Assembly (NCBI GenBank): GCA_037974965.1
Contig: JBBPFI010000013.1
Location: 310,001 to 374,000, forward strand
Length of the DNA stretch: 64,000 bases
Origin: Dacryopinax spathularia
Lineage: Eukaryota; Basidiomycota; Dacrymycetes; Dacrymycetales; Dacrymycetaceae
Direction: 5' to 3'
Below are positions 1 through 64,000 of the stretch, in pieces. The position numbers and the translations under genes were made by a program. Every line of letters starts with the position of its first letter. The stretch's first letter is position 1. The notes under the pieces were generated by a model. The model did not search any database, was not told the origin of the DNA, and saw nothing but the letters and a program-made list of their open reading frames with translations.

Positions 1-283
1 GGGTATCCGACGGAGTACGAAGACGCGAACATATTACCGGTAATGAACCAACCCAGCGCATCAACACCTCGGGCAGGGCAACTCTTCTGCCAAATCGGGC
101 GCCGCTTCCGCTGATGACACTCTATATCTTCTTGACTCTTCACGCCAAGAAGGCCGCTAGAAACCGGGATTGGGGTATCATTATCAGCTGCCATCGTGAG
201 AGGAAGAACGGTTCTATGCAATGCCCTGCGACGCAGTTATCCATAGTTATTCATAGAGACGTACGGAAAGCGGAAAGGGGGGC
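1..283. repeat. Segmental duplication copy A, left part
   Basis: This stretch matches 18008-18300 closely: the shared opening around the repeated GGTATCCGAC motif is followed by long runs of identity with scattered substitutions. The match resumes to the right of the retrotransposon, near 10986. The element therefore split one copy of an older duplication. No gene is visible here. The duplicated unit continues into the 3' flank and body of a reductase gene (broken in this copy, intact at 18562-19788). Confidence 0.8.
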
Positions 284-287
284 GTGG
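284..287. repeat. Target site duplication, left (GTGG)
   Basis: GTGG directly abuts the first base of the left LTR and recurs directly after the last base of the right LTR (10982-10985). A 4-base direct repeat is within the 4-6 base range of Ty3/gypsy integrases. Five bases do not match, so four is the size supported here. Confidence 0.75.
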
Positions 288-759
288 TGAACTGCTCGGT
301 CCTATCGTAGATAGTCCCTTTAGCTTAGTTCTTTAATGGGACAGTGTTATTGGCTCTATCAAAAGGAGTGTGGTGTATGTGTGTAGGAATCGAGTGATAG
401 CAGATGGGTAACGCTCGATAGTAACGCGGATAACGACAGCCAGAGTTATAGACGCGGATCGTCTGGCGGGGGGGAAGGGAAGGAAAAAGAGAGAAGAGCA
501 CCAGAGGAAACGAGTGGGAATCACAGTAAAAACGGAGTGGTCGCCTGCGCAAATCTGCCAGGCACAGGCACAGGGAGCGCCTCACGTCTCAGGTGCATCC
601 ACCGCCGCGCGTCGGCAGTGGGTAACGCCATGCGGTAACGCTTCGATGGCCGCTCGGCTATGGATAACGCGGGCCGGTAACGCCATATCGGCGGTATTTG
701 GGATCGGCGATATCGGTGCATGATAATTTGTTGTTAATTAACTAACTACGGACAGTACA
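288..759 (-). repeat. 3' LTR (472 bp)
   Basis: This is nearly identical to 10510-10981. On the minus strand it begins TGTACTG and ends GCAGTTCA, giving the TG...CA ends of LTRs. I see two substitutions against the other copy: C at about 441 where the other has G, and A at about 523 where the other has G. The LTR contains many short GGTAACGC/GCGTTACC-like words that also recur inside pol and the antisense gene. In the plus direction it lies immediately upstream of the accessory gene and could supply its promoter; this is inference. Confidence 0.95.
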
Positions 760-900
760 TCCGTGGGGGACTTTCAGACAATGACTGTCCTCAGTCATCC
801 GTCGAATGCACTGCCGTAGCCAGTCAATAAACGTCAAGATTTGTGGCGGTTCGAATTTCTTGAGGTCTTGCAATTCTCGCGTATGTTCTTCGCTGCCCAT
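742..900 (-). CDS. Short ORF (52 aa) at the 3' end of the element
   Basis: An ATG at 900 in good context (ACACAATGG) opens a 52-codon frame on the element's sense strand that runs into the first 18 bases of the 3' LTR before a TAG. The translation is charged and looks protein-like: an acidic, lysine-rich start, a proline-proline pair, then an aromatic and arginine-rich helix. I do not recognise it. It could be a third sense ORF, a decayed former C-terminus, or chance. Confidence 0.25.
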   Translation of the reverse strand: MGSEEHTRELQDLKKFEPPQILTFIDWLRQCIRRMTEDSHCLKVPHGCTVRS

Positions 901-1190
901 TGTGTTTGGCCGGCTGGTTTCGTTTTCGAGCGTTATCCGTCGCAGGGAAGCCTGTTCTCCGCGGGGGACTTTTTAGAATGTCAACCTCCTGGTTGATAGA
1001 AAAAGAAGGCGTCCGGAAGCAATTGGTAACGGCGCGGTAGTGGCAGTGACGGCGAAAAAGGTTTTTAAACCGAGTTTAGACGCGTCTCGGAGGGTCTCAC
1101 AGGTTGTCTCTGACCGTAATTGTCGACTCCTCCACCGTACTCGACTCCTCGCTCCCTAGTTGACTTGTAAGAGACCTGGTCGACGACGAC

Positions 1191-3743
1191 ATGGTACCGC
1201 CATCGGTACAACGCGAGCAACGTCGGCAAACGGCGGTACTTGCGCAGAAGGCGAAAGTCGACGCATGGGTGAAGAGCTGCGTGGATCGCGTGCACATGCG
1301 GGCGACGTCCAAGGCGGTAGGACAGGCGATGAACGCCATGAAGATCGTCCTCGCCTATCCTAATGAAAAGAAGTGGTCCGGCATTGTAGCGTGGATGGGC
1401 GTTAAGGAGAATGCGGAGTTGCTCCGGGTGCGTATTTCGCAGGTCCATCCCGAATGAGACTAATACGTCTACAGCGTGATGTGACGGCGATTCTGCGGAA
1501 ACATCCGTACACGTTGGCAGCGATCGACCAGTGGCGTGCGATGTTGCTGGGAGAGGTCACCCAGCGCATCTGGCTGGAGTATGCGAAGGAGAATGGTAAA
1601 AAGGTGAGTACCAGTGCGCGCCGATAGATACCGCTTGCTAACGATGCGTTACAGACCGACAAGTTCGAGTTGGGCCTGAAGGGCGTAGCGACGCCTGGCG
1701 AAGAATTCGATTGGGTTGAAGAAGAAACCCTGGACGATTTTGAGGTTCCAGACCTCGATGAGGAGGACCCCGTCCAAGCCGACGAAGCGCCCGCCGCTTC
1801 AGCTGGGGAGGCGGTATCGACGATACCGACAGAATCGTCCGGCGGTAAGAAGACGGCGACAGAACCGGTGCCCGCCGAAGAGGAGACGCCTGCGGCGAAG
1901 AAGGCGCCCGCCAAGGGAAAGGGAAAGGAAGTTTCCCGGCCGAAGGAGGTGACGAAGGAGAAGGAGAAGGAGAAGGAGAAGGAGAAGGAGAAGGAGAAGG
2001 AGAAGGAGAAGGAGAAGGAGAAGGAGAAGGAGAAGGGAGTCGCGGATGAGGAGGTGGCGAAGAAACGCCAAACTCGGGCGTCCGTGAAGGCCGTAGCGGA
2101 GGCGACTGCCGAGGCGGATGAGAAGCGGCGCAATGAGCTGATGAAGAAGCGTAGGGAGGAGACAGCGGCGGAGAACGCCAGGGCGCCGCCTGCGATGGGC
2201 TCGGGCACGCCCGGCAAAAGGGTGAGTGCTTTTTCCTTTATATGTGCGTTATCACCGGTATTGATCGTCGCCAGTCCGCCAACAAGGGCGGTAACAGCGG
2301 TACCCCCGCGAAGACTGCGGTACCCGCTGCTGCACCTGAAGCCGCTCCGGTCGCGGCACCGCCGGCCAAGAAGACGGTAACACCGGCCAGAAAGCCCGTC
2401 AAGCCTGCGGCAAGGCCCCTGCCCGTCATTTCGGACCCGATCGAGGTGCGTGCGCCGCGGGGACGAGGTCAAGAGAAGCCGGCGAGGGGAACTACGCCCG
2501 GTGGGGAGGAAACGTGGGGCGGCAAGGTACGTCAGCAGGTTAATTTATAACTTGAATTGTGCCTGATATACGTTGCAGATCCTGCGACCTCCGTCGGGGT
2601 ATGAGCTGTTCTGGACGATCCAAGGAACGCCTTGGTTCGTTACGAAGGCGGCAAGGGCGGTATGTGCGGTAATTATCGCACATGGGTAATTGCTAACCAG
2701 AGGTGTATAGTGCAAATATTGCACGGATCGGAAGCAGGACTGCCTCATTTCGCATGAGGGAGGGCAGTGCACTGCCTGCCACCTACGTCGCAAGATGTGT
2801 TCGATTGCGAAACCCGATGGTATGTGGTTCTTGTTTAGTAACGGCGTTACCGCTTACTAACGCTTCGTTTTGTGTGTGATAGAGCGCCGCGGTCGCGTTC
2901 GGGGCAAAAAGGGAGGCGCTGCCGCCAAACGTGAGACGTCCGAGGCTGTAACCGTCGTGACGGAGAAGTTCCGTGAAGGAACAATTCAAGACGACGTTGA
3001 AGCGTTCGAATATGAGGCGACGCGCGGTAAGCGGTATTACAGCGGTAATGAGTCGCCATTCTAATGCGTTTGTAGACGCGGCGCTCGCCAATATCAACTG
3101 GTTGGTGCACCACCAACAAGTGCTGAATATGTTGCTGTCTGCCAACATGCGCCGGCTCAACGTGGCGGACAAGGACGGCTTGGAGAGCGTCCTCATGCTC
3201 AGCGCCACAGAGGAGGAGATTCCCGGAGCGGAATTGACCGGGAGGAAATTTTTCCTGGAGCCCACAAGCTTCCCCTTCCGTATTCTCACCCCGGAAGACG
3301 AGAAGAAGACGTGGAGGGAGCTCCTCGCCGACTCCGTTAAGGTTCCGACCGCCAGCGAGGCCGATCTCGAATTGGACCTCACCGACAACGATACCGCCGG
3401 TAACGCCGCCAGCGCTTCGGACTGCGTCCGAGAGGTCCGACCCTCCACGAGTGGTACGAAGAGGAAGCGCGTTTCGCCCGAGCTCGGTGCCGAAGGAGAA
3501 GAGGCGGAAGAGCCTCAGGAAGAAAGTGCTCGCCCAAAGAGGGCGAAAAAGTCGGTAGAGCGTTATGGTAACCCTACCGACCCGATTATCGCGGCCAAGG
3601 AAGCGAGGGAGGGAGATGAAGAGCAGCAGGTGGACGCTGCTCTGGAGGAGGAGTCATCCGTTGATGACTCCGATAGCGACTACGAGGTGCCTCCTCCAGG
3701 TACGGATGACTTGCGGGAAGAGGAAGGAGAGGACGAAGTGTAA
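1191..3743 (+). CDS. Spliced antisense gene with Zn2Cys6-type cluster, carried by the retrotransposon
   Basis: Eight exons join in one frame: 1191-1427, 1475-1603, 1655-2221, 2275-2526, 2579-2659, 2711-2819, 2883-3026, 3076-3743. They give 728 residues. Every intron is 47-63 bases, GT...AG, usually with a CTAAC/CTAAT-like branch site. The N-terminal 150 residues look helical. Then come an acidic stretch, a (Lys-Glu) tract at residues 223-249, an Ala/Pro/Lys linker and a cysteine cluster C423-x2-C426-x6-C433-x8-C442-x2-C445-x6-C452, the exact spacing of fungal Zn(II)2Cys6 DNA-binding domains. The C-terminal 200 residues are acidic with basic patches (KRKR, RPKRAKK) that could be nuclear signals. 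The gene lies entirely inside the element, opposite to gag-pol, starts 432 bases from the 3' LTR and converges on the pol stop. Nuclear, DNA- or chromatin-binding function is inference; it could aid targeting, silence the host or the element, or be a captured host gene. Confidence 0.75.
1955..2035 (+). repeat. (AAGGAG)n hexamer repeat coding (Lys-Glu)n
   Basis: Thirteen and a half AAGGAG units lie in frame within exon 3 of the antisense gene and encode alternating Lys-Glu followed by a final Lys. Such a tract forms a long single alpha helix with i to i+4 salt bridges. It is likely to vary in length between copies. Confidence 0.9.
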
Positions 3744-4068
3744 TGCCGTCGGTAATGCGGTATTCGTTCTTCTCGGAGCGGGGGTGTAGTTAGAATTACC
3801 CCATGGTGTATGTGTAGGATATCGTGCGGAGGAAAGAAATAGAGTGAAAAACCACTTGTGTGAGCGTTTGGAAGATTGACTGAGAGGAGATGGAAGGTCG
3901 TAGTATTCAGTTTATGTCGGCGTTTGCATGAATTGGTGCCTCTTTTCTTTTTCGGTTTTCTATTTGTTATGTACGGTGGGACATCGTATGTCCAGATCGT
4001 CGATGGGTATGATGTGGACAGTGGTATGGGTATGGTGTCCTAGTTGCCCCAGCTACTTTGTTGACCGT
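3744..4068. other. Convergent gap between antisense gene and pol
   Basis: 325 bases separate the stop of the antisense gene (plus strand) from the stop of pol (minus strand). It is T/G-rich on the plus strand and holds no open frame of note. It must contain the 3' end signals of the antisense transcript, but I see no canonical AATAAA. Confidence 0.5.
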
Positions 4069-7000
4069 CTACGGATTCCCCGAAGTCGGTTCGGGTAACG
4101 CATCGGTATTGGCGTCGGTAACCTCTGCCGTGAGACGATACGGGAGGTCTTGTAAGCGTTTCATAAGCTCATCCACTTGCGGTTTGAACTCCACCCTGGT
4201 GTGAAAAGGCACCAATCTGAATCCTGCGACGGCTTGGCGTCCGATCGTACCGTCCAACTCAGCTATGGTATATGCTCCTCCACGATTCCGTTTGATAACG
4301 ACGAAAGGGCCGATATAACGCGGTAACGTTTTGTCCCGAAGGTCTCCGTCATTTCGGGAGTTGCGCAGTAGAACCAAGGAGCCCGGATCATACGATGCGT
4401 CACGGATGAGGTTTGCATACTTCTTGCGGAACCGTTCCGCTGAGTGTTCTCGAGCCAGGAGTATTTTCTCATGAATGCGGGCGAGGTCCTCCGGTCTCCG
4501 CTCGAGTTGTCTCGCGCGTCGGGTGATTAGTTCCTCTCGTGAGCATAGTTCAGACGGACTTTCGACAAGGAAGGTAGCTTCGACCAGGTCTATAGGCAAT
4601 GTTGGGTGCGTCCCGTGTGCCATATAGTATGGCGTTAACCCGGTAACGCTGCTGAGCGTTACGCGTTCGGCCCAGAATATGGTAGGGAGGATCGCCGGCC
4701 AACCCCCTATGTTGCCCTGTGCCGCTCGTACAATACTTTCTCGTACTCCGCGGTGGGATTGTTCGACCAACCCGTTTGCTCGGGAGTTGTAGCCCGATAT
4801 GCGGATGTGGGATATCGCGTATTTTTGCGTTAGCGTCGAAAGCGCGTTAACCCATGGAGTACCGTTGTCGGTGACGATTTCATATACAGTTCCCCACCTG
4901 CATAAGAGCGTATTGAAAATGAAATCGGCCAGGTTTTTTCCACTTTCATTCCGTAACATACACCATTCTGGATAGTGCGTTAACGAACATCGGGCTTGTG
5001 CAATGTATCGGTACCCCGCTTTCGGCGTTTTCGAAATGGGCATAAGCATGGTATCACAGTATGCTTTTCCGAACAGTTTCGCGGGCGTCTGCACAGTTGG
5101 GGGGAGGAGAACCCTCGTTGTTTGCTGTTGTTGACACGATAGACAGGTTTTGATATACCAGGCTATGTCCTCCGCCATCCGTGGCCACCAAAATCGTAGC
5201 ATAAGATGTGCTCGGATGGTCCTTAGTCCTTTATGCCCTAGCTCGTCATGGGCCATGCGTAACGCTCGGTAACGCCGCTCGTACGGTAGGTATAAGAGGT
5301 GGTTACCGTTGTCGTCCCTCTTGTATAATTCACCATTATTTCCTATGAAGAATCGCGCCGATATTTTCAGTATTCTTCGCCATTCCTTGTCAGACGTGTC
5401 CTCAGGTCGCTTCAATGTACGCTGGTATTCGATGATCTTCTGAATATCCGTGTCCATCTTTGCGGCGTTAGAGGAAAGCGGTAAGAAGGACGAACTCGGC
5501 GTTATTGTATCGTTCCCCTCCGGCGGGCCGTGTTCAGGTACCGCCATCGGTACTTCAGATGAGTGACCCTCTGTGGCCCAGGGGAGTTCTCGTTCCTGCC
5601 ACGCTACTGGGCTGTCCGGCGGCGTGGTTAATGGGGACGATATGTAGTGGCCCTCATCCACATTGTGCAGGCGCTGGTCTGGTAAGGAGGGAGTTTCACT
5701 CGTTGGAGATTGAGGGGGCGTCGTAAGCGGCGATAACGGTGCGTTATCCGGCTTTTCGTGCGGCAGGTCTCCCTCTTCGGGCCAAAAAAAGACAGGCACT
5801 CCAGGCCTGGGAAGGGGGGGACGGCGGGGAAAGGTCAACGATAGATAAAGGAATAGAACAGGTGTCGTTGATAGGTTGAGGGTGTCTTCGTCATATTCAG
5901 GAACATCCTCTTGAGTGGGATCGGTGGTGGTAGGTGGGCGGCGGGAGAGACCATCCGGGGCGGTATGCTTTTCCGCAGGGACGTGAACGAGGTCGAAGTT
6001 AAACAAGGCAATGTAGGCGAGCCAACGATTGATGGTAGTATTTGGCTGGATATCAGGGTGACGAATCATGCCTTTCAGATATTGGGCATCAACCTCTAGA
6101 GTGAAGGTAGAGAGGCCGATGAGCCAAACGCGGTAAGCTTTTAATGCACGGAAGAGTCCATAGCATTCCAGCTTCGCTTGAGAATAGCGGCTCTCTCGAT
6201 CATTCCACGTAATGGAACCGAATCGGGAAGGTCGTCGGCGCCCGGTGTCGTCGAGCTGATATAAGACAAAACCGACTGCGATCGATGAGGAGTCGACCGC
6301 GAAGATAACGCGATTAGAAGAGGCGTAATCGATTGGGCGGAGAACGTTATTCTCTAACGCCTGCTGAGCCGCCGCTTGGAGGGTGCGGACCGCGGTAAGA
6401 TGGATGTCGTTAAAGAGAAACGGCACGTTTTTCTTTTTGAGATCCTCAAGGGGGCGTGCTATATGTGCGTAATTGCGGATGAACGTCCGCATAATCCCGA
6501 CAGTACCAAGGAAAGAACGGACTTCCGAGATGTTTTCACAAGGGAGTTTCCAGTCCAGGATCTTTTGAATTTTGGAAGGGTCGGGTTGGCGACCGGCGTA
6601 TGAGCAGCGGTGACCAAGGAGAATGATTTCCGGCACAGCAATCTCGACCTTTGCACCGGACAGTGTTGCGCCAGAATGTTCGATGCGTGTGAGAATGCGA
6701 TGAACGTCCCCCAGATGCTCCCAGATAAAACGGCGGATTCCTGCGTTGTGGGCGGTAGTTTCATAAGTACCGTCCGCCCGCTCATATCGCGTTGGTGGTC
6801 CTTTGATACCGCCGTCGTCAATGAAAGGTGTTGTGATGTGCGGTATCTCTGGTTCGAGTATGAATGTGACGTTATCCTGCATGATGCCCGGCATATTATG
6901 TGCTCCCATGGGGGCGACGCAGTAACGGAGCGGGCCGAGAGGGGACTGGAAAGTGGTAAGATCGCGGGAAGATGGAGCCAACTTGTGCTGTTCAAAACCG

Positions 7001-7794
7001 CGGAAGAAGTCGATGAGGGAGTAACAAGCACGGCCCCCATAGGATTCGATAAGATGTTCGGTAAGAGGCGGTACCGAAGAGCTCTTGATCATGACTCCGT
7101 TCAGGGGCTGTAGATTAATGACCGGTCGCAAGTCTCCATTCTTCTTTAGCACCACAAACCACGTTGAGCGGTACGCTGACTGTGCCGGTTCGTATGCACC
7201 GGCCTGGATCTTTTCACGGATCGTAGAGATCACTCTTTCAACTAACGCGGGCGGTATCGGTAAGTTGCGGTCTTGCCAGGGGGTATGTTCGATCGTGGGG
7301 AAGACCACAGGGTCGAAATAGTCGTCTCTGAAGCGGCCGATTTCCACTTCTTCCCACGAGAAGGCCATTTCATGTGTCCGAAGAATCCATGCCGCCAGTT
7401 TGACTTCCTCCGGCCAGAGGAAACCGTATTTGTTAATGCCAAGGGCATCGTAACGCTCCTGCGTTAATCGAATGCCAGGCGTAAAGGACGGCGGTTGGTG
7501 TGGTAGTGGAAGGAGGTCTTGTAAGGGGTCCGAAGGGAATCGGCGATGTATTTTGAGCTCTTCCGGATGAGTAGTTGCCACTGGTTTAACTCGATGCTCA
7601 ACCTTTTTGTATTTTCTGAGGGCCAGGCAGTGGAGCCGCTCGTCGTATGTGTACGTGCGCTGTAACGCGGTTACCGTCGGTAGGATCGTTAACGCTGGTG
7701 GGGGTATCGAGTTTACCGGCGTTGTGGTAAGGAAAATGTCTCCTCGGGCTGAACCCGACTCCTCGACTAATGAAAATCCGCAGGTGGCAAGGGG
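4069..7794 (-). CDS. pol: Ty3/gypsy Pol (reverse transcriptase, RNase H, integrase)
   Basis: The frame is open from just after a TGA at 7795-7797 to the stop at 4069, in -1 relation to gag-pro, which it overlaps by 28 bases. It has no ATG near its start (a GTG at 7581 is the first alternative start), so it is expected as a Gag-Pol fusion by frameshifting at 7773-7779. Counting from 7581, reverse transcriptase has the first catalytic Asp at 191 (SLIDFFRGF) and the active site as FIDD at 253-256 in place of the usual YxDD. RNase H residues are visible (AVDSSS, KLECYG, EVDAQY). A proline-rich linker with repeated SPLTTPP follows. Integrase has its zinc HHCC motif (HDELGH...CLSC) and Asp, Asp, Glu (YCDT, VTDNG, LVEQSH). 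It ends with a GPY/F-type module (YIGPF). No internal stops. Confidence 0.95.
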   Translation of the reverse strand, partial: PLATCGFSLVEESGSARGDIFLTTTPVNSIPPPALTILPTVTALQRTYTYDERLHCLALRKYKKVEHRVKPVATTHPEELKIHRRFPSDPLQDLLPLPHQPPSFTPGIRLTQERYDALGINKYGFLWPEEVKLAAWILRTHEMAFSWEEVEIGRFRDDYFDPVVFPTIEHTPWQDRNLPIPPALVERVISTIREKIQAGAYEPAQSAYRSTWFVVLKKNGDLRPVINLQPLNGVMIKSSSVPPLTEHLIESYGGRACYSLIDFFRGFEQHKLAPSSRDLTTFQSPLGPLRYCVAPMGAHNMPGIMQDNVTFILEPEIPHITTPFIDDGGIKGPPTRYERADGTYETTAHNAGIRRFIWEHLGDVHRILTRIEHSGATLSGAKVEIAVPEIILLGHRCSYAGRQPDPSKIQKILDWKLPCENISEVRSFLGTVGIMRTFIRNYAHIARPLEDLKKKNVPFLFNDIHLTAVRTLQAAAQQALENNVLRPIDYASSNRVIFAVDSSSIAVGFVLYQLDDTGRRRPSRFGSITWNDRESRYSQAKLECYGLFRALKAYRVWLIGLSTFTLEVDAQYLKGMIRHPDIQPNTTINRWLAYIALFNFDLVHVPAEKHTAPDGLSRRPPTTTDPTQEDVPEYDEDTLNLSTTPVLFLYLSLTFPRRPPLPRPGVPVFFWPEEGDLPHEKPDNAPLSPLTTPPQSPTSETPSLPDQRLHNVDEGHYISSPLTTPPDSPVAWQERELPWATEGHSSEVPMAVPEHGPPEGNDTITPSSSFLPLSSNAAKMDTDIQKIIEYQRTLKRPEDTSDKEWRRILKISARFFIGNNGELYKRDDNGNHLLYLPYERRYRALRMAHDELGHKGLRTIRAHLMLRFWWPRMAEDIAWYIKTCLSCQQQQTTRVLLPPTVQTPAKLFGKAYCDTMLMPISKTPKAGYRYIAQARCSLTHYPEWCMLRNESGKNLADFIFNTLLCRWGTVYEIVTDNGTPWVNALSTLTQKYAISHIRISGYNSRANGLVEQSHRGVRESIVRAAQGNIGGWPAILPTIFWAERVTLSSVTGLTPYYMAHGTHPTLPIDLVEATFLVESPSELCSREELITRRARQLERRPEDLARIHEKILLAREHSAERFRKKYANLIRDASYDPGSLVLLRNSRNDGDLRDKTLPRYIGPFVVIKRNRGGAYTIAELDGTIGRQAVAGFRLVPFHTRVEFKPQVDELMKRLQDLPYRLTAEVTDANTDALPEPTSGNP

Positions 7795-10091
7795 TCACAA
7801 GGTGGATCGAGAGCAAGCGCCGGATTTGCTTGTATGAAGGCCGCCGTATCATCTGCGTTCTCCGAAGGGTCTGCCTGACGGGGTTTCCAGGGCCGAGTAC
7901 CGATTGTAACGCGGGTATCGGTATTGGGACATTTCAGCGTTAACTGCATTTCTCCTGAAGTCCCGTAGAACGTTTGACATTGTAACAGTGTCAGGAAGGG
8001 GCGTCCGAGAAGAATATGGAAAGGAGATTCTTTCACGATGTGGACTTGTAATAGGAAAACGATCGGTCCGATGGTCACGCGTAGGTTGCGGATACAGCCT
8101 AACGTCATTTCGGATTGGCTGTTGGCAGATTCCATCTGTATGGTATCGTCCGGTAAGAATGGGATTCGTAGCCGCTTCCAGGCATGAAAGTTGATAGCAA
8201 CAATCACCGACCCCGAGTCAATGCAACCGGTCATGGGGATGTCGTCATCTCCAACCAGTAAATCGATTTCTCGTAACGCCACGAGTCGTTTTCCTACGAT
8301 AACGCCCGACGGACTGTCGATAGCTCCAGACACATGTAATGCTTGTGCCAGCGTCGGTACTCCATCAAGCGTTACCGTGTTCTCCTGACTGGGCTGAATA
8401 TTCCCAGGAGTACTGTTGGGATGACCAAAGGTCAGAACGTGGTCACCCGTCTTCGGTACCTGTTTGACTCCCGACTGGTAATGCAGCATCTTCCGTACTT
8501 CTCCGGATACCGCCATGAGTCCGCGCAGTGTCAGATTAATCGGTACATCCAAGGTTTGATCGAGGACGCGGCGGACTACTTCGTCGTTCTCGATAGGGGC
8601 TCGGAGCTGGGAACGGGACTCTGGTTTGGAATTTGACTCCTCCAGAGAGGAGTCCTCATTGAATCGTTCCGGGCGTGCTGATAATCGTTCGGGAGTCGGT
8701 ACCGAGGCGGTACCGTCTGCCTCTGAGTCGCGCGGTTGTACTGGTTTGCCGAGATATTTGGTGGGAAACGGGCGGCCAACAGGTTTACCCTTCTTCCGGA
8801 TATTTGATATTTCGGCTTGTAAGACATGTATCCGTTGTAGATCACTGGCAGAGAGGCTATTCTCCTGATTATCGGTACTAGGCGTTATATCTACGTTTGG
8901 CGTATCGAAGGTAAAGGCCTGAACCGGTACCGCTCGCGTCGTGAGGAGGTTTACTGGGGCACTGGGTCGCGTTGGTATTCCGGCTTGCGCGTTAAGTTCT
9001 GCGGTCGTATTGCCGGGGTATTGGCGATGCCATTGCAGGACTCTTTCTTTAAGCGTTCGGGCCTGAATGTACCCGGGGACGTATCGTCCGGTAGGTAGAA
9101 CTAGTCGGCCCTCTGCGTTCCGGATTACGAGTCCTTGTCGTATGTGTTCCTCCGCATCGGGGCATTGATTTACCATATGAGGTCCGTCGCACCAGATACA
9201 CCCATTCGGACGGGGTGGAATACCGCCGTTACCTTGAGCGTTATATGCCGGTATCGGTCGGGATTGGGGTGGAGCGTTGCCTTGATATACTCCTTGTCGG
9301 GGCGCCGACTGGCCCTGCTGGAGGAGGGTATGGACAGCGTTGGTCAGTGTGTTCAGATTCGACACCATGGATGCGAATGCGTCCGATTCCTCTGTTTTGA
9401 TTTTCACTGTCGGTTCGATTTGGTGAGTCGTTGTACCGTCGGATAACGCAATGACCGGTGCCTCTGCAGAAGTATCACCCAGGAGCCAGTTTGCAGCTTG
9501 AAGAACGTGTTCCATTGGGTAGGGGTCGTCAGGATAATTGTCGGGAAACTTAATCTGCAGACGATGCTTAAGTCTTTCGCGGAACACCGGATGAAATCCG
9601 CGGAGAAATTCTCGATCGCGTTCAAGGACTGAAATCCGGTCCTTCCGTAGTAACCATGAAGCGATCCTTGTGAATTCTCGGTTGTACTCGCCCAACTGGC
9701 CTCGGTGGCTCATAGGAATCGTAGCAGAGCGGTTTACCAGGTCTTCCAGGTTCGTTCGGGAATACCGCCTTTCGTCGGTATCGGCGCCAGGATATAACGC
9801 TAACACTTCACGCTTGAATCGGCCGTAGTCGCCACCGGTGAATGACGCCAGGCTCCGCCAGGTCTCCTCGACTGTCCCTGGTGGATATCGCACCGACGCT
9901 AGGATTCTGTCTTGTCCCCGCAGGCTGCAGGCATCTGCACACTGTTCAAAATCTTCAAAGTACCGCCGCACGTCGGTAGGGTTCGTCGAAGCAAAGTACG
10001 GAGCGTCCCGGCTATTTTGGAGGGGCATTTGCCTTCGGGGAAGGCGCTCCTGAACTGGGGGTCCTTCTGCTTCCTGATCGAGTGGGTCCAT
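7767..10091 (-). CDS. gag: Gag-protease polyprotein of the Ty3/gypsy element
   Basis: 774 residues from the first ATG (10091). Residues 30-210 hold a helical capsid-like retrotransposon gag domain. A zinc knuckle follows at C298, C301, H305, C310, i.e. C-x2-C-x3-H-x4-C, one residue shorter than the canonical CCHC spacing. An aspartic protease domain has its catalytic D-S-G at about 625-627 (GCIDSGS) and the matching ILLGRPF strand at about 693-699. The frame ends 28 bases inside the open pol frame, so protease is fused to Gag and Pol is reached by a -1 shift. The reading frame continues open for 360 bases upstream of this ATG (separate entry), so the true N-terminus may be longer. The product would form cytoplasmic virus-like particles. 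Confidence 0.93.
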   Translation of the reverse strand: MDPLDQEAEGPPVQERLPRRQMPLQNSRDAPYFASTNPTDVRRYFEDFEQCADACSLRGQDRILASVRYPPGTVEETWRSLASFTGGDYGRFKREVLALYPGADTDERRYSRTNLEDLVNRSATIPMSHRGQLGEYNREFTRIASWLLRKDRISVLERDREFLRGFHPVFRERLKHRLQIKFPDNYPDDPYPMEHVLQAANWLLGDTSAEAPVIALSDGTTTHQIEPTVKIKTEESDAFASMVSNLNTLTNAVHTLLQQGQSAPRQGVYQGNAPPQSRPIPAYNAQGNGGIPPRPNGCIWCDGPHMVNQCPDAEEHIRQGLVIRNAEGRLVLPTGRYVPGYIQARTLKERVLQWHRQYPGNTTAELNAQAGIPTRPSAPVNLLTTRAVPVQAFTFDTPNVDITPSTDNQENSLSASDLQRIHVLQAEISNIRKKGKPVGRPFPTKYLGKPVQPRDSEADGTASVPTPERLSARPERFNEDSSLEESNSKPESRSQLRAPIENDEVVRRVLDQTLDVPINLTLRGLMAVSGEVRKMLHYQSGVKQVPKTGDHVLTFGHPNSTPGNIQPSQENTVTLDGVPTLAQALHVSGAIDSPSGVIVGKRLVALREIDLLVGDDDIPMTGCIDSGSVIVAINFHAWKRLRIPFLPDDTIQMESANSQSEMTLGCIRNLRVTIGPIVFLLQVHIVKESPFHILLGRPFLTLLQCQTFYGTSGEMQLTLKCPNTDTRVTIGTRPWKPRQADPSENADDTAAFIQANPALALDPPCDPLPPADFH
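7773..7779 (-). promoter_or_regulatory. Candidate -1 ribosomal frameshift heptamer GGATTTT
   Basis: In the Gag frame the sequence reads G GAT TTT CAT TAG, so the heptamer sits one codon before the gag-pro stop. Slipping back one base pairs as GGA TTT and enters the pol frame (TCA TTA GTC). It differs only in the last base from GGATTTA, used at the pro-pol junction of mouse mammary tumour virus. The overlap of the two frames is only 28 bases and this is the best slippery string in it. No downstream pseudoknot was established. Confidence 0.5.
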
Positions 10092-10451
10092 GTTGCTGCG
10101 GAGTTCTAACTGGTCGGCTAACTCTGATGCGAGGTTAACGACCGAAGGGTCCGGTAATTGATGTAAACGTTGTTCTAGGAGAGTGGATAAGCGGGTCGCT
10201 GAGCTGTCGGCCGAAGTCGTGTCAGTGGAGTTCCCTTCTTCCGGATCCAGGGTATCTCGAGTCGCCCGAGTTCGGTTCGGTTCTATCGAGGAGGCGGCAA
10301 TCGGGGCGGTATCGTGGGCGGTATCAGCGAGCGGTAATTCAGAGGCAGGATCGATAGGTTGATGGAAGTCCGCGGTCCTCTCCGGGGACGGGTAGTAGCG
10401 TCGACGTGTTTTGACAATGGCGGGCGATATCGATAAGCAAGGGAGTTTTTG
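10092..10451 (-). other. Open gag frame upstream of the first ATG
   Basis: After an in-frame TAA at 10452-10454 the gag frame stays open for 120 codons to the ATG at 10091 without containing an ATG. The translation is well-behaved protein: acidic, Ser/Thr/Asp-rich, then two amphipathic Leu-rich helices just before the ATG (STLLEQRLHQL and VVNLASELADQL). Either Gag starts at a non-AUG codon, or an exon upstream is spliced in, or this is a leftover of a longer ancestral Gag. Confidence 0.6.
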
Positions 10452-10489
10452 TTATACCGACACTGGCAGTTTTGAAGAACCAATAAGAT

Positions 10490-10507
10490 ATCCCAGCACG
10501 ACCTCCA
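10490..10507 (-). other. Primer binding site, tRNA 3' end complement
   Basis: Two bases inside the 5' LTR the minus strand reads TGGAGGTCGTGCTGGGAT; the plus strand reads as a tRNA 3' end finishing CACGACC-T-CCA. The T just before CCA is the discriminator base seen in eukaryotic glutamine tRNA (whose 3' end commonly reads GACCTCCA). Glutamine is therefore the best guess for the primer, but no tRNA gene is in the window to confirm it. Confidence 0.6.
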
Positions 10508-10509
10508 AA

Positions 10510-10981
10510 TGAACTGCTCGGTCCTATCGTAGATAGTCCCTTTAGCTTAGTTCTTTAATGGGACAGTGTTATTGGCTCTATCAAAAGGAGTGTGGTGTAT
10601 GTGTGTAGGAATCGAGTGATAGCAGATGGGTAACGCTCGATAGTAACGCGGATAACGACAGCGAGAGTTATAGACGCGGATCGTCTGGCGGGGGGGAAGG
10701 GAAGGAAAAAGAGAGAAGAGCACCAGAGGAAACGAGTGGGAATCGCAGTAAAAACGGAGTGGTCGCCTGCGCAAATCTGCCAGGCACAGGCACAGGGAGC
10801 GCCTCACGTCTCAGGTGCATCCACCGCCGCGCGTCGGCAGTGGGTAACGCCATGCGGTAACGCTTCGATGGCCGCTCGGCTATGGATAACGCGGGCCGGT
10901 AACGCCATATCGGCGGTATTTGGGATCGGCGATATCGGTGCATGATAATTTGTTGTTAATTAACTAACTACGGACAGTACA
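10510..10981 (-). repeat. 5' LTR (472 bp)
   Basis: It is the same length as the LTR at 288-759, with two substitutions and no indels. TG...CA ends. It provides the promoter of the element's genomic RNA, which runs toward lower coordinates. Confidence 0.95.
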
Positions 10982-10985
10982 GTGG
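10982..10985. repeat. Target site duplication, right (GTGG)
   Basis: Exact repeat of 284-287, directly outside the right LTR. Confidence 0.75.
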
Positions 10986-11261
10986 TTATCGATGTCTGGT
11001 GTGATGCAGCTTTCCTGCCTCATACCGCAGGTGACGGATGGTCGTAGTTACGTAAGTACACAGAACTGCCGATCCCCGCCCAACCCGACGCGAATGATGA
11101 TGGTGTTCTCATTTGCAGCATCAGGACAGAAAGAGGGGGAAGTAATCCAAATGCTACTGTACCGTAGTTGCGGAGCTCGACGATTTCTGTGTTCGGTATG
11201 CGATTTGACGTTGCCGGTTGGCCCCTAATGGCGGACGGCGCGCAATGCGCAGAGCTCGGCT
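10986..11261. repeat. Segmental duplication copy A, right part
   Basis: Continues the homology broken by the element and aligns with about 18300-18561: shared words such as CCCGACGCGAATGATGA and GTAGTTGCGGAGCTCGACGA occur in the same order. It is the 3' flank of the broken reductase copy. No gene of its own is visible. Confidence 0.75.
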
Positions 11262-12230
11262 CTAAGCCGCCTTCAACCGCTTCCCCAGAACCAAGAGTCC
11301 TTCCGCCGTCTCCTTCACGCAGGCCTCAGATCCCATCCATCCCAGAACAAACTCAGTGGCGAAGTGCGGCTGGGCGGGCTCATTCTTCGAGGGAGTGATT
11401 CTGCCTTCTTTCGCAGGTCGGGGAGGGACCGGGCGAGGACGTGCGCGATTTGCGCATAGGAGTAGTGACCGGCTACGGCTGGGTGGCGCTGGTTTGCTGA
11501 TCGGGGGTAGGAGAGGGTGTCGGCGTGTATCCTTGCCCTGTGTATCAGAACAACCCGTCAGCTCATCTTCCCGTCCGCCGCCGATGAGAACAAAGAAAAG
11601 GCGTGCGCATCTCGTACCTCAGTCCATCTGGGCACCAACGTAGGCGGAACTTCCTTCGTCGACGCATTCATGAGCAGCCAAATATCCTGGCTGCTCGTAT
11701 TCAGCTTATCCATACCCTCGACAAGCCGGAACGTCGGTCCGTAGATCATCGGAGGACAAACGGTCGTCAGGCTCAACTGCGGTTTTGGTGTCTTCACAAG
11801 CTCCCATGCCGCTTGTTCGGCAACTTTCTGGACGCTGCCCAGCGGCGAAATAGAGGAGACGAAAGACCAGGACGAGCCATATCTTTGCCAAGTTCCTTTG
11901 ATGCGTAGGGAAGAGACTGGCGACGTGGAAGGATGTGGTGGCAGCCTTTTGCGACGGCATCGAGGGCGTTTGTCGCCGCGATGTCGGGAATGATAACCGG
12001 CTCGTTGGATGGTGCGGCGGTGGGATGGAGGGCCTGAAGTCGTCGGCCTTTGGATTGAGAGCGCTGCGGACAGAGTTAGGATCATCTTGCGCGATGCGGG
12101 AGGGACGGCGAGGAATGTGCAACAGTACCTTTACCCCTGTATCCCTGCTTGATCCAAAATCTCCACAACGAGCTACATCAAGTGCAGGCTTTTCCCAGAA
12201 CCCGTTCGACGCCCGCAGAGCGTTACCAAG
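11262..12230 (-). pseudogene. Broken extended-SDR reductase, copy A
   Basis: Reads parallel to the intact gene at 18562-19788, including the same stop position (CTAAGCCGC on plus) and recognisable pieces of exon 4, exon 3 (the segment specifying YGP..., DKLNTSSQDIWLLMN) and the start of exon 2. About 220 bases of exon 2, including the Tyr-x3-Lys active site and the splice junctions around it, are replaced by unrelated sequence. Exon 1 is barely recognisable. Frameshifts break the rest. It belongs to segmental duplication copy A, whose 3' flank is interrupted by the retrotransposon. Confidence 0.75.
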
Positions 12231-12399
12231 AACCAGGGCGATCTGGACTCGCACTTCCGGATTGGGAATCGTTCGCACATTTCCGGTTTGGCAGTAGCGG
12301 CCTGCTCGCCTTCCTGGTCCTGAACAGGTTCCTCATTCCGTTTGCGACCTGCTATGAGTGATTAGCCCAAGGTCCTGAGGCGCATTCATATCAGGGAGC

Positions 12400-14070
12400 G
12401 GACCTTCTCACTCATCAGTCCTGTATCCAGCGATCGTATTCTTCCCCTTGAGCCGTCTCCACCTCTCCTTCCTCCTCCTGCCTGCGCTCTTCCGCGTGAG
12501 CGGTCGAACTGTGCTTTTGTTCCTTTGTTGCGCCGACGCTTCTTCTCCGGCGGTTCCAGACGCCATTGCAACTCTCGTGATCTTAGGCACTCGACCTCTG
12601 CGCGCCATAGTATCTCGGACATCGTCAACATTCCCAGGCGGGACTAGTTGACAAACTTGCCGAACTCTTCCTCGAACTGCTGACGATCTCCGTAGGGTGG
12701 GTCTTCCTATGTCTCGTGGGACGAAACATGATCCGAGTCTTCTTCCTACGAGAGAATATGCCTCTGTTCGAGGACAGCTCGCTCCTCCTCCCGTTTAAAC
12801 GTGGCGTGAGCAACGAGGTCGTGTAGACGATCGGCGATATATGCAGGAATGCCATGACAGTTGGTCGTCCTGCGGTTGGGCTTCTCGATCTACTCGATCC
12901 GTAAGCCAACGGGCGTCTGGCTGTCGAGGTTCTAAGTAGCGTGGACAGCAATGAGCAGCATCATCAATGGTCCGTAGATAGAGAAACGCACAGCAAAAAC
13001 GATCTGTCCTTTCTTGCGAGAGGCGCTCTTCCCGCACTTGATGTCGTCCAGCCGCCCAGCAATCATGCGAACACGGTCGTTTATCTCGAGTTGCTCCACC
13101 TAGACCCAGGCGGCTCTACCTCCCGGAACGCACGGCAGTCGCTTGGCGATAATTCGAAGACGGTCGTTCATCTCTCGCGTCTGCTCCTCGATCTGCTCGA
13201 CCTGGAGCTGGACGAGCTTTGGCGTGTCAAGGTTGTCGATGTCCTGCGCCAGTTAATCAATGCCGTCGTCAAAATTTGGTGAGGCAAAGAAAGACTCACG
13301 TCAACGGAACTCTCGGGTTACCCTTAGCGAGCAAGTCCTGAACACGCTTCTGCTGCTCGCCATCCTCACACTCTCGATCTCCCGCTTGATCCTTTCCTGC
13401 TCACAACTCCTCGCATCCTTGGGCTCGCGTCGCTCGGCCTCTCGCTTATCAGGGCGCAGCTTGTCAACGTTATCGATAGCCTTCCTGTCAATCAGCACGG
13501 ACACTCTTGAGATGGCTCAAGGAGAAAAGACTCACATCAGGGGACACAGCTCGACGTCTGCAATCCGGTCCTGAACGAGCTCTTGTGCCCGTCCTTCCTA
13601 ACCCCTGTTCACCTCGATTTGCTCCGGTCTGGCTTATGCCTCCTCGTCCTCTCGGGCTCACTTCGTCTGTCCGAGCAGCTAGTCAAGCTGGCTGTACCGT
13701 CATCTGTGTCATCTCCGCGAGTCGTATCGGCATGGAGCTCCTACGATCATAGGTAGGAAAACGTCAAAGCATGTTCACGCATCCGACGAATGATTGACTC
13801 ACCTCATCCTACTGCGCCGGGCGTCATCTCAGCACAGGGAAGGTCGTCCTTAACTCGCCAGTCATCGTCCCACGTCCCCGCTGATAGTGATAAGGGTTGA
13901 TGCGTTTGCGAAGCACGCTGCAATGCCTTGTTGTGAATCAGGCCGAGCGTCACCCAAGCAGAAATGGCCGAGTAATGGTGCGCAAGGACATCGTGCTGAT
14001 GAGTATCGGCTGGGAGGAGCAGTGAGGGAGATGGACGTCCAGGCTGGAGATGGCACCGAGCGCCCATAGT
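12400..14070 (-). pseudogene. Decayed intron-containing gene, coiled-coil type
   Basis: Several protein-like stretches on the minus strand are separated by sequences with intron form (GTGAGTC starts, CTGAC/TTAAC branch-like words, CAG/TAG ends). They include a basic charged helix (about 13300-13460, KAIDNVDKLRPDKREAERRE), two related heptad-like repeats (about 13080-13240, REMNDRLRIIAKRL and NDRVRMIAGRLDDIK), a hydrophobic segment (about 12950-13010) and an acidic/basic helix near 12780-12870. In-frame stops interrupt the path between them and I could not build one frame. It is probably a dying gene; the family is not recognised. A real gene with unusual splicing remains possible. Confidence 0.35.
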
Positions 14071-14499
14071 TATATCTCAGACAGCTTGAGCAGAATAAGG
14101 TTAAACATCAAGACTCAGATTCAGATTCAGACAAGAGATCATCGCGCAAGAAACAGCATACATCACACTCGAGCGCCGAGAGTCTTCACCGTGACATTCC
14201 TCACTGATCGAGAAACTGGGTCTCACCCTCTAACGATCGACGCCTCCAGATCAATCACCTGACCTCGGTACCAGTCGCAGACCCAAGCTCCCCGAGACCG
14301 ACTCTCGAGTGCCCTAGGTGTCGCTGGCATTCCTCTCGCATCGACTCCCTCCAGCGGAATGTCGACGACCTCACTCTCTTCCACATTAACCCCTCTCCTT
14401 CTGGCGCAACGGAAATGCGGAACGAAACTGCACGAGTACAGGCGCATATGTGAACGTGGGTTAGAGATTCTACTGGTCGCATCGGCATGAAGGTGGACT

Positions 14500-15680
14500 G
14501 TGTTGGTCACCGGTCCGCCTGGCTTCATAGATGCCGCCGTGACGCTCGAGCTCATCAAGCAGAGATGCAAGGTCGAGGGTACTACTGTACGTTCCTTGCT
14601 GCACCTCCTGCATTGGACAAGGAGGTACTAACGGTGTTTCCAGCGTTCTCAATCCAAGGCCGATACCTTTACCCCTCTCCTCCGTTCAGCCGCCGCATCA
14701 TGCATCGAATGGGTTATCGTTCCCGACATCGCTATGCCGAATGCCGTCGACGCGGCCGCAAAAGGCTGCGATCACATCCTACACGTTGCCCCCTCTATCC
14801 ACTACGCGTCCAAGGACTTTGACAAAGACATGCTCATTGGAAGGAAGGGCACGCTAGATGCCCTGCAGGCTGCGGTGCTGTAGCCGAGGGTGAAGCCGTG
14901 TCGTTGTGACGAGCAGCTTTGCGGCTGTTGTTGATCATCTGGCGGGTGACGGGGAGGGGATACATATACGGAGGAAGACCGAAACCCGACCACATGGCAG
15001 CAGGCCAAGGCAATCGGAAATCCCGGGTTGGCCTATGTTGCCAGTACGGTTCGTCCTCGTCTTCCATTGCTCCAACGTATTTAAACCGTTGTATAGAAAG
15101 TCGCCGAACAAGCAGCACGGAACTTCATGGAGGCTCAGAAGGCCCATTTCAGTCTTAGGACCGTTTGTCCTTCGACGATCTATGGACCGCCATTTCCGCC
15201 TGTCGAGAGTATGGACAAGCTCAACACGAGCAGCCAGGATATCTGGATGCTCATGAACGGGTCGACGAAGGAGATTTCGCCCAGGCCGGTGGCCGTATGG
15301 ATTGACGCGCTGGATGTGTACGTTTATCGTCTAGTCTCAGGGGTGGACAAGAAAATTGGCTAACAGATCGTTTAGATTCACAGGGCAAGATACACGTCGA
15401 CTTCCTCTCCCCACCTGGGAGGAGCAAAGCACCGCTATCTATCCGTAGCGGGACACTATCCCTACTCGCAAATCGCTCACATACCCGCCCAATCCTTCTC
15501 CGGTCTGGCGAAAGAAAGCCGAATCACTACTCCCTCGAAGAACGAACCCTCAGCTACACTTCGCGACTGGCTCGATTAAGGCGGAGAAAGCGTTTGATCT
15601 TGGATGGATCGGCTTTGAGACTTGTTTGACGCAGACGGCGGTGGCCCTCTTGGTATTGGAGAAGCGGATGAAGGCGGCTT
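14500..15680 (+). pseudogene. Broken extended-SDR reductase, copy C (opposite strand)
   Basis: Every exon of the intact gene at 18562-19788 has a counterpart here on the plus strand in the right order: the GFxG-type nucleotide loop (now TGPPGFIDA, last Gly lost), intron 1 with TTTCCAG end, the exon 2 body, intron 2 ending ATAG, the exon 3 block with STIYGPPFPPVES-like sequence, and the C-terminal block ending near 15680. An in-frame TAG interrupts exon 2 at about 14881, several single-base indels follow, and the catalytic Tyr-x3-Lys region is damaged (YVAST). Non-functional. Confidence 0.8.
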
Positions 15681-16350
15681 CGAAACGAGCTCCGAGAGTC
15701 GTCCGCTTACGCGATTTCCACCGTCTGCCATCTCTGGTAGGAGGTAGAGAGGTAGGAAAGCTGTATCACATTCACGCGCGAGATATCGATAGATCACATC
15801 CCCTTCCCCTTCCCCTTTCGTTTCCAAACCTGGGATGTGGAGGTGTTTTGAGGTTTCCGACGACACGTATGATACCCATCGCTCGATGTCTGGCTTCGTG
15901 GTACATATACATGCGGTAGTTGCGCATGATCCCGTTTCTTCTGCAATGACATGCTTGTGTTATCAAAGCTCTGAGCCCGATCACGAAAAGGCAGTCTCGG
16001 AATTGAGCGAAGCAACACTTTGATTCCCTGAACTCTACTAATACTGCCAAGACTGCTTGACAATCGTTAAGCAGCTAAACAGCGCCAGCGTAGAGCCAGG
16101 ACAGAACAAGGTGATGCGTCGTAGTACAGACAAAAACAGGAAAACAGGGGGACAACAGACAAAGAGAAAAGACGTGAAGATTGGGACACATCGGCTCATT
16201 CCATCAGGGAGTGAGTCGCCCGGAGAAACAAGGAAAACAGAGGCAATCACAACACGACGGAGTTGAGGAGAAAGAGAAAAGAAACAGTGACCAGAAGCCT
16301 TCGAACCGAAAAAGAAGTCCATCAACAGGTTTCGTGAGATTATGAGCTGC
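15681..16350. other. Intergenic, no gene seen
   Basis: 670 bases between the end of pseudogene C and the stop of the next gene. Short frames only, none protein-like. The right half is the 3' flank of the minus-strand gene at 16351. Confidence 0.5.
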
Positions 16351-17634
16351 TCAGATGCTGTGGCGGAACTTTGCCATTGCACGCCGACCACGCTCCCGCT
16401 TGGACCCCTTCGAAGCCAAATCGGGGACCGACCCGTTCGAGCGACAACGCTTGACCGGCCGCCTGGCAGAGCGCTCACATTCGTCGTCGCCATCCTCGTC
16501 CGAAGATGTGTCGTCTAGACCGCGCTTGTTGGGAGGCGATGCAGGGCGTGGGGTTGGCTCGGAGGTCATGCTCACTTGTCCAAGAAGGCTGCAAAGCCCT
16601 TGGATGACCTCGCTGACAGAGGGCTTGGCGGTTACCGAGCAATTCTCCATGCGCACGATGAGCGCGTCGATGTCTGCACCAGTGCGGACCTTGTCCGTGT
16701 TGCGGTTGCCAAGAGCCCCATGGTGCTGGTTGTTTCGAGAGGGCAACATCACTTTTGGGGCAGCAGTACGGAAGGCTGCTGGGCGATGGTGTTCAACGTC
16801 TGCCATGGCGACAGCATTGCTCGATGGGTGAACAGCCTGAACTCAGGATCAGCATAGCCCACATTCTATGAGAAGGCAGCGACATACGAGCTGAATCTCT
16901 TCATCTGCCGGATAAGCCGGCGCATACTGCACAGCCGGCTCATCCTTCAACAATGGCAAACAGTCGTCGATGACCACATCCATCGCGGCATCCTCAGCCA
17001 TCGCCTCCGGGAGGTCCCGCAGCATGTCGAGCACAAAAAGTGCCCCCAGACCTGACTTGGGCGACCAATGCTTGCTCCGCAGAACTGCGTCCAGGACCAG
17101 AGTAGCGTGATTGCGAATGGATGGATTTCGGATCGTTCCTATATTCTCACTGGAATAGGTTAGCGGATGGCAGTGTGATTTTGGAGATACGTACGAGATA
17201 TAGGCTATTAGTTTCTTGGCCTTCGAAATCGTTGTCGTCCCATCATCCTCTGCATTTCTGCTCATGACACTGGGGGCTGTCAGGGAGCTCTCGGTATCAT
17301 CAACTATCTCATCCTCCAGAGGCCCCGGCGAGAAGTCCCTCTCGGACTCCGAATCAGTGGAGACTTCAGTCTCCGTGTAGGCGGTGTCAAATTTGAGGGG
17401 GGGAAGCACGGGCACCCCCGTGTCGACGAATGCAGAGGAATCGTGGAAACCCGCCTTGGCATACTTGAGTATGCCAGTCCGGAGCACCGGACGGAGGTGC
17501 CTATGCAAAGTGCTGTCAGCACCTGCATTGTCCGCTCGGCTGGTTACAAGAAACACGTACTTGGGCAGTGGTTTTATGATGCGCGCGTGATGTGCCGAAA
17601 ATAGCGGCGTATTGACAGAGGACAGAAAGACCAT
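16351..17634 (-). CDS. Uncharacterised 375-residue protein
   Basis: Four exons: 17634-17561, 17500-17195, 17149-16888, 16836-16351. Three introns of 45-60 bases with GT...AG; the exon sum is divisible by three. The ATG at 17634 is genuine. Residues 40-110 contain an acidic Ser/Asp/Glu-rich stretch. A helical block at about 110-215 is the most conserved-looking part (it includes a Leu-rich stretch around residues 170-190, GALFVLDMLRDLP). The C-terminal half has an acidic Asp/Glu run (SSDEDGDDE) followed by basic groups (RRPVKRCR, KGSKRERGRR) that look like nuclear localisation signals. I recognise no named domain. Nuclear location is inference. Confidence 0.6.
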
Positions 17635-18007
17635 TTTGACAAGTATTTCGCTGAGATCTTTGGAAGCACGTCAATGCAATGGCGAGAGGCGACGGCGGTG
17701 GTGGTGAATGGGAGAGAGCAGTTCTGGGGGGTTGGGGGCTATTTGGGTGGGTGGGAAATGCCTCCACGGCGAAACCGTGCTTTTGCGTCCGTCCGCAAGG
17801 CGAATGAGGTCAATGGTCCGTGCAGAGAGGTCATGGGTGCGCGAGCCGGGAGCCGTGCCCGACAATCTTCTGACGTATTCTTGCACCCTGGCCGAGCGAG
17901 CAAGAGAGCAAGCAACAACGATAACGATTGTCATTGACGAGGAGAGGACTAGGAGCAGGTCTAATGAAAGAAAACCAAGCTCTGAGGCTTTGCCTAAACT
18001 CGACGTG
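17635..18007. other. Intergenic with a tRNA-like relic
   Basis: No gene visible. At about 17775-17865 the plus strand contains words resembling a tRNA B-box region (AGGTCATGGGTGCGCGAGCC, like AGGTCATGGGTTCGAGCCC), and its reverse complement translates into the Gly-Ser-Arg-Thr-His-Asp-Leu string often produced by translated tRNA or SINE sequence. No complete cloverleaf could be drawn. Confidence 0.3.
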
Positions 18008-18561
18008 CGGGGTATCCGACGGGGTACGAAGACGCGAACATATTACCGGTAATGGATCAACCCAGCGCATCAATACCTCGGGCAGGGCAACCCTTCTTCC
18101 TAATCGGGCGCGGCTCCCGCTGAGGACACCCTATAATCTTCTTGACGCTTCACGCCAAGAAGGCCGCTAGAACCGGGATGAGTAGGGTCTTGCGTCAGCT
18201 GGCATAGCAAGGCAAAGGAAGGACCTACGCAGTCCGACGTAGTCATCCATAGGTGCTGACATTCGTCATTCGAAAGGAAAGCGGAGGGGAAGGCGTGAGT
18301 ATCTATATGTCGCAAATGATGCGCCTCCTCCGCCTCAGAGCATAGATGGCAGGCAGTAGAAATCACGCGAGTCCGTGGAACTGCCCATCCGTCCTTGCCA
18401 GGCCCGACGCGAATGATGAGGGTAGATGTCCTGTTTTGCAGGTCCAGGACAGAAAGAGATAGAAAAATCCAAATTATACGTAGTTGCGGAGCTCGACGAT
18501 GCATGTACTTGGTCTGCGACTAGAGGTTACCAGCAGACGGCGCGCAGTGCACCGAGCTCAT
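18008..18561. repeat. Segmental duplication copy B, 3' flank of reductase
   Basis: Aligns with 1-287 and then 10986-11261. Unlike copy A it is uninterrupted. A 134-codon minus-strand frame (18100-18504) exists only in this copy and is broken in copy A, so I do not call it a gene. Confidence 0.8.
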
Positions 18562-19788
18562 CTAAGCCGCCTTCAACCGCTTCTCCAATTCCAGGAGCGC
18601 CTCCGCCGTCTCCCTTACACAAGTCTCAAATCCGATCCATCCCAACCCAAACTCTTTCTCTGCCTTACTCGAGTCAGTGGCGAAGTGCGGCTGAGGCGGC
18701 TCGTTCTTAGAGGGTGTAATTCTGTCTTCTTTCGCCAGATTGGGGAAGGCTTCAGCGAGGACGTGCGCGATTTGAGAGTAGGAGTAGTGGCCGGCTACGG
18801 CTAGGTAGCGCTGGTTTGCTGTTCCGGGGTGGGAGAGGGAGTCGACGTGGATTTTGGCCCTGTTAATGGGGACGCTGCGTCAGCCAAATCTTCTGCTCGG
18901 CTCATGTGAGTGAGGGACAGACGTACACATCGCGCACGTCGGTCCACACGGGCAACAAGGTAGGCGGGACCTCCTTCGTCGACCCATTCATGAGCATCCA
19001 AATATCCTGGCTGCTCGTATTCAGCTTGTCCATGCTCTCGACAGGCTGGAGAGGCGGTCCGTAGATCATCGGAGGACAGACGGTCGTCAGGCTGAAATGC
19101 GGTTTCTCGCTCTCCATGAAGTCCCATGCGGCTTGCTCGGCGACTTTCTATAAAAGGGGTTAGATGCTTTTGAGCAGCAGAATAGTAGGGGTAGTGAGAC
19201 CAGGACGGACCTTACTGGTAACATAGGCCAACCCAGGATCTCCGATCGTCTTTGCTTGCTCCCACGTCATCGGGTTCCAGTCCTTTTCCGTATATGTATA
19301 CCCCGCCCTATCTCCCGCTAAGGGATCGATAACAGCCGCAATGCTGCTCGTCACCACGACCCTCTTCACCCTCGGCTCAAGCGAGGCAGCGCGCAGGGCG
19401 TTTAACGTACCCTCCCTTGCGGGGATAAGCATGTCTTTGTCGAAGTCCTGGGACGCGTAGTGGAAGGGGGAGGCGACGTGCAGGATGTGGTCGCAGCCCT
19501 TTGCGGCGGCATCAAGGGCGTTTGGCGCAGCGATGTCCGGAACGATCACCCATTCGATGGATGGCGCGGCGGTGGGATGGAGGGCGTTGAAGGCGAAGGC
19601 TTTGGATTGGGAGCGCTGAAGACTATCATCAGCATCAAGGTGGACGATAGGACCAAGGTGAAGTGAGAGGGACGTACGACTGTGCCTTTAACCTTGTACC
19701 CGTGCTTGATAAGCTCGAGCGTCACGGCTGCGCCTACGAAGCCCGATGGACCAGTGACGAGCACAGTTTCCCCCTGAGAGTCCGACAT
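18562..19788 (-). CDS. NAD(P)-dependent epimerase/reductase, extended SDR (copy B, intact)
   Basis: Exons 19788-19678, 19615-19211, 19147-18927, 18859-18562 give 344 residues, the usual size for the family of dihydroflavonol reductase-like, Gre2-like and aldehyde/ketone reductases. Residues 9-18 are the Rossmann motif TGPSGFVG (T-G-x2-G-F-x-G). The catalytic Ser is in VVTSSIAAV, the Tyr-x3-Lys in YVTSK at the end of exon 2. YGPP...DKLNTSSQDIW is a substrate-side block shared by all copies. It is cytosolic, probably reducing a carbonyl with NADPH; the substrate cannot be told. The intron 2 donor is GTCCGT, weak but required to keep the frame, and the same junction in copy D has a good donor. 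Two broken copies and one intact paralog lie within 11 kb. Confidence 0.88.
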
Positions 19789-21088
19789 GCTGGTTTGGCA
19801 ATAATAACTCGAATTACGAGAGCGGAGAACTTCAGAAATCGCGAGGTCGGATCTGGTGTAGGGGATCTGGAATGCTGCGGGGAAGTGGTGTATGGGACTG
19901 GATGGCTAGTAGAGGTCGCCAGCAACAGACTACTTAAATGATATCCATTCAGCTCGGGGTCGGCGAAGGGTTTGTAATGGATTTCCTGCATGCTGTTAGA
20001 CGGAGCAGAGGAAAAGCAAGCCGACCAAAAGGTTTGGAACGACCACCGGGGAGAGCTCTGATTTCGGCCAAGGTATGTCCATGTACACCCCCAGGGTGAG
20101 GTAAGCAAACAACCGGCAAGTCCGCAGCGAAGCAAAGCCAATGTATGTAAGATTGTCATAGGGAATGAAACATCCAGTTGCCGGTCCATGGTCCGGCCAG
20201 AAGGAAAACCCAGTCGTCCCCTTCATTCGCTGCGGTTCCTATGAGCGGCTCCGAAGCGTGTCCGCTGGTTTCCCACGCCTTCGCATGACTTGCGGCGGAT
20301 GTCTGCGACTTCATCGGATGAGAAGAGGACGGCTGAGAGTACGGACTCCATCCATCGTCAAGATAGAGAACAGAGGAAGTACGCAGCAAGAACGATATCA
20401 AGCCCGGTGTCAACCACAGCAGCGTCGCGTAACAGTAGTAGAAGGACGCGTTCCCACGTCGCGCCCGGCCGAAGCCGCCCGCGCTTTGATTCCGAAGGGT
20501 TAAAAAAGAAAAAATTAGGGGTCCTCTCATTTTGGGCGGCATGACGCAGGACCCCATGGGACACTCCAGCAGGAGGAATGATGCGTCGTGCTTTCTTCTG
20601 TCTCTTTGTACTTCGAACCGGCTCTTTCCGTCGCAAATGCTGACTGCCTTCCACACTATAAGACAACGAGACCATAACAGTCCGCTCCAGAGCTTTCCAC
20701 TTACGTCAAGAGTGGTGTGTTGAGTAAATGGTCGCAAGAAGGGGAGCGCAGGGTCGCGCCAGGGTTCCGCCCGGGGAGACATGATGGGAATGTTCTGCTT
20801 ACGTCATACTTACTCTGGACGGACTTCCCGGCTAGATCCGGCGTTTGGGAAGGAAGCTGGAGACGCGGACGGGGAGTGCATCATCGCCGGATGGTCATAT
20901 TGTCTTGTTAGGACGGTCGTAGGCACGAAGATAGTAGGAAATCGCCGCCTTGGAGTACGCCAGGAAGAAAGTGCATGTTTATCATCGTGTCATCCTTCCA
21001 GTACCCACACATGATAACCGATCTGCTGCTGAAACTGTCCGCCCTCATGCGCAGACATAGCCGGGCACTCATGCAGTATCTCTATCCT
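19789..21088. other. 1.3 kb intergenic, no gene supported
   Basis: Contains the promoter region of the reductase at 18562-19788 and the 3' flank of the one at 21089-22270. A 208-codon minus-strand frame (20156-20782) has no family resemblance and odd composition; I see no splice pattern linking it to others. Confidence 0.45.
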
Positions 21089-22270
21089 TCACCGACCCAG
21101 ACGTTTGTGCAACTGCAGCAACATCTCCGCCGTATCCCTCACACTCTTCTCAAAACCAATCCAGTTCCCGCCAAAATCTGCCACAGCCTTGCTCGAATCG
21201 GCGGCATGCATCGGCGGCGGAGGTGAGTTGTCCGACGGAGGGATCTTGCCGTCTGCCGCTAGCTCAGGATAGCTTTGTGCGAGTATATGCGCGATCTGGC
21301 TGTTGCTGCATGTACCGGCGACGGTGATGTATCGCTGGTTGCCGGATCTTGGGTGCGAAAGCGCAGCAACGTGCATTCTTGCGCTATGCGGGTGTCAGCA
21401 TCTCTGATGCCAGCCAGTGATGATGGATGAACGCACACGTCGCGAACATCAATCCAGGTTGGGATCAACGTCGGCGGTACGGTCTCGCAGCTCCCATTCA
21501 TGAGCTTCCACACTTCGTCAGCGCTGGTATTAAGCCGGGTCATGCTGTCTATCGGCTGAAGAGGGGGACCGTACACCAAGGGCGGACAGAAGGTTGTCAG
21601 AGTGAAACTCGGATTCCGATTCGTGATGAACTGCCACGCGGCTTGTTCTGCCATTTTCTGCAACAGAGGTTACACTAGTACGAAGAGCATCACACGAGGG
21701 CGTACCTTTGATACAACATACGCCGGATCTCCGCCATTCTTAGCGTCTTCCATGTTCAACGAACTCCAGTCCCGGTCCGTATAGGTATATCCCGGCCTGG
21801 GATTCATCGGCTGGTTGACACATGCCGCAAAGCTGCTGGTCATAACAACCCTCTTCACCTGCGGCTCTCTTGCCGCCGCCTCGAGCACATTAAGCACCCC
21901 TTTGACGCTCAGGTCGATCCAAGCTTGGTCGAACTCCCTCCACGTGCGGTTAACGGGTGCAGCAGTATGGATCACGTAGTCCACGCCGGTGACGGCGCTG
22001 TCGTACGCCTGGGAGGCGGTCATATCGGGGACGATGGACCATGCGAGCGAGCCAGCCACGGACGGATGCCGGGAGAGGAACGAGTTGACTTTCGGAAACG
22101 AGCGCTGGAACGCATATACGTCAGTTTCTGCATACGAACAAGATATGGACGAGGCGCACCGCTGTTGCCCGAACCCTGTAGCCCCGCTCGATGAGGAGGA
22201 GCGTGATTGCGCTGCCGATGAAGCCCGTTGCACCGGTGACGAGGACGAGCGGGCGGTCTTCTAACGACAT
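21089..22270 (-). CDS. NAD(P)-dependent epimerase/reductase, extended SDR (copy D, paralog)
   Basis: Exons 22270-22160, 22104-21706, 21657-21437, 21383-21089 give 341 residues. Exon 1 (111 bases) and exon 3 (221 bases) are identical in length to those of the gene at 18562-19788 and all three introns are at the same positions and phases, so the two are paralogs by tandem duplication. Motifs are TGATGFIG for NAD(P), VVMTSSFAA, and the Tyr-x3-Lys in YVVSK. The intron 2 donor GTACGC is strong here. Sequence divergence from copy B is large, so this is an older duplicate than the A/B/C group. Substrate unknown. Confidence 0.88.
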
Positions 22271-23072
22271 GTTCGCGGTCGACGACCTTCACGCGTATCG
22301 ATGTTGAGGATAACAGCTCCAGACCATCCTCCTCTATAGAGGACAGCCCAAGTCATGTTGTGAGGGGCTGGATACGGTAGCAATGGTACGCCAGCAAAGG
22401 TTGTAGATATCAACGGAAGTTGCCGCCAGCGCATGAGTTGCGATGAACACCATTGGCCGGTTGATAAGTTGCCTAATGGAGTTGGTCGGTGTCTATCGTA
22501 CGTCTTCCTCTCGTCATGCTCGTGTCAGAGGGTCAACGATACAGTCCGGTCGAAAACTTCGATACGCAGAGATTTGTAGGGCGATAGGCAAAGACGAGGG
22601 GTACATCCATGCACTGGCTCTTAAAGGTGGTGGGCGGGGTCATGATCGACGGGGCCCGTTGGAGTTGACGCGTTTGTCTCGAACGCGCCGATCGACGAAG
22701 GGTATGACCGCGCCATGGGCTACAATTCATGTCTCAAGCAATGTTATCGATTACATTCCGATCAGTCTTAGAGCTAATAAGACGCGCTGTTGACGTTGCT
22801 ACCGTCTCCGCCATGTCACACTGAGGGTAGAAGGCGGTTGGTCGCTCAGAGTTGGGTGACTTCCCTGAATGGCAGGGACGCTGGTCACGCAGTATATCAA
22901 TGGAAGGATTCAAAATAGTACAGATCAGTCTATCAATGCATCCCATAAATACAAACATTATGAAGCAGTACAAGTAGTCGTGACAGGTAACCATGCGGTG
23001 ATAAGATGCGAAGAGTCCCTATTCAAAGAAAGTAGTCCTTGCGTGAACAAACAAAAACAGTGATACAAATGC
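22271..23072. other. Intergenic, no gene seen
   Basis: 800 bases between the start of reductase D and the stop of CCH1. Short frames on both strands look random. Confidence 0.5.
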
Positions 23073-26000
23073 CTAATCTTCCTCTTCCGCTTCTTGCATC
23101 ATTTCTCCCCAAAGCGAGGTATTGAGGGAGGATATTACTTGTTGGGTAGCGGCCTCGTCGAACACATGCGAGTTTCTAGGTGATGGAGTGCCGGCCAAGT
23201 CGGCCGAAAGCATGCTGATATCGGATACACGGCGGTCGTGCCGGTGTGGGCTTGGTGAAGGGGATATGTTGAAGGTGGTATCAGGCGAATATTGGAATGA
23301 TGGTGATTGGATAGGTGATTCAAGACCTTCGTATCCATAGAGGGTTCTTCCGTCCGCCAAGTCGCGAGAACCGAGAAGGGGAGGAGTGGCGGGGGAGCTT
23401 TCAACAACGATGGCGGGTATACCTATAAACATGTGTGAGGGGAATTCCTAGGGTGGGGTAGGTTTGGCTTGCCTTGCTCCTCCGCACGTCTTCGTTGGCG
23501 CTCTTGATCGCGCATAGCTACGTACTTACGGCGTAGAATGATTGTGCGAAGCATGGAATGAACCCGGTCAATATTGACGCGATCGGTGACGCGCTCCACG
23601 ACGACTTGACGCTTGATCGTCTCCTCAAGCCTGACATACTGTCATTGGATGCACTGGATAAAACGATTTACACTCACCTCAAAGCAGTTTCATCCTTGAT
23701 GAGCTTGTAGTGGGCTAGCATGAGCAGCATGTCGGTGAAGGAGATACCACGTCCCCCATTATCCTTGTCCGCGATGATCGCTTCATGATACAACCGATTG
23801 TATCGTGCTCGTCGACGATGGATCTCCGCCCGATCCATACTGGACAGGATGCTTTCGAGTTTGCGCATATCTAGGCCAGCTTGAATGTATTCAAACTGCG
23901 CCTTTCCTGGCTCATCGTTCGCTCGTGACCTCTCGACAATCGTGTCGATCTTGTATTGAGGAGGGTAGATCCTAACTTCAAAGACGCCGGACAGATCCTA
24001 CATCATCATCAGAAGTCACTCAGCGGGGATCATGGGGAGGGCTGACTCTGAAAAAGGGGACGAAGTCCTTGCGGAGAAGCCGCCCAGTCCTCTCGGGATC
24101 GTATCTTGCCCAAACCTCCTTGAATTTACGCATTTCGTCCCTAGTAATGGGCGAGGCGCCCGACATCTGGAAGACATACGAAAAGCTCTCGACGACCACA
24201 CCTAGACAGAATGTAAGCACAGATACCGTAGACAATGCCCTCAGCACGTACCAGTAAACATGTTGACGAAGATGTACTAAAGGGCCAATGAATATCCTGT
24301 CCCTCGCGGCGAGAACTCAACTTACCATGCTGAGGATGTTCCACGTAATGAATAGCGCGAATGCCCAACCAACGCTCCCGCAGTCCGAATCGGGATCATC
24401 AGGGCTGGAGTTGTTGCATCGAGGATACACAACAGCGCTGGATGGAGTGAGCTACAGAGCTGATACATAGGAAAGATATTTACTAGTCGTGCATGAACTG
24501 GTTCCAGCCCTCTCTTTTTGTTCGATGAGAATTAGAACACTAACGAAAATGAATTACGTACCCGGTGCTCATGAAGGACAGCATGACAAGCGCATTCCCC
24601 ATACTGCTGAAGTTTCTGTTATGGTCCTCTCCGCTTACCCATCTGGTAAGGCCAAAGACTTCCATAAATAAGATCGAAAAGAAGATGAAGAGGGTGAACC
24701 AGAGCAGGAACAGGTTGCCGATGGCAGGTAAACTCGCCCTAGACGGCGTCAATAGGTGGAAAAGCATGGGACAGACAAGCGTACACTGAAGTCTTGAAGA
24801 GCTGGTTCAGATCATCATTCTTCTGGACGAGTTTGAATGCTATGCTGACGAGAAAGAGCTTTTGCAGTTGCAGAACGACATAATTTGTGGAACCGAGAAT
24901 GGCGGGTACTGTCGTCGAAAAGCTCCCCGCGACCACGAAGACATCGAACAGATTCCAACCATTCCCGCTGAAGCTTTTCCACCCGAGTCCGATGAGGCGA
25001 ACCACGATATCAATCGTGTAGACAATGGAAAGAATCAAGAAAAAGATATCTGAAGATGGATGAGACAAGTCACGAGTTCGAATTCGGTAGGCGTACTTTG
25101 GAAGATATCGTATATGAGCACGTCCTCATAGGTCTGCGTCCTGCACAAGAGTCAGTCTTCAGATCAAGGTCACAACCCCGTCACGTACATCAACCCCGCG
25201 ATGTGCAGCACATATAGGACAGTCATCGTCCTTGACCACCATCCATGTTTAAACGTCGCCCGCTCGAAGCACCATCTTCTCAGTGGATCAGTGGGCGTCA
25301 CCTCCGGTCGCCTAGCTGGTCTCTGTCGCCTAATGAGCTTCTGCAGGTCGATCCACTGTCTCTGTTGAGCTGTCAATAGAGCCGATCCAGATCGATTACT
25401 GAAGTTCGAGATGATGATGCTGACGAACAACGTCAGGATGACGATGGCTCCGAGCAGGTTGTACACCAAGAAGTAGATGGCGTTGATTTCGGAGGCATTG
25501 GTTTGGGGCTGCGACCCGATGCCGGTGATAGCCATGGCCGCCCGAAGGACGTCTATCCAGCCTTCCAGAGATACAGTTTCGAAGAGGATCAGTAATGAAG
25601 CACCGAAGTTATCGAATGACCAGGATGTCGAGGTGCTCGGATTCGCCCAGACACGAGGAACGAGAAAGCCGAGTTCCCCGTCTTGCAGTGGGTAATTCAG
25701 ATACTCCTCGAAGCACTGATCAATCCCGGTGGCTCCAGAGTCATTACAGCTGTAGAGCATTCCGGCGAACATGTTCAAACCCCAGATAGCGTACGGGATC
25801 ATGTACAGGATAGCCAATACGGCGGCATCAACAATCCGCATGGCGCCGGCAAAGATGAGCATCTGAAAGGTCTCGCGTATCCGGCCAATCAGGGTGATCA
25901 AGCGAAGAGCCCTGAAAGCCTTTAAAGACCGTGTGAACCGACTGATGCCGCCAATGACGACCAGCGTGGTGACAACGTTGACCAAGAGCAGGATGAGGAT

Positions 26001-29000
26001 GACGAAGTCGACCATGTTCCAAACGCTCAGCAAGTAGGCATTCGGCGTGAATATGAAACCATCGGCAATGACCTTGATCACAAACTCGCCCAGCAAGGCA
26101 ATTACGAACGTTGCTTCGGTGATATCGAACCAAGTGGCACGGATCAAGCCATGTTCCAGACGGAATTGCCTTCGATATACCGGATTCGCAACTGCAGCCA
26201 CAGCGATACCACCGATGACGGTCAGAAACAGGACGATCTGAAAGATCGTTTGCCGAAACGGAGAGACAGGTCGACCGAAGACACGCTCGCCATTGGCCGG
26301 AATGACAAGGGTCTGGCAGAATTGTCGCACCTTGTTGGACTGAGAGAAGATCCAGAAGGGCTTGTCGTACGTAGGATGTTCCCGGATGAAGTCCGCCTTC
26401 TTCGCTTTTTGTTCGTAGAGCGCATCCATGGCTTCACGGGCGGCAGCGTTTGGATTGGAACCAGGCATGTCCCTTATGGGATTGTCAGTCAAGGCTCACG
26501 TCGAAAGGAAGAGTTACACACATCTGACGTTCCGTCCCTCCCAGCTCGTCTGTTTCCCCAAAGAATACGGATTCTCGGTTCACACCACGCAGCGTCTCTA
26601 GCGGGACTTCCTCGCGCTCTTCCTCCAGAGCGAACAGCTTCCTGACCGATCCAATGAAACCATTGATACTCTGCTCCGTCTTCGATTGTGCCTGCAACCA
26701 CCGTCAGTCATTACCAGCGAATCAAAATATCGTTACTCACAGGCATTGAACCTTCTCCATAGTTGTCCTTTACGAGACTCTTCTGCATCGGCAGGACAAG
26801 ACTGGCCGGCAGGTTGTCCACCGCGAGGGAGCGAGGTGCAGGCCGCATAAACCGATACGGATTCCATTGACTCATCCAGTTGACGCTCGTGGCAGCCGGC
26901 TCGGTCTGTTTCTGCAAATACGCATTGAGCTGTTCGGCGCGTTTTTGTTCTTCGGCGATGGAGAAGTTCTGCACAATTCGTCAGGAACGAGTTATTTCTT
27001 CGAGGCCGAGGAAAGCGGCTCACCTCGTTGATCACAGCAATGAACATCTGGATCATGATAAAGTTTGCGAACAAGAACCAGCAGCAAATAAACAGCGCAG
27101 AAATCACAAGCTGCTGAAAGCTCGCCTCCGCCGTCAAAGCATTATACAGCACATCGGTCCAGTTCTCCGAAGAAGTAACTTGATACATGCCCAGAAAGGC
27201 AATGGACATCTCGTTGAACGTCATGGGGGTTGCTGAGTCCGGATAGGCGGGGATGTCGCCCCGCAGGAGCTGGACGGCGATGAGCGCGCCGATGAAGTTT
27301 GTGAGGAGGAGGAAGAGGGTCATATTTGCCAGACCGACGACGCTGCCGAATACTTGCAACTAGGACAAAGTCAACTTCCCATGTTTCCCTGTATGGGGAA
27401 GGGCACATACCAGCAACCGACGCATCCGTGGGATCGCCAGGATCACACGATACGCCCTAGCGATCTGAAATGCCGTCAGCCACGCATACACGCGCGACTG
27501 GTGAATGACGGGGATCTGGATGATGGACGAAACGACGGCCAGAGTAAGGTCGACGATATTCTGCGCGCTGGCAAAGAACTTGCGCCAGTCGGGGAGGAAG
27601 CCAACGAATCGCCAGATGATCTCGATGTCGAATATGAAGGTGAAGGCGAGTTCGCAGGCATCTGCACCACAAGTATCAGCACTATTCCACGTTGCTATAG
27701 GGGCGGGAGGGGAATTTACTCAATAGAGACTCCTTCTCAGCCGACATGTTCGCGGTCCGCATCGCCTGAACGACCAGACTGACAAGGATGGCAACCACAA
27801 ACCCTGGCTTGACAAATTCGTACGTCCGGCGTACGATATTGATCTCCGATTTCCTGCTCTGGACCGAGGGCCAGCCGTCGTCCTTCTCCTCATTCAGCAC
27901 TGGTGCTGGTCTATTACACACGTCAGCATACAGCGCAGTGGGAAAGTATGAGAGGGGAGGATGGAGAGGAGGAAGGGGCAGAGCGAGAAGAAGAGAGACG
28001 TACACATCAGCCCCAAACGCGCTCTTCGCCGTCTCCGCCCTCGTCGCCGCAAACGAATTCGTGATCACCGCGACAAACATATTAATCAGCCAAAAATTAA
28101 GCACGATAATGCACACGATAAAAAACAAGCAGGACACGAAAAAATCCGCATCCATCATATCGTACATCACTGTGCTCCACGTGTTTGCGCTAGCGACGAT
28201 GACGACCTGCATCGCGGCGGCGAAGATGTTGTCGAAGCTCTCGGAGTTGCCGAATGGGTTTTGGTCGCTTTCTTGGCAGATGGAGCCGAGAGGGCAGATG
28301 AAGCCCTTGGGGTCGTCGGTGCGCTGGACGCCGGAGGAGGTGAAGTAGGAGGTGGCGTTCAGGTAGGTGGGGTCGATCTGCCCGCCGCAGAGCTGGCCGG
28401 TGCTGATGTTTAGTGGGCCGGAGGTGGTGAGATTGGCGATTAGGACGCAGGAACGGCGGAAGTTGCCCCGGAAGGACTGGACACCGATGATGGAGAAGAG
28501 GATCATGGCGAACAAGACGAAGAAGGCGACGTTTACGAGCAGCGGTCCGGCTCGCTTGAGCGAGTTGAGGATGGTCGTGGTACCAGTGGTGATTGTGAGA
28601 AGCCTAGCAGCCCGGAGGACGCTCATAGCGCGGAAGATGTAGATATGCCGGTTCGGAGTCGCTTCTGTGCCCGTGACGGCAAGTACGAACATGATCCAAA
28701 AGCTCACAACGGCAATGGCGTCTATACGCGTCCAGGCATGTCGAAGATAAGGCCGGGACTGGAGTGAGAGGAAATTTTGCCGCTTGACGGCGGCTTCGAA
28801 CGGAGCCTCGATCTTCCGAAGCGAGCCGAGCAGGGTCGAGTTGTTCGAACTGTCGAGGTAGAGCTTCGTTCGGCTTGGGGCGGCGTTTGTGGGACCATTG
28901 GAATAGCCGTTCGCGTACCCCAGGCTGGGTAGTGCGACAGAACTGGCAGTCACAGTTGCTGCTTTCTCTAGACCAGAGGTTTGACCTGAACTAGCAGCGG

Positions 29001-30665
29001 CTGGAGCAGAACTCGCGGTGCTCGCGCTCCGTTTCAGCTCTTTCTTGGACCCGGTGCGATGGGGGAGGTCGATAACTCTCTTGTAGCGCATCCGAAAGCG
29101 ATGCCACGCGCTCTGATCACTTCCTGCCGAAGCGGACGGAGAGGGAGACCAGAACGAGGAAATAGGCGTATCCGGGTCGAGTATTAAGCCAGAGACCAAT
29201 ATTCGAGCGAGCGCTTCCAGTCTGCGCATACATCAGCCAAATCCTTATGACAAGCCCACTCTGGAGAGAGGGACCGGAAGGAGGGACGATGTGCTGAGAG
29301 AGGATACCCACGTAAAGACAATAAAGAGCGCAAACAACGCCCAGTCCTCCCACTCGTGGAAGAACCCAACTTCTCTGGGATGGGTATATGCGTCGGGTAC
29401 GGCCTGTATAGTGAGCACAACGACGTTGGCTATGATGAGCAGCAAGATAGCTGGTTCGGTCCATCTACCCGAGCCACGCATACAGTCAGCGTTCGTCCTC
29501 CAGGAGAAAGGCAGGCAGAGAGAGGAGGTGACGAGACGGGAACAGCGCACCTCCATAGTAAGAAATCGTGCATCCTCCTCCTGACCATATTATCTGGACC
29601 GAAGAAGCCCAGTGTCCGACCTCTCAGGCGCTCATTAACGTCGTACCCCTCCACCGCTTCCTCCTCTTCATTTCTCCCCTCGCCCGCCCTCTCGCGATCT
29701 CGGTCCTCTAAGTCGGCTAGCTCTTCAGGCTCCGCAGACCGTCTCATCCGTTCCCTCTCCGCTACCTCCCTCTCCCTCTCCCTTTCCCTTTCCCGCTCTT
29801 TCTCACGCTCTAATGTGCTTCGGCGGAGAGTAAGCACGTCTTCATCCACCCTTCCTCCCATCTCTCCCCCAATACCGGCAGGGAAAGAAGCATCATCATC
29901 CCCATCCCCCAGCCTAACACCCCTTTCCCTCTCCCGCTCTCTTTCCCTATCCCCAAACCCTACCACCCGTCCGCTCACACGCCGTAGGCTGAGCCCGACG
30001 GCTTTCATAGCCTCTCCGGCTACGCTCCCACGCTTGCCATGTCTGTCTCTCGGACTTCTTCTAGGGCTTGGTCGACCACTTCCCGAGGATTGACCAAGCC
30101 CTATGCCGAGCCCAGAGGGGTACGAGTCCGAGGGCGAGAGCGTAGCGGTAAGGTGGACAGTGTCCTCCTCTTCTTCCGGATTGAACCCTGGTGAGTCCAG
30201 GCTCGCTGTCGAGTTGAGAGCCTCAGAGTGGAACGCAAAGCTCGGTCTGCTACTCGACGCCGACATCCCCAACCCAGCCGAACCAGCCAAGTTCAGCGGA
30301 GCCGGCTTAGGACTTGTCCGAGGACTGGAACGCGGGCTGCTCCTCCCCAGCGGATGTTCCGCGAATGCCGGTGAGAGGCTGGGAGAGGCAAGAGAAGCGG
30401 TGGGGATCGAAGTGGTCGGTTCGTGCCAGTCTGGCGCGTCGGGCGGGAGAGACCAGGACATCCTCCTCGCCAGACCGGAGGTAGTAACGGGGTTGAACGT
30501 GTCGCTGCCTGAGGACCCGGGAGGGAGGTAGGAAGGCGAGATGGGCGAGGAAGGGGTGGGGTGATAGCTTGTTGTTGATGCTGATGCTGTTGTTGACGAG
30601 GATGTGTGCGCTGAGTGCGTTGTTTTGCTGGGTGGGGCGAGCGGGTCGGACGGCGGGCGGGACAT
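23073..30665 (-). CDS. CCH1: Voltage-gated calcium channel alpha-1 subunit, Cch1 type
   Basis: Nineteen exons run from ATG 30665 to TAG 23073 and sum to 2193 codons in one frame. The family is the fungal plasma-membrane high-affinity calcium channel that works with Mid1 in calcium influx under stress. A Ser/Pro-rich, charged cytosolic N-terminus (about 370 residues) precedes four six-helix repeats: exons 2-3, 4-6, 9 and 10-16. The pore loops read ANTWS, SENWT, LEGWI and GEGWN, so the selectivity positions are N769, E1041, E1524, E1812. After repeat IV an EF-hand-like segment (about residues 1885-1920) and a Ser-rich tail follow. Exon 15 is only 25 bases (24252-24276). The last intron (23423-23472) begins GC (GCAAGC); reading through it would give a different short tail. 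Exon borders: 29551, 29464-29312, 29221-28004, 27910-27720, 27661-27411, 27359-27024, 26968-26741, 26691-26522, 26472-25189, 25140-25097, 25049-24785, 24738-24562, 24513-24484, 24437-24326, 24276-24252, 24201-24047, 23997-23678, 23630-23473, 23422. Confidence 0.93.
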
Positions 30666-31196
30666 TTGCCGGCCTTAGCCTTGGAGCGCTGGTTGCGGGG
30701 CTCGTCGTCCTCCTTGTCGTGCTCGCGGTCGTCGTCGTCGTTGAAACCGGAGTGTTGTTCGCTGAGTGGTTGATGATAGCCAGAGAGTAGAGTTGAAGCC
30801 TTGCCGTTCTATGTTGGAATGAGATGGGTATCGCTTGTCAGACAAACTGCGTTTCGCTGTGTTCACTTCGGAGTGTTCCACGCTATCGATCACAGAAACG
30901 CGTCCGCCAAAGACAGCATTTACAGCGCGAGGAACTCAGGCACCGCCACTCACTCGGCCTTCTCTTGGCTTAGGGCGTTCTGAATGACTGCGTGCGATCA
31001 TTGATCAGAATCTGATACATTCTGTTCCGGAGCCACGGTCTGAACATGACCACCAGGGAGATCAACAAGACCTCCAGATAACGATCTCATAAAGTGTGCA
31101 ACAGCGATCTAACTTATACATGGGCATTTATGGTACATATATCGCACGGTATCGTACAAGCCCCCCTATCAACAGCATATGTACATAGTTACTGCG
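30666..31196. other. Intergenic: CCH1 5' region and 3' flank of a small gene
   Basis: Low-complexity GTC/GTT repeats occur near 30560-30760. A 72-codon minus-strand frame upstream of the CCH1 ATG is not joined by any convincing splice sites, so I regard it as 5' UTR. Nothing else is visible. Confidence 0.45.
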
Positions 31197-31638
31197 TCAA
31201 TTCCCAAAACAAGCAGACCAAACCAGCGCGCCCAACCCCGCCACAGCACACAACCCCACCAAACACGCGTCTCCTCCGCCTGCTGCTTGTGCTTGAACCG
31301 GTCGGCCAGTCACCTCAGAAATTGCCCGGTTCGCAGCTTCTTCTCGCTGGCGTTGCCATTGCTACAAACAAATAAGGTCCTACAACGTCAGCCTCTCTGA
31401 TTCCCCGTGGCGTGGAGAGAGGAGAACTTGCCGCCTGCCGCTGGGCCCAATCGACGTTCATCCCTTGCTGAGGCACGTACGCTGGGGCTGGCGCCTGTAG
31501 GTTTTGTGCTCCTCCCCCTCCCCCTCCAGCCGGAGGTGCCGCGCCTCCTGCCTGCAAGCTGCCAGCGAGGAAGTTCATCATCCGCTGATTTTGATACGCT
31601 TGGAGACCGTCCCAGGCGGCTTGGTTGTTGAATGACAT
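31197..31638 (-). CDS. Small protein (123 aa) with C-terminal hydrophobic segment
   Basis: Exons 31638-31432 and 31361-31197. The single intron uses a GC don­or in perfect consensus (GCG|GCAAGT) and a TTTGTAG acceptor; the alternative GT four bases further would give a frame that stops 16 residues later. The N-terminus is Asn/Gln-rich with two helices, then a Gly/Pro/Ala-rich linker with a run of six Gly, a Gln/Arg/Glu-rich helix across the splice junction (WAQRQA-QWQRQREEA), and a hydrophobic segment of about 16 residues at the very C-terminus (CLVGLCAVAGLGALVW). That layout suggests a tail-anchored membrane protein. Not recognised as a family. Confidence 0.55.
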
Positions 31639-31866
31639 TCTGTCTCGGACTAATGATCTTGAGCTGTAGTAAACACAACTTCGCGAGGGGCGAGGGGCGA
31701 GAATTGGGAGTCCGGCAAAAGACGACGTCGCGGCGCTTAGATACAGTATACGCGTGATTGGAGCATCAGATCCGAGCGAGCCCGCAGACGATGATATTAT
31801 TATCCATCTCAGGAACGGCCAACATCGGATGATCGTCTGCTTGTCTCCATCGGCTAACTGTGGCGC

Positions 31867-33186
31867 CTACAAAGCCCACGTCAAGCTGACTAGGCCCGGA
31901 AGCATCCCCACTACCGCGATTGCTATGGCCAGCGGGGAGGGGACTGCGTTAGGAGGCGCAGCGCTGCTCGCCCTGCTTCCTCCAGTTGCGGTCTGGCTCG
32001 CCGACCCCGAAGTACGAGACCCGCTGCCCGTAGCTCTCGTCCCCGTCCCAGACCCAGCCGTGGTAGCAGTCGCGCTGCCCGTCCTCCCAGTGCTCGTCGA
32101 TCTTGCAGTAGCAGCACCAGTCCCACTAGCGGTAAACGATGCTGCTCCCGCCAGAGTACTGAGCGTTCGGCAGTTGCTCGATGATGGTGGGTCGTGTGGC
32201 GGTGGCGTCACATTTCCGGAGTGTTGGGCTTCGGGTGGCCAGGTGCTGGAGCCATACACGCCCATTGGCTCGCCGACTTCGCCGTCGCAGGATGTGAAAG
32301 AGTTGGGGTCGTAGTTACCTATTAGACGCGTTAGCCATGCTATGAGGTACATGCGCGAGAAGAAGATGAGAGCGAGATCTGGATGAAGCACGACGCACCA
32401 GGCAGATTCCACCGACATCCCATCACATCATACACATGATTACACACCGTTGCCGCATCCGGCCCATCCCTACACGCCCTGATGCAAAACTCGTCATGCG
32501 CCATAAAGCTCGTCCACTCATGATACTGCGCCCAAGCGCCAAAAGAGTTCCCGAACACCAGCCCTCCGCGGGGGTTACCAAGGCCGTCAGCCCCGTGTGG
32601 GTCGAGTTCGCCGCCCATGTCGCCTGCCGGGATATTGAGGGATGTGAGGTCGCCAAGGCCGGTGATCTGGACATAGTCGGGTGTTTGGAGGAAGTGGGCG
32701 CTGGTGAGGGTGTTGGCAGGTATTAGACGCGTGCCGTAGCCGCTCTGAGACGCGTCAGACGGATCGCATTCCGGGATTGAGGTTAAAGCGCACCTTCAGA
32801 CACCAAGAGACCACGATTGGCTCGGTTTCACCTATTGTCGAGTTCGGTCCTGGGTACGGTGGGCCCCATAAACACTATACCAGCGGCGATCAGCTCAGAT
32901 CCGCGCATATCTCTACCGAAACATACGAAATCTGCCCCATAGTCAGTCCCTTACGGTGGATAACGGATACGGAGTAGTACGCACCATCAATAGCGTTCAC
33001 AAACACGTTCTGGCACATCGACTCTTGGCTGTTCTCCGTCCCACAATCGTTCGTCCCGAGCTGTTCCGCCTCCGTCTTAGGAGGTAAGTTGGTCGGGTCA
33101 TACGTCGCGGTATACTGAGCACGTCCATACTGTGGTAGAGCGAAAAGGGAAAGCAAAGCGAGCGCTCGAAAATGGGCGGGGGACAT
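31867..33186 (-). CDS. Secreted GPI-anchored glycoprotein, macrophage-activating-glycoprotein type
   Basis: Six exons: 33186-32985, a five-base microexon 32931-32927, 32874-32794, 32744-32399, 32318-31867; five coding pieces are separated by four introns. Total 361 residues. The signal peptide is residues 1-23 (cleavage after GRA before QYTATYDP). The cysteine-rich body carries blocks typical of this basidiomycete family (DDFCLW, TRLIP, DYVQITG, GGELDPHGADG, YDVMGC, GEPMGVYG). A Ser/Thr/Gly/Ala-rich stalk and a C-terminal hydrophobic tail after a small-residue site indicate a GPI anchor, so it sits on the outer plasma membrane or wall. The family name comes from early annotation; the role is unknown, though such proteins are abundant secreted wall components in basidiomycetes. 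Confidence 0.85.
32927..32931 (-). other. Five-base microexon ATTTC
   Basis: Exon 1 ends with GAT G; ATTTC lies between a CAG acceptor (intron 32932-32984) and a GTATGT donor (intron 32875-32926). Inclusion gives Asp-Asp-Phe-Cys-Leu-Trp, the strongly conserved family block; skipping it removes Phe and breaks the frame. Both flanking introns have branch-like CTGAC/CTGAT words. Confidence 0.75.
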
Positions 33187-34506
33187 CGTTCGCGTTTGTT
33201 GCAGAAGGCAGCCGTGGAGGACATGTCCATGAGCCTTATGTACCGGGAAGGGGGTGCCAAGTCCATCGTCGTCCGGGCCAAGCATGCTCAAAGGTGAGGG
33301 ATGGTCTGTCCATTCGTACTAGCCGCATCGCCGAGCTGCCCAGAATGAGCAGTTGAAAGGGATAGGAGGAGAGGAAGGTTGGATTGGGAGGGCGATAGTG
33401 CTGTAACGCCGAGAAAGACGAAGCGGGGCCAAGCGTCGTTGCGGGCGCGGCGTTCTTGTCACAGGCTTGGCTGGTTGCGTCACGTGCACTCACTCGATCG
33501 CGTGTGGATCGAAGCGATCGGCTGGTATTTTGACTCGATCAACCAAACATCGACATGTACGGTACGTGCGATCGAGACAATCAATTGAAGCAGCTCCAGG
33601 AACGCCGTCCAGCACAGCGCGCTCCGGGCGAATATGAAGAGCTCGAGACAGAGCAGGTGATGGATGGGTTCAGGGAATGTCTCAAGTGCCGGAAGCCAGC
33701 CGTCAGCAAGTCATCCAAAGCCGATTCGATGGACAACAGCATGATCGGCACGGCTGCGATATGTTGAGAGGACGTCATCGCTCTGGTCTGAGTCTGACTT
33801 TGTACATATTTGTGAGGTCGGAGACAGCGACTCATGATGTCGCGTCGCGACGCGACATCACGCGGCGCGCGTCCTCCCAGAAGTACGTGCTACGACATGC
33901 GTCTTTCTGCATAGACCCATTCTGCATCGAGACCTTCCAAGCAGGGGGCAAAGTTATCGACCAGGCTCAAAGAAATACTCCAAGACCGGTGCACGAGGGC
34001 TGGCATGAAGAGGAATTCGTACTATGAAGTCAGAATTGGTATCGGACTTAATGCGGCCATTATCGGTGATTACGGAGACATCAGAATGAGAATGTGTCAT
34101 TGGCGTCCAGGTGAAGAGGAAAGTCTCATCGCTCCATTTCCACGGCCGCGTAACAGTTACGGATTTATGGTTGACCGTGAAAGAGAACGCGTTTAGAACA
34201 GAGTTTTGTGCGTACTGACTGTCCAGAAAAACGTTGATGAACAACGGCCAATGATGAAAGGTAATTCGACCTTAATGGGGAACGCGAGTGAGGTCATATG
34301 GTAGAGAGGGAGAAGGTTCATAAGGCAACATGTGGAAGAATGCACCGTTCGGCAAGTAAGGAGCGATATTGAGGTTGTACTAGTGCCGAGTACCTGGTGA
34401 ATGGACAGTCTGAAGAATGTGGTCAGCATGCTTGTGGTCGATCAGGCAATGCTGACTCACCGAGCTCACAAAATTTGAGAAATATCGGGCGTATATACTA
34501 ATGCCG
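33187..34506. other. 1.3 kb intergenic, no gene supported
   Basis: Promoter side of the glycoprotein gene at the left and 3' flank of the first tandem membrane protein at the right. A short perfect palindrome-like run of ATGTCGCGTCGCGACGCGACAT at about 33837-33858 is the only marked structure. Confidence 0.45.
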
Positions 34507-35100
34507 TCAACTGCTTCGAACCGAGACAGGACCTGCGGACATGGGACGGTGTTGCACCCAACCGGCCTTGGTGACTGCGTTGTGGGTGTAAGGGGGAGTC
34601 GCCACATTCGTGGCGCGCCCAGACGGTTGGAACGTGAGGAAGACGGTATCCTCTGAAGCATTGGTCGGCAGTCCGGACTCGAGGTCCAGGACTGGAGCGA
34701 GGTCGATTTTGGCGTTCCTTTGACGCGTCGTGATGTACACCGTGATGGTATGGTGCTCGCTCGGAGGAACCGTGTTCGCGCTGCCTGTGGCGGGCCAGGA
34801 GCGGAGAGTGGTCGGGTATCCAGAAGGCGCATTGACCGAACAGGCGATCTTGTTGTTCGAGACGAAATAGGCTTGCATGAAATGCTTGGCGGGTATACCG
34901 ATGGTGACGGGCTCATCGGCATGCAGCGAAACCGAGGTCGTTGTCGAAAAGGGGCTTTCGCGAACGAGGAGCGGATCGGAGTACGGTCCTATACCCGTCA
35001 TGTGCTCGCCGATGAAGATGCTGAGCTTCATCATGCACCAGAGGAAGGACAGACCGGCGAGGACCTGATAATAGATCCAGAGAAACTCGAGGAAGGACAT
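34507..35100 (-). CDS. Membrane-anchored tandem family protein, member 1 (197 aa)
   Basis: Single exon. I start it at ATG 35100 because the two paralogs begin with the same MS(F/I)LE/LYxx pattern; the open frame extends upstream but only through leader and TATA sequence. An N-terminal hydrophobic helix (residues 5-30) acts as a signal anchor. The remaining 160 residues form a beta-rich domain with blocks shared by all three members: PVTIGIPAKHF, APSGYPTTLRSWP, TVYITTRQRNAKI, DTVFLTFQPS, TKAGW. Ends polar, no second membrane segment. No known domain is recognised. The type II or Nout/Cin orientation is undecided. Confidence 0.65.
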   Translation of the reverse strand: MSFLEFLWIYYQVLAGLSFLWCMMKLSIFIGEHMTGIGPYSDPLLVRESPFSTTTSVSLHADEPVTIGIPAKHFMQAYFVSNNKIACSVNAPSGYPTTLRSWPATGSANTVPPSEHHTITVYITTRQRNAKIDLAPVLDLESGLPTNASEDTVFLTFQPSGRATNVATPPYTHNAVTKAGWVQHRPMSAGPVSVRSS

Positions 35101-35177
35101 TGTGGCGATTGTTTGCTGGCTTATGGTGAGGGAGGAAGGAGAAGGGAAATTGGAGGGCGTAGCTCGCGTCGAGCAGA

Positions 35178-35184
35178 ATTTATA
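35178..35184 (-). promoter_or_regulatory. TATA box (TATAAAT), tandem member 1
   Basis: Lies 78-84 bases upstream of the ATG at 35100, the same spacing as in the two paralogs. Confidence 0.55.
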
Positions 35185-36054
35185 CGCGTAGTTCGTTCCA
35201 CGGACATCGCATGGCCCGTACAAAGCGGGCTTTGAAAGTGAAAATTTCCGCCACTAGCCTGTTCGCCTGCACGGTGGCATTAAGGAATACCGATGCCGCA
35301 TCAAGGCACCAGAGAAGTTTTGAATAAAAGGATTGTGGCGAACAGGCTGTGCGAGTTGGTGGCGAGTGCCAATCGCGCAAAGATTTGGCAGGGGCGATCG
35401 GGCAACTAGCTTCTTGCTGTTATTCCAGTGTTCACTTCCTGTCTTGGAGAGTGGCAGCTGAGAGTAAACAGAACATCTGAGTCAAAGTCGCGGTCAATCG
35501 GGTGATGGCACATGGACATGCCCGAGAGAGCATTCGGATAGTGAATCAGGACGCGTGCGCTTCAAGACGAGTCGCGTCGGGCTGGAGGGGAGCCTCATCA
35601 CGTGATTTTTTGAGGCGGCCCGGCATTGCGCGGCCGCTCATCTGTCGGGGCCACGCCGACGTGACCAGAGAGAACTGTTCGCTGTAAGTAGCTTAACTCT
35701 GAATATGGCTCACAGTCCGTATCTACCATAACAGATCGCGTACTGATCACGTCGCAGCAGAGTTATGAAGAATGGCAAGAGACAGAAAGTGTGTGCGCAT
35801 ATGTGATGAATGGTGAGTGGGGTGAACTTTGGCAGTGAGGGCAAAGCTGACGTGGAAGCAAGAGCTGTGCGATGATTGGATTGTGGTTATGACTTGGTGC
35901 AAAGACGACGGAAAGAGGGGGAAGTCTATGTAGGACCATTTGACTGGATAAAGGACAATCAGTAAGCGCGAGGTGCAGCGATGTTTGACTGACTGACCTT
36001 GCTGGCAGGCTTCTTCCATAGATCGCTCTTTGGGAAGCGGTCTACCTGCGGTGC
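35185..36054. other. Intergenic between tandem members 1 and 2
   Basis: Upstream region of member 1 and 3' flank of member 2. No protein-like frame. Confidence 0.45.
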
Positions 36055-36642
36055 TCAAGCGGAGGAAATGTCTCGGACATCAGGAGGAGTGCGCTGGATC
36101 CATCCAGCTTTCGCCACCACGCTCTGGGTGTAAGCCTTAGGGGTAAATGCGTCGTCAACGGGTTGGAAGATGAGGAAGACGGTATCGCTCAAGCTCGGCA
36201 TAGTCGACTCAGGGGCTACTTTGATCGCCGGCGACACTTCGATCTTGGAATTCCTTGCTCGCGTCGTCAAGTAAACGGTCAGGATATCGTTGTCAACCGA
36301 AGCGCGATCGGACTTCTTGATAGGCACCGCGGACGCGTCGGTTCCCATAGGCCAGGACTGCATTGACGTGGGATAGCCGGGTGGGGCGTTGATGGAGCAT
36401 TCCACCTTGTTGCTCGAGATGAAGCGCGCCTTGATGAAGTCGTTGGACGGGATACCGATTGTGACAGGCTCGTTGGAAGCCATCGAAACTGCAGTCGTAG
36501 CAGAGAATGGACACATGCATTCCGCATGCGGCCCGGTTAGGGTACCGGTCAGCCATGAATACAGAATCCTAGCAAGTGCGGCCAAGACAAACACCACGCA
36601 TATGGTGCTGAAGGCTCCGTATATAGCTTCAAGGATGGACAT
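36055..36642 (-). CDS. Membrane-anchored tandem family protein, member 2 (195 aa)
   Basis: Single exon from ATG 36642 (MSILEAIYG). Hydrophobic anchor at residues 8-38 (FSTICVVFVLAALARIL). The soluble part shares the five family blocks: PVTIGIPSNDF, APPGYPTSMQSWP, TVYLTTRARNSKI, DTVFLIFQPV, AKAGW. It is closest to member 1, so the pair arose by the later duplication. The reading frame continues open upstream of the ATG for about 100 codons, but that part is not family-like. Confidence 0.65.
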   Translation of the reverse strand: MSILEAIYGAFSTICVVFVLAALARILYSWLTGTLTGPHAECMCPFSATTAVSMASNEPVTIGIPSNDFIKARFISSNKVECSINAPPGYPTSMQSWPMGTDASAVPIKKSDRASVDNDILTVYLTTRARNSKIEVSPAIKVAPESTMPSLSDTVFLIFQPVDDAFTPKAYTQSVVAKAGWIQRTPPDVRDISSA

Positions 36643-36710
36643 GTTGACAGGTTTGCGAGGTGACGGGTGGTGGAAGAGTATGGTGAAGGGTATCCGCCAA
36701 TGCAGCGCCC

Positions 36711-36719
36711 TTTTTATCA
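36711..36719 (-). promoter_or_regulatory. TATA-like element (TGATAAAAA), tandem member 2
   Basis: 69-77 bases upstream of ATG 36642, matching the position of TATA boxes of the other two members; a weaker version of the consensus. Confidence 0.4.
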
Positions 36720-37488
36720 GCTGGTGCAAACGGGAGATGACTCGTGTAATTCCGGTTTTCAAAACTTCGGAGCTTCCGTTGCTAGCGCAATTTGGCTGGA
36801 AGCCCTCGGAGCACATGCGCGGCGGCGCGGCAGACGCATTTCCGAACTTTGGGCTGTGCTGAAGTCGGGACTGCTTCGTAAAGGCGGAAAAACGCGGGAC
36901 TTCGTGGAGTGTGGCAAGCAGAACGGGTGCAGCTTCCTGTGGGTGGTCCATGGTAGATCACCATCAACCTCGTTTGAAGCGTTCCCAGATTGAGCTCTTC
37001 AAGAGTCCAGAGTTCACTGTACCTATTCGTGGGGATGCCAGTGTTTTTGGAAACACTCGGATCGCGCCGAAGGGGGGCAAATGGGACTGAATGTCTGTTA
37101 TTGGGAGGCCACTGGCCCACTCTCGCAGTTCCGAGTTCGGTATATGTAAAAACCATTCGGGATTATAAAGGATACGATCGTTGTATCTACCATATACCAT
37201 ATTCCTAACAACAGGAAGAGCGGCAAGTTGCCGGAAACTAACTTGAAGAGAGTGAAGAACAATTCTTCAACAGAGAAATTCAGATCATGCGGCCCGGGCT
37301 TGGGGAGCATCTGCTGCGTTGTGGGTAGCGAAGCCCCCAATCACTCCGAAAGCACACCAGTAGACAGAGCCAGATGAATGAGGATAGAAGCACATTGGAT
37401 CTGCGAAAACAGGTGTGGTAAGCAGGCTGGAGCTCAATTAGATTTGAGCCTCAACATACCTGTGACACGGACTCTATGCGTTCTGCAG
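36720..37488. other. Intergenic between tandem members 2 and 3
   Basis: No protein-like frame; it holds the upstream region of member 2 and the 3' flank of member 3. Confidence 0.45.
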
Positions 37489-38124
37489 TCAAGCCGCCGT
37501 GACTGCAACACTCTCCTGCTTGCTTGAATTTGTCCAGCCCGACAGCGGAGCGGTCTCCATGTAAGAAGGAGGGGAAGCGCAACCGTCCGCCCGTCGGAAG
37601 GTGATGAAGATCGTATCGTTCGGATCGGGAGTCCAACAAGAAAGAGCGTGGGGCGCAATGTAGAGTTTTGGACGGATATAACGCGTGGGATCCTGGTCGA
37701 GAGAGCACAATTTGAGGATCAAAACTTCTGATGGTTTCTGGATACCAGTTGAGGCGAGGGAGAGGACCCTGTCATGGGAAAGAGGCCAAGACTTGCGAAG
37801 GAAGGTATATCCCGTAGGTGCCTTGTAGGAGAACTCGAGATTTGGATCGGATACCCAGCTTGCCTCCACGAAGTCTTTAGCTGGGAGACCGATGGTGATC
37901 GCGGGGTTGAGAGGCAGAAACAGCAGTGTGTTGGTGGTGGCGACGGTGTGTGTAGGTCTTGCAGCGCCGGAGGTACGGCCGGGCTGCGTGTTGTTCACGG
38001 TCGACGGCACGTCTTCAAAAATATGATCCAATAGGCAAGCCAAAAGATCCAGGAATCCCACGGCAAGGCACGCGTATTTGACGCCAAGATAGATGAAGTG
38101 GAGAGTTGCGTACAGAATGGACAT
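37489..38124 (-). CDS. Membrane-anchored tandem family protein, member 3 (211 aa)
   Basis: Single exon from ATG 38124 (MSILYATLHF). Hydrophobic segment at residues 8-33. The soluble domain keeps the family order but is more diverged: AITIGLPAKDF, APTGYTFLRKSWP, LKLCSLDQDP, DTIFITFRRA, PLSGW. A longer linker follows the membrane segment. It is the oldest member of the three by similarity. Function unknown. Confidence 0.6.
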   Translation of the reverse strand: MSILYATLHFIYLGVKYACLAVGFLDLLACLLDHIFEDVPSTVNNTQPGRTSGAARPTHTVATTNTLLFLPLNPAITIGLPAKDFVEASWVSDPNLEFSYKAPTGYTFLRKSWPLSHDRVLSLASTGIQKPSEVLILKLCSLDQDPTRYIRPKLYIAPHALSCWTPDPNDTIFITFRRADGCASPPSYMETAPLSGWTNSSKQESVAVTAA

Positions 38125-38202
38125 CGTAGTTGGTCGAATGAAAGATAAAAACGGATGTCGGCGACAGTGAAGGGTGACGAGCGTTGGACAGACGCAGTCC
38201 GT

Positions 38203-38209
38203 CTTATAT
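38203..38209 (-). promoter_or_regulatory. TATA box (ATATAAG), tandem member 3
   Basis: 79-85 bases upstream of the ATG at 38124. Confidence 0.5.
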
Positions 38210-39315
38210 GCGCGGCTCGTACCCTTTACTCCCGTAGGTGGGACAAATTTTGCAATTCCGAGTTCGAATGTTCCATAGTTCCGAGGTGTGATTGAGCTAA
38301 GAGCACAGCCTGAGCCGTTGAGGGGCCGCTCTCAATTTGCCAAAGCCGGGCTGTACCCACCACAATATCCGGATGCGCAAGTGAAAGCGATCCCGACTAA
38401 TGTGGAAAGGGGCATTTCCTCCTGTGAGGATTGTGGCAAGAAGCCTAGTGTGCGGCGTTGAGGGAAGTGGCCGCGCCCCACCATCCTCATAGTAATATTC
38501 AGGCCTCGACTTTCCGCAGCCCAGGCCGAGGCTCCACAGCACAGATATAGAAAGTGTCCCAGTCACAGCGACGCGGAAAATTGCAGCAGAGACGCCCTTC
38601 CGTTGGCTGGTAGTTCGTGGCGTGTTGACATATGGCAGTTCCGTTTCCGTTCATCGGGAAGCTCGGCTAGTGCGATGCGTGAATACAATGACATGTAGTC
38701 ATCGCACGGCGCTCACCACGTATCCCGATCACGGGGTCCTTTTCCCTTGCGGCAGTAGCTTGTTCCGCGAAGGCAGTTCGCTCTCATGTCAAAGAGGACA
38801 GACGAACTGGCAGTCTCCATCCAGAGTGAAGTGCTGAAAGCATCGCCCGGCCCGAGCCAACCAGCCCAAGAGAAGAGGCTCATATAAGAGAGCTACGCCC
38901 TGATCCCGAACTAAAAGAGCGACCAAGACAAGCATTTTGCAGCCCTGGGAATTGTGGGCCGTTGGCACGACCATTGTTGCCCAAGCAAGCATAGGGTTCA
39001 AACCTCGAGGGGCTGCGAGTCAGACGTGAAAGTTCAGGGGCGGCCCCTCGTTTCCCAGACCCGTTTGCGCGCCTTGCCACTTTCCACCATTACATTCGCT
39101 ACAAGCTCATGCAGGTCGGAATCCTCACTGCTGGTCCGCGATCTAACTCGCGCTTCCACTCTGATTTTCTTATGGCGTGGAGCTCTGTGATCGTTGTGTG
39201 GAGAAGAGAACTCAGCCAAACCTGATAGCCGCGACGCCATCGCTAACCTTGCACGTTCGCACACTACGGTCCGATGGGCGACTCACCCGCGTAACTATTA
39301 CATGAAATACTTCTC
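38210..39315. other. 1.1 kb intergenic, no gene supported
   Basis: Short frames only. Nothing recognisable. Confidence 0.45.
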
Positions 39316-39515
39316 GAACTGTGCATACGTTGGAAAAAAAAGGAAAGGATAACGTGCTTGCTGCCAAATTGAGAACGGGGAATGGCAATGAACCGCTCAC
39401 CCCCGGCACGGTCGCTCAACCTCCAGCTACGACCGCGCGCGCTCGCTCGAAGCTGAGGATCCAACCCTGGCAAGGAGGTGGGTCAGCAGCCGCAAGCACA
39501 TCAAATTGGTCAGCA
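39316..39515 (+). repeat. Inverted duplication arm 1 (matches 55375-55575, minus)
   Basis: The plus strand here and the minus strand at 55375-55575 share an ordered series of words (TGGAAA...AAGGAAA, ACCGCTCACCC, GAGGATCCA.CCCTGG, GTCAGCAGCCGCAAG). The translations also correspond block by block. In both places it lies 90-97 bases from the stop of a small membrane protein gene, so the duplicated unit includes that gene and its TATA box. Confidence 0.75.
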
Positions 39516-39603
39516 ATTACTTGGAGGTGCGGTGAAGTTCTTTGATTGACGGCGAGATTTCCCAACAACCAGGGGGGTGAGGAGGCGCGCATTCTTGCCG
39601 TCG

Positions 39604-39987
39604 TTATACACATTCGAGAGGTGATTCGGATAGCTTGACTGGAACGCGGGGAGATGCAACAGGAACCGCTGAGCCAGCAGAGTAGGCTGGGGGTGGAGGA
39701 GGGAGAGTATTAAGTTCCTGGCCTTGGTTGAGGGGCGCCGGAGCGATTGATGGGCGGACGATTTTGTTCGCAAGCTCTATGTCCCGGGTTCGTCGAGTGG
39801 AGCGACCGCAAGTGCATTCGTAGCAGCCGGCGGCGATGAATACGAGCAGGCCGCAGAGCAAGGCGAGGATGAAAAGACCGACGACGAGTCCGATCGCTCC
39901 GAGTATCATGGCCAAGACAACGCATCCTGGGTCCTTCCAGCGAACCGCATTGCAGCTGAAGTGTTGAGCTGTTTCAGTGGAGATCAT
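39604..39987 (-). CDS. Small PPxY membrane protein (127 aa), family member 1
   Basis: Single exon; start ATG 39987 is chosen because paralogs begin MIST/MITT. Residues 8-20 contain SCNAVRWKDPGC, nearly invariant in the family. One transmembrane helix follows (about 20-48, rich in Gly/Leu/Val), then a cysteine-rich juxtamembrane segment GCYECTCGR, an Arg/Thr-rich stretch and a Pro-rich tail with a PPAY motif (consensus PPxY), the ligand of WW domains of Nedd4/Rsp5-type ubiquitin ligases. The tail ends VKLSESPL. It is a plausible ubiquitin-ligase adaptor or trafficking protein by architecture; this is inference. Close paralog at 54892-55278. Confidence 0.65.
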   Translation of the reverse strand: MISTETAQHFSCNAVRWKDPGCVVLAMILGAIGLVVGLFILALLCGLLVFIAAGCYECTCGRSTRRTRDIELANKIVRPSIAPAPLNQGQELNTLPPPPPAYSAGSAVPVASPRVPVKLSESPLECV

Positions 39988-40051
39988 GTTGAGGCGTATT
40001 CGATGGAGGGGCGTACTTTCTATCGTCTGCCCGAGCAACCATTGTGAGCGC

Positions 40052-40058
40052 TTTTATA
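40052..40058 (-). promoter_or_regulatory. TATA box (TATAAAA) in a conserved core ATATAAAAGCGCTC
   Basis: 65-71 bases upstream of ATG 39987. The 14-base core is identical to that upstream of the paralog at 54892. Confidence 0.65.
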
Positions 40059-40069
40059 TCCTCGTACAG

Positions 40070-42171
40070 CAGTTGGAGGAGTTCATGGCTGTGTACGGAA
40101 GGAGCAGAGCATGTCCGGGCTGAGTCGCAAGATCCTAGCATGTAGTTCACGACAGTTTTCGCGTTTCCGTCCAGAGATACATATATTGTTCCACACTGAA
40201 ATCCGGAGCGCATGATTGCTTACACGACCCTCCCCGACGGGAAAGCGGATGAAGGCATGAGACACGGCAAAGGTGAAAAGCGTCAGAGTCAGGGAGTATT
40301 GTGGCGAGTGGGAACTGGGGACTATCCTGTCGTATCCACATTCCCCTTGTGGCGATGAGAAGTCACGTTCCTCGTGGACGGTGTGTACTGCTCGCAGAGT
40401 GACCGATCGCTTAAAATTCTTTGGCGATCCTAGCGCTGCCAGACGCGTACGGAGGTCGTTCCTCAACTTGCTGCTTTCTAGGTTATCCAATCGCTATACC
40501 TTGTATTTCCGCGAACGGCTTGAGGCGTTTTGGAAGACGACCCCTCGGGCTCAGTGCGTCTTGTCGGTGAAGTTAGAGGAATGGTAATCGAGGCACAAAG
40601 TGTGTGAGAGGAAGCGATGAGATAAGGACACGATCGACCAGCGAGAGGCATACAATCGCATAAATGGGATTGCGCGGAGAAGACGAACGCAGACATGAAC
40701 GAGGGGGTGGAGCACAAGAAGGACGATAATGACGTGCCCTGCCGTTATCATCATCACAGTGCACTGAAGCAGCCCGCCTCAAGAGCCTGGATTCCATCGA
40801 TCGTACAGCATCGTATGAGCCGTAACGAGCGTCGTTCACGCGTGCGGTATCTGTGTGACGGCTGTCATTAGACCGATGCCCTCTCCCAGAGAGAAAGAAC
40901 AAGAACGCAACACCGCTACGTACACTCCATACTGCTCAGCACACATTCGACATATTGATACTCGTATGCTCCGAGATCTGGGCATGCTTAGCGGGCAATT
41001 CCCTCCGCCGTCTCCTCTCAACCACATAGCAAGATCGCTCTTCCTCTTCGTTAACGCGATCGTGCTTTATGCTGGCTGTGAGTACAAAGTCGGGTTTCCC
41101 GTCGGGACTCGGGAAGGCTGCTCACCTTCTGCCTTAAGCCAAAGCCTTGGGGCGGCAAAGTGAATCTGGAGTTCAGAGTTAGAAGAGTTCGGCGCGATGT
41201 GAGGAGAGAGCGTACGAAAATCGGCTCTCTTCCTTCTACACATCTGCATAGAAGTATGTCCAGGTGTGGTGTACAGCTCAATCTCCCTTGACCAACCGCG
41301 TGCTTTTCTCCACACGACCGCCGCCAACGCCCGCAGATGTATAGCCGTGTCGCCTTTCAGCCCGTTTTCAGAGAGCATGTAGTATCAAGAGAAAGCAATA
41401 TAGCCACGTATTGTCAAGAGAAAGCAATAGATCCAGGCATATGGGAGAAAAGAGTTGCGGCGTTTAGCGTCCTGTATGCTCAACATGCGCTGATAGTCAT
41501 GTCAGACAGTGAAGGGCCAACCCTCATCCCACTGCTCCCGAGACGAACATTCTTCACTCAGATGACACTACTGAGTGCGTCTTGAAACGGATGAATCGAG
41601 ACACTTCGAGCCATCTTTCCGAACGGTGGTTGTTCTCGTATAGGGCAAGCTGGTGGAACACTTCTGACAACCTCGGTTTGTATACGGCAGCCAATGAGTT
41701 CGATCACTACTCGGAGATAATTCCGGACAAGCAATGGATCGGGGTTAAGGGCTCGCCTGCCGTCGCGCGGCTTACGACCGAGACTAAAAGGCAGCGCTTT
41801 GTAAGGGCGGGACCACACTACTGAATCACGCGAACAAAACAACCTAAACCACGACGGACATCCTTGTATAATGATTGGCTGGATCAAAGTTTCTTTCGAT
41901 AAGGCTATGTACGCCCTTGAGGAATTACGTGAGTAATAGGTATATGCGTGCTGTGACGAGAATCAGCCGGAGTCAAGGCACGCGGCGAAACAAAGATGGC
42001 GGTACCAACTAACGAGCGATAACAGTGAATATATGCGTTGGAGTTTGTCCTGGCCAGGGCGTCTATGGATCCCGACGGCGAAGCTCCATGTATGTGACGG
42101 AGTCGGAAACCGGCTTGAACGCGCTGATAGCAGCTCTCGTTCTTTCGGGCACAATACTGTATTGACATTTG
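40070..42171. other. 2.1 kb intergenic, no gene supported
   Basis: Several frames of 60-135 codons on both strands, none family-like or with a consistent splice pattern. A 16-base direct repeat (TCAAGAGAAAGCAATA) occurs twice near 41388 and 41417. Confidence 0.4.
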
Positions 42172-42714
42172 TCAAGCAGGCCCAGTTTCGCGAGCCGTAG
42201 GAGGCAGGTCGCATATCTCCGGCGACTCGACCGGGGGATGTTCTTGAGGGCAAGCGCCTGGAACCGCGGCATGTAGTGAGCACGGAGGAGCGCCACTGTA
42301 GTCTTCGGGAGGCGGTAGTGCGGTGCTGTCCAAGGCCTGGATGGTTTCTGCTTCAAAGTACTTCTGTTCCACCCAAGTCGGAAGCTCCAGCTCAGCAGAG
42401 ATCCTCCTGGAAGAGTGCAAGCCCGTGGATGTAGTATGGGTGGAGAGCCCAGTGACCGAGGGAGAGTTGTGCATGCAAATGAGAGGCCGAAGCGTTCGGC
42501 GCATCCAGTGGCACAAGGTGTCCCTTCTCGAGCTCCAGTTATGGCAAGACAACCGAGAGTCGCCCAGTACGTCGCAGAAGTAGGCTAGAGCGGCAAGAGC
42601 AAGCGTCATGGCCATGACTGCGAGCACGACACCAAGGGCGACGCATCCAGGGCTCTTCCATCGGACGGCGTTGCAACTGACTTGATTAACCGCTTGGTAC
42701 CGGAGGGTGATCAT
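42172..42714 (-). CDS. Small membrane protein family, diverged member 2 (180 aa)
   Basis: Single exon; ATG 42714 (MITLRYQ) aligns with the family start, with another ATG three codons upstream. The signature SCNAVRWKSPGC and the following transmembrane helix (VALGVVLAVMAMTLALAALA) are kept. The cytosolic part is unrelated to the other two: longer, Ser/His-rich, and in place of PPxY it has PPPEDY, which does not fit the WW ligand consensus. It may be neofunctionalised or relaxing. Confidence 0.55.
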   Translation of the reverse strand: MITLRYQAVNQVSCNAVRWKSPGCVALGVVLAVMAMTLALAALAYFCDVLGDSRLSCHNWSSRRDTLCHWMRRTLRPLICMHNSPSVTGLSTHTTSTGLHSSRRISAELELPTWVEQKYFEAETIQALDSTALPPPEDYSGAPPCSLHAAVPGACPQEHPPVESPEICDLPPTARETGPA

Positions 42715-42793
42715 GGTCGGCATCGATTTCGAGGGGGAGATTCGGCAGCCTCGTTTGCATATTCTCCACAGCCAAGCGCGAGCAGACGGGCGC

Positions 42794-42800
42794 CTTTATA
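42794..42800 (-). promoter_or_regulatory. TATA box (TATAAAG), family member 2
   Basis: 80-86 bases upstream of ATG 42714; followed by GCGCC, similar to but not identical with the core at the other two members. Confidence 0.5.
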
Positions 42801-44626
42801 GCGTTTGGCCAGTGGAGCGCTCGCTGAATTTTTTGCAGGCGCAGAGCTCTATAACATCGGATCGGAAATCGTAAAGGTTGGAAACGACGTATTCCCGATG
42901 CCCGGGTTTGACTCGCCTCAATAGCGATGCACCCGCGATTCCCCGGCATTTTGCACCTCTGTCAGCCACAGGTAACAGAAAATAGCAAGTCCTCTGACGC
43001 AGGGAGGTTAACAAGTCATCGCAGCGCCTGACTTTGCTTGCGAGGTGCTGATAGCTCGTGGAGAAAGGGGTTGCAAGATGGCTGTGTTACCTTAGCTGAT
43101 GGGAACAAGGATAACGTACAGCATCGGACATGTGATTGTCTATTGTAACGCCTATAGCCGGACCCGGGAGTTGCCGCGTGGGTTGGGGCGTGTTGACGCG
43201 CCTTCTGTCTCCTGCACCTCCCACTCACTCCCAGTCATGCAGCACTAGAGCGGCATCATTCTCTCTGGTCGGCTCACCCTCCCAGGAGCGATGATCTCAG
43301 GCGGTGTGGATGTACCAGGCTGACAGACCCGGCGCCTGGCTCTCCACTGATGCCGGATTATGGGGACTCGGCCGCGGCTTGCCGTCGACGTTCAAAAGAC
43401 CGTCAGAGTGATGTTCTTACTGCTGCCTTGTGCAGTGTCAATGCTAGACCTCGCGATATAAAAGCAAATTTGCGGCTCGGATCCCGAGGACGACATGTCG
43501 AAGCCAGACAACCAGATTGTACCGGTACACTCGGGTCTCCATTTCGGAAAAGCCAGTTAAACGCGTGGTCACAGAAAATCGGGTTAGCCTGCATGGTTCT
43601 GAGCACAGAGGTGCGGATGCGCGCTTGAAAGTTCGCAAAGCTCAGCTGTGGATCGCTTCCTTGATGGTGAGCGACTGGATCAGAACAATGGTCGGAGTTC
43701 TTGCCGATATGAATAAAGGTAGATCAAAAGAAATCATGCGCACGAAGGCGATCGTCCTCCCGATCTTGCCGAGCCACCAAAAAGGAGCAAGCTACACTGC
43801 TTCTACAAGTGGAAAGAGACCACCTTCCACGCATCCAGTATCTTCGGCGCTGTGCATCAAGGAACCGAATCCGGCCAATTACACCCAGTGCGAGCGGCAT
43901 TTAGGAGCCCGGGACTGAACAAGCGCCAATCTCTCCCCTTTTTCCTTTGACTTAGGCGCTCCACAGCGCCTACTCGCGAGTCGCTGTGCCTCTGCCGATC
44001 TGAACTGCCTCCAAACGACGTTTGCGAGCGACTGCAGGCAATCGAGATCAGATGGAACAGTCATGCTTCTCGTATTTCCGTTTGCAGACGCCCGTCTGAC
44101 GCTGCTTGTTCCTGCTTGTTCCTGCTTTTCCGTTTGGACTGTCCCCAGTTTGGCATATTTCTTGATTCCAGTGGTGCGGAGTACCGCAATTGGTCGGGGC
44201 TTCAAGCTCCGCCTCGAGAAGCCGAGTGATACGCCCAACCAGCAACGCACAGCTTTGTCAGAGAACGAGCACCGGTCTCGAGTACACGGACTCGACCGAA
44301 AGTCCGAACTGAGAACATATCGGATGGCGATGAGCCGATACGATAGCTGCGGAATACGGATCATTACCGTCGCCCACCGAACGAGCTGACCGGCTGTACA
44401 TTCCTAGCCAAAACGGAAAGAAACAAAGAGTGAACGAAAGCGAAAGTGATGGAGCAGGCGACCTGGGTCGCCGGGTAACCCTATGCTAGTGGTATACTGT
44501 ACTTGTCCCAGCCTGACCTGTACCAAACGTTCATGTGTGCGTCCCCATGCCCCTACGCTCGGTTTGCTGTCCCAGAGGCTGTTGCACCATTGACCCATCT
44601 CACTGCCGTCCCTTTTGAGGGAAACG
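42801..44626. other. 1.8 kb intergenic, no gene supported
   Basis: Frames up to 161 codons (43879-44364 minus) are basic, low in typical helix content and not linked by splice sites. A CTGCTTGTTC word is repeated in tandem near 44101-44125. Confidence 0.4.
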
Positions 44627-47410
44627 CTATCGTTCCCCCAAGCTACGCCGCCTCCTCCGCCTCCTCATCCCCCCCACCTGCGGCAACTCCGTCACCTCCG
44701 CCTCCGGCGCCTCCCCAACCCTCAAGTCCACCCCTCCCACAACGGGCTCCTCGAGCTTCTCACCCCGCCAAGTGACCTCGCCCGTCTCGATGTCCCATAT
44801 CCTAGCTCCGTGCCGCTCGGCAGTGACGAGTGCTTGGTTGGAGCGGAGGGGGAAGGGGGGGAGGTTGTTGTACCATTCTGTGCGGGTGGGGGTTAGGATC
44901 GGATCAGACCAGCATACCACGCACGAGGGGAGGAGAACTTGACGAAGAGATAAGGAGAAGAGAAGGTGATGACGAAACGGGGACAACGTCGGCGAGCAAT
45001 AAAAGGAAGAGCAACACGCACCGCCATTCCATTTCTCCTCAAACCAATGGATATACAGTCCCTCCACCAACTCCACTTCCAACCCCCCGCCCCCTCCTTG
45101 CACCCCCTCATCATCCCTCAACCCCCCATCCACCGCCCTCGCCCACCTCCCCTCCCTCGGCGGCTCCAACCTCTCCCAAACCCCCTCCTCCCCCCCTCTA
45201 TACCCCCCTCCCCGGCCCACAATCCTCCTCCACCCCTCCGGGATCGGGTGAAAATGATTATAGTGCGTCGCGTACTGGAGCGGGAACCAGAGTCCGTACT
45301 CATAGCTCCCGGCTAGGATCCTCACGGGCCGGGTTATGCCCTTGGGGGAGAATACTTTGGGCGTGGGGGAAGTGTCGACGAGTTCGGTGAGGTTGAGGAC
45401 GGGCATGTCGGTTATTGAGGGGGTCACGGGGGGGTCGAGCAGGGAGGTACGGAATACTCCGCGCGGGGTGGCGTATTTTAGGGTTTGGGGAGAGAAGAGG
45501 TGGACGGGGATGTGGATTAGTGCGTCCGGGAGAGAGAGGAAGGAGATTTCGGGGTTGCGGATTATGTAGGCGGAGAATTCGCTTTCTTCGACTGGGGGGA
45601 AGCGTCAGTATCGGAGCGGAGCGACGAAAGCGAAGGGAGCCGAGCGGCGCAAACGGCGATCAAGAAGTAGAAGGGAAGGCCAACAGGCGAAGGAAGGAAG
45701 GGGAGGACGGAAGGGAAAGAGCAAAGGAGGCAAAAAAGCAGGACTCACTAGCCAAATACTCCCCCGGCACATGTCTCTCCACATACTCCCTCACCCCCCT
45801 CAAATTCGGGTATTGCAGCATCTTGAACTCTGTCTCCCGTGAAGAAGAAAAGAAGGCGAGGTGGCCTCGGAGGTAGAGGAGGGTGTCGGAGGGCGTGGAG
45901 GGGATGAGGACGTCGTAGGTTGTGGCGGACCAGGGGACTGGGGGGAGGGGGGGTTAGCGAGCGTTAGAGGGGTGAGGGGGAGGAGGGGGTGCGAGCTGCG
46001 GGAGCTGGACAAGGAAGGGGGTGCGAGCTGCGGGAGCGGGAGAGGAGGAGCGTGCGAGGCGCGCAGAAAAGAGAGGACGAATAGAAGGGGGCTTGGGCCG
46101 GAAAGCAGGGGGGCCGCGCGAGCGGGGCATAAGGCGGAAGGATTGAGATAGGAGGGAGCAGAGTAAGGAAGTAGGAAGTAGGAAGGAGAGAGGAAACGGA
46201 GAGAAAGGAGAGGAAGAAAGGACATACACTGCGTCCCATAATTCCCCATAACAGTATCGAAGTCCGCCCACCCCCACCAGTCCACCCCCGGGCTCATATA
46301 CCGGCTGAACACCCATCCCCTATAGATCCTAAAAAAGGACTTGTACTGCTCGCGAGTGTCAGCATGAGCAAGCCCTTGACGAGCGACGTGCGCAGAAGGC
46401 AGAAGGATTGAAAAAAAAAACGAGCGAGGGAAGAGTTCGGCCGACAAGCAGTCCGTCCGATCTGAGACGGCGGCGAGGGGAGGGGTTGAGGGGTTTCCGT
46501 GTTTGTTTTGGGGGATGAAGATGGTGCAGGAAGAGATTAGGAGGATAAAGAGAAGAAGAAGAGGACGCACCCAGTCCAGGTCGTGCCTTTCTAGCATGAC
46601 CCTCAACACCTCCTCCCTCTCCTCAGGCGAACAGTCCCATCTCTCACTCGCACAAAAATAGTCCCTATGCAGCTCCCAATGCTCCACTCTGCTCAAGCAC
46701 ACCAGTTTGACATTATCCCCCTCTCCCCCCTCCCCTGCTTCCCCCAGCAACCCCTCACAAGAATCCTCATCCTCCTGCCTCACCCAAACCAGCACCAGCT
46801 CAACAAGCGGCGCATTAGCCCTCACCGACTCCAAAAAATACGGAAAACTGGGGCGGGAGCGAGCAGATTGAGGGCCGTCTTTGTCTTCCCATACTACTAC
46901 GAGACTCAGTTTGGGGCTTTGGGGTTTGGGGGGTTTGTTGACTCCATGGCCGGGGAGGCCGGGGAGGGCCTGGTCGGGGGAGGGGAGGGAGGGGAGGTTG
47001 TTGTTGTTTATTGGTCGTCGCTCGCTGCCTTCGGAGGAGCCGGAGCCGGGGTAAGGATGAGGAGAAGAGGAGTACGGCGGGGAATAACCCATCTCTTTGG
47101 GGATAGGCAGATCCGGGATCCTCGGCGGTCTATACAGTGTCTCCCCCGCAAGAACCAAGCTGACCAGCGCCCCTCCCACCAGCGCGAGCAAAAGCAGAAG
47201 GCGGCGACGAGTGACGATCCCGGGCTCGAACGCGTTTGTCTGATGGTGGTGGTGGTGGTGGCCATGAGGATGAGCATGAGGGGAACGGGGCGAGGAGCGG
47301 AGGAGCGCGATTGGGTGTGAGGGGAGGGGGGCGGAGGCTGTTCGGCTGTGTGAGGGGGAGGGGTGGGTGTGGGCGGGGAGGAGGGGGCGGGGGGGTGAGG
47401 GGGGTGACAT
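44627..47410 (-). CDS. Type II membrane protein, putative glycosyltransferase (DUF6625-like)
   Basis: Five exons: 47410-46571, 46348-46228, 45937-45749, 45591-45022, 44877-44627; 656 residues. A Pro/Ser-rich cytosolic head with a His run (HGHHHHHH, about residues 49-56) precedes one signal-anchor helix (about 70-90, RRRLLLLLALVGGALVSLVL). The luminal part starts with the core strand LSLVVVWEDKD, continues with ANAPLVELVLVWV and an aromatic-rich block, and reaches DWWGWADFDTVMGN, where D-F-D is a DxD-type metal/nucleotide-sugar motif. This is the architecture of a Golgi GT-A enzyme of the DUF6625 kind. Donor and acceptor sugars unknown. The unusual intron 1 acceptor (CGCGAG) is required for frame. 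The C-terminus ends in a run of arginines. Confidence 0.7.
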
Positions 47411-48474
47411 GGGTGTCGCTTGGGGGGAGGGCGCAGCAGGGGGGTTGAGAAAGGGGGGATGGGTGAATGTGGTCGGTGTCGCTCTGATGTTGTTGGGAGG
47501 AGGTGGTGTCGCGCGGGCCGGGAGGACGATGGGTAGCTGCGGCAGGGACAGCGGTCAAGCTCGCTCACGGTGATTGAGGGCGGTGTTGGCGTCGGCGGCA
47601 GGTCCTACTCCTACTCTCCACTAGAATCGGGCTTGCGCTTGACAGATAGACCCTGCGGGGTCGGGGTTGACGATATCGACCGAGCGTGACAATAATAGCA
47701 GCGGCTGTATCTGTCCCTGTCGTCCAATGTCTGTCGATGTCCCGATGTGATAGATAGTCTGTCGGAGTCGCCCGCAAACCAATGCTCGACGTCCAATAAC
47801 GATAGGGCTCAAACAGCGAGCAGGCGACAAGGGACGATGAAGAGAGAACACGGACGCAAGGAGTACAGAAGGTGCGGTGAGTGCGGAGGTGCGGAGGGTG
47901 CCCAGGACACCGGACAACGATGAGGGCGACGGTGAGGGCGAAAGAGACGCGAAAAAGGAACCGTTCCGCGCGGATTGTCTCGTCTCCCAAAGAAGGAAGG
48001 GAAGCACCCTCCCAAAGGGAAGGGAAGGGAAGGAACGGGTGGCTGTGTATTTCATGGACCCTGAACCTTCTGATTGGCTAATTCCTGTTTGTCTGAGACT
48101 TTCTGAAGCGAGGGGTGTGCGGTCATGGAGAGTGGGGGTGGGGAATGTCGCCTGCAAGCCACCTCGTTCACTCTTTTCAAGTAGTGGGGAATGAGATGCT
48201 CGGTGAGACCCGCTGAGTTATTTGTAAAGGGATGCTAAGGCACAGGTATGCATTCGAACCCGCGGCAAAGACGATCTTCTTGGAATGTGAACTCCCTCGA
48301 TCTTCCCAAGCGTGCAAGATCGACGGAATCCAGGGCTTCCCACGCACGCATAACGCACTCCCACACGGTCAAAGCACGATCAGAGGATCGCACGGCTGAC
48401 TTATTAATAAACCGAAGGGACGGTATTCGAGGTGCGTGCGTGCGTGCAGCGCGTTGGTGAGTCAGGGGTTCGTT
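47411..48474. other. 1 kb intergenic, promoter of the glycosyltransferase gene
   Basis: Pyrimidine/purine-skewed DNA with short frames on both strands. A 178-codon minus frame (47621-48157) is Ser/Pro-rich and has no recognisable features; I do not call it. Confidence 0.4.
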
Positions 48475-49018
48475 CATTGTCTGGACGCATTAATATTGTC
48501 TTGGAGTGATGATGAACGTTCCCTTTCTTGGTTCTAGACAATGATACTCTCGATCCATACATTGCAGAGAGCATTCCGATCAACCCCTTTTGTCCCATCA
48601 ACACACCGCTAAACCTTTTTGTCCCTCAACCCACATACCAGACTGTCCAGACGTCCGATCCTGGCAACAATCGAACATCCACGCATTAACATTCCTCGCC
48701 CGCACACGTCAGACAGCCCACGCGCTACAGCTTCATACCGCCCAGCACCACCCGGCCCGTTATGAGTACGTGCAGATCTCACTCATTAATATACGTCTGG
48801 ATATGTTGTCTGGGACCGATGATGAATGTTCCCTTTCTTGGTTCATACTTTCCTAAGACGGACAAATGATCCTCTCGATCCTGACATTCCCAAACGTTTC
48901 CAATGAGCCACTCAACCCTTTTGTCCCATCCACATACCGATCAGACCGTCCAGACGTCCGATCAGCCCAACGGTCCAACATCCACACATTCCTCACACCT
49001 CAGACATCAGACGACCCC
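48475..49018 (+). repeat. Tandem direct repeat, two units of about 240 bp
   Basis: Unit 1 (48475-48722) and unit 2 (48783-49018) share ordered blocks: GATGATGAA.GTTCCCTTTCTTGG, CTCTCGATCC, CCCTTTTGTCCCATC, CACATACC, CCAGACGTCCGATC, GAACATCCAC/CAACATCCAC, ACATTCCTC. Period about 308 bases. Not coding by any sign. Beyond it 49019-49267 is C-rich low complexity including four AACCCCC heptamers. Confidence 0.75.
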
Positions 49019-49267
49019 CCCTCCCCACCTAACGCCCTCTTGACGACTCAACCCCACCCTCTCTCTTCTCCCCTTCTCCCCTTCGCCCCTAGCCTCTCCC
49101 CTCCCCTCCCCTCCCCTGCCGCTTTCATCTCTCTCGTCCGTCCCTCCCACCACTTCCAACCCACCCACCACACTTCGCAGCCCAACCCCCAACCCCCAAC
49201 CCCCAACCCCCCCCAGCCCGAAGCCCCGGTCAGATCGAGCTCGCAGCCTCACGCCCCCCACCCCAGC

Positions 49268-51557
49268 TTACACCCTCTTCAACCAAACCTGCATCGCCCC
49301 ATCCCCCCCCCTATTACTCCTCAAAAAAAACGGAATCATCCTCACCCCCCCCACCTCGCCCCACCCCACCCTCCCAATCTCATCCGTATAAAGCTCTCCA
49401 CTTTCATCCCACCAGCTCTCATCCACCGCTTTCCCCCGTGCAACGATCACCGGGACACCCTGGATCCCAGCTATTGATTGGGGAGGTTCTTCGGAAAGAG
49501 GATGGGAGGTGAGGAGAGCGGTGCTGTGGAGCGGGAGAAGGGGGTTGTCGAGGCCTTCGGCGCAGTATACCAGTGGGCCGCGGGCGACTGCTATTTCTAC
49601 CTTTCCGGTCCGGGGGTGGGGGACAACGAAGCGCGGCGTACATGGGTAGTTGAGCTCCACGACATCTTCTTTCCAGACGCGGGAGGGGAGGTGCAGGTAG
49701 CCGTCCTTTACTGTTGCTGTGATGCCGCGGGGTAGGTGGGAGGAATAGGAGTTGCGTGCCCAGTGGGGGAGGCGGATTGAGAGCGCTATGGGGTGGGAGG
49801 AGGAGATTGTTAGCTTGATGGAGCCGGACCAGGGCAGGTCGGTTTGTTGGCTGATCTTCACTCCTCCCTTCTCCTTCCCTTCTCCCTTCTCCTTCCCTTC
49901 GCCGGTTGCAAAGGAGTGCACCCACTCAGACGTAACGAAAAAGTGCACCGCCGCCCTCCCCTCCCCCTCCCCCTCCTCTCCTCCTTCTTTGAAGGAATAC
50001 GCCAACTCCCCCAGCATCCCGAAAACCTTGGCCACGTTCGGCGGGCAACACGCCACGTCGAACCATTTACTCCTCGCCTTCCCGTGTCCCTTGAACGTCG
50101 TCAGCGGGTTCTGGTAATAAAATGCCACTCCGCCCTCTTCTCCCTGGGTCGCCCCATCAATCCCCGCATGCTTCTCCCCCACCGCCTCCCTCGGCAGCGG
50201 CACGCTCCTCCCCCCCACCGCCTCGGCACTCACAGACCCCAGCACGGCATTATACAACCCCCCCTCGAGCACATCCCCCCACTCCCCCCTCAGCTCATGC
50301 CTCAACAGCCTCCCACTCAAGACAGCCAGCGCAAAAGAAGCACACGTCTCCCCATATGCGCACCCGCCCTCTTCTTGGTCGGGCAGCCAGTAGGCGTCCG
50401 TGAACCCTTCTGAGCGCTCGATGGAGCCGATCGAGTAGGTTACGTACATTTTCGTTTTGACTGTTGAGGTGTAGAGACGTTTTACGGCGGTTAGGATGGC
50501 GGGGGAATGGGGCGAGGAAGGGGAGTGGAGGGCGTAGTCGGAGGCGGCGGTGAGGTAGTACATCGCCCTGACGGAATGGCCGACTGTGGGGACGTAAAAT
50601 CAGCATGAGGACCAGCTCTAGTTCTCCAAGGGTAAGGGTGTGCGTACCGATCTCCTCCTGCTCGACCAACGGCTTGTGCGCCTGCTGATACCCGTAATCC
50701 CTCGGATAGGCATAATAGTGCTTAAACTCCGCGCCCCACGCATCGTACGGATCCGCGCCTCTCTCCCTCGCCTCCCTATCATAATAAATCTCGCCCTTCT
50801 CGTCCCTCTGGCCCCTCTCCAATATAAAGAACCCCGCCAACTCCGAGCACTCCTTTCGCCCCGTCAGCTCATACAGCCTCATGAGGCCAATCTCGATCTC
50901 CTCGTGTCCCGGATAACCCCTTTTCTGCCCGGGGTTCGGCCCGAAAGTGCGAGAGACGAGGGAGACGTATTTGAGTGTTGGGGCGAGCAGGGAGTCGGTG
51001 CCGGTTAGGAGGGCGTGCGCGACGGCTGCTTCGCAGAGATGGCCGAGCTGGTAGAGCTCGTGTTTGTCCCGGAGGTTGGTGAAGCGGTGTTCGAGGCCTA
51101 GGACGGTATAGTGGGAGTTTATGTACCTGCTCTCTCATCAGCCTCGTTCGTCCCAAGGATACAGCCGGAGAAAGGGGGGGAGAAAGCGGGGAAGAGGAGG
51201 AGGGAGGAGAGAGACGCACCCATCCTCATGCTGCGCACCCCTAATAATCCCCACACTCTCATCCACAAACTCCCTCAACTGCTCATCCTCCTCCTTCATC
51301 AAATAATAACAGCACGCCTCCAGCGTCTTATACACATCACTATCCCAAAACGGATGCGGCACGCACGGCGCGCTCTCCTTCGTCCAAGTGAGCGCGTACG
51401 CTCTGCCGGTAGAGCGGAGGGAGTCTATGATCGCTGGGAGGGTGCGGGTGCGCATGGAGTGCTGGACTTGGGCCCAGAAGGGGGATGTGAGCGTTGTTTG
51501 GTGGATCGAGGCGGGTCGGAAGCCCGGGGCTGAGGGGGGTGCGGCGGGGGTGGACAT
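49268..51557 (-). CDS. GH127 beta-L-arabinofuranosidase-type glycosidase
   Basis: Exons 51557-51220, 51126-50648, 50583-49268 give 710 residues, normal for glycoside hydrolase family 127 (former DUF1680). The family releases L-arabinofuranose from arabinan or hydroxyproline-linked sugars using a zinc-held cysteine nucleophile. The metal-site residues are visible: YGETC (Glu and Cys) and ACCPPN (two Cys). Other family blocks: SPFWAQVQ near the N-terminus, HEDGYINSHYT across intron 1, VGHSVRAMYY across intron 2, LYNAVLGSVS. No signal peptide, so it is probably cytosolic, like other fungal and bacterial members acting on imported oligosaccharides. An ATG at 51653 is in frame but overlaps a TATA box, so I prefer 51557. 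Confidence 0.88.
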
Positions 51558-51652
51558 CTTGCTGCTGCATTGGTTGCTGTCGCTGTTGGTGGGAGAAGGA
51601 AGGAGGACGAGATGCAGCGTCGTCGCCTCTAGTTCTGGTTGGTGGTGGGCCA

Positions 51653-51658
51653 TATATA
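51653..51658 (-). promoter_or_regulatory. TATA box (TATATA) of the GH127 gene
   Basis: Minus strand GGTATATATGGCC. It overlaps the more upstream in-frame ATG (51653) and lies about 96-101 bases before the ATG at 51557, which supports the downstream start. Confidence 0.4.
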
Positions 51659-52444
51659 CCTCAGTGTAGGCTACGGTTAAGCGAGGACAGACGTCAGGCT
51701 AGCCTGTTAGACGGGTTGAAGGGCGTACGGTAGGCCAGCAGCAGGGAGGGAAGAGGGCGTCGGCATAATGATGCTGCTTCGCTTGGTGCTCGTTTGGGTG
51801 CCATGTGGGGTACGGGCGGGGTACGGGAGAGGGCGATTGGCGGACGGGGGAATGTTCGGCTTCGGGTTGGCCATCCCGGCCGCAAACGTACAGTACATTC
51901 GGTCAAAACTCGAACGTGTCGTCCACTCTTCTTAGCGAACCAGAGGGTATGTCAGCTTCGCCTTGTCGGCGGTATGCGGTGATGGGCAAAGAGAGGGCTA
52001 AAGAGCCGCGCTTGGGGGTTTGTTGGCGGTGGATGGCCCTTGAGGTGCTAGGGAGTTTATCCGGCTACTACTGCGAGAACAGGGTTAGAGGCGAAATGAT
52101 TTCGAAGTGGTTCTCCCCTTGCAATTTGCCCCGAAGGATCACTATTTGGGATCTTAGAGCTAACGGTAAAACGTCTCATAGTCTGCACGCCCTGTGGAAC
52201 TGTTCGGTGTATGAATTTCGACCTCACTAAAAAGTCACGCTGGCTCAACCTCTTCGGCGATAAATGAGATCGGGGATAACGGATTATCAGAGCGGGAGCA
52301 ATTACCCTTGATGAGTTCATTTCAGCGATTCCACGACGCGACTGCACCAACGACGAGAGCATACAAACGGCGAACGCTTCACCTTTCGTTTCTATCCGTA
52401 TTCTTCGCAACCTTGCTTCTTCCTATTACGACTGGAATTTGAAA
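51659..52444. other. Divergent intergenic region, GH127 and p24 genes
   Basis: About 790 bases shared as upstream region by two genes pointing away from each other. No protein-like frame. Confidence 0.5.
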
Positions 52445-53391
52445 ATGCGCCCCGCAACACCGCAGTTGTGTATTTTGGCGGCGTTGGCGGCGTTTGTGAG
52501 GGATGTACGGGGGAGCGCGCTCACTACGACGATCGACCCGCACAGCCGGGCTTGCTTTTACGCAGACGTGGACAAGGCAGGAGAGAAGATCGGGGTACGC
52601 CCACTACTCCCAACACCTCGAATCCACTCTAACTCGTCTCGCAGTTCTACTTCGCCGTCCAAGCCGGCGGCGCGTTCGACATCGACTACATAGTACAAGA
52701 CCCAAACGACAAGATCCTGCTCGAAGGACAAGGCGAGCGACAAGGCGACTTCGTCCTCACAGCCAACACAGTCGGGGAATACTCGTTCTGCTTCGAGAAC
52801 AGCATGAGCGCGTTCGCGGAGAAGCTGATCGATTTTGACATTATGGTCGAGAGCGAGCCCCGGCGCGAGCCGCCGGCGAAACAGGCGCAGATCTCGGAGC
52901 ATACGAGTGCGCTGGAGGAGAGTATATATAAGCTGAATGGGATGTTGAGCAATATTGAGCGGACGCAGCGGTAGTACGTGCTTGTTTTCTTCTTATGTGT
53001 TGAGGGTGGAGAGGGTGTTGATGTTGTGGACAGCTTCCATACCCGCGAACGACGGTCGTACGATACGGTCGAATCGACAAAACGCAGGCTGTTCTGGTAC
53101 GGCACACTCGAGAGCATCGCAATCATAACAATGGCAGTGTACGTCAATCCCATCCTCCCCCTCGTCTTCGGTCGCACCTCTTCCACCATATGCGCACTAT
53201 GCACTATTCCCCTGCACCAAACCAATGTCGTTGTTCTCATCACATCCTGCAACGTTTCCGGCTTCCGCTTCCGCTTCCTTCGACGCCCATATCCGCTTAT
53301 CCAGGACGTGATCAACTGACTGTACTGGTGCAGGGTCCAAGTCTTCATCCTCCAGAACTTCTTCAACCGGTCGCGCAAGTATAAGGTCTAA
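52445..53391 (+). CDS. p24 (emp24/gp25L) cargo receptor of COPII/COPI vesicles
   Basis: Exons 52445-52594, 52645-52973, 53034-53138, 53334-53391 give 213 residues. Signal peptide 1-23; GOLD-type lumenal domain with the two family cysteines (ACFYAD and YSFCFEN); a membrane-proximal coiled coil (HTSALEESIYKLNGML); one transmembrane helix (WYGTLESIAIITMAVVQVFIL) and a short cytosolic tail starting NFFNRSRK, where the FF pair is the COPII signal. p24 proteins cycle between ER and Golgi and load GPI-anchored and other cargo. The subfamily is not assigned with certainty. Confidence 0.88.
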
Positions 53392-54830
53392 CGCGCAAGT
53401 TGACAAGTTGACAACTTGACCCTTGGAGACTGTACGATATCCGCTACGCCTGTCCAACACGGTGTAGGTTGCAATGACGATACCATTGACATCGGCTGTT
53501 CAGCGCGTTGCTCGGTTCCGCCTTCTCACTTTCGCGACAAGTGCGGTGCTCAGAGTATTGATGAGATCGTCGTCCGCGGAAGTGAGAAGAAACGACGTTT
53601 AAACCCGTCCTTCTCTACCCCTCCGGCGCTGCAAGGGACAACACGCAGCATCACCCCACCACGCTGCTTGAGCTGTATTTACTGGCGGCATATCCTGTTA
53701 CTGCTTTCTCAATGTTCTGGGGCGACCGTGTGTTCCTCGAGGAAGCGAATCTGAGATCGGGATGACGAGGTGCGGCTTTGGCGGCGATAATCCCCTCACT
53801 CCGCCTCCTTCTTGCACCTCGCCTTCCGTCTATCACTCGCGCTTGCGGCAAGTCGAAAATCGCTTCGTCAAAGTCATCATTCAACATCACCTTGGCCTGC
53901 CTCCGGGGGCACTGGATTGTATAAGGAGATACAGCTTGTACCGGTCTCCGTGCTTGTTCGACTGCGTCCTACTATGTCCCTCGCCTGAATGGCCTTACGC
54001 GCTCTTTGCGCAGTCGGCGCTCTATCAAGGGCTCTCTCGGCTGTTTATATGGTGATGCTCTGTCTGCGTGCCGGTGACGTGACTTCGCTTGGGATGCGTC
54101 GAGGCTGGATTCTGGTTTGGAGTGATGGGGCGTGCCCTCTTTGGGCAAGCAAATGGTATGTACACCTCTACTTGTCCGACGTTTCCTCACGTGATTCCTT
54201 TGGCGAAGCCTCTAACCACGGACCACTATTCTTAAGCCCTCATACCGACTTATGCTTTTAGCCGCGATCTTACCAGTTACCACTACCAACTTTCCATGCC
54301 GCTCCGCGCCCCTCCCTCCTCTCATCGTTCTTCTCTGCTCGCTGTCTCGACGAATGCGGAGACACTTCTTTGGGACCTGCAGACTCAGTCGATCACGTGT
54401 GAACTATCGAGAATGGAGAAGCCAGTGCTCAGTGTGTGACCCACGACCGAAGCGAACGGGACTGGTGGGGCAGTGCTGAAAAGGGCAAGAACCGCTCCTG
54501 CAAGACCATCGCTTCGCAAGAGGTGAGGGCAGTGTCGATGCCGCCCTCGCGGCTCGTGAAGATGGATCCGCTCAGTAGCTTCTCGCCCCAATCCTCCAAG
54601 AGCAGCCATCTTTTCCTGACATTCCATGAGGTTCTCGCCATTGCGGCTCTCCTGCAGAGGAACGCGAGAGAGAGAGAGCATGCGTCCCGGATTTGAGTGT
54701 GACACAGTGGAGGGGCAGTCCGCCCGGAAATGCGGGACAAACCGCTACATGCCTTCCAATTTGCGGATGGAGTTCGGACTGGCAGAGGTCCTCTCCGGTG
54801 CACAGCAACGAACCCGACTTGCGTCTACAA
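53392..54830. other. 1.4 kb intergenic, no gene supported
   Basis: A short GACAAGTTGACAAC repeat follows the p24 stop. Frames up to 124 codons look random. Confidence 0.45.
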
Positions 54831-54835
54831 TAGCA

Positions 54836-54842
54836 TATAAAA
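54836..54842 (+). promoter_or_regulatory. TATA box (TATAAAA) in a conserved core ATATAAAAGCGCTC
   Basis: 50-56 bases upstream of ATG 54892. Same 14-base core as upstream of the paralog at 39987. Confidence 0.65.
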
Positions 54843-54891
54843 GCGCTCTACGTTGGCGGACAGAACACTCCTCCATCAAGTATACGATACC

Positions 54892-55278
54892 ATGATTACG
54901 ACGAACACTGTCCAACACGTCAGCTGCAACGCGATTCGCTGGAAGAGCCCCGGATGCGTCGTCCTGGGCATGATCCTCGGAGCGATCGGCCTCGTTGTCG
55001 GCCTGTTCGTCCTTGCGCTCCTCTGCGGGCTGACAGGAGTCCTTTGCATGGGCTGCTATGAATGTACATGTGGTCGCTTCACTCGACGAACCCAACGCTC
55101 CGCGCTCACGAACAACATCGTCCGACTTGGAGAGATCGCTAATGCTCCGACCAGTCAGCCTCGGGCTCTCCCTCCTCTCAATCCTCCTCCTCCGGCCTAC
55201 TCAGCTGGCTCGGCGGTTCTTGTTACATCTCCTCGCATTCTGGTCAAGCTATCCGAGACACCCCTCCAATATGCATAA
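54892..55278 (+). CDS. Small PPxY membrane protein (128 aa), family member 3
   Basis: Single exon starting MITTNTVQHV. It carries the family signature SCNAIRWKSPGC, a transmembrane helix with GAIGLVVGLFVLALLCGL, the juxtamembrane cysteine motif GCYECTCGR, a basic stretch, a PPPAYSAGSA motif (PPxY) and a tail ending VKLSETPL. It is collinear with 39604-39987 through promoter and 3' flank, so it is one arm of an inverted duplication. Function as for its paralog: unknown, with a possible ubiquitin-ligase link through PPxY. Confidence 0.68.
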   Translation: MITTNTVQHVSCNAIRWKSPGCVVLGMILGAIGLVVGLFVLALLCGLTGVLCMGCYECTCGRFTRRTQRSALTNNIVRLGEIANAPTSQPRALPPLNPPPPAYSAGSAVLVTSPRILVKLSETPLQYA

Positions 55279-55374
55279 CGACCCGTACTGCCTGCACGCG
55301 TTCACCATCCATCCATCCTTGGCTATTGGAAGAACCCCCCGTCAACAAACTACTTCACGACGCCTCGGAGTAAG

Positions 55375-55575
55375 TGTCGACCAGGTTTGATGCACTTGCG
55401 GCTGCTGACTCGCTTTCTAGCCAGGGCTGGATCCTCGACTTCCAGCAACAGCGCACGATCGTACCTGGGGGATGAGCAATCGTACCGAGGGTGAGCGGTA
55501 CAGCGCCCTGCCCTGTTCTCGGATTTGCAGCATGCAAATTATTTCCTTTCAGTTTCCATAACACATACACAGCTC
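55375..55575 (-). repeat. Inverted duplication arm 2 (matches 39316-39515, plus)
   Basis: Lies between the PPxY gene and the stop of the coiled-coil gene. The same frame is open through it in both arms, but in this arm it lies beyond the spliced stop codon of the coiled-coil gene, so whether it codes is unclear. Confidence 0.7.
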
Positions 55576-55607
55576 CAGAAGTAGTAATGAATAGTTCAGC
55601 GAGTGAG

Positions 55608-56185
55608 TCACGCATCGAAGAGAAAGTGGGCGACGTCGCGCGTGAGCCGTCTCCACTCTGGATGAGTATCAAAGCGCGGGTCGGCAAGGGCGACATCGCG
55701 CGGGTGCTGGGCAACAAAGGTGCTCCAGTTGGGATCCGACCACCGGAAGAGTTCCATGAGATACTTGCGGCCTTGGTGGACGATCTCCCTCCGTTGGATC
55801 TGGCCGAGCTTCTCATCATCCTGCGAACAAAAGAAATGAGCGCAAAAATAGAATAGACTGTGCGACTTACAAAGACGTATGCCTGCAGATGCTGTATGTC
55901 TTCTCTGAGCCGCTTGTTCTGCTCTGCTAATGCCTGGCTCTGTTGCTTGAGAGAGTCGATCTGCTGCGGAAGGAGCGCGCTCTGAGTGCTCAGGTAATTG
56001 ATCTGCCCTTCTTGGAGGGTGTTGTGCTCCTGAAGCAGATTGATCCGCTCTCCTTGTAGGGTAACGCGCTCTTCAAGCAGATCGAGCTTATCTCGCAAGG
56101 CCTTGATGCTGGCCTTGGCTTCTTCCTCCCGGCTGGCTGGGTCAGTGGCGATGTTCCTCTTGTCTTTGCTCTTGCCCTTGCTCAA
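55608..56185 (-). CDS. Coiled-coil protein (175 aa)
   Basis: Exons 56185-55871 and 55820-55608; the intron has GTAAGT and TTCGCAG. Residues 1-20 are Lys/Asp/Arg-rich. About 25-100 form a heptad coiled coil with regular Leu, Ile and Gln (LEERVTLQGERINLLQE is typical). Exon 2 (70 residues) is mixed charged with tryptophans (ELFRWSDPNWS) and ends FLFDA. Without splicing the frame would continue far past this stop, but exon 2 reads as better protein. No family recognised. Confidence 0.6.
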
Positions 56186-56840
56186 GGAAGCAGGACGGGT
56201 GCATGAGCGCGAGATGTACCGCTACTGTAGCAAGGCTTGGGCTCACTGTTCTTCTTCTCTTCTACTCCAAGCACCGTAGCGCGTGAATCTGCAAGATCAA
56301 ACATCGAAACCACGAGACTAGGTTCACTTAGTCTCCACAGAACGAGCGTGAAAGATCTGCACCGTGAGAACGTCAAAGTTAGATTGCGCGTTGTATCGCA
56401 GACAGCGATATGTACAGATCTCGGCGATATAACTCCTCTATCACCGACAGTCACGTGTTTTTTTGGCATGACGCAAGCGGGCCCAAACCGGTTCGAACCC
56501 CGCAACTCCGAGGCGGGTGATGGGTGGCGCAGTCGCTGCGTGTTCTCCGTTCGCTCACGGGCCATCCCGTTGCCTCCCCGCTTCCCTGCGCCTTCCATCG
56601 ACCGTTCCCTTCTGAACGACGTCCCTTGGCAGCAGACTGAGATCCGATCTGTCCGCGGTGACGAATACCCGTTTGCTGTGCAGTCACATTACGCACAGTC
56701 GCACTTCACACCTCATTCACTCACAGTCCACGCTCTCTCGTAAGGGCAACTAGTTGCGCAGTCTCTGTTGTTCTATCCTACCCTTCCACCTCCTGTCCCT
56801 CCTTCCTCCCCCGACCTCGCAGCAGCAGAAGCAGTAGATC
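56186..56840. other. Intergenic, divergent promoters of coiled-coil and epsin genes
   Basis: 650 bases. A 168-codon plus frame (56237-56743) has no family resemblance. The 5' leader of the epsin gene is CT-rich. Confidence 0.45.
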
Positions 56841-58971
56841 ATGTCCCTCCAAGTACGTCCTGCGCAGCTGCTGATTGAGAGGATGTATGCTGATACGTTT
56901 GGGTGTAGACACTGGGCAAAGGCGCCCTCCGCGTCGCTAAGAACTATACGAAGGGATACTCGGACGTGCAGGCTAAAGTGAGGGATGCGACGAGTAACGA
57001 TCCGTGGGGGCCGAGCGGGTCGCAGATGAACGAGATCGCTCAGCTTACTTATGATCAGTGCGTCCTCGTCTTTTCTCCTTGCGCTGGCAGGCGTTGTCGG
57101 CGCCGGTGCAAGTGGTGTGGGATGTTATGTGCTGATTGTATGCGCAGAAACCACTTTGTGGAGATTATGGAAATGCTCGATAAGCGGCTTAACGACAAAG
57201 GCAAGAACTGGCGACACGTGTGGAAGAGCCTTACTCTCCTGGACTACCTCCTGCACGCAGGGTCAGAAAACGTTGTTATCTACTTCAAGGACAACCTGTA
57301 CGTCGTGAAGACGCTCAAGGAGTTCCAGTACATCGACGAGTACGACAAGGACCAAGGGGCGAACGTGCGGCAGAAGGCGAAGGATATTACCAATCTGCTT
57401 ATGGACGATGAGCGGCTGAGGAGGGAGAGGAGGACGAGGAGGGATATGCGGGATAGGCTGATCTCGGGCAGGGGAATCGAGGATCTTGAGGGGAGGGACG
57501 AGAATTCGTCTAGGAGGAGGAGCTCGAGTGTCCCGCCTGCGAGTAGCAGCAGGGGAAGGGGTGGGGAGCCGAATAGGAGGAGGGGGACGGGGGAGGAGGA
57601 CGATCTTAAGCGTGCGTTGGAGCTGAGCAAGCAGAGTGCGGAGGATGAAGCGCGTCGTAGGCGCACCACGGCTGAGTGCGTTCATTCGCTTCCTCCTCTC
57701 TCCTTTCCAGCCCCTTCTCACCCACCTGCGTGACGTAGACAAGACGAACTCGAACGAGCGCTCGCTCTCTCGCGCGAAGAAGCCGAAAAAGCGCAACGCA
57801 ACTCTACCACCACCGGCGACCTATTCAACGTCTCCGACTCCCGCCCCGCCCCTCCCTCCTCAAGCGGAGCAAACGACCTAATCGACCTCTCCCTCGCCCC
57901 GCAGCCCACGCTAGCGCCGCAGTTCACGTCTGCGTTTTCCGCGAATCCCTATTATGCGCAGTTGCAGGCTCAGCAGGAGGCGCAGCAGCAGGCTTGGCTC
58001 GCTCAGCAGGCGCAGGCTCAGGCGGAGGCGCAGGCTCAGGCGGCTCAACAGCAGTGGTTGCAGGAACAGATGCTTTTGCAGCAGCAGCAGGCGGCCGCGG
58101 CTGCTCAGCAGGCACAGCAGCAGGCGGAGTGGGAGAGGATGCAGTTGTTGATGGTACGCATACATCCTTCCCTACCTTATCCCTATCCCTCCCATCTCGC
58201 ATCACTCTCGTCTCCCTCTTATCCGTCTTTCTCCGTTCCGCTACCCTTTGAGCTTCTGTTGCTAAGTGGCGTTGCGTGGTCGCATGCTAACGCTCGCATC
58301 ATAGCAACAACAACAAATGCCCACCGGCTTCCCCTCCCTCGCCCCCCAGCCCACCGGTTTCGGTTCGAACAACCCCTTCGCCCAGCCCACAATGTCCCCA
58401 GCACAGCCCGTGCCAAGCCTGTCCCAATCATACAGCGCAAACAACGTCTTCTCACAACAACTGCAGTCGCCTGCTCCTACGCAGCAGCAGCCTCAGCAGG
58501 GGCAGGAATATGGAGGGTTGGCGAGCCCGAGCCCGATGCAGGAGAGGAGTCAGAGTGCGCCGATTAGACAGAATAGGGTGGGGGATCATGTGAACCCGGC
58601 GCTGGCTGCGGCGTTTGCGAATCGGTGCGTACTCCTTCCCCTTGCCCTTCCTCCACCTCGATATGCTCTCCCTTTCCCTCTCCCTCTGCCCACTCCCCTC
58701 CGCGCTCCCTTCCCTACTGCTTATACCTCTTCTGCAAGAGCATATACTTACCTTCTTTACTCGTAGGGCGGACGACGGAATGGACACCTTCGGCAACATA
58801 GGAAACCTCCGGTTCGGAGGAACCCAATACGGACGCGCTCTTGCTGCTCAGGCTACGGGTGCTCCGCAGCAGGGGTCGCATAACCCTTTTGGGCAGTTTA
58901 GGCAGGGGTCGGCTCAGGCTGGCCAGGGAGGGGGGCAGGGGCAGGGGGATCAGCCGTTTTTCAGTATCTGA
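56841..58971 (+). CDS. Epsin (ENTH domain endocytic adaptor)
   Basis: Six exons: 56841-56852 (only 12 bases), 56909-57057, 57148-57675, 57739-58153, 58305-58624, 58767-58971; 542 residues. ENTH domain at residues 8-140 (KVRDATSNDPWGPSG, EIMEMLDKRL, NWRHVWKSLTLLDYLL, AKDITNLLMDD) binds PI(4,5)P2 and bends membrane. Two ubiquitin-interacting motifs follow (DDLKRALELSKQSAEDE at about 213-230 and DELERALALSREEAEKA), a clathrin-box-like DLIDLSL, a long Gln/Ala-rich region, and two NPF tripeptides (SNNPFAQ, SHNPFGQ) that bind EH domains. This is the complete epsin layout, acting in clathrin-mediated endocytosis of ubiquitinated cargo and actin patch formation, like yeast Ent1/Ent2. Confidence 0.95.
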
Positions 58972-59417
58972 TCCTCCCGCTTGGTCCATCCCGCTCGCCG
59001 TGCCCGGGAGCAGATGCAGAGCGCGGGCCCGCAAAGGGGAAGACCGGAGGGAGACGAAAGCCAAGCCCTAAGGAGAAATGGGTAATATACCACGCATGAG
59101 AGATGGAAAGCGTTACAGTATGCAGGATTTGGTTTGGTTCGGTTCAGTTTCAAATTCACGCGCGATGTTGGGAGTAGGTTAGGAGAGGTGGTTCGGCTAC
59201 AGGATATAGCCTGCAAGTTTGGTTTGCCGTAATGAATGGTTTTTGGACTTTTCATTGTTAATGATATTCTTGTTGTGGACCGATTGCGCTCTCCAATGAG
59301 GGAAGGAGAGAAGGCATGTATCGATATCAGGGTATATGCTCGCAAACTGTCAACTGTCCATTCCCACCCGCTACTCCCCGGCCATACTCTCCCTTTCCAG
59401 TCCGAACACCCCAACGC
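58972..59417. other. Convergent 3' flanks, no gene
   Basis: Between two convergent stops; no protein-like frame. Confidence 0.5.
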
Positions 59418-60300
59418 TCACTCCGCCCTAGCCTTCCTCCTTTTCACGCACCTAACCCCGACAAAAGCAGCCACAACAGCTCCAACCGCACCGATCACAC
59501 CACTGATAACAGCAGCTATGATCGTCCCTCGGTCTGTTTGGCTGGCCCCGCCCGAGTCGGAGGGGGTGGCAGCGGTGGAGGAGTTGGAGCCTGTTGTGCC
59601 GGATGAGCCTGAGCCTGCTGCACTGGATGAGGGGAAGGGAGAGGAGGGGTTCGCTGCGGATAAGGGAGAGCTGGAGGGGGAGGATGAGGGAGGGTCGGCG
59701 GTGGCCGATGAAGGGGGTTGAGAGGGAGTGGTTTGGGTTGGGTCGTTGCCAGACGCAGCACCTATAGAGGGTGTTAGTAGATTCGGCGGAGATAGGAAGA
59801 AGAGCTGGCTGACCTCCTGCACCACCACCCGCCGTCGGCTGCCCATAGCTCGCATCAACCTCCGACGTATACCCGTCAAAAGCCACACAACTCCAATCCC
59901 CCCCATCTACGGCCTTCGCATGCACCTTCGCCGAGTCCACAAGCTGCGCATCCGTCACTCTAAAGTCCACCCCGGACGTCGCCTCGAACTGGACATCGGC
60001 GAGCCAGACGAACCAGGAAGTGGGGATATCGTCGAATCGTTCGGCGCTTAGGTAGGAGCCGAAGCTCGCGCTGCTGACGTAGGAGGGGAAGACCCAGAGT
60101 GTGTAGGGGGGTTGGCCGCCTGTCCAGGAGATGTTGGCTGGGCGGCAGGTGGTGAGGGTTGGGAGGGGGAGGAGGGTGGGGCCGGTGGCTCGGCGATCGA
60201 GTTCGGGTTCTGATGAGCTTGTTGGCGCGGCTGTCGCTGGAGAGGTATAGGAGAAGACGAGGGATATCAAGTGGATTGGCAGCATGGTAGTCGAGAGCAT
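59418..60300 (-). CDS. Receptor-like single-pass surface protein (276 aa)
   Basis: Exons 60300-59814 and 59761-59418. Signal peptide about 1-24 (a second ATG at 60285 gives a similar one). The extracellular domain (about 40-160) begins TLTTCRPANISWTGG and contains QPPYTLWVF, a pattern common in basidiomycete surface proteins with an Ig-like/KRE9-like fold. A long Ser/Thr/Pro stalk (about 165-235), certain to be glycosylated, leads to a transmembrane helix (TIIAAVISGVIGAVGAVVAAFVGV) and a short basic tail (RCVKRRKARAE). It probably spans the plasma membrane with the domain in the wall. Ligand unknown. Confidence 0.75.
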
Positions 60301-62245
60301 GTCATGGGAGAAGAGACAATCGTCGAGCTCGTCGTAGTTTGCCGCTTGAAGAGCGTCTAGTCATGTAGAAAACATGGGGCACGAGTGACCTCGACATCCC
60401 GGGCTTGGCGCCGCAGAGCATCAATGGAAGGGCGATACAGTACGTTCGGAAAAAGGAGGACGCTGTGTGGCTCTTGCTTGGCAGGGTTCAGGAACAGTCC
60501 GGAATTCCGAGATCTATGTTCGAGTTAGTCTGGGGCAGCGCAGGGCCTTTGACGTGGTCAGGCAGCTGAGCATGATCAGATATGCAAGGCAGAGTCAACG
60601 CCCGGGCATCGTTGCAGATTCATTCGCCAGAGTCCGTAGCAAGCCAGGTAGACAGAGTCATTGTCGAGAGATGCTTCTGCTCCTCGTTCTAGTCTTGGCA
60701 TACGAAAGGGACAGGGGGGAACAGAAAGCCTTTGTCGGAGCTCCGAATACAGGCGGTGATTGAGCTTGGCAGGGACGACCTCACGTAATCCACTTTGTGA
60801 GTGTGGATAATCATCATCGACAGTACAAGTTACATAGGTCCGAGAAAGTCAGAGCACCGCCAACGCAGGTCTACGCTGAGTATCATTGTTGCGTTCAGAG
60901 GATAAGTACACCAGCAGACAATGTGCTAGTTAGAGGGACGAACAGCTATCTTTGAAGGAGAGCCAGGAAGGAGCGCCGAAGAAGGTTCGACGTCAGTCAG
61001 GTTCCGGAATCAGGTTCCGATCGATCGACATGATTGTTGTTGAACGCGGACGCGTCGTTCTTCTCCTCCAACATCAGCCTGGAGGCTGCAGCCGTCGTAC
61101 CAGCACTGCGATCCACCGTATGCTCTGTGTCATCGACCATGATATTGTCTTCACCTTCTTCTCTTTTCCACCGGTCGAATGATCCTGTCGACAAGCGAGT
61201 AGCACTCAACAAATGCGGTTGAAGCGTGATTCTGACGCGGGGTGTTCGCTGGCGGACGGCAGCGACGCGCATCACGCTCGTTGCACGTCGTCTCCACACG
61301 CATGGATCCCGACTCAGCACATACCTACGCTCGACCCAAGGCGACAGTTTTGGTATCTAAGAAGATATCCTCTTTCTGTTCTCGTGCAGCTTTGGGAGCG
61401 GCACCAGCGGAGTTAGGAGTAGCTCTCGGTCGCCTCTTCAAGGTGAATATACTCCGAACGAACGACAGGGACTCTTTTGTCGGTTACGAAACACTGCCTC
61501 GGTGGATCGCTTGATCCAATCTTTCGATGCCGTCATACGCACATACGAGTCGTCTTCCGAGATGATGATCTGTTGGTCCAAACTCCAATCATTCATGCGT
61601 TCATCGCTGCCAACGCAGTTCTACGCATGGTTGCTAGAGTCATCCGGTACATTGTCTGTGTCTACTCAATTTGGCTGGATCCGGCGTGGATCTGGCCACC
61701 ACTCCGGTTATATTTAGCCGGCGCTGCTGAATCCCATCTGTTTCTTGTGGAACGCCGCGGCCAGCCCAGCCACCTACTGGCTACCATGCTGCTTTCTTGC
61801 TATTCGGCGGCTCTTCGGCTGCTCCTTTCTGCCTCTACCTTCCATTCGGGTCATGATCGACGGGCCATGAGGGCGAACAGCATGCTGTACGACCAGCGGG
61901 AGGGCAGGTGATCGTCAGCGGACGCGCTGGAAACGCGCGTGCAGCATCTGCAGAAGCGCGCGGCTCGTCCTCTTTCTCGACCGGCGAGCGTCATGGGCTG
62001 CTGCGAACCATATGCGCATACCGTTGCGGTCTTTCAACACGCTCGCGGGATGGACTTTCGGGGTAAGTACATTCCATTACCCCTCTGTGGGTCGATCACT
62101 GAGTACGGATCTCGTCCAGCATTCGGCTTCTCGCGCGGTCTCGCTCTGTCCACGCTTGTGCTGCTCGCGATGGTATAAGTAGTGGTTATTCTGGACGTTC
62201 ATCCACGGCAGGAGCAACTGCAGCTTCATCCTCATCGTGTTCAAC
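60301..62245. other. 1.9 kb intergenic, divergent promoters
   Basis: Upstream region of both the surface protein (minus) and the GH16 gene (plus). Several frames up to 144 codons, none family-like. Confidence 0.45.
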
Positions 62246-63493
62246 ATGCTCGCCTCGTCAGCCGCTGTCCTACTAGGTGTCGCCGGCACGGCCGTCGCGA
62301 CGACCTACAACATCGCAGACACCTTCATTGGTACCGACTTCCTCTCTGGATTTGCCTGTCAGACTCGCTGTTATTGCCAACCAACCTGATACTGACCTCT
62401 GAGCAGGGCAAGCGATCGCGGATCCTACTCATGGACGGGTCAACTACGTCGACCAGTCTACCGCTCTCGCTGACAACCTCTCGTACGCCTCGGGGGATAC
62501 GTTTATCATGCGTGCGGACTACACTACAACCCTGACCGCTTCTGGCCCGGGTCGTAACTCAGTTCGTATCCAGTCTAACAACGCATATACGAATGCAAGT
62601 GACTATTTCCCATCTACGTCTGGGTCTAACGAGGGATATCTAGGCTCTGATGGTTCTGGACTTGAGGCACATGCCAGAGGTACGCTGTCGGAATCCCCGT
62701 GTCACATCGCCGGTGCCAATCGAATGCAGGGCTGCTCTACCTGGCCGGCGTTCTGGACCACTGGCGCTACGGATTGGCCCAACTGCGGAGAGATCGATAT
62801 CATTGAGGGTGAGCACCCTTATCTCGAGTCGATATATTTGACATCTGATTTATGGAAAGGTGTCAACGACGAAACGCCAAACTTGACCTCGCTGCATACC
62901 AGTGCGAACTGCACGATGCCAGCTACCGGCCGTGCCATGATGGGGTGAGATCGCGCCTTTCATGTCTCTCATGCTCGTCTCAACCCATATGCCACAGAAC
63001 GTCTGCCTCGACCGACTGCGATGCCAACGATAACGGCAACCAAGGCTGCGGCGTTCACTCGAGCTTCAGCAACTCCTTTGGCCCGCCTTTTAACGCCAAC
63101 GGAGGTGGGATCTACGCAATGGAGCGGACCTCAACTTCCATCTCCGTCTGGTTCTGGCCGCGCAACTCTGGCCTCGCACCGACTAGCGTTTCCTCCGGCG
63201 CGTCGACACTCGATACGAGCACCTTTGGGGAGCCGGACGCGTTGTTCGTCAATACTGACTGCGATATCACGACCCACTTCACAGCGCATAACATCATCTT
63301 CGATCTCACGCTTTGCGGTGATTGGGCTGGCAATGCGTACCCGAGCACATGCCCGAGTGACTGCATCGGTGAGTGGATGATCGTCCTGCCTGCCTACATG
63401 TGCTCACTGGAGTGATTAGACTACGTCAATAACAACCCAAGCGACTTTGTTAACGCGTACTGGGATGTCGCTTCTCTTCGTGTCTACGAGTAG
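62246..63493 (+). CDS. GH16 secreted endo-1,3(4)-beta-glucanase
   Basis: Seven exons: 62246-62357, 62407-62594, 62644-62679, 62730-62808, 62860-62944, 62998-63368, 63420-63493; 314 residues. Signal peptide 1-18 (cleavage after AVA). Family blocks: DTFIGTDFLSGF, DPTHGRVNYVDQ, GPGRNSVRIQS, DLRHMPEGCSTWPAFW, NANGGGIYAMERT, VWFWPRN, CGDWAGNAY, DYVNNNP. The catalytic motif E-I-D-I-I-E (ExDxxE, nucleophile and acid/base) is complete. It hydrolyses laminarin-type beta-glucan, so it may remodel the fungus's own wall or degrade substrate. Intron 2 (62595-62643) has a GC donor (AAT|GCAAGT). Confidence 0.93.
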
Positions 63494-64000
63494 AGCTATC
63501 GAATCTCCGCACGTTTCCACCGTGTGGCAAAGGTACCTCTGTATCTTTAGGTACGTAGGTCCGAAATGCAGCTGCGTGAACGTCATGCGTTGCTGGCTTC
63601 ATCTTGAATTCTGCGACGATGCGAGACGCCCAACAATGGATAACGCGCCTAAAACCTGGCCGGGACGCTTAGTCATGAGAGGCCCGACAACGATACAGCA
63701 CTGGTGTCGACGTGGCTTTCGAAGGCGTACACAGGAGTCGTCCAGAAGCGAAGCTGAAGCACACGCTGGACGATCCTCCGGCAACATGCGGGACGTGCTT
63801 CCGGAAGCCGGACCAGAATATGCTGCCGAACCTAATCAGGCGATATCGGCGGATCCAAAAGACACTAGAGGACGACAACGATGCTCTTTTCCGTCCCTGG
63901 ACATGTCGGCCACGTCCTTGCCATGCTGTTTGCGGGACGACTTGCTCTGTTGCTTGCTGTTCGCCGTCACTGTAACTTTTGCCTATGTGACTGCTTTTGC
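63494..64000. other. Window end, no gene seen
   Basis: 3' flank of the GH16 gene; short frames only, some running off the end. Confidence 0.4.

What the first reader, a model, noticed from the sequence alone, without database searches (positions are those of the whole stretch)
1191..3743. Retrotransposon carries a spliced antisense gene with a Zn2Cys6-type cluster
Between pol and the 3' LTR, on the opposite strand, eight exons join into a 728-residue protein. It has the exact C-x2-C-x6-C-x8-C-x2-C-x6-C pattern of fungal zinc-cluster DNA-binding domains, a Lys-Glu helix tract and basic nuclear-type signals. Its introns are antisense to the element's genomic RNA, so they would not be spliced away during retrotransposition, which explains how an intron-rich gene can travel in a retroelement. 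Antisense extra ORFs in this position are known in some plant Ty3 elements (for example Grande and RIRE2), but they are not zinc-cluster proteins. It may control integration, silence the host or the element, or be a captured host regulator.
Basis: partly seen in the sequence, partly recalled or inferred. Interest (0 to 1): 0.88.

Follow-up and report, generated by a model that had tools for sequence, protein, structure and literature searches.

The report
Antisense zinc-cluster gene in retrotransposon
A fungal jumping gene carries, on its opposite strand, a real intron-bearing gene for a zinc-cluster protein, and its whole body is sprinkled with one short DNA word that differs from family to family, which suggests that the protein reads this word to recognise its own copies.

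Summary
A young Ty3 element (window 288-10981, minus strand) carries an 8-exon, 728-residue antisense gene between pol and the 3' LTR. Five of five uninterrupted copies in the same genome keep all exons open and all seven GT-AG introns, while introns drift faster than exons; dN/dS is 0.14-0.24 in 10 of 10 pairs. Two related Ty3 families (B1, B2) carry a homologous gene, with introns at matching places around a six-cysteine cluster.

The larger finding: each such family is dense in its own short word: CGKTA in A (158 seen, 43 in shuffles), TATCGG in B1, ATTTCGG in B2. Words lie on both strands, in LTRs, introns and, at synonymous positions, in gag and pol. Copies with an open gene mostly keep them far above background (24 of 25 against 0.25-0.31; L028 is an exception); three broken, CpG-decaying stretches lose them. 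Best reading: a self-encoded DNA-binding protein that recognises its own element, as plant VANC anti-silencing proteins do. Binding and function are inferred. A Plavaka DNA transposon is also word-dense, so the zinc-cluster gene is not the only route.

The parts
288..759 (-). 3' LTR of the Ty3 element (10 CGKTA words)
   Evidence: 472-bp repeat of 10510-10981 with 2 mismatches; words
761..1190 (+). leader between 3' LTR and antisense start codon, presumed promoter/5' UTR of the antisense gene
   Evidence: position only; 75-76% identical in C17 and C13b; 3 words against 1.5 in shuffles, not a clear excess
1191..1427 (+). antisense gene exon 1
   Evidence: open and spliced alike in 5 of 5 copies
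1475..1603 (+). antisense gene exon 2
1655..2221 (+). antisense gene exon 3 with the Lys-Glu tract
   Evidence: tract length varies between copies
2275..2526 (+). antisense gene exon 4
2579..2659 (+). antisense gene exon 5
2711..2819 (+). antisense gene exon 6: six-cysteine cluster C-x2-C-x6-C-x8-C-x2-C-x6-C
   Evidence: cysteines kept in A, B1 and B2; phase-0 intron directly before the first cysteine in all three families
2883..3026 (+). antisense gene exon 7, basic stretch RRGRVRGKKGG at its start
3076..3743 (+). antisense gene exon 8 with stop codon
   Evidence: whole-genome matches of its frame
4069..7794 (-). pol frame, 1241 codons stop to stop; 58 CGKTA words where synonymous shuffles give 20.6
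   Evidence: Pfam RNase H and integrase zinc-binding domains above cut-off, RVT_1 below its cut-off; words
7767..10451 (-). gag-protease frame; 40 CGKTA words where synonymous shuffles give 13.1
   Evidence: aspartyl protease match just above cut-off; words
10510..10981 (-). 5' LTR of the element

Best explanation
The element carries a functional, spliced antisense gene for a probably nuclear zinc-cluster protein. The protein most likely binds a short family-specific word (CGKTA in A, TATCGG in B1, ATTTCGG in B2) that selection has built up and holds all over the element, on both strands and even at synonymous sites of gag and pol. By decorating its own DNA, a family recognises itself; the likeliest use is to keep its chromatin open against CpG-methylation silencing so that gag-pol is expressed. 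Shown by sequence: the gene, its purifying selection, its homologues in three families, the words, their retention in most copies with an open gene and their loss in three broken stretches. Inferred: that the gene is expressed, that this protein binds the word, and that binding counters silencing.
For: Gene. Words: A 158 against 43 +/- 6.7 in dinucleotide shuffles; gag 40, pol 58, antisense coding 20 against 13.1, 20.6, 7.6 in synonymous shuffles; B1 35-36 TATCGG against 0.9 in 3.2 kb in 4 of 4 copies; B2 24 ATTTCGG against 1.1 in 9.7 kb. Retention beyond CpG and beyond other 5-mers. Words differ between families as the clusters do. Family C, which has other antisense genes but no six-cysteine cluster that I could find, shows no such word. 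The words contain CGG or, in part of the A words, CGT; CGG is the half-site known for Zn2Cys6 proteins (recalled). CpG decay in broken stretches and DNA-methylase matches show that there is something to counter. Precedent: VANC.
Against: No binding, expression or methylation data. A Plavaka DNA transposon without this gene is also word-dense. L028 has an open gene but keeps words no better than other 6-mers (37 of 55, 0.67 against 0.69). L035, a distant Ty3 copy without a cluster in my scans, has a best-word score of 45, within the A and B2 range. Words were chosen from the same elements. Half of the A words are CGTTA, without CGG. B1 lacks the basic residues that contact CGG in known clusters (recalled). 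Pfam and profile comparison do not place the cluster in the Zn2Cys6 family. Broken copies lose words partly because the words contain CpG.
Confidence: 0.5

Rival explanations
1. Self-recognition used for restraint: the antisense protein binds the same words to repress its own family's transcription or reinsertion (copy-number control), which spares the host.
For: Same gene and word evidence; low copy number, six A copies in 29 Mb.
Against: Live families are rich in CpG (observed/expected 1.2-1.4 in A, B1, B2), which fits DNA kept out of methylation; selection on a mobile element for self-repression is harder to explain.
Confidence: 0.15
2. The protein acts in the replication cycle: it binds words on the cDNA or on target DNA and aids nuclear entry, protection of the cDNA, or choice of insertion site; or it is an activator of the LTR promoter only.
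For: Words are dense in the LTR (21 per kb); basic stretches suit nuclear entry.
Against: Words in gag, pol and antisense introns are more than a promoter needs; insertion sites were not studied.
Confidence: 0.2
3. The words have nothing to do with the antisense protein: they are read by another factor, of the element or host, or come from an unknown mutational or copying process peculiar to each family; the antisense gene has a separate job.
For: Plavaka is word-dense without this gene; L035 has a raised word score without a cluster in my scans.
Against: Retention of words against drift in non-coding DNA, on both strands, and different words in families with different clusters are hard for a mutational process; the RT-integrase proteins of C do without words.
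Confidence: 0.13
4. The exon chain is an artefact of reading open stretches by eye.
For: No transcript data.
Against: Open frames and splice sites in 5 of 5 copies, slower exons than introns, dN/dS 0.14-0.24, homologues in two further families.
Confidence: 0.02

Closest known systems
VANC proteins of Arabidopsis VANDAL transposons (PMC5735166, passages read)
   Same: Mobile element with a short word dense in its own family and rare elsewhere, different words in related families, word density thought to give specificity; in VANC the self-encoded protein binds the word and removes methylation.
   Different: VANDAL is a DNA transposon; its words lie in tandem repeats of non-coding DNA, here they are single, on both strands and also in gag and pol; here an antisense gene with a six-cysteine cluster; binding and methylation effect not shown here.
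Antisense ORFs of plant Ty3 elements: Grande, RIRE2, Retand (PMC11963269, passages read)
   Same: Antisense gene between pol and 3' LTR, kept in many copies, suspected of binding DNA.
   Different: Plant ORFs mostly encode the TRP28 domain, which the A protein does not match; here 7-10 introns and a cysteine cluster; family-specific tandem repeats there, single words here.
Fungal Zn2Cys6 (Gal4-type, PF00172) transcription factors
   Same: Cysteine spacing in family A; Arg-Lys at the third and fourth places between second and third cysteine as in host domain L045; predicted helices after first and fourth cysteine.
   Different: No Pfam match for the A protein; loops of 19 and 20 residues in B1 and B2; none of 24 Pfam Zn_clus matches of the genome lies in an A, B1 or B2 copy.
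TET/JBP genes carried by fungal DNA transposons (PMC12730594, passages and section 4.2)
   Same: Gene carried by a fungal mobile element and proposed to counter CpG-methylation silencing.
   Different: Enzyme, not a DNA-word reader; reported from no retrotransposon in that paper.

Membership tests
Ty3/Gypsy LTR retrotransposon | two LTRs, gag-protease and pol with RT, RNase H and integrase | tested here: met
   LTRs 472 bp, 2 mismatches; protease, RNase H and integrase zinc-binding above Pfam cut-offs, RVT_1 at 15.3 bits below its cut-off of 29.6; agaricomycete relatives up to 57% identical
Zn2Cys6 zinc cluster | C-x2-C-x6-C-x(5-12)-C-x2-C-x(6-8)-C (pattern recalled) | tested here: met
   A: C-x2-C-x6-C-x8-C-x2-C-x6-C; but B1 has x19 and x6, B2 has x20 and x8
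Zn2Cys6 zinc cluster | match to the Pfam model PF00172 | tested here: not met
   no Pfam match at E up to 1 for the A protein; B1 and B2 proteins not scanned
Zn2Cys6 zinc cluster | fold: two short helices, each after the first cysteine of a half, around two zinc ions | tested here: inconclusive
   AF2 model of 36 residues from 6 rows: helices 2-7 and 21-26, pLDDT 76.8, pTM 0.44, the other four models 53.6-62.8; fold search not available; profile against 7 host domains: score 21.7, best of 20 cysteine-keeping shuffles 21.5, one shuffle with higher probability
Zn2Cys6 zinc cluster | binds DNA with CGG triplets | not testable with these tools
   only indirect: CGG in the words of A (in part), B1 and B2
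VANC-type anti-silencing system | short word dense in own family and rare elsewhere | tested here: met
   the nonamer CGGTAACGC is not enriched genome-wide (189 against 257 for the reversed pattern)
VANC-type anti-silencing system | carried by a VANDAL/MULE DNA transposon | tested here: not met
   the carrier is a Ty3 element
VANC-type anti-silencing system | self-encoded protein binds the word and removes DNA methylation | not testable with these tools
   no binding or methylation data
Retand-type antisense ORF | gene antisense to gag-pol between pol and 3' LTR | tested here: met
Retand-type antisense ORF | TRP28 domain PF04195 | tested here: not met
   no Pfam match at E up to 1 for the A protein

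The most novel reading that the evidence does not exclude
Mobile elements of this fungus are written in family-specific word codes. Each family carries, or borrows, a DNA-binding protein that reads its own word, and selection spreads the word through the whole element, coding sequence included, so that a copy is recognised as self and kept out of CpG-methylation silencing. The antisense zinc-cluster gene is the retrotransposon version; a Plavaka DNA transposon in the same genome has its own word and perhaps its own reader.
Probability: 0.4. Interest if true: 0.95.

Novelty: new variant of a known kind. Interest (0 to 1): 0.85.

Why it matters
How fungal retrotransposons escape DNA-methylation silencing is open: the TET/JBP genes proposed for that role were found in no retrotransposon in a 2025 survey (PMC12730594, section 4.2). 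A retrotransposon clade with a conserved cysteine-cluster protein and a family word all over its body makes the question testable with one binding assay. It also shows how an intron-rich gene can persist in a retroelement, and offers a case in which selection for DNA words shapes synonymous sites of gag and pol.

Tried and rejected
Host origin of the gene: searches of the own genome with the A antisense DNA (7 matches, all in the six A copies), the B2 protein (76 matches) and part of the B1 protein (22 matches in the four B1 elements). Of the B2 matches, C9:730856-733260, C1:2478908-2479306 and C1:2493905-2499742 were not fetched, so they are not placed. Relatives elsewhere: two protein searches with antisense proteins gave nothing at E 1e-3 (1431 candidates; 8000 candidates), although pol finds many fungal relatives; word limits and low complexity make this a weak negative. 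Viral contigs: one scan with pol, no relative. PDB by sequence: nothing with the A peptide; with a profile the best was E 0.03 for an unrelated allergen, and the zinc-cluster factor Pho7 at E 0.19. Fixed dimer spacing of words: none beyond the overlapping CGKTAMCG pair, 16 cases at offset 3 in A. GGCTAC repeats near a family C copy lie in the flank outside its LTR. My splice-path program found 5 of 8 A exons exactly and missed the 3' part of B1; the family C gene models rest on it and on their conservation and are rough. The cluster scans would miss a cluster split by an intron. Words were chosen after looking at the same elements; retention in other copies is the less circular evidence. Of ten host Zn_clus places fetched, three did not show the pattern and were dropped before the profile comparison.

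Full report
What the window holds. Window 288-10981 is a Ty3 element on the minus strand. Its LTRs, 288-759 and 10510-10981, differ at 2 of 472 sites. It has a gag-protease frame and a pol frame; RNase H and integrase zinc-binding domains pass their Pfam cut-offs, the RT match stays below its own. The RT-RNase H part is up to 57% identical to other proteins, the few named ones among the 120 listed being from Rhodofomes roseus, Pleurotus djamor, Candolleomyces and Leucocoprinus; so the host is probably an agaricomycete, and I did not identify it further. The window is 310001-374000 of contig C13 of a 29.2-Mb genome in 24 contigs.

The antisense gene is real. Joining the eight exons gives 728 residues without a stop. 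The genome holds six A copies of this region. In the five uninterrupted ones all exons are open and all seven introns keep GT-AG; the sixth, on C7, is cut in exon 8 by a nested B2 element and keeps its seven introns. Against the two distant copies, C17 and C13b, exons are 72-86% and introns 40-66% identical. Nei-Gojobori dN/dS is 0.14-0.24 in 10 of 10 pairs, against 0.06 for pol in 3 of 3 pairs and 0.13-0.19 for gag in 3 of 3. LTR pairs of the six copies differ at 0-1.3%, while the two A subgroups differ in this gene at a dS of about 1: the gene has been kept over a long time through rounds of copying. It stays open even in C15 and C13b, whose pol frames are split.

It is an old module. Ty3 elements with 65-68% identical RT-RNase H, here called B1 (L021-L024) and B2 (L020, partly the same copy as L026, and L025, L027, L028, L029, L036, L037), carry an antisense six-cysteine cluster in the same place in each of these loci. 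Spliced models give 654 residues for B1 and 626 for B2. In A, B1 and B2 alike a phase-0 intron lies directly before the first cysteine and two phase-1 introns follow the cluster. In B1 all nine introns are GT-AG in 4 of 4 copies and 3 of 4 frames are open (L024 has one stop). In B2, 69 of 70 introns read GT-AG in 7 copies (one of L027 reads GT-AA in my alignment) and 6 of 7 frames are open (L037 has one stop). dN/dS is 0.12-0.28 in 9 of 9 comparisons with the two reference copies. Matches in the genome that I could place lie in elements or their remains; three B2-like places were not fetched. Another group, C (53-54% identical, L030-L034), has about 7.6 kb between pol and LTR with two other spliced antisense genes, about 1064 and 838 residues by a rough model. 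Gene 1 is open in L031 and 3 of 4 further copies, gene 2 in L031 and 3 of 4; dN/dS is 0.12-0.31 in 8 of 8 comparisons. Neither scan found a six-cysteine cluster there. Spliced antisense cargo is thus usual in this Ty3 clade of this fungus, and the cysteine-cluster gene is the A and B form.

The words. In the A element CGGTA and CGTTA are everywhere: 158 CGKTA on both strands together, where 200 dinucleotide shuffles give 43 +/- 6.7 with a maximum of 64. Density per kb is 33 in the antisense introns, 21 in the LTRs, 15-16 in pol and gag, 9 in antisense exons, 7 in the leader (3 words, 1.5 in shuffles, no clear excess), 6 between the antisense stop and pol, and 2 in host DNA. Synonymous-codon shuffles leave 13.1, 20.6 and 7.6 words in gag, pol and the antisense coding sequence, where 40, 58 and 20 are seen. 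Both strands carry them (23 and 17 in gag, 33 and 25 in pol, 15 and 5 in antisense exons), which speaks for DNA rather than RNA. B1 has TATCGG instead: 35-36 in 3.2 kb against 0.9, in 4 of 4 copies, and 26 against 1.1 upstream in the one copy looked at. B2 has ATTTCGG, 24 against 1.1 in the 9.7 kb of L020, and ATCGCG. Flanks of the same loci are not enriched, save where another element lies in them, as in L026 and L029.

A score for the best 6-mer in 3.2 kb makes families comparable: 13 host segments give 11-34 (the two at 34 are low-complexity), the window's A copy 41-54, the A copy on C17 38, B1 128-132 in 4 of 4, B2 33-43 in L025-L029 and L036 (the best word of L025 is GAAGAC, not a family word) and 14 in L037; C gives 14-22. 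Against a clean division, L035, a more distant Ty3 copy without a cluster in my scans, scores 45 with the G+C-rich CGCCCG.

Words are held by selection. In non-coding parts the words of the window copy are unchanged in C7 (24 of 25), C17 (19 of 27) and C13b (17 of 27); 5-mers with a CpG that touch no word are kept at 0.25, 0.22 and 0.22, those without CpG at 0.31, 0.26 and 0.25. In exons the words are kept in 9 of 13, 12 of 20 and 11 of 20 cases against 0.43, 0.21 and 0.23 for CpG 5-mers. Their number stays while positions turn over: 52 in the window copy and 59 in C17 over the same 3.8 kb, 39 shared where about 11 would be expected from identity alone. By 6-mers, B1 copies keep 88-92% of words against 72-73% of others and still hold 66-67. 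B2 copies L027, L029 and L036 keep 82-87% against 63-67%; L025 is too similar to tell (89 against 87%); L028, with an open gene, keeps 67% against 69% and holds 39 of 55, against the rule. Three broken stretches, L037, L044 and a fragment in L029, keep 35, 26 and 20% against 41, 27 and 32%.

Silencing seems to act in this genome. In those three stretches 35-52% of CpGs have become TG or CA, 3.8-6.6 times the rate at other C and G sites, as expected of methylated CpG; in the 12 other copies compared the ratio is 0.8-2.3, L036 and C15 being highest. The host has DNA-methylase matches at C7:158032-163878. A, B1 and B2 have CpG observed/expected of 1.2-1.4 against 0.98 in host DNA. Words contain CpG, so their loss in dead stretches is partly this decay; their surplus retention elsewhere is not explained by it.

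What the protein may do. A long Lys/Glu/Ala-rich part precedes the cluster; basic stretches follow it in all three families (RRGRVRGKK, RRHRVGVKR, RRGRKGRAR), then a C-terminal part. An AF2 model of the 36-residue cluster exon from six rows puts helices right after the first and fourth cysteines (best model pLDDT 76.8, pTM 0.44, other models 53.6-62.8), as in Gal4-type clusters (recalled). The Pfam scan of the A protein found nothing. A profile of the clusters against seven host Zn2Cys6 domains scores 21.7, the best of 20 cysteine-keeping shuffles 21.5, and one shuffle has the higher probability (70.2 against 67.9). The words of B1 and B2 and more than half of those of A (89 of 158) contain CGG, the half-site known for Zn2Cys6 proteins (recalled). 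A has Arg-Lys where host clusters have basic residues, B1 does not. I say it works like a zinc-cluster DNA-binding protein and leave membership open.

Mechanism. The simplest account is that the protein binds its family's word and so covers its own element. That is the logic of VANC proteins, which bind a nine-base word dense in their own VANDAL family and induce loss of methylation there (PMC5735166, passages). There the words lie in tandem repeats of non-coding DNA; here they are single and also in gag and pol. Plant Retand elements have antisense ORFs in the same place with a predicted DNA-binding domain of unknown function (PMC11963269, passages). In fungi, TET/JBP genes are proposed to free DNA transposons from methylation, and none was found in a retrotransposon (PMC12730594, section 4.2). 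Anti-silencing is my first choice; restraint, and LTR activation or a role in the replication cycle, are the rivals.

A complication and an opening. The nonamer CGGTAACGC occurs 189 times in the genome, less than its reversed control (257), so it is not enriched as a whole; among the first 100 places listed a cluster stood out at C2:1861137-1865474. It is a Plavaka DNA transposon (PF18759, E 2.5e-86), itself dense in GGTAAC and CGTTAC (40 and 38 against 1.7 and 1.9 in 9 kb). Word density is thus not confined to elements with the cysteine-cluster gene: either other families have other readers, or words have a cause I do not see.

What is in print. In the searches no listed title or abstract joined a fungal LTR retrotransposon with an antisense zinc-cluster gene. 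Only open-licence papers are held, and apart from the three papers named above I saw listings only.

Noticed in passing
L043 (G000:C2:1859500-1868500): Plavaka DNA transposon dense in GGTAAC/CGTTAC words across about 7 kb, coding parts included; it also has a 524-codon frame of unknown kind (no Pfam match) whose sequence reminded me of a dioxygenase, unverified.
   Followed up: partly
L030-L034 (Ty3 family C): Two other spliced antisense genes (about 1064 and 838 residues) between pol and 3' LTR, dN/dS 0.12-0.31, no six-cysteine cluster and no dense word found.
   Followed up: partly
L037, L044, fragment in L029: Broken B2 stretches with 35-52% of CpGs turned to TG or CA, a mark of CpG methylation in this fungus.
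   Followed up: yes
A copies in the window, C15, C17, C18: Divergence differs along the element: window to C17 dS is 0.12 in gag but 0.54 in pol and 0.97 in the antisense gene, and window to C15 is 0.42 in gag but 0.07 in the antisense gene; this suggests recombination between copies.
   Followed up: no
G000:C7:1298444-1318958: A young B2 element (LTR pieces with 1 mismatch in 268) sits inside exon 8 of an A copy's antisense gene.
   Followed up: partly
window 1-167 and 18010-18177; 11163-12033, 14497-15357, 18479-19767: The left flank of the element is repeated at 18010 (91-93% identical), and related stretches lie direct and inverted between 11 and 20 kb, a local duplicated host family.
   Followed up: no
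G000:C7:158032-163878: Five DNA-methylase (PF00145) matches over the cut-off, in two neighbouring groups.
   Followed up: no
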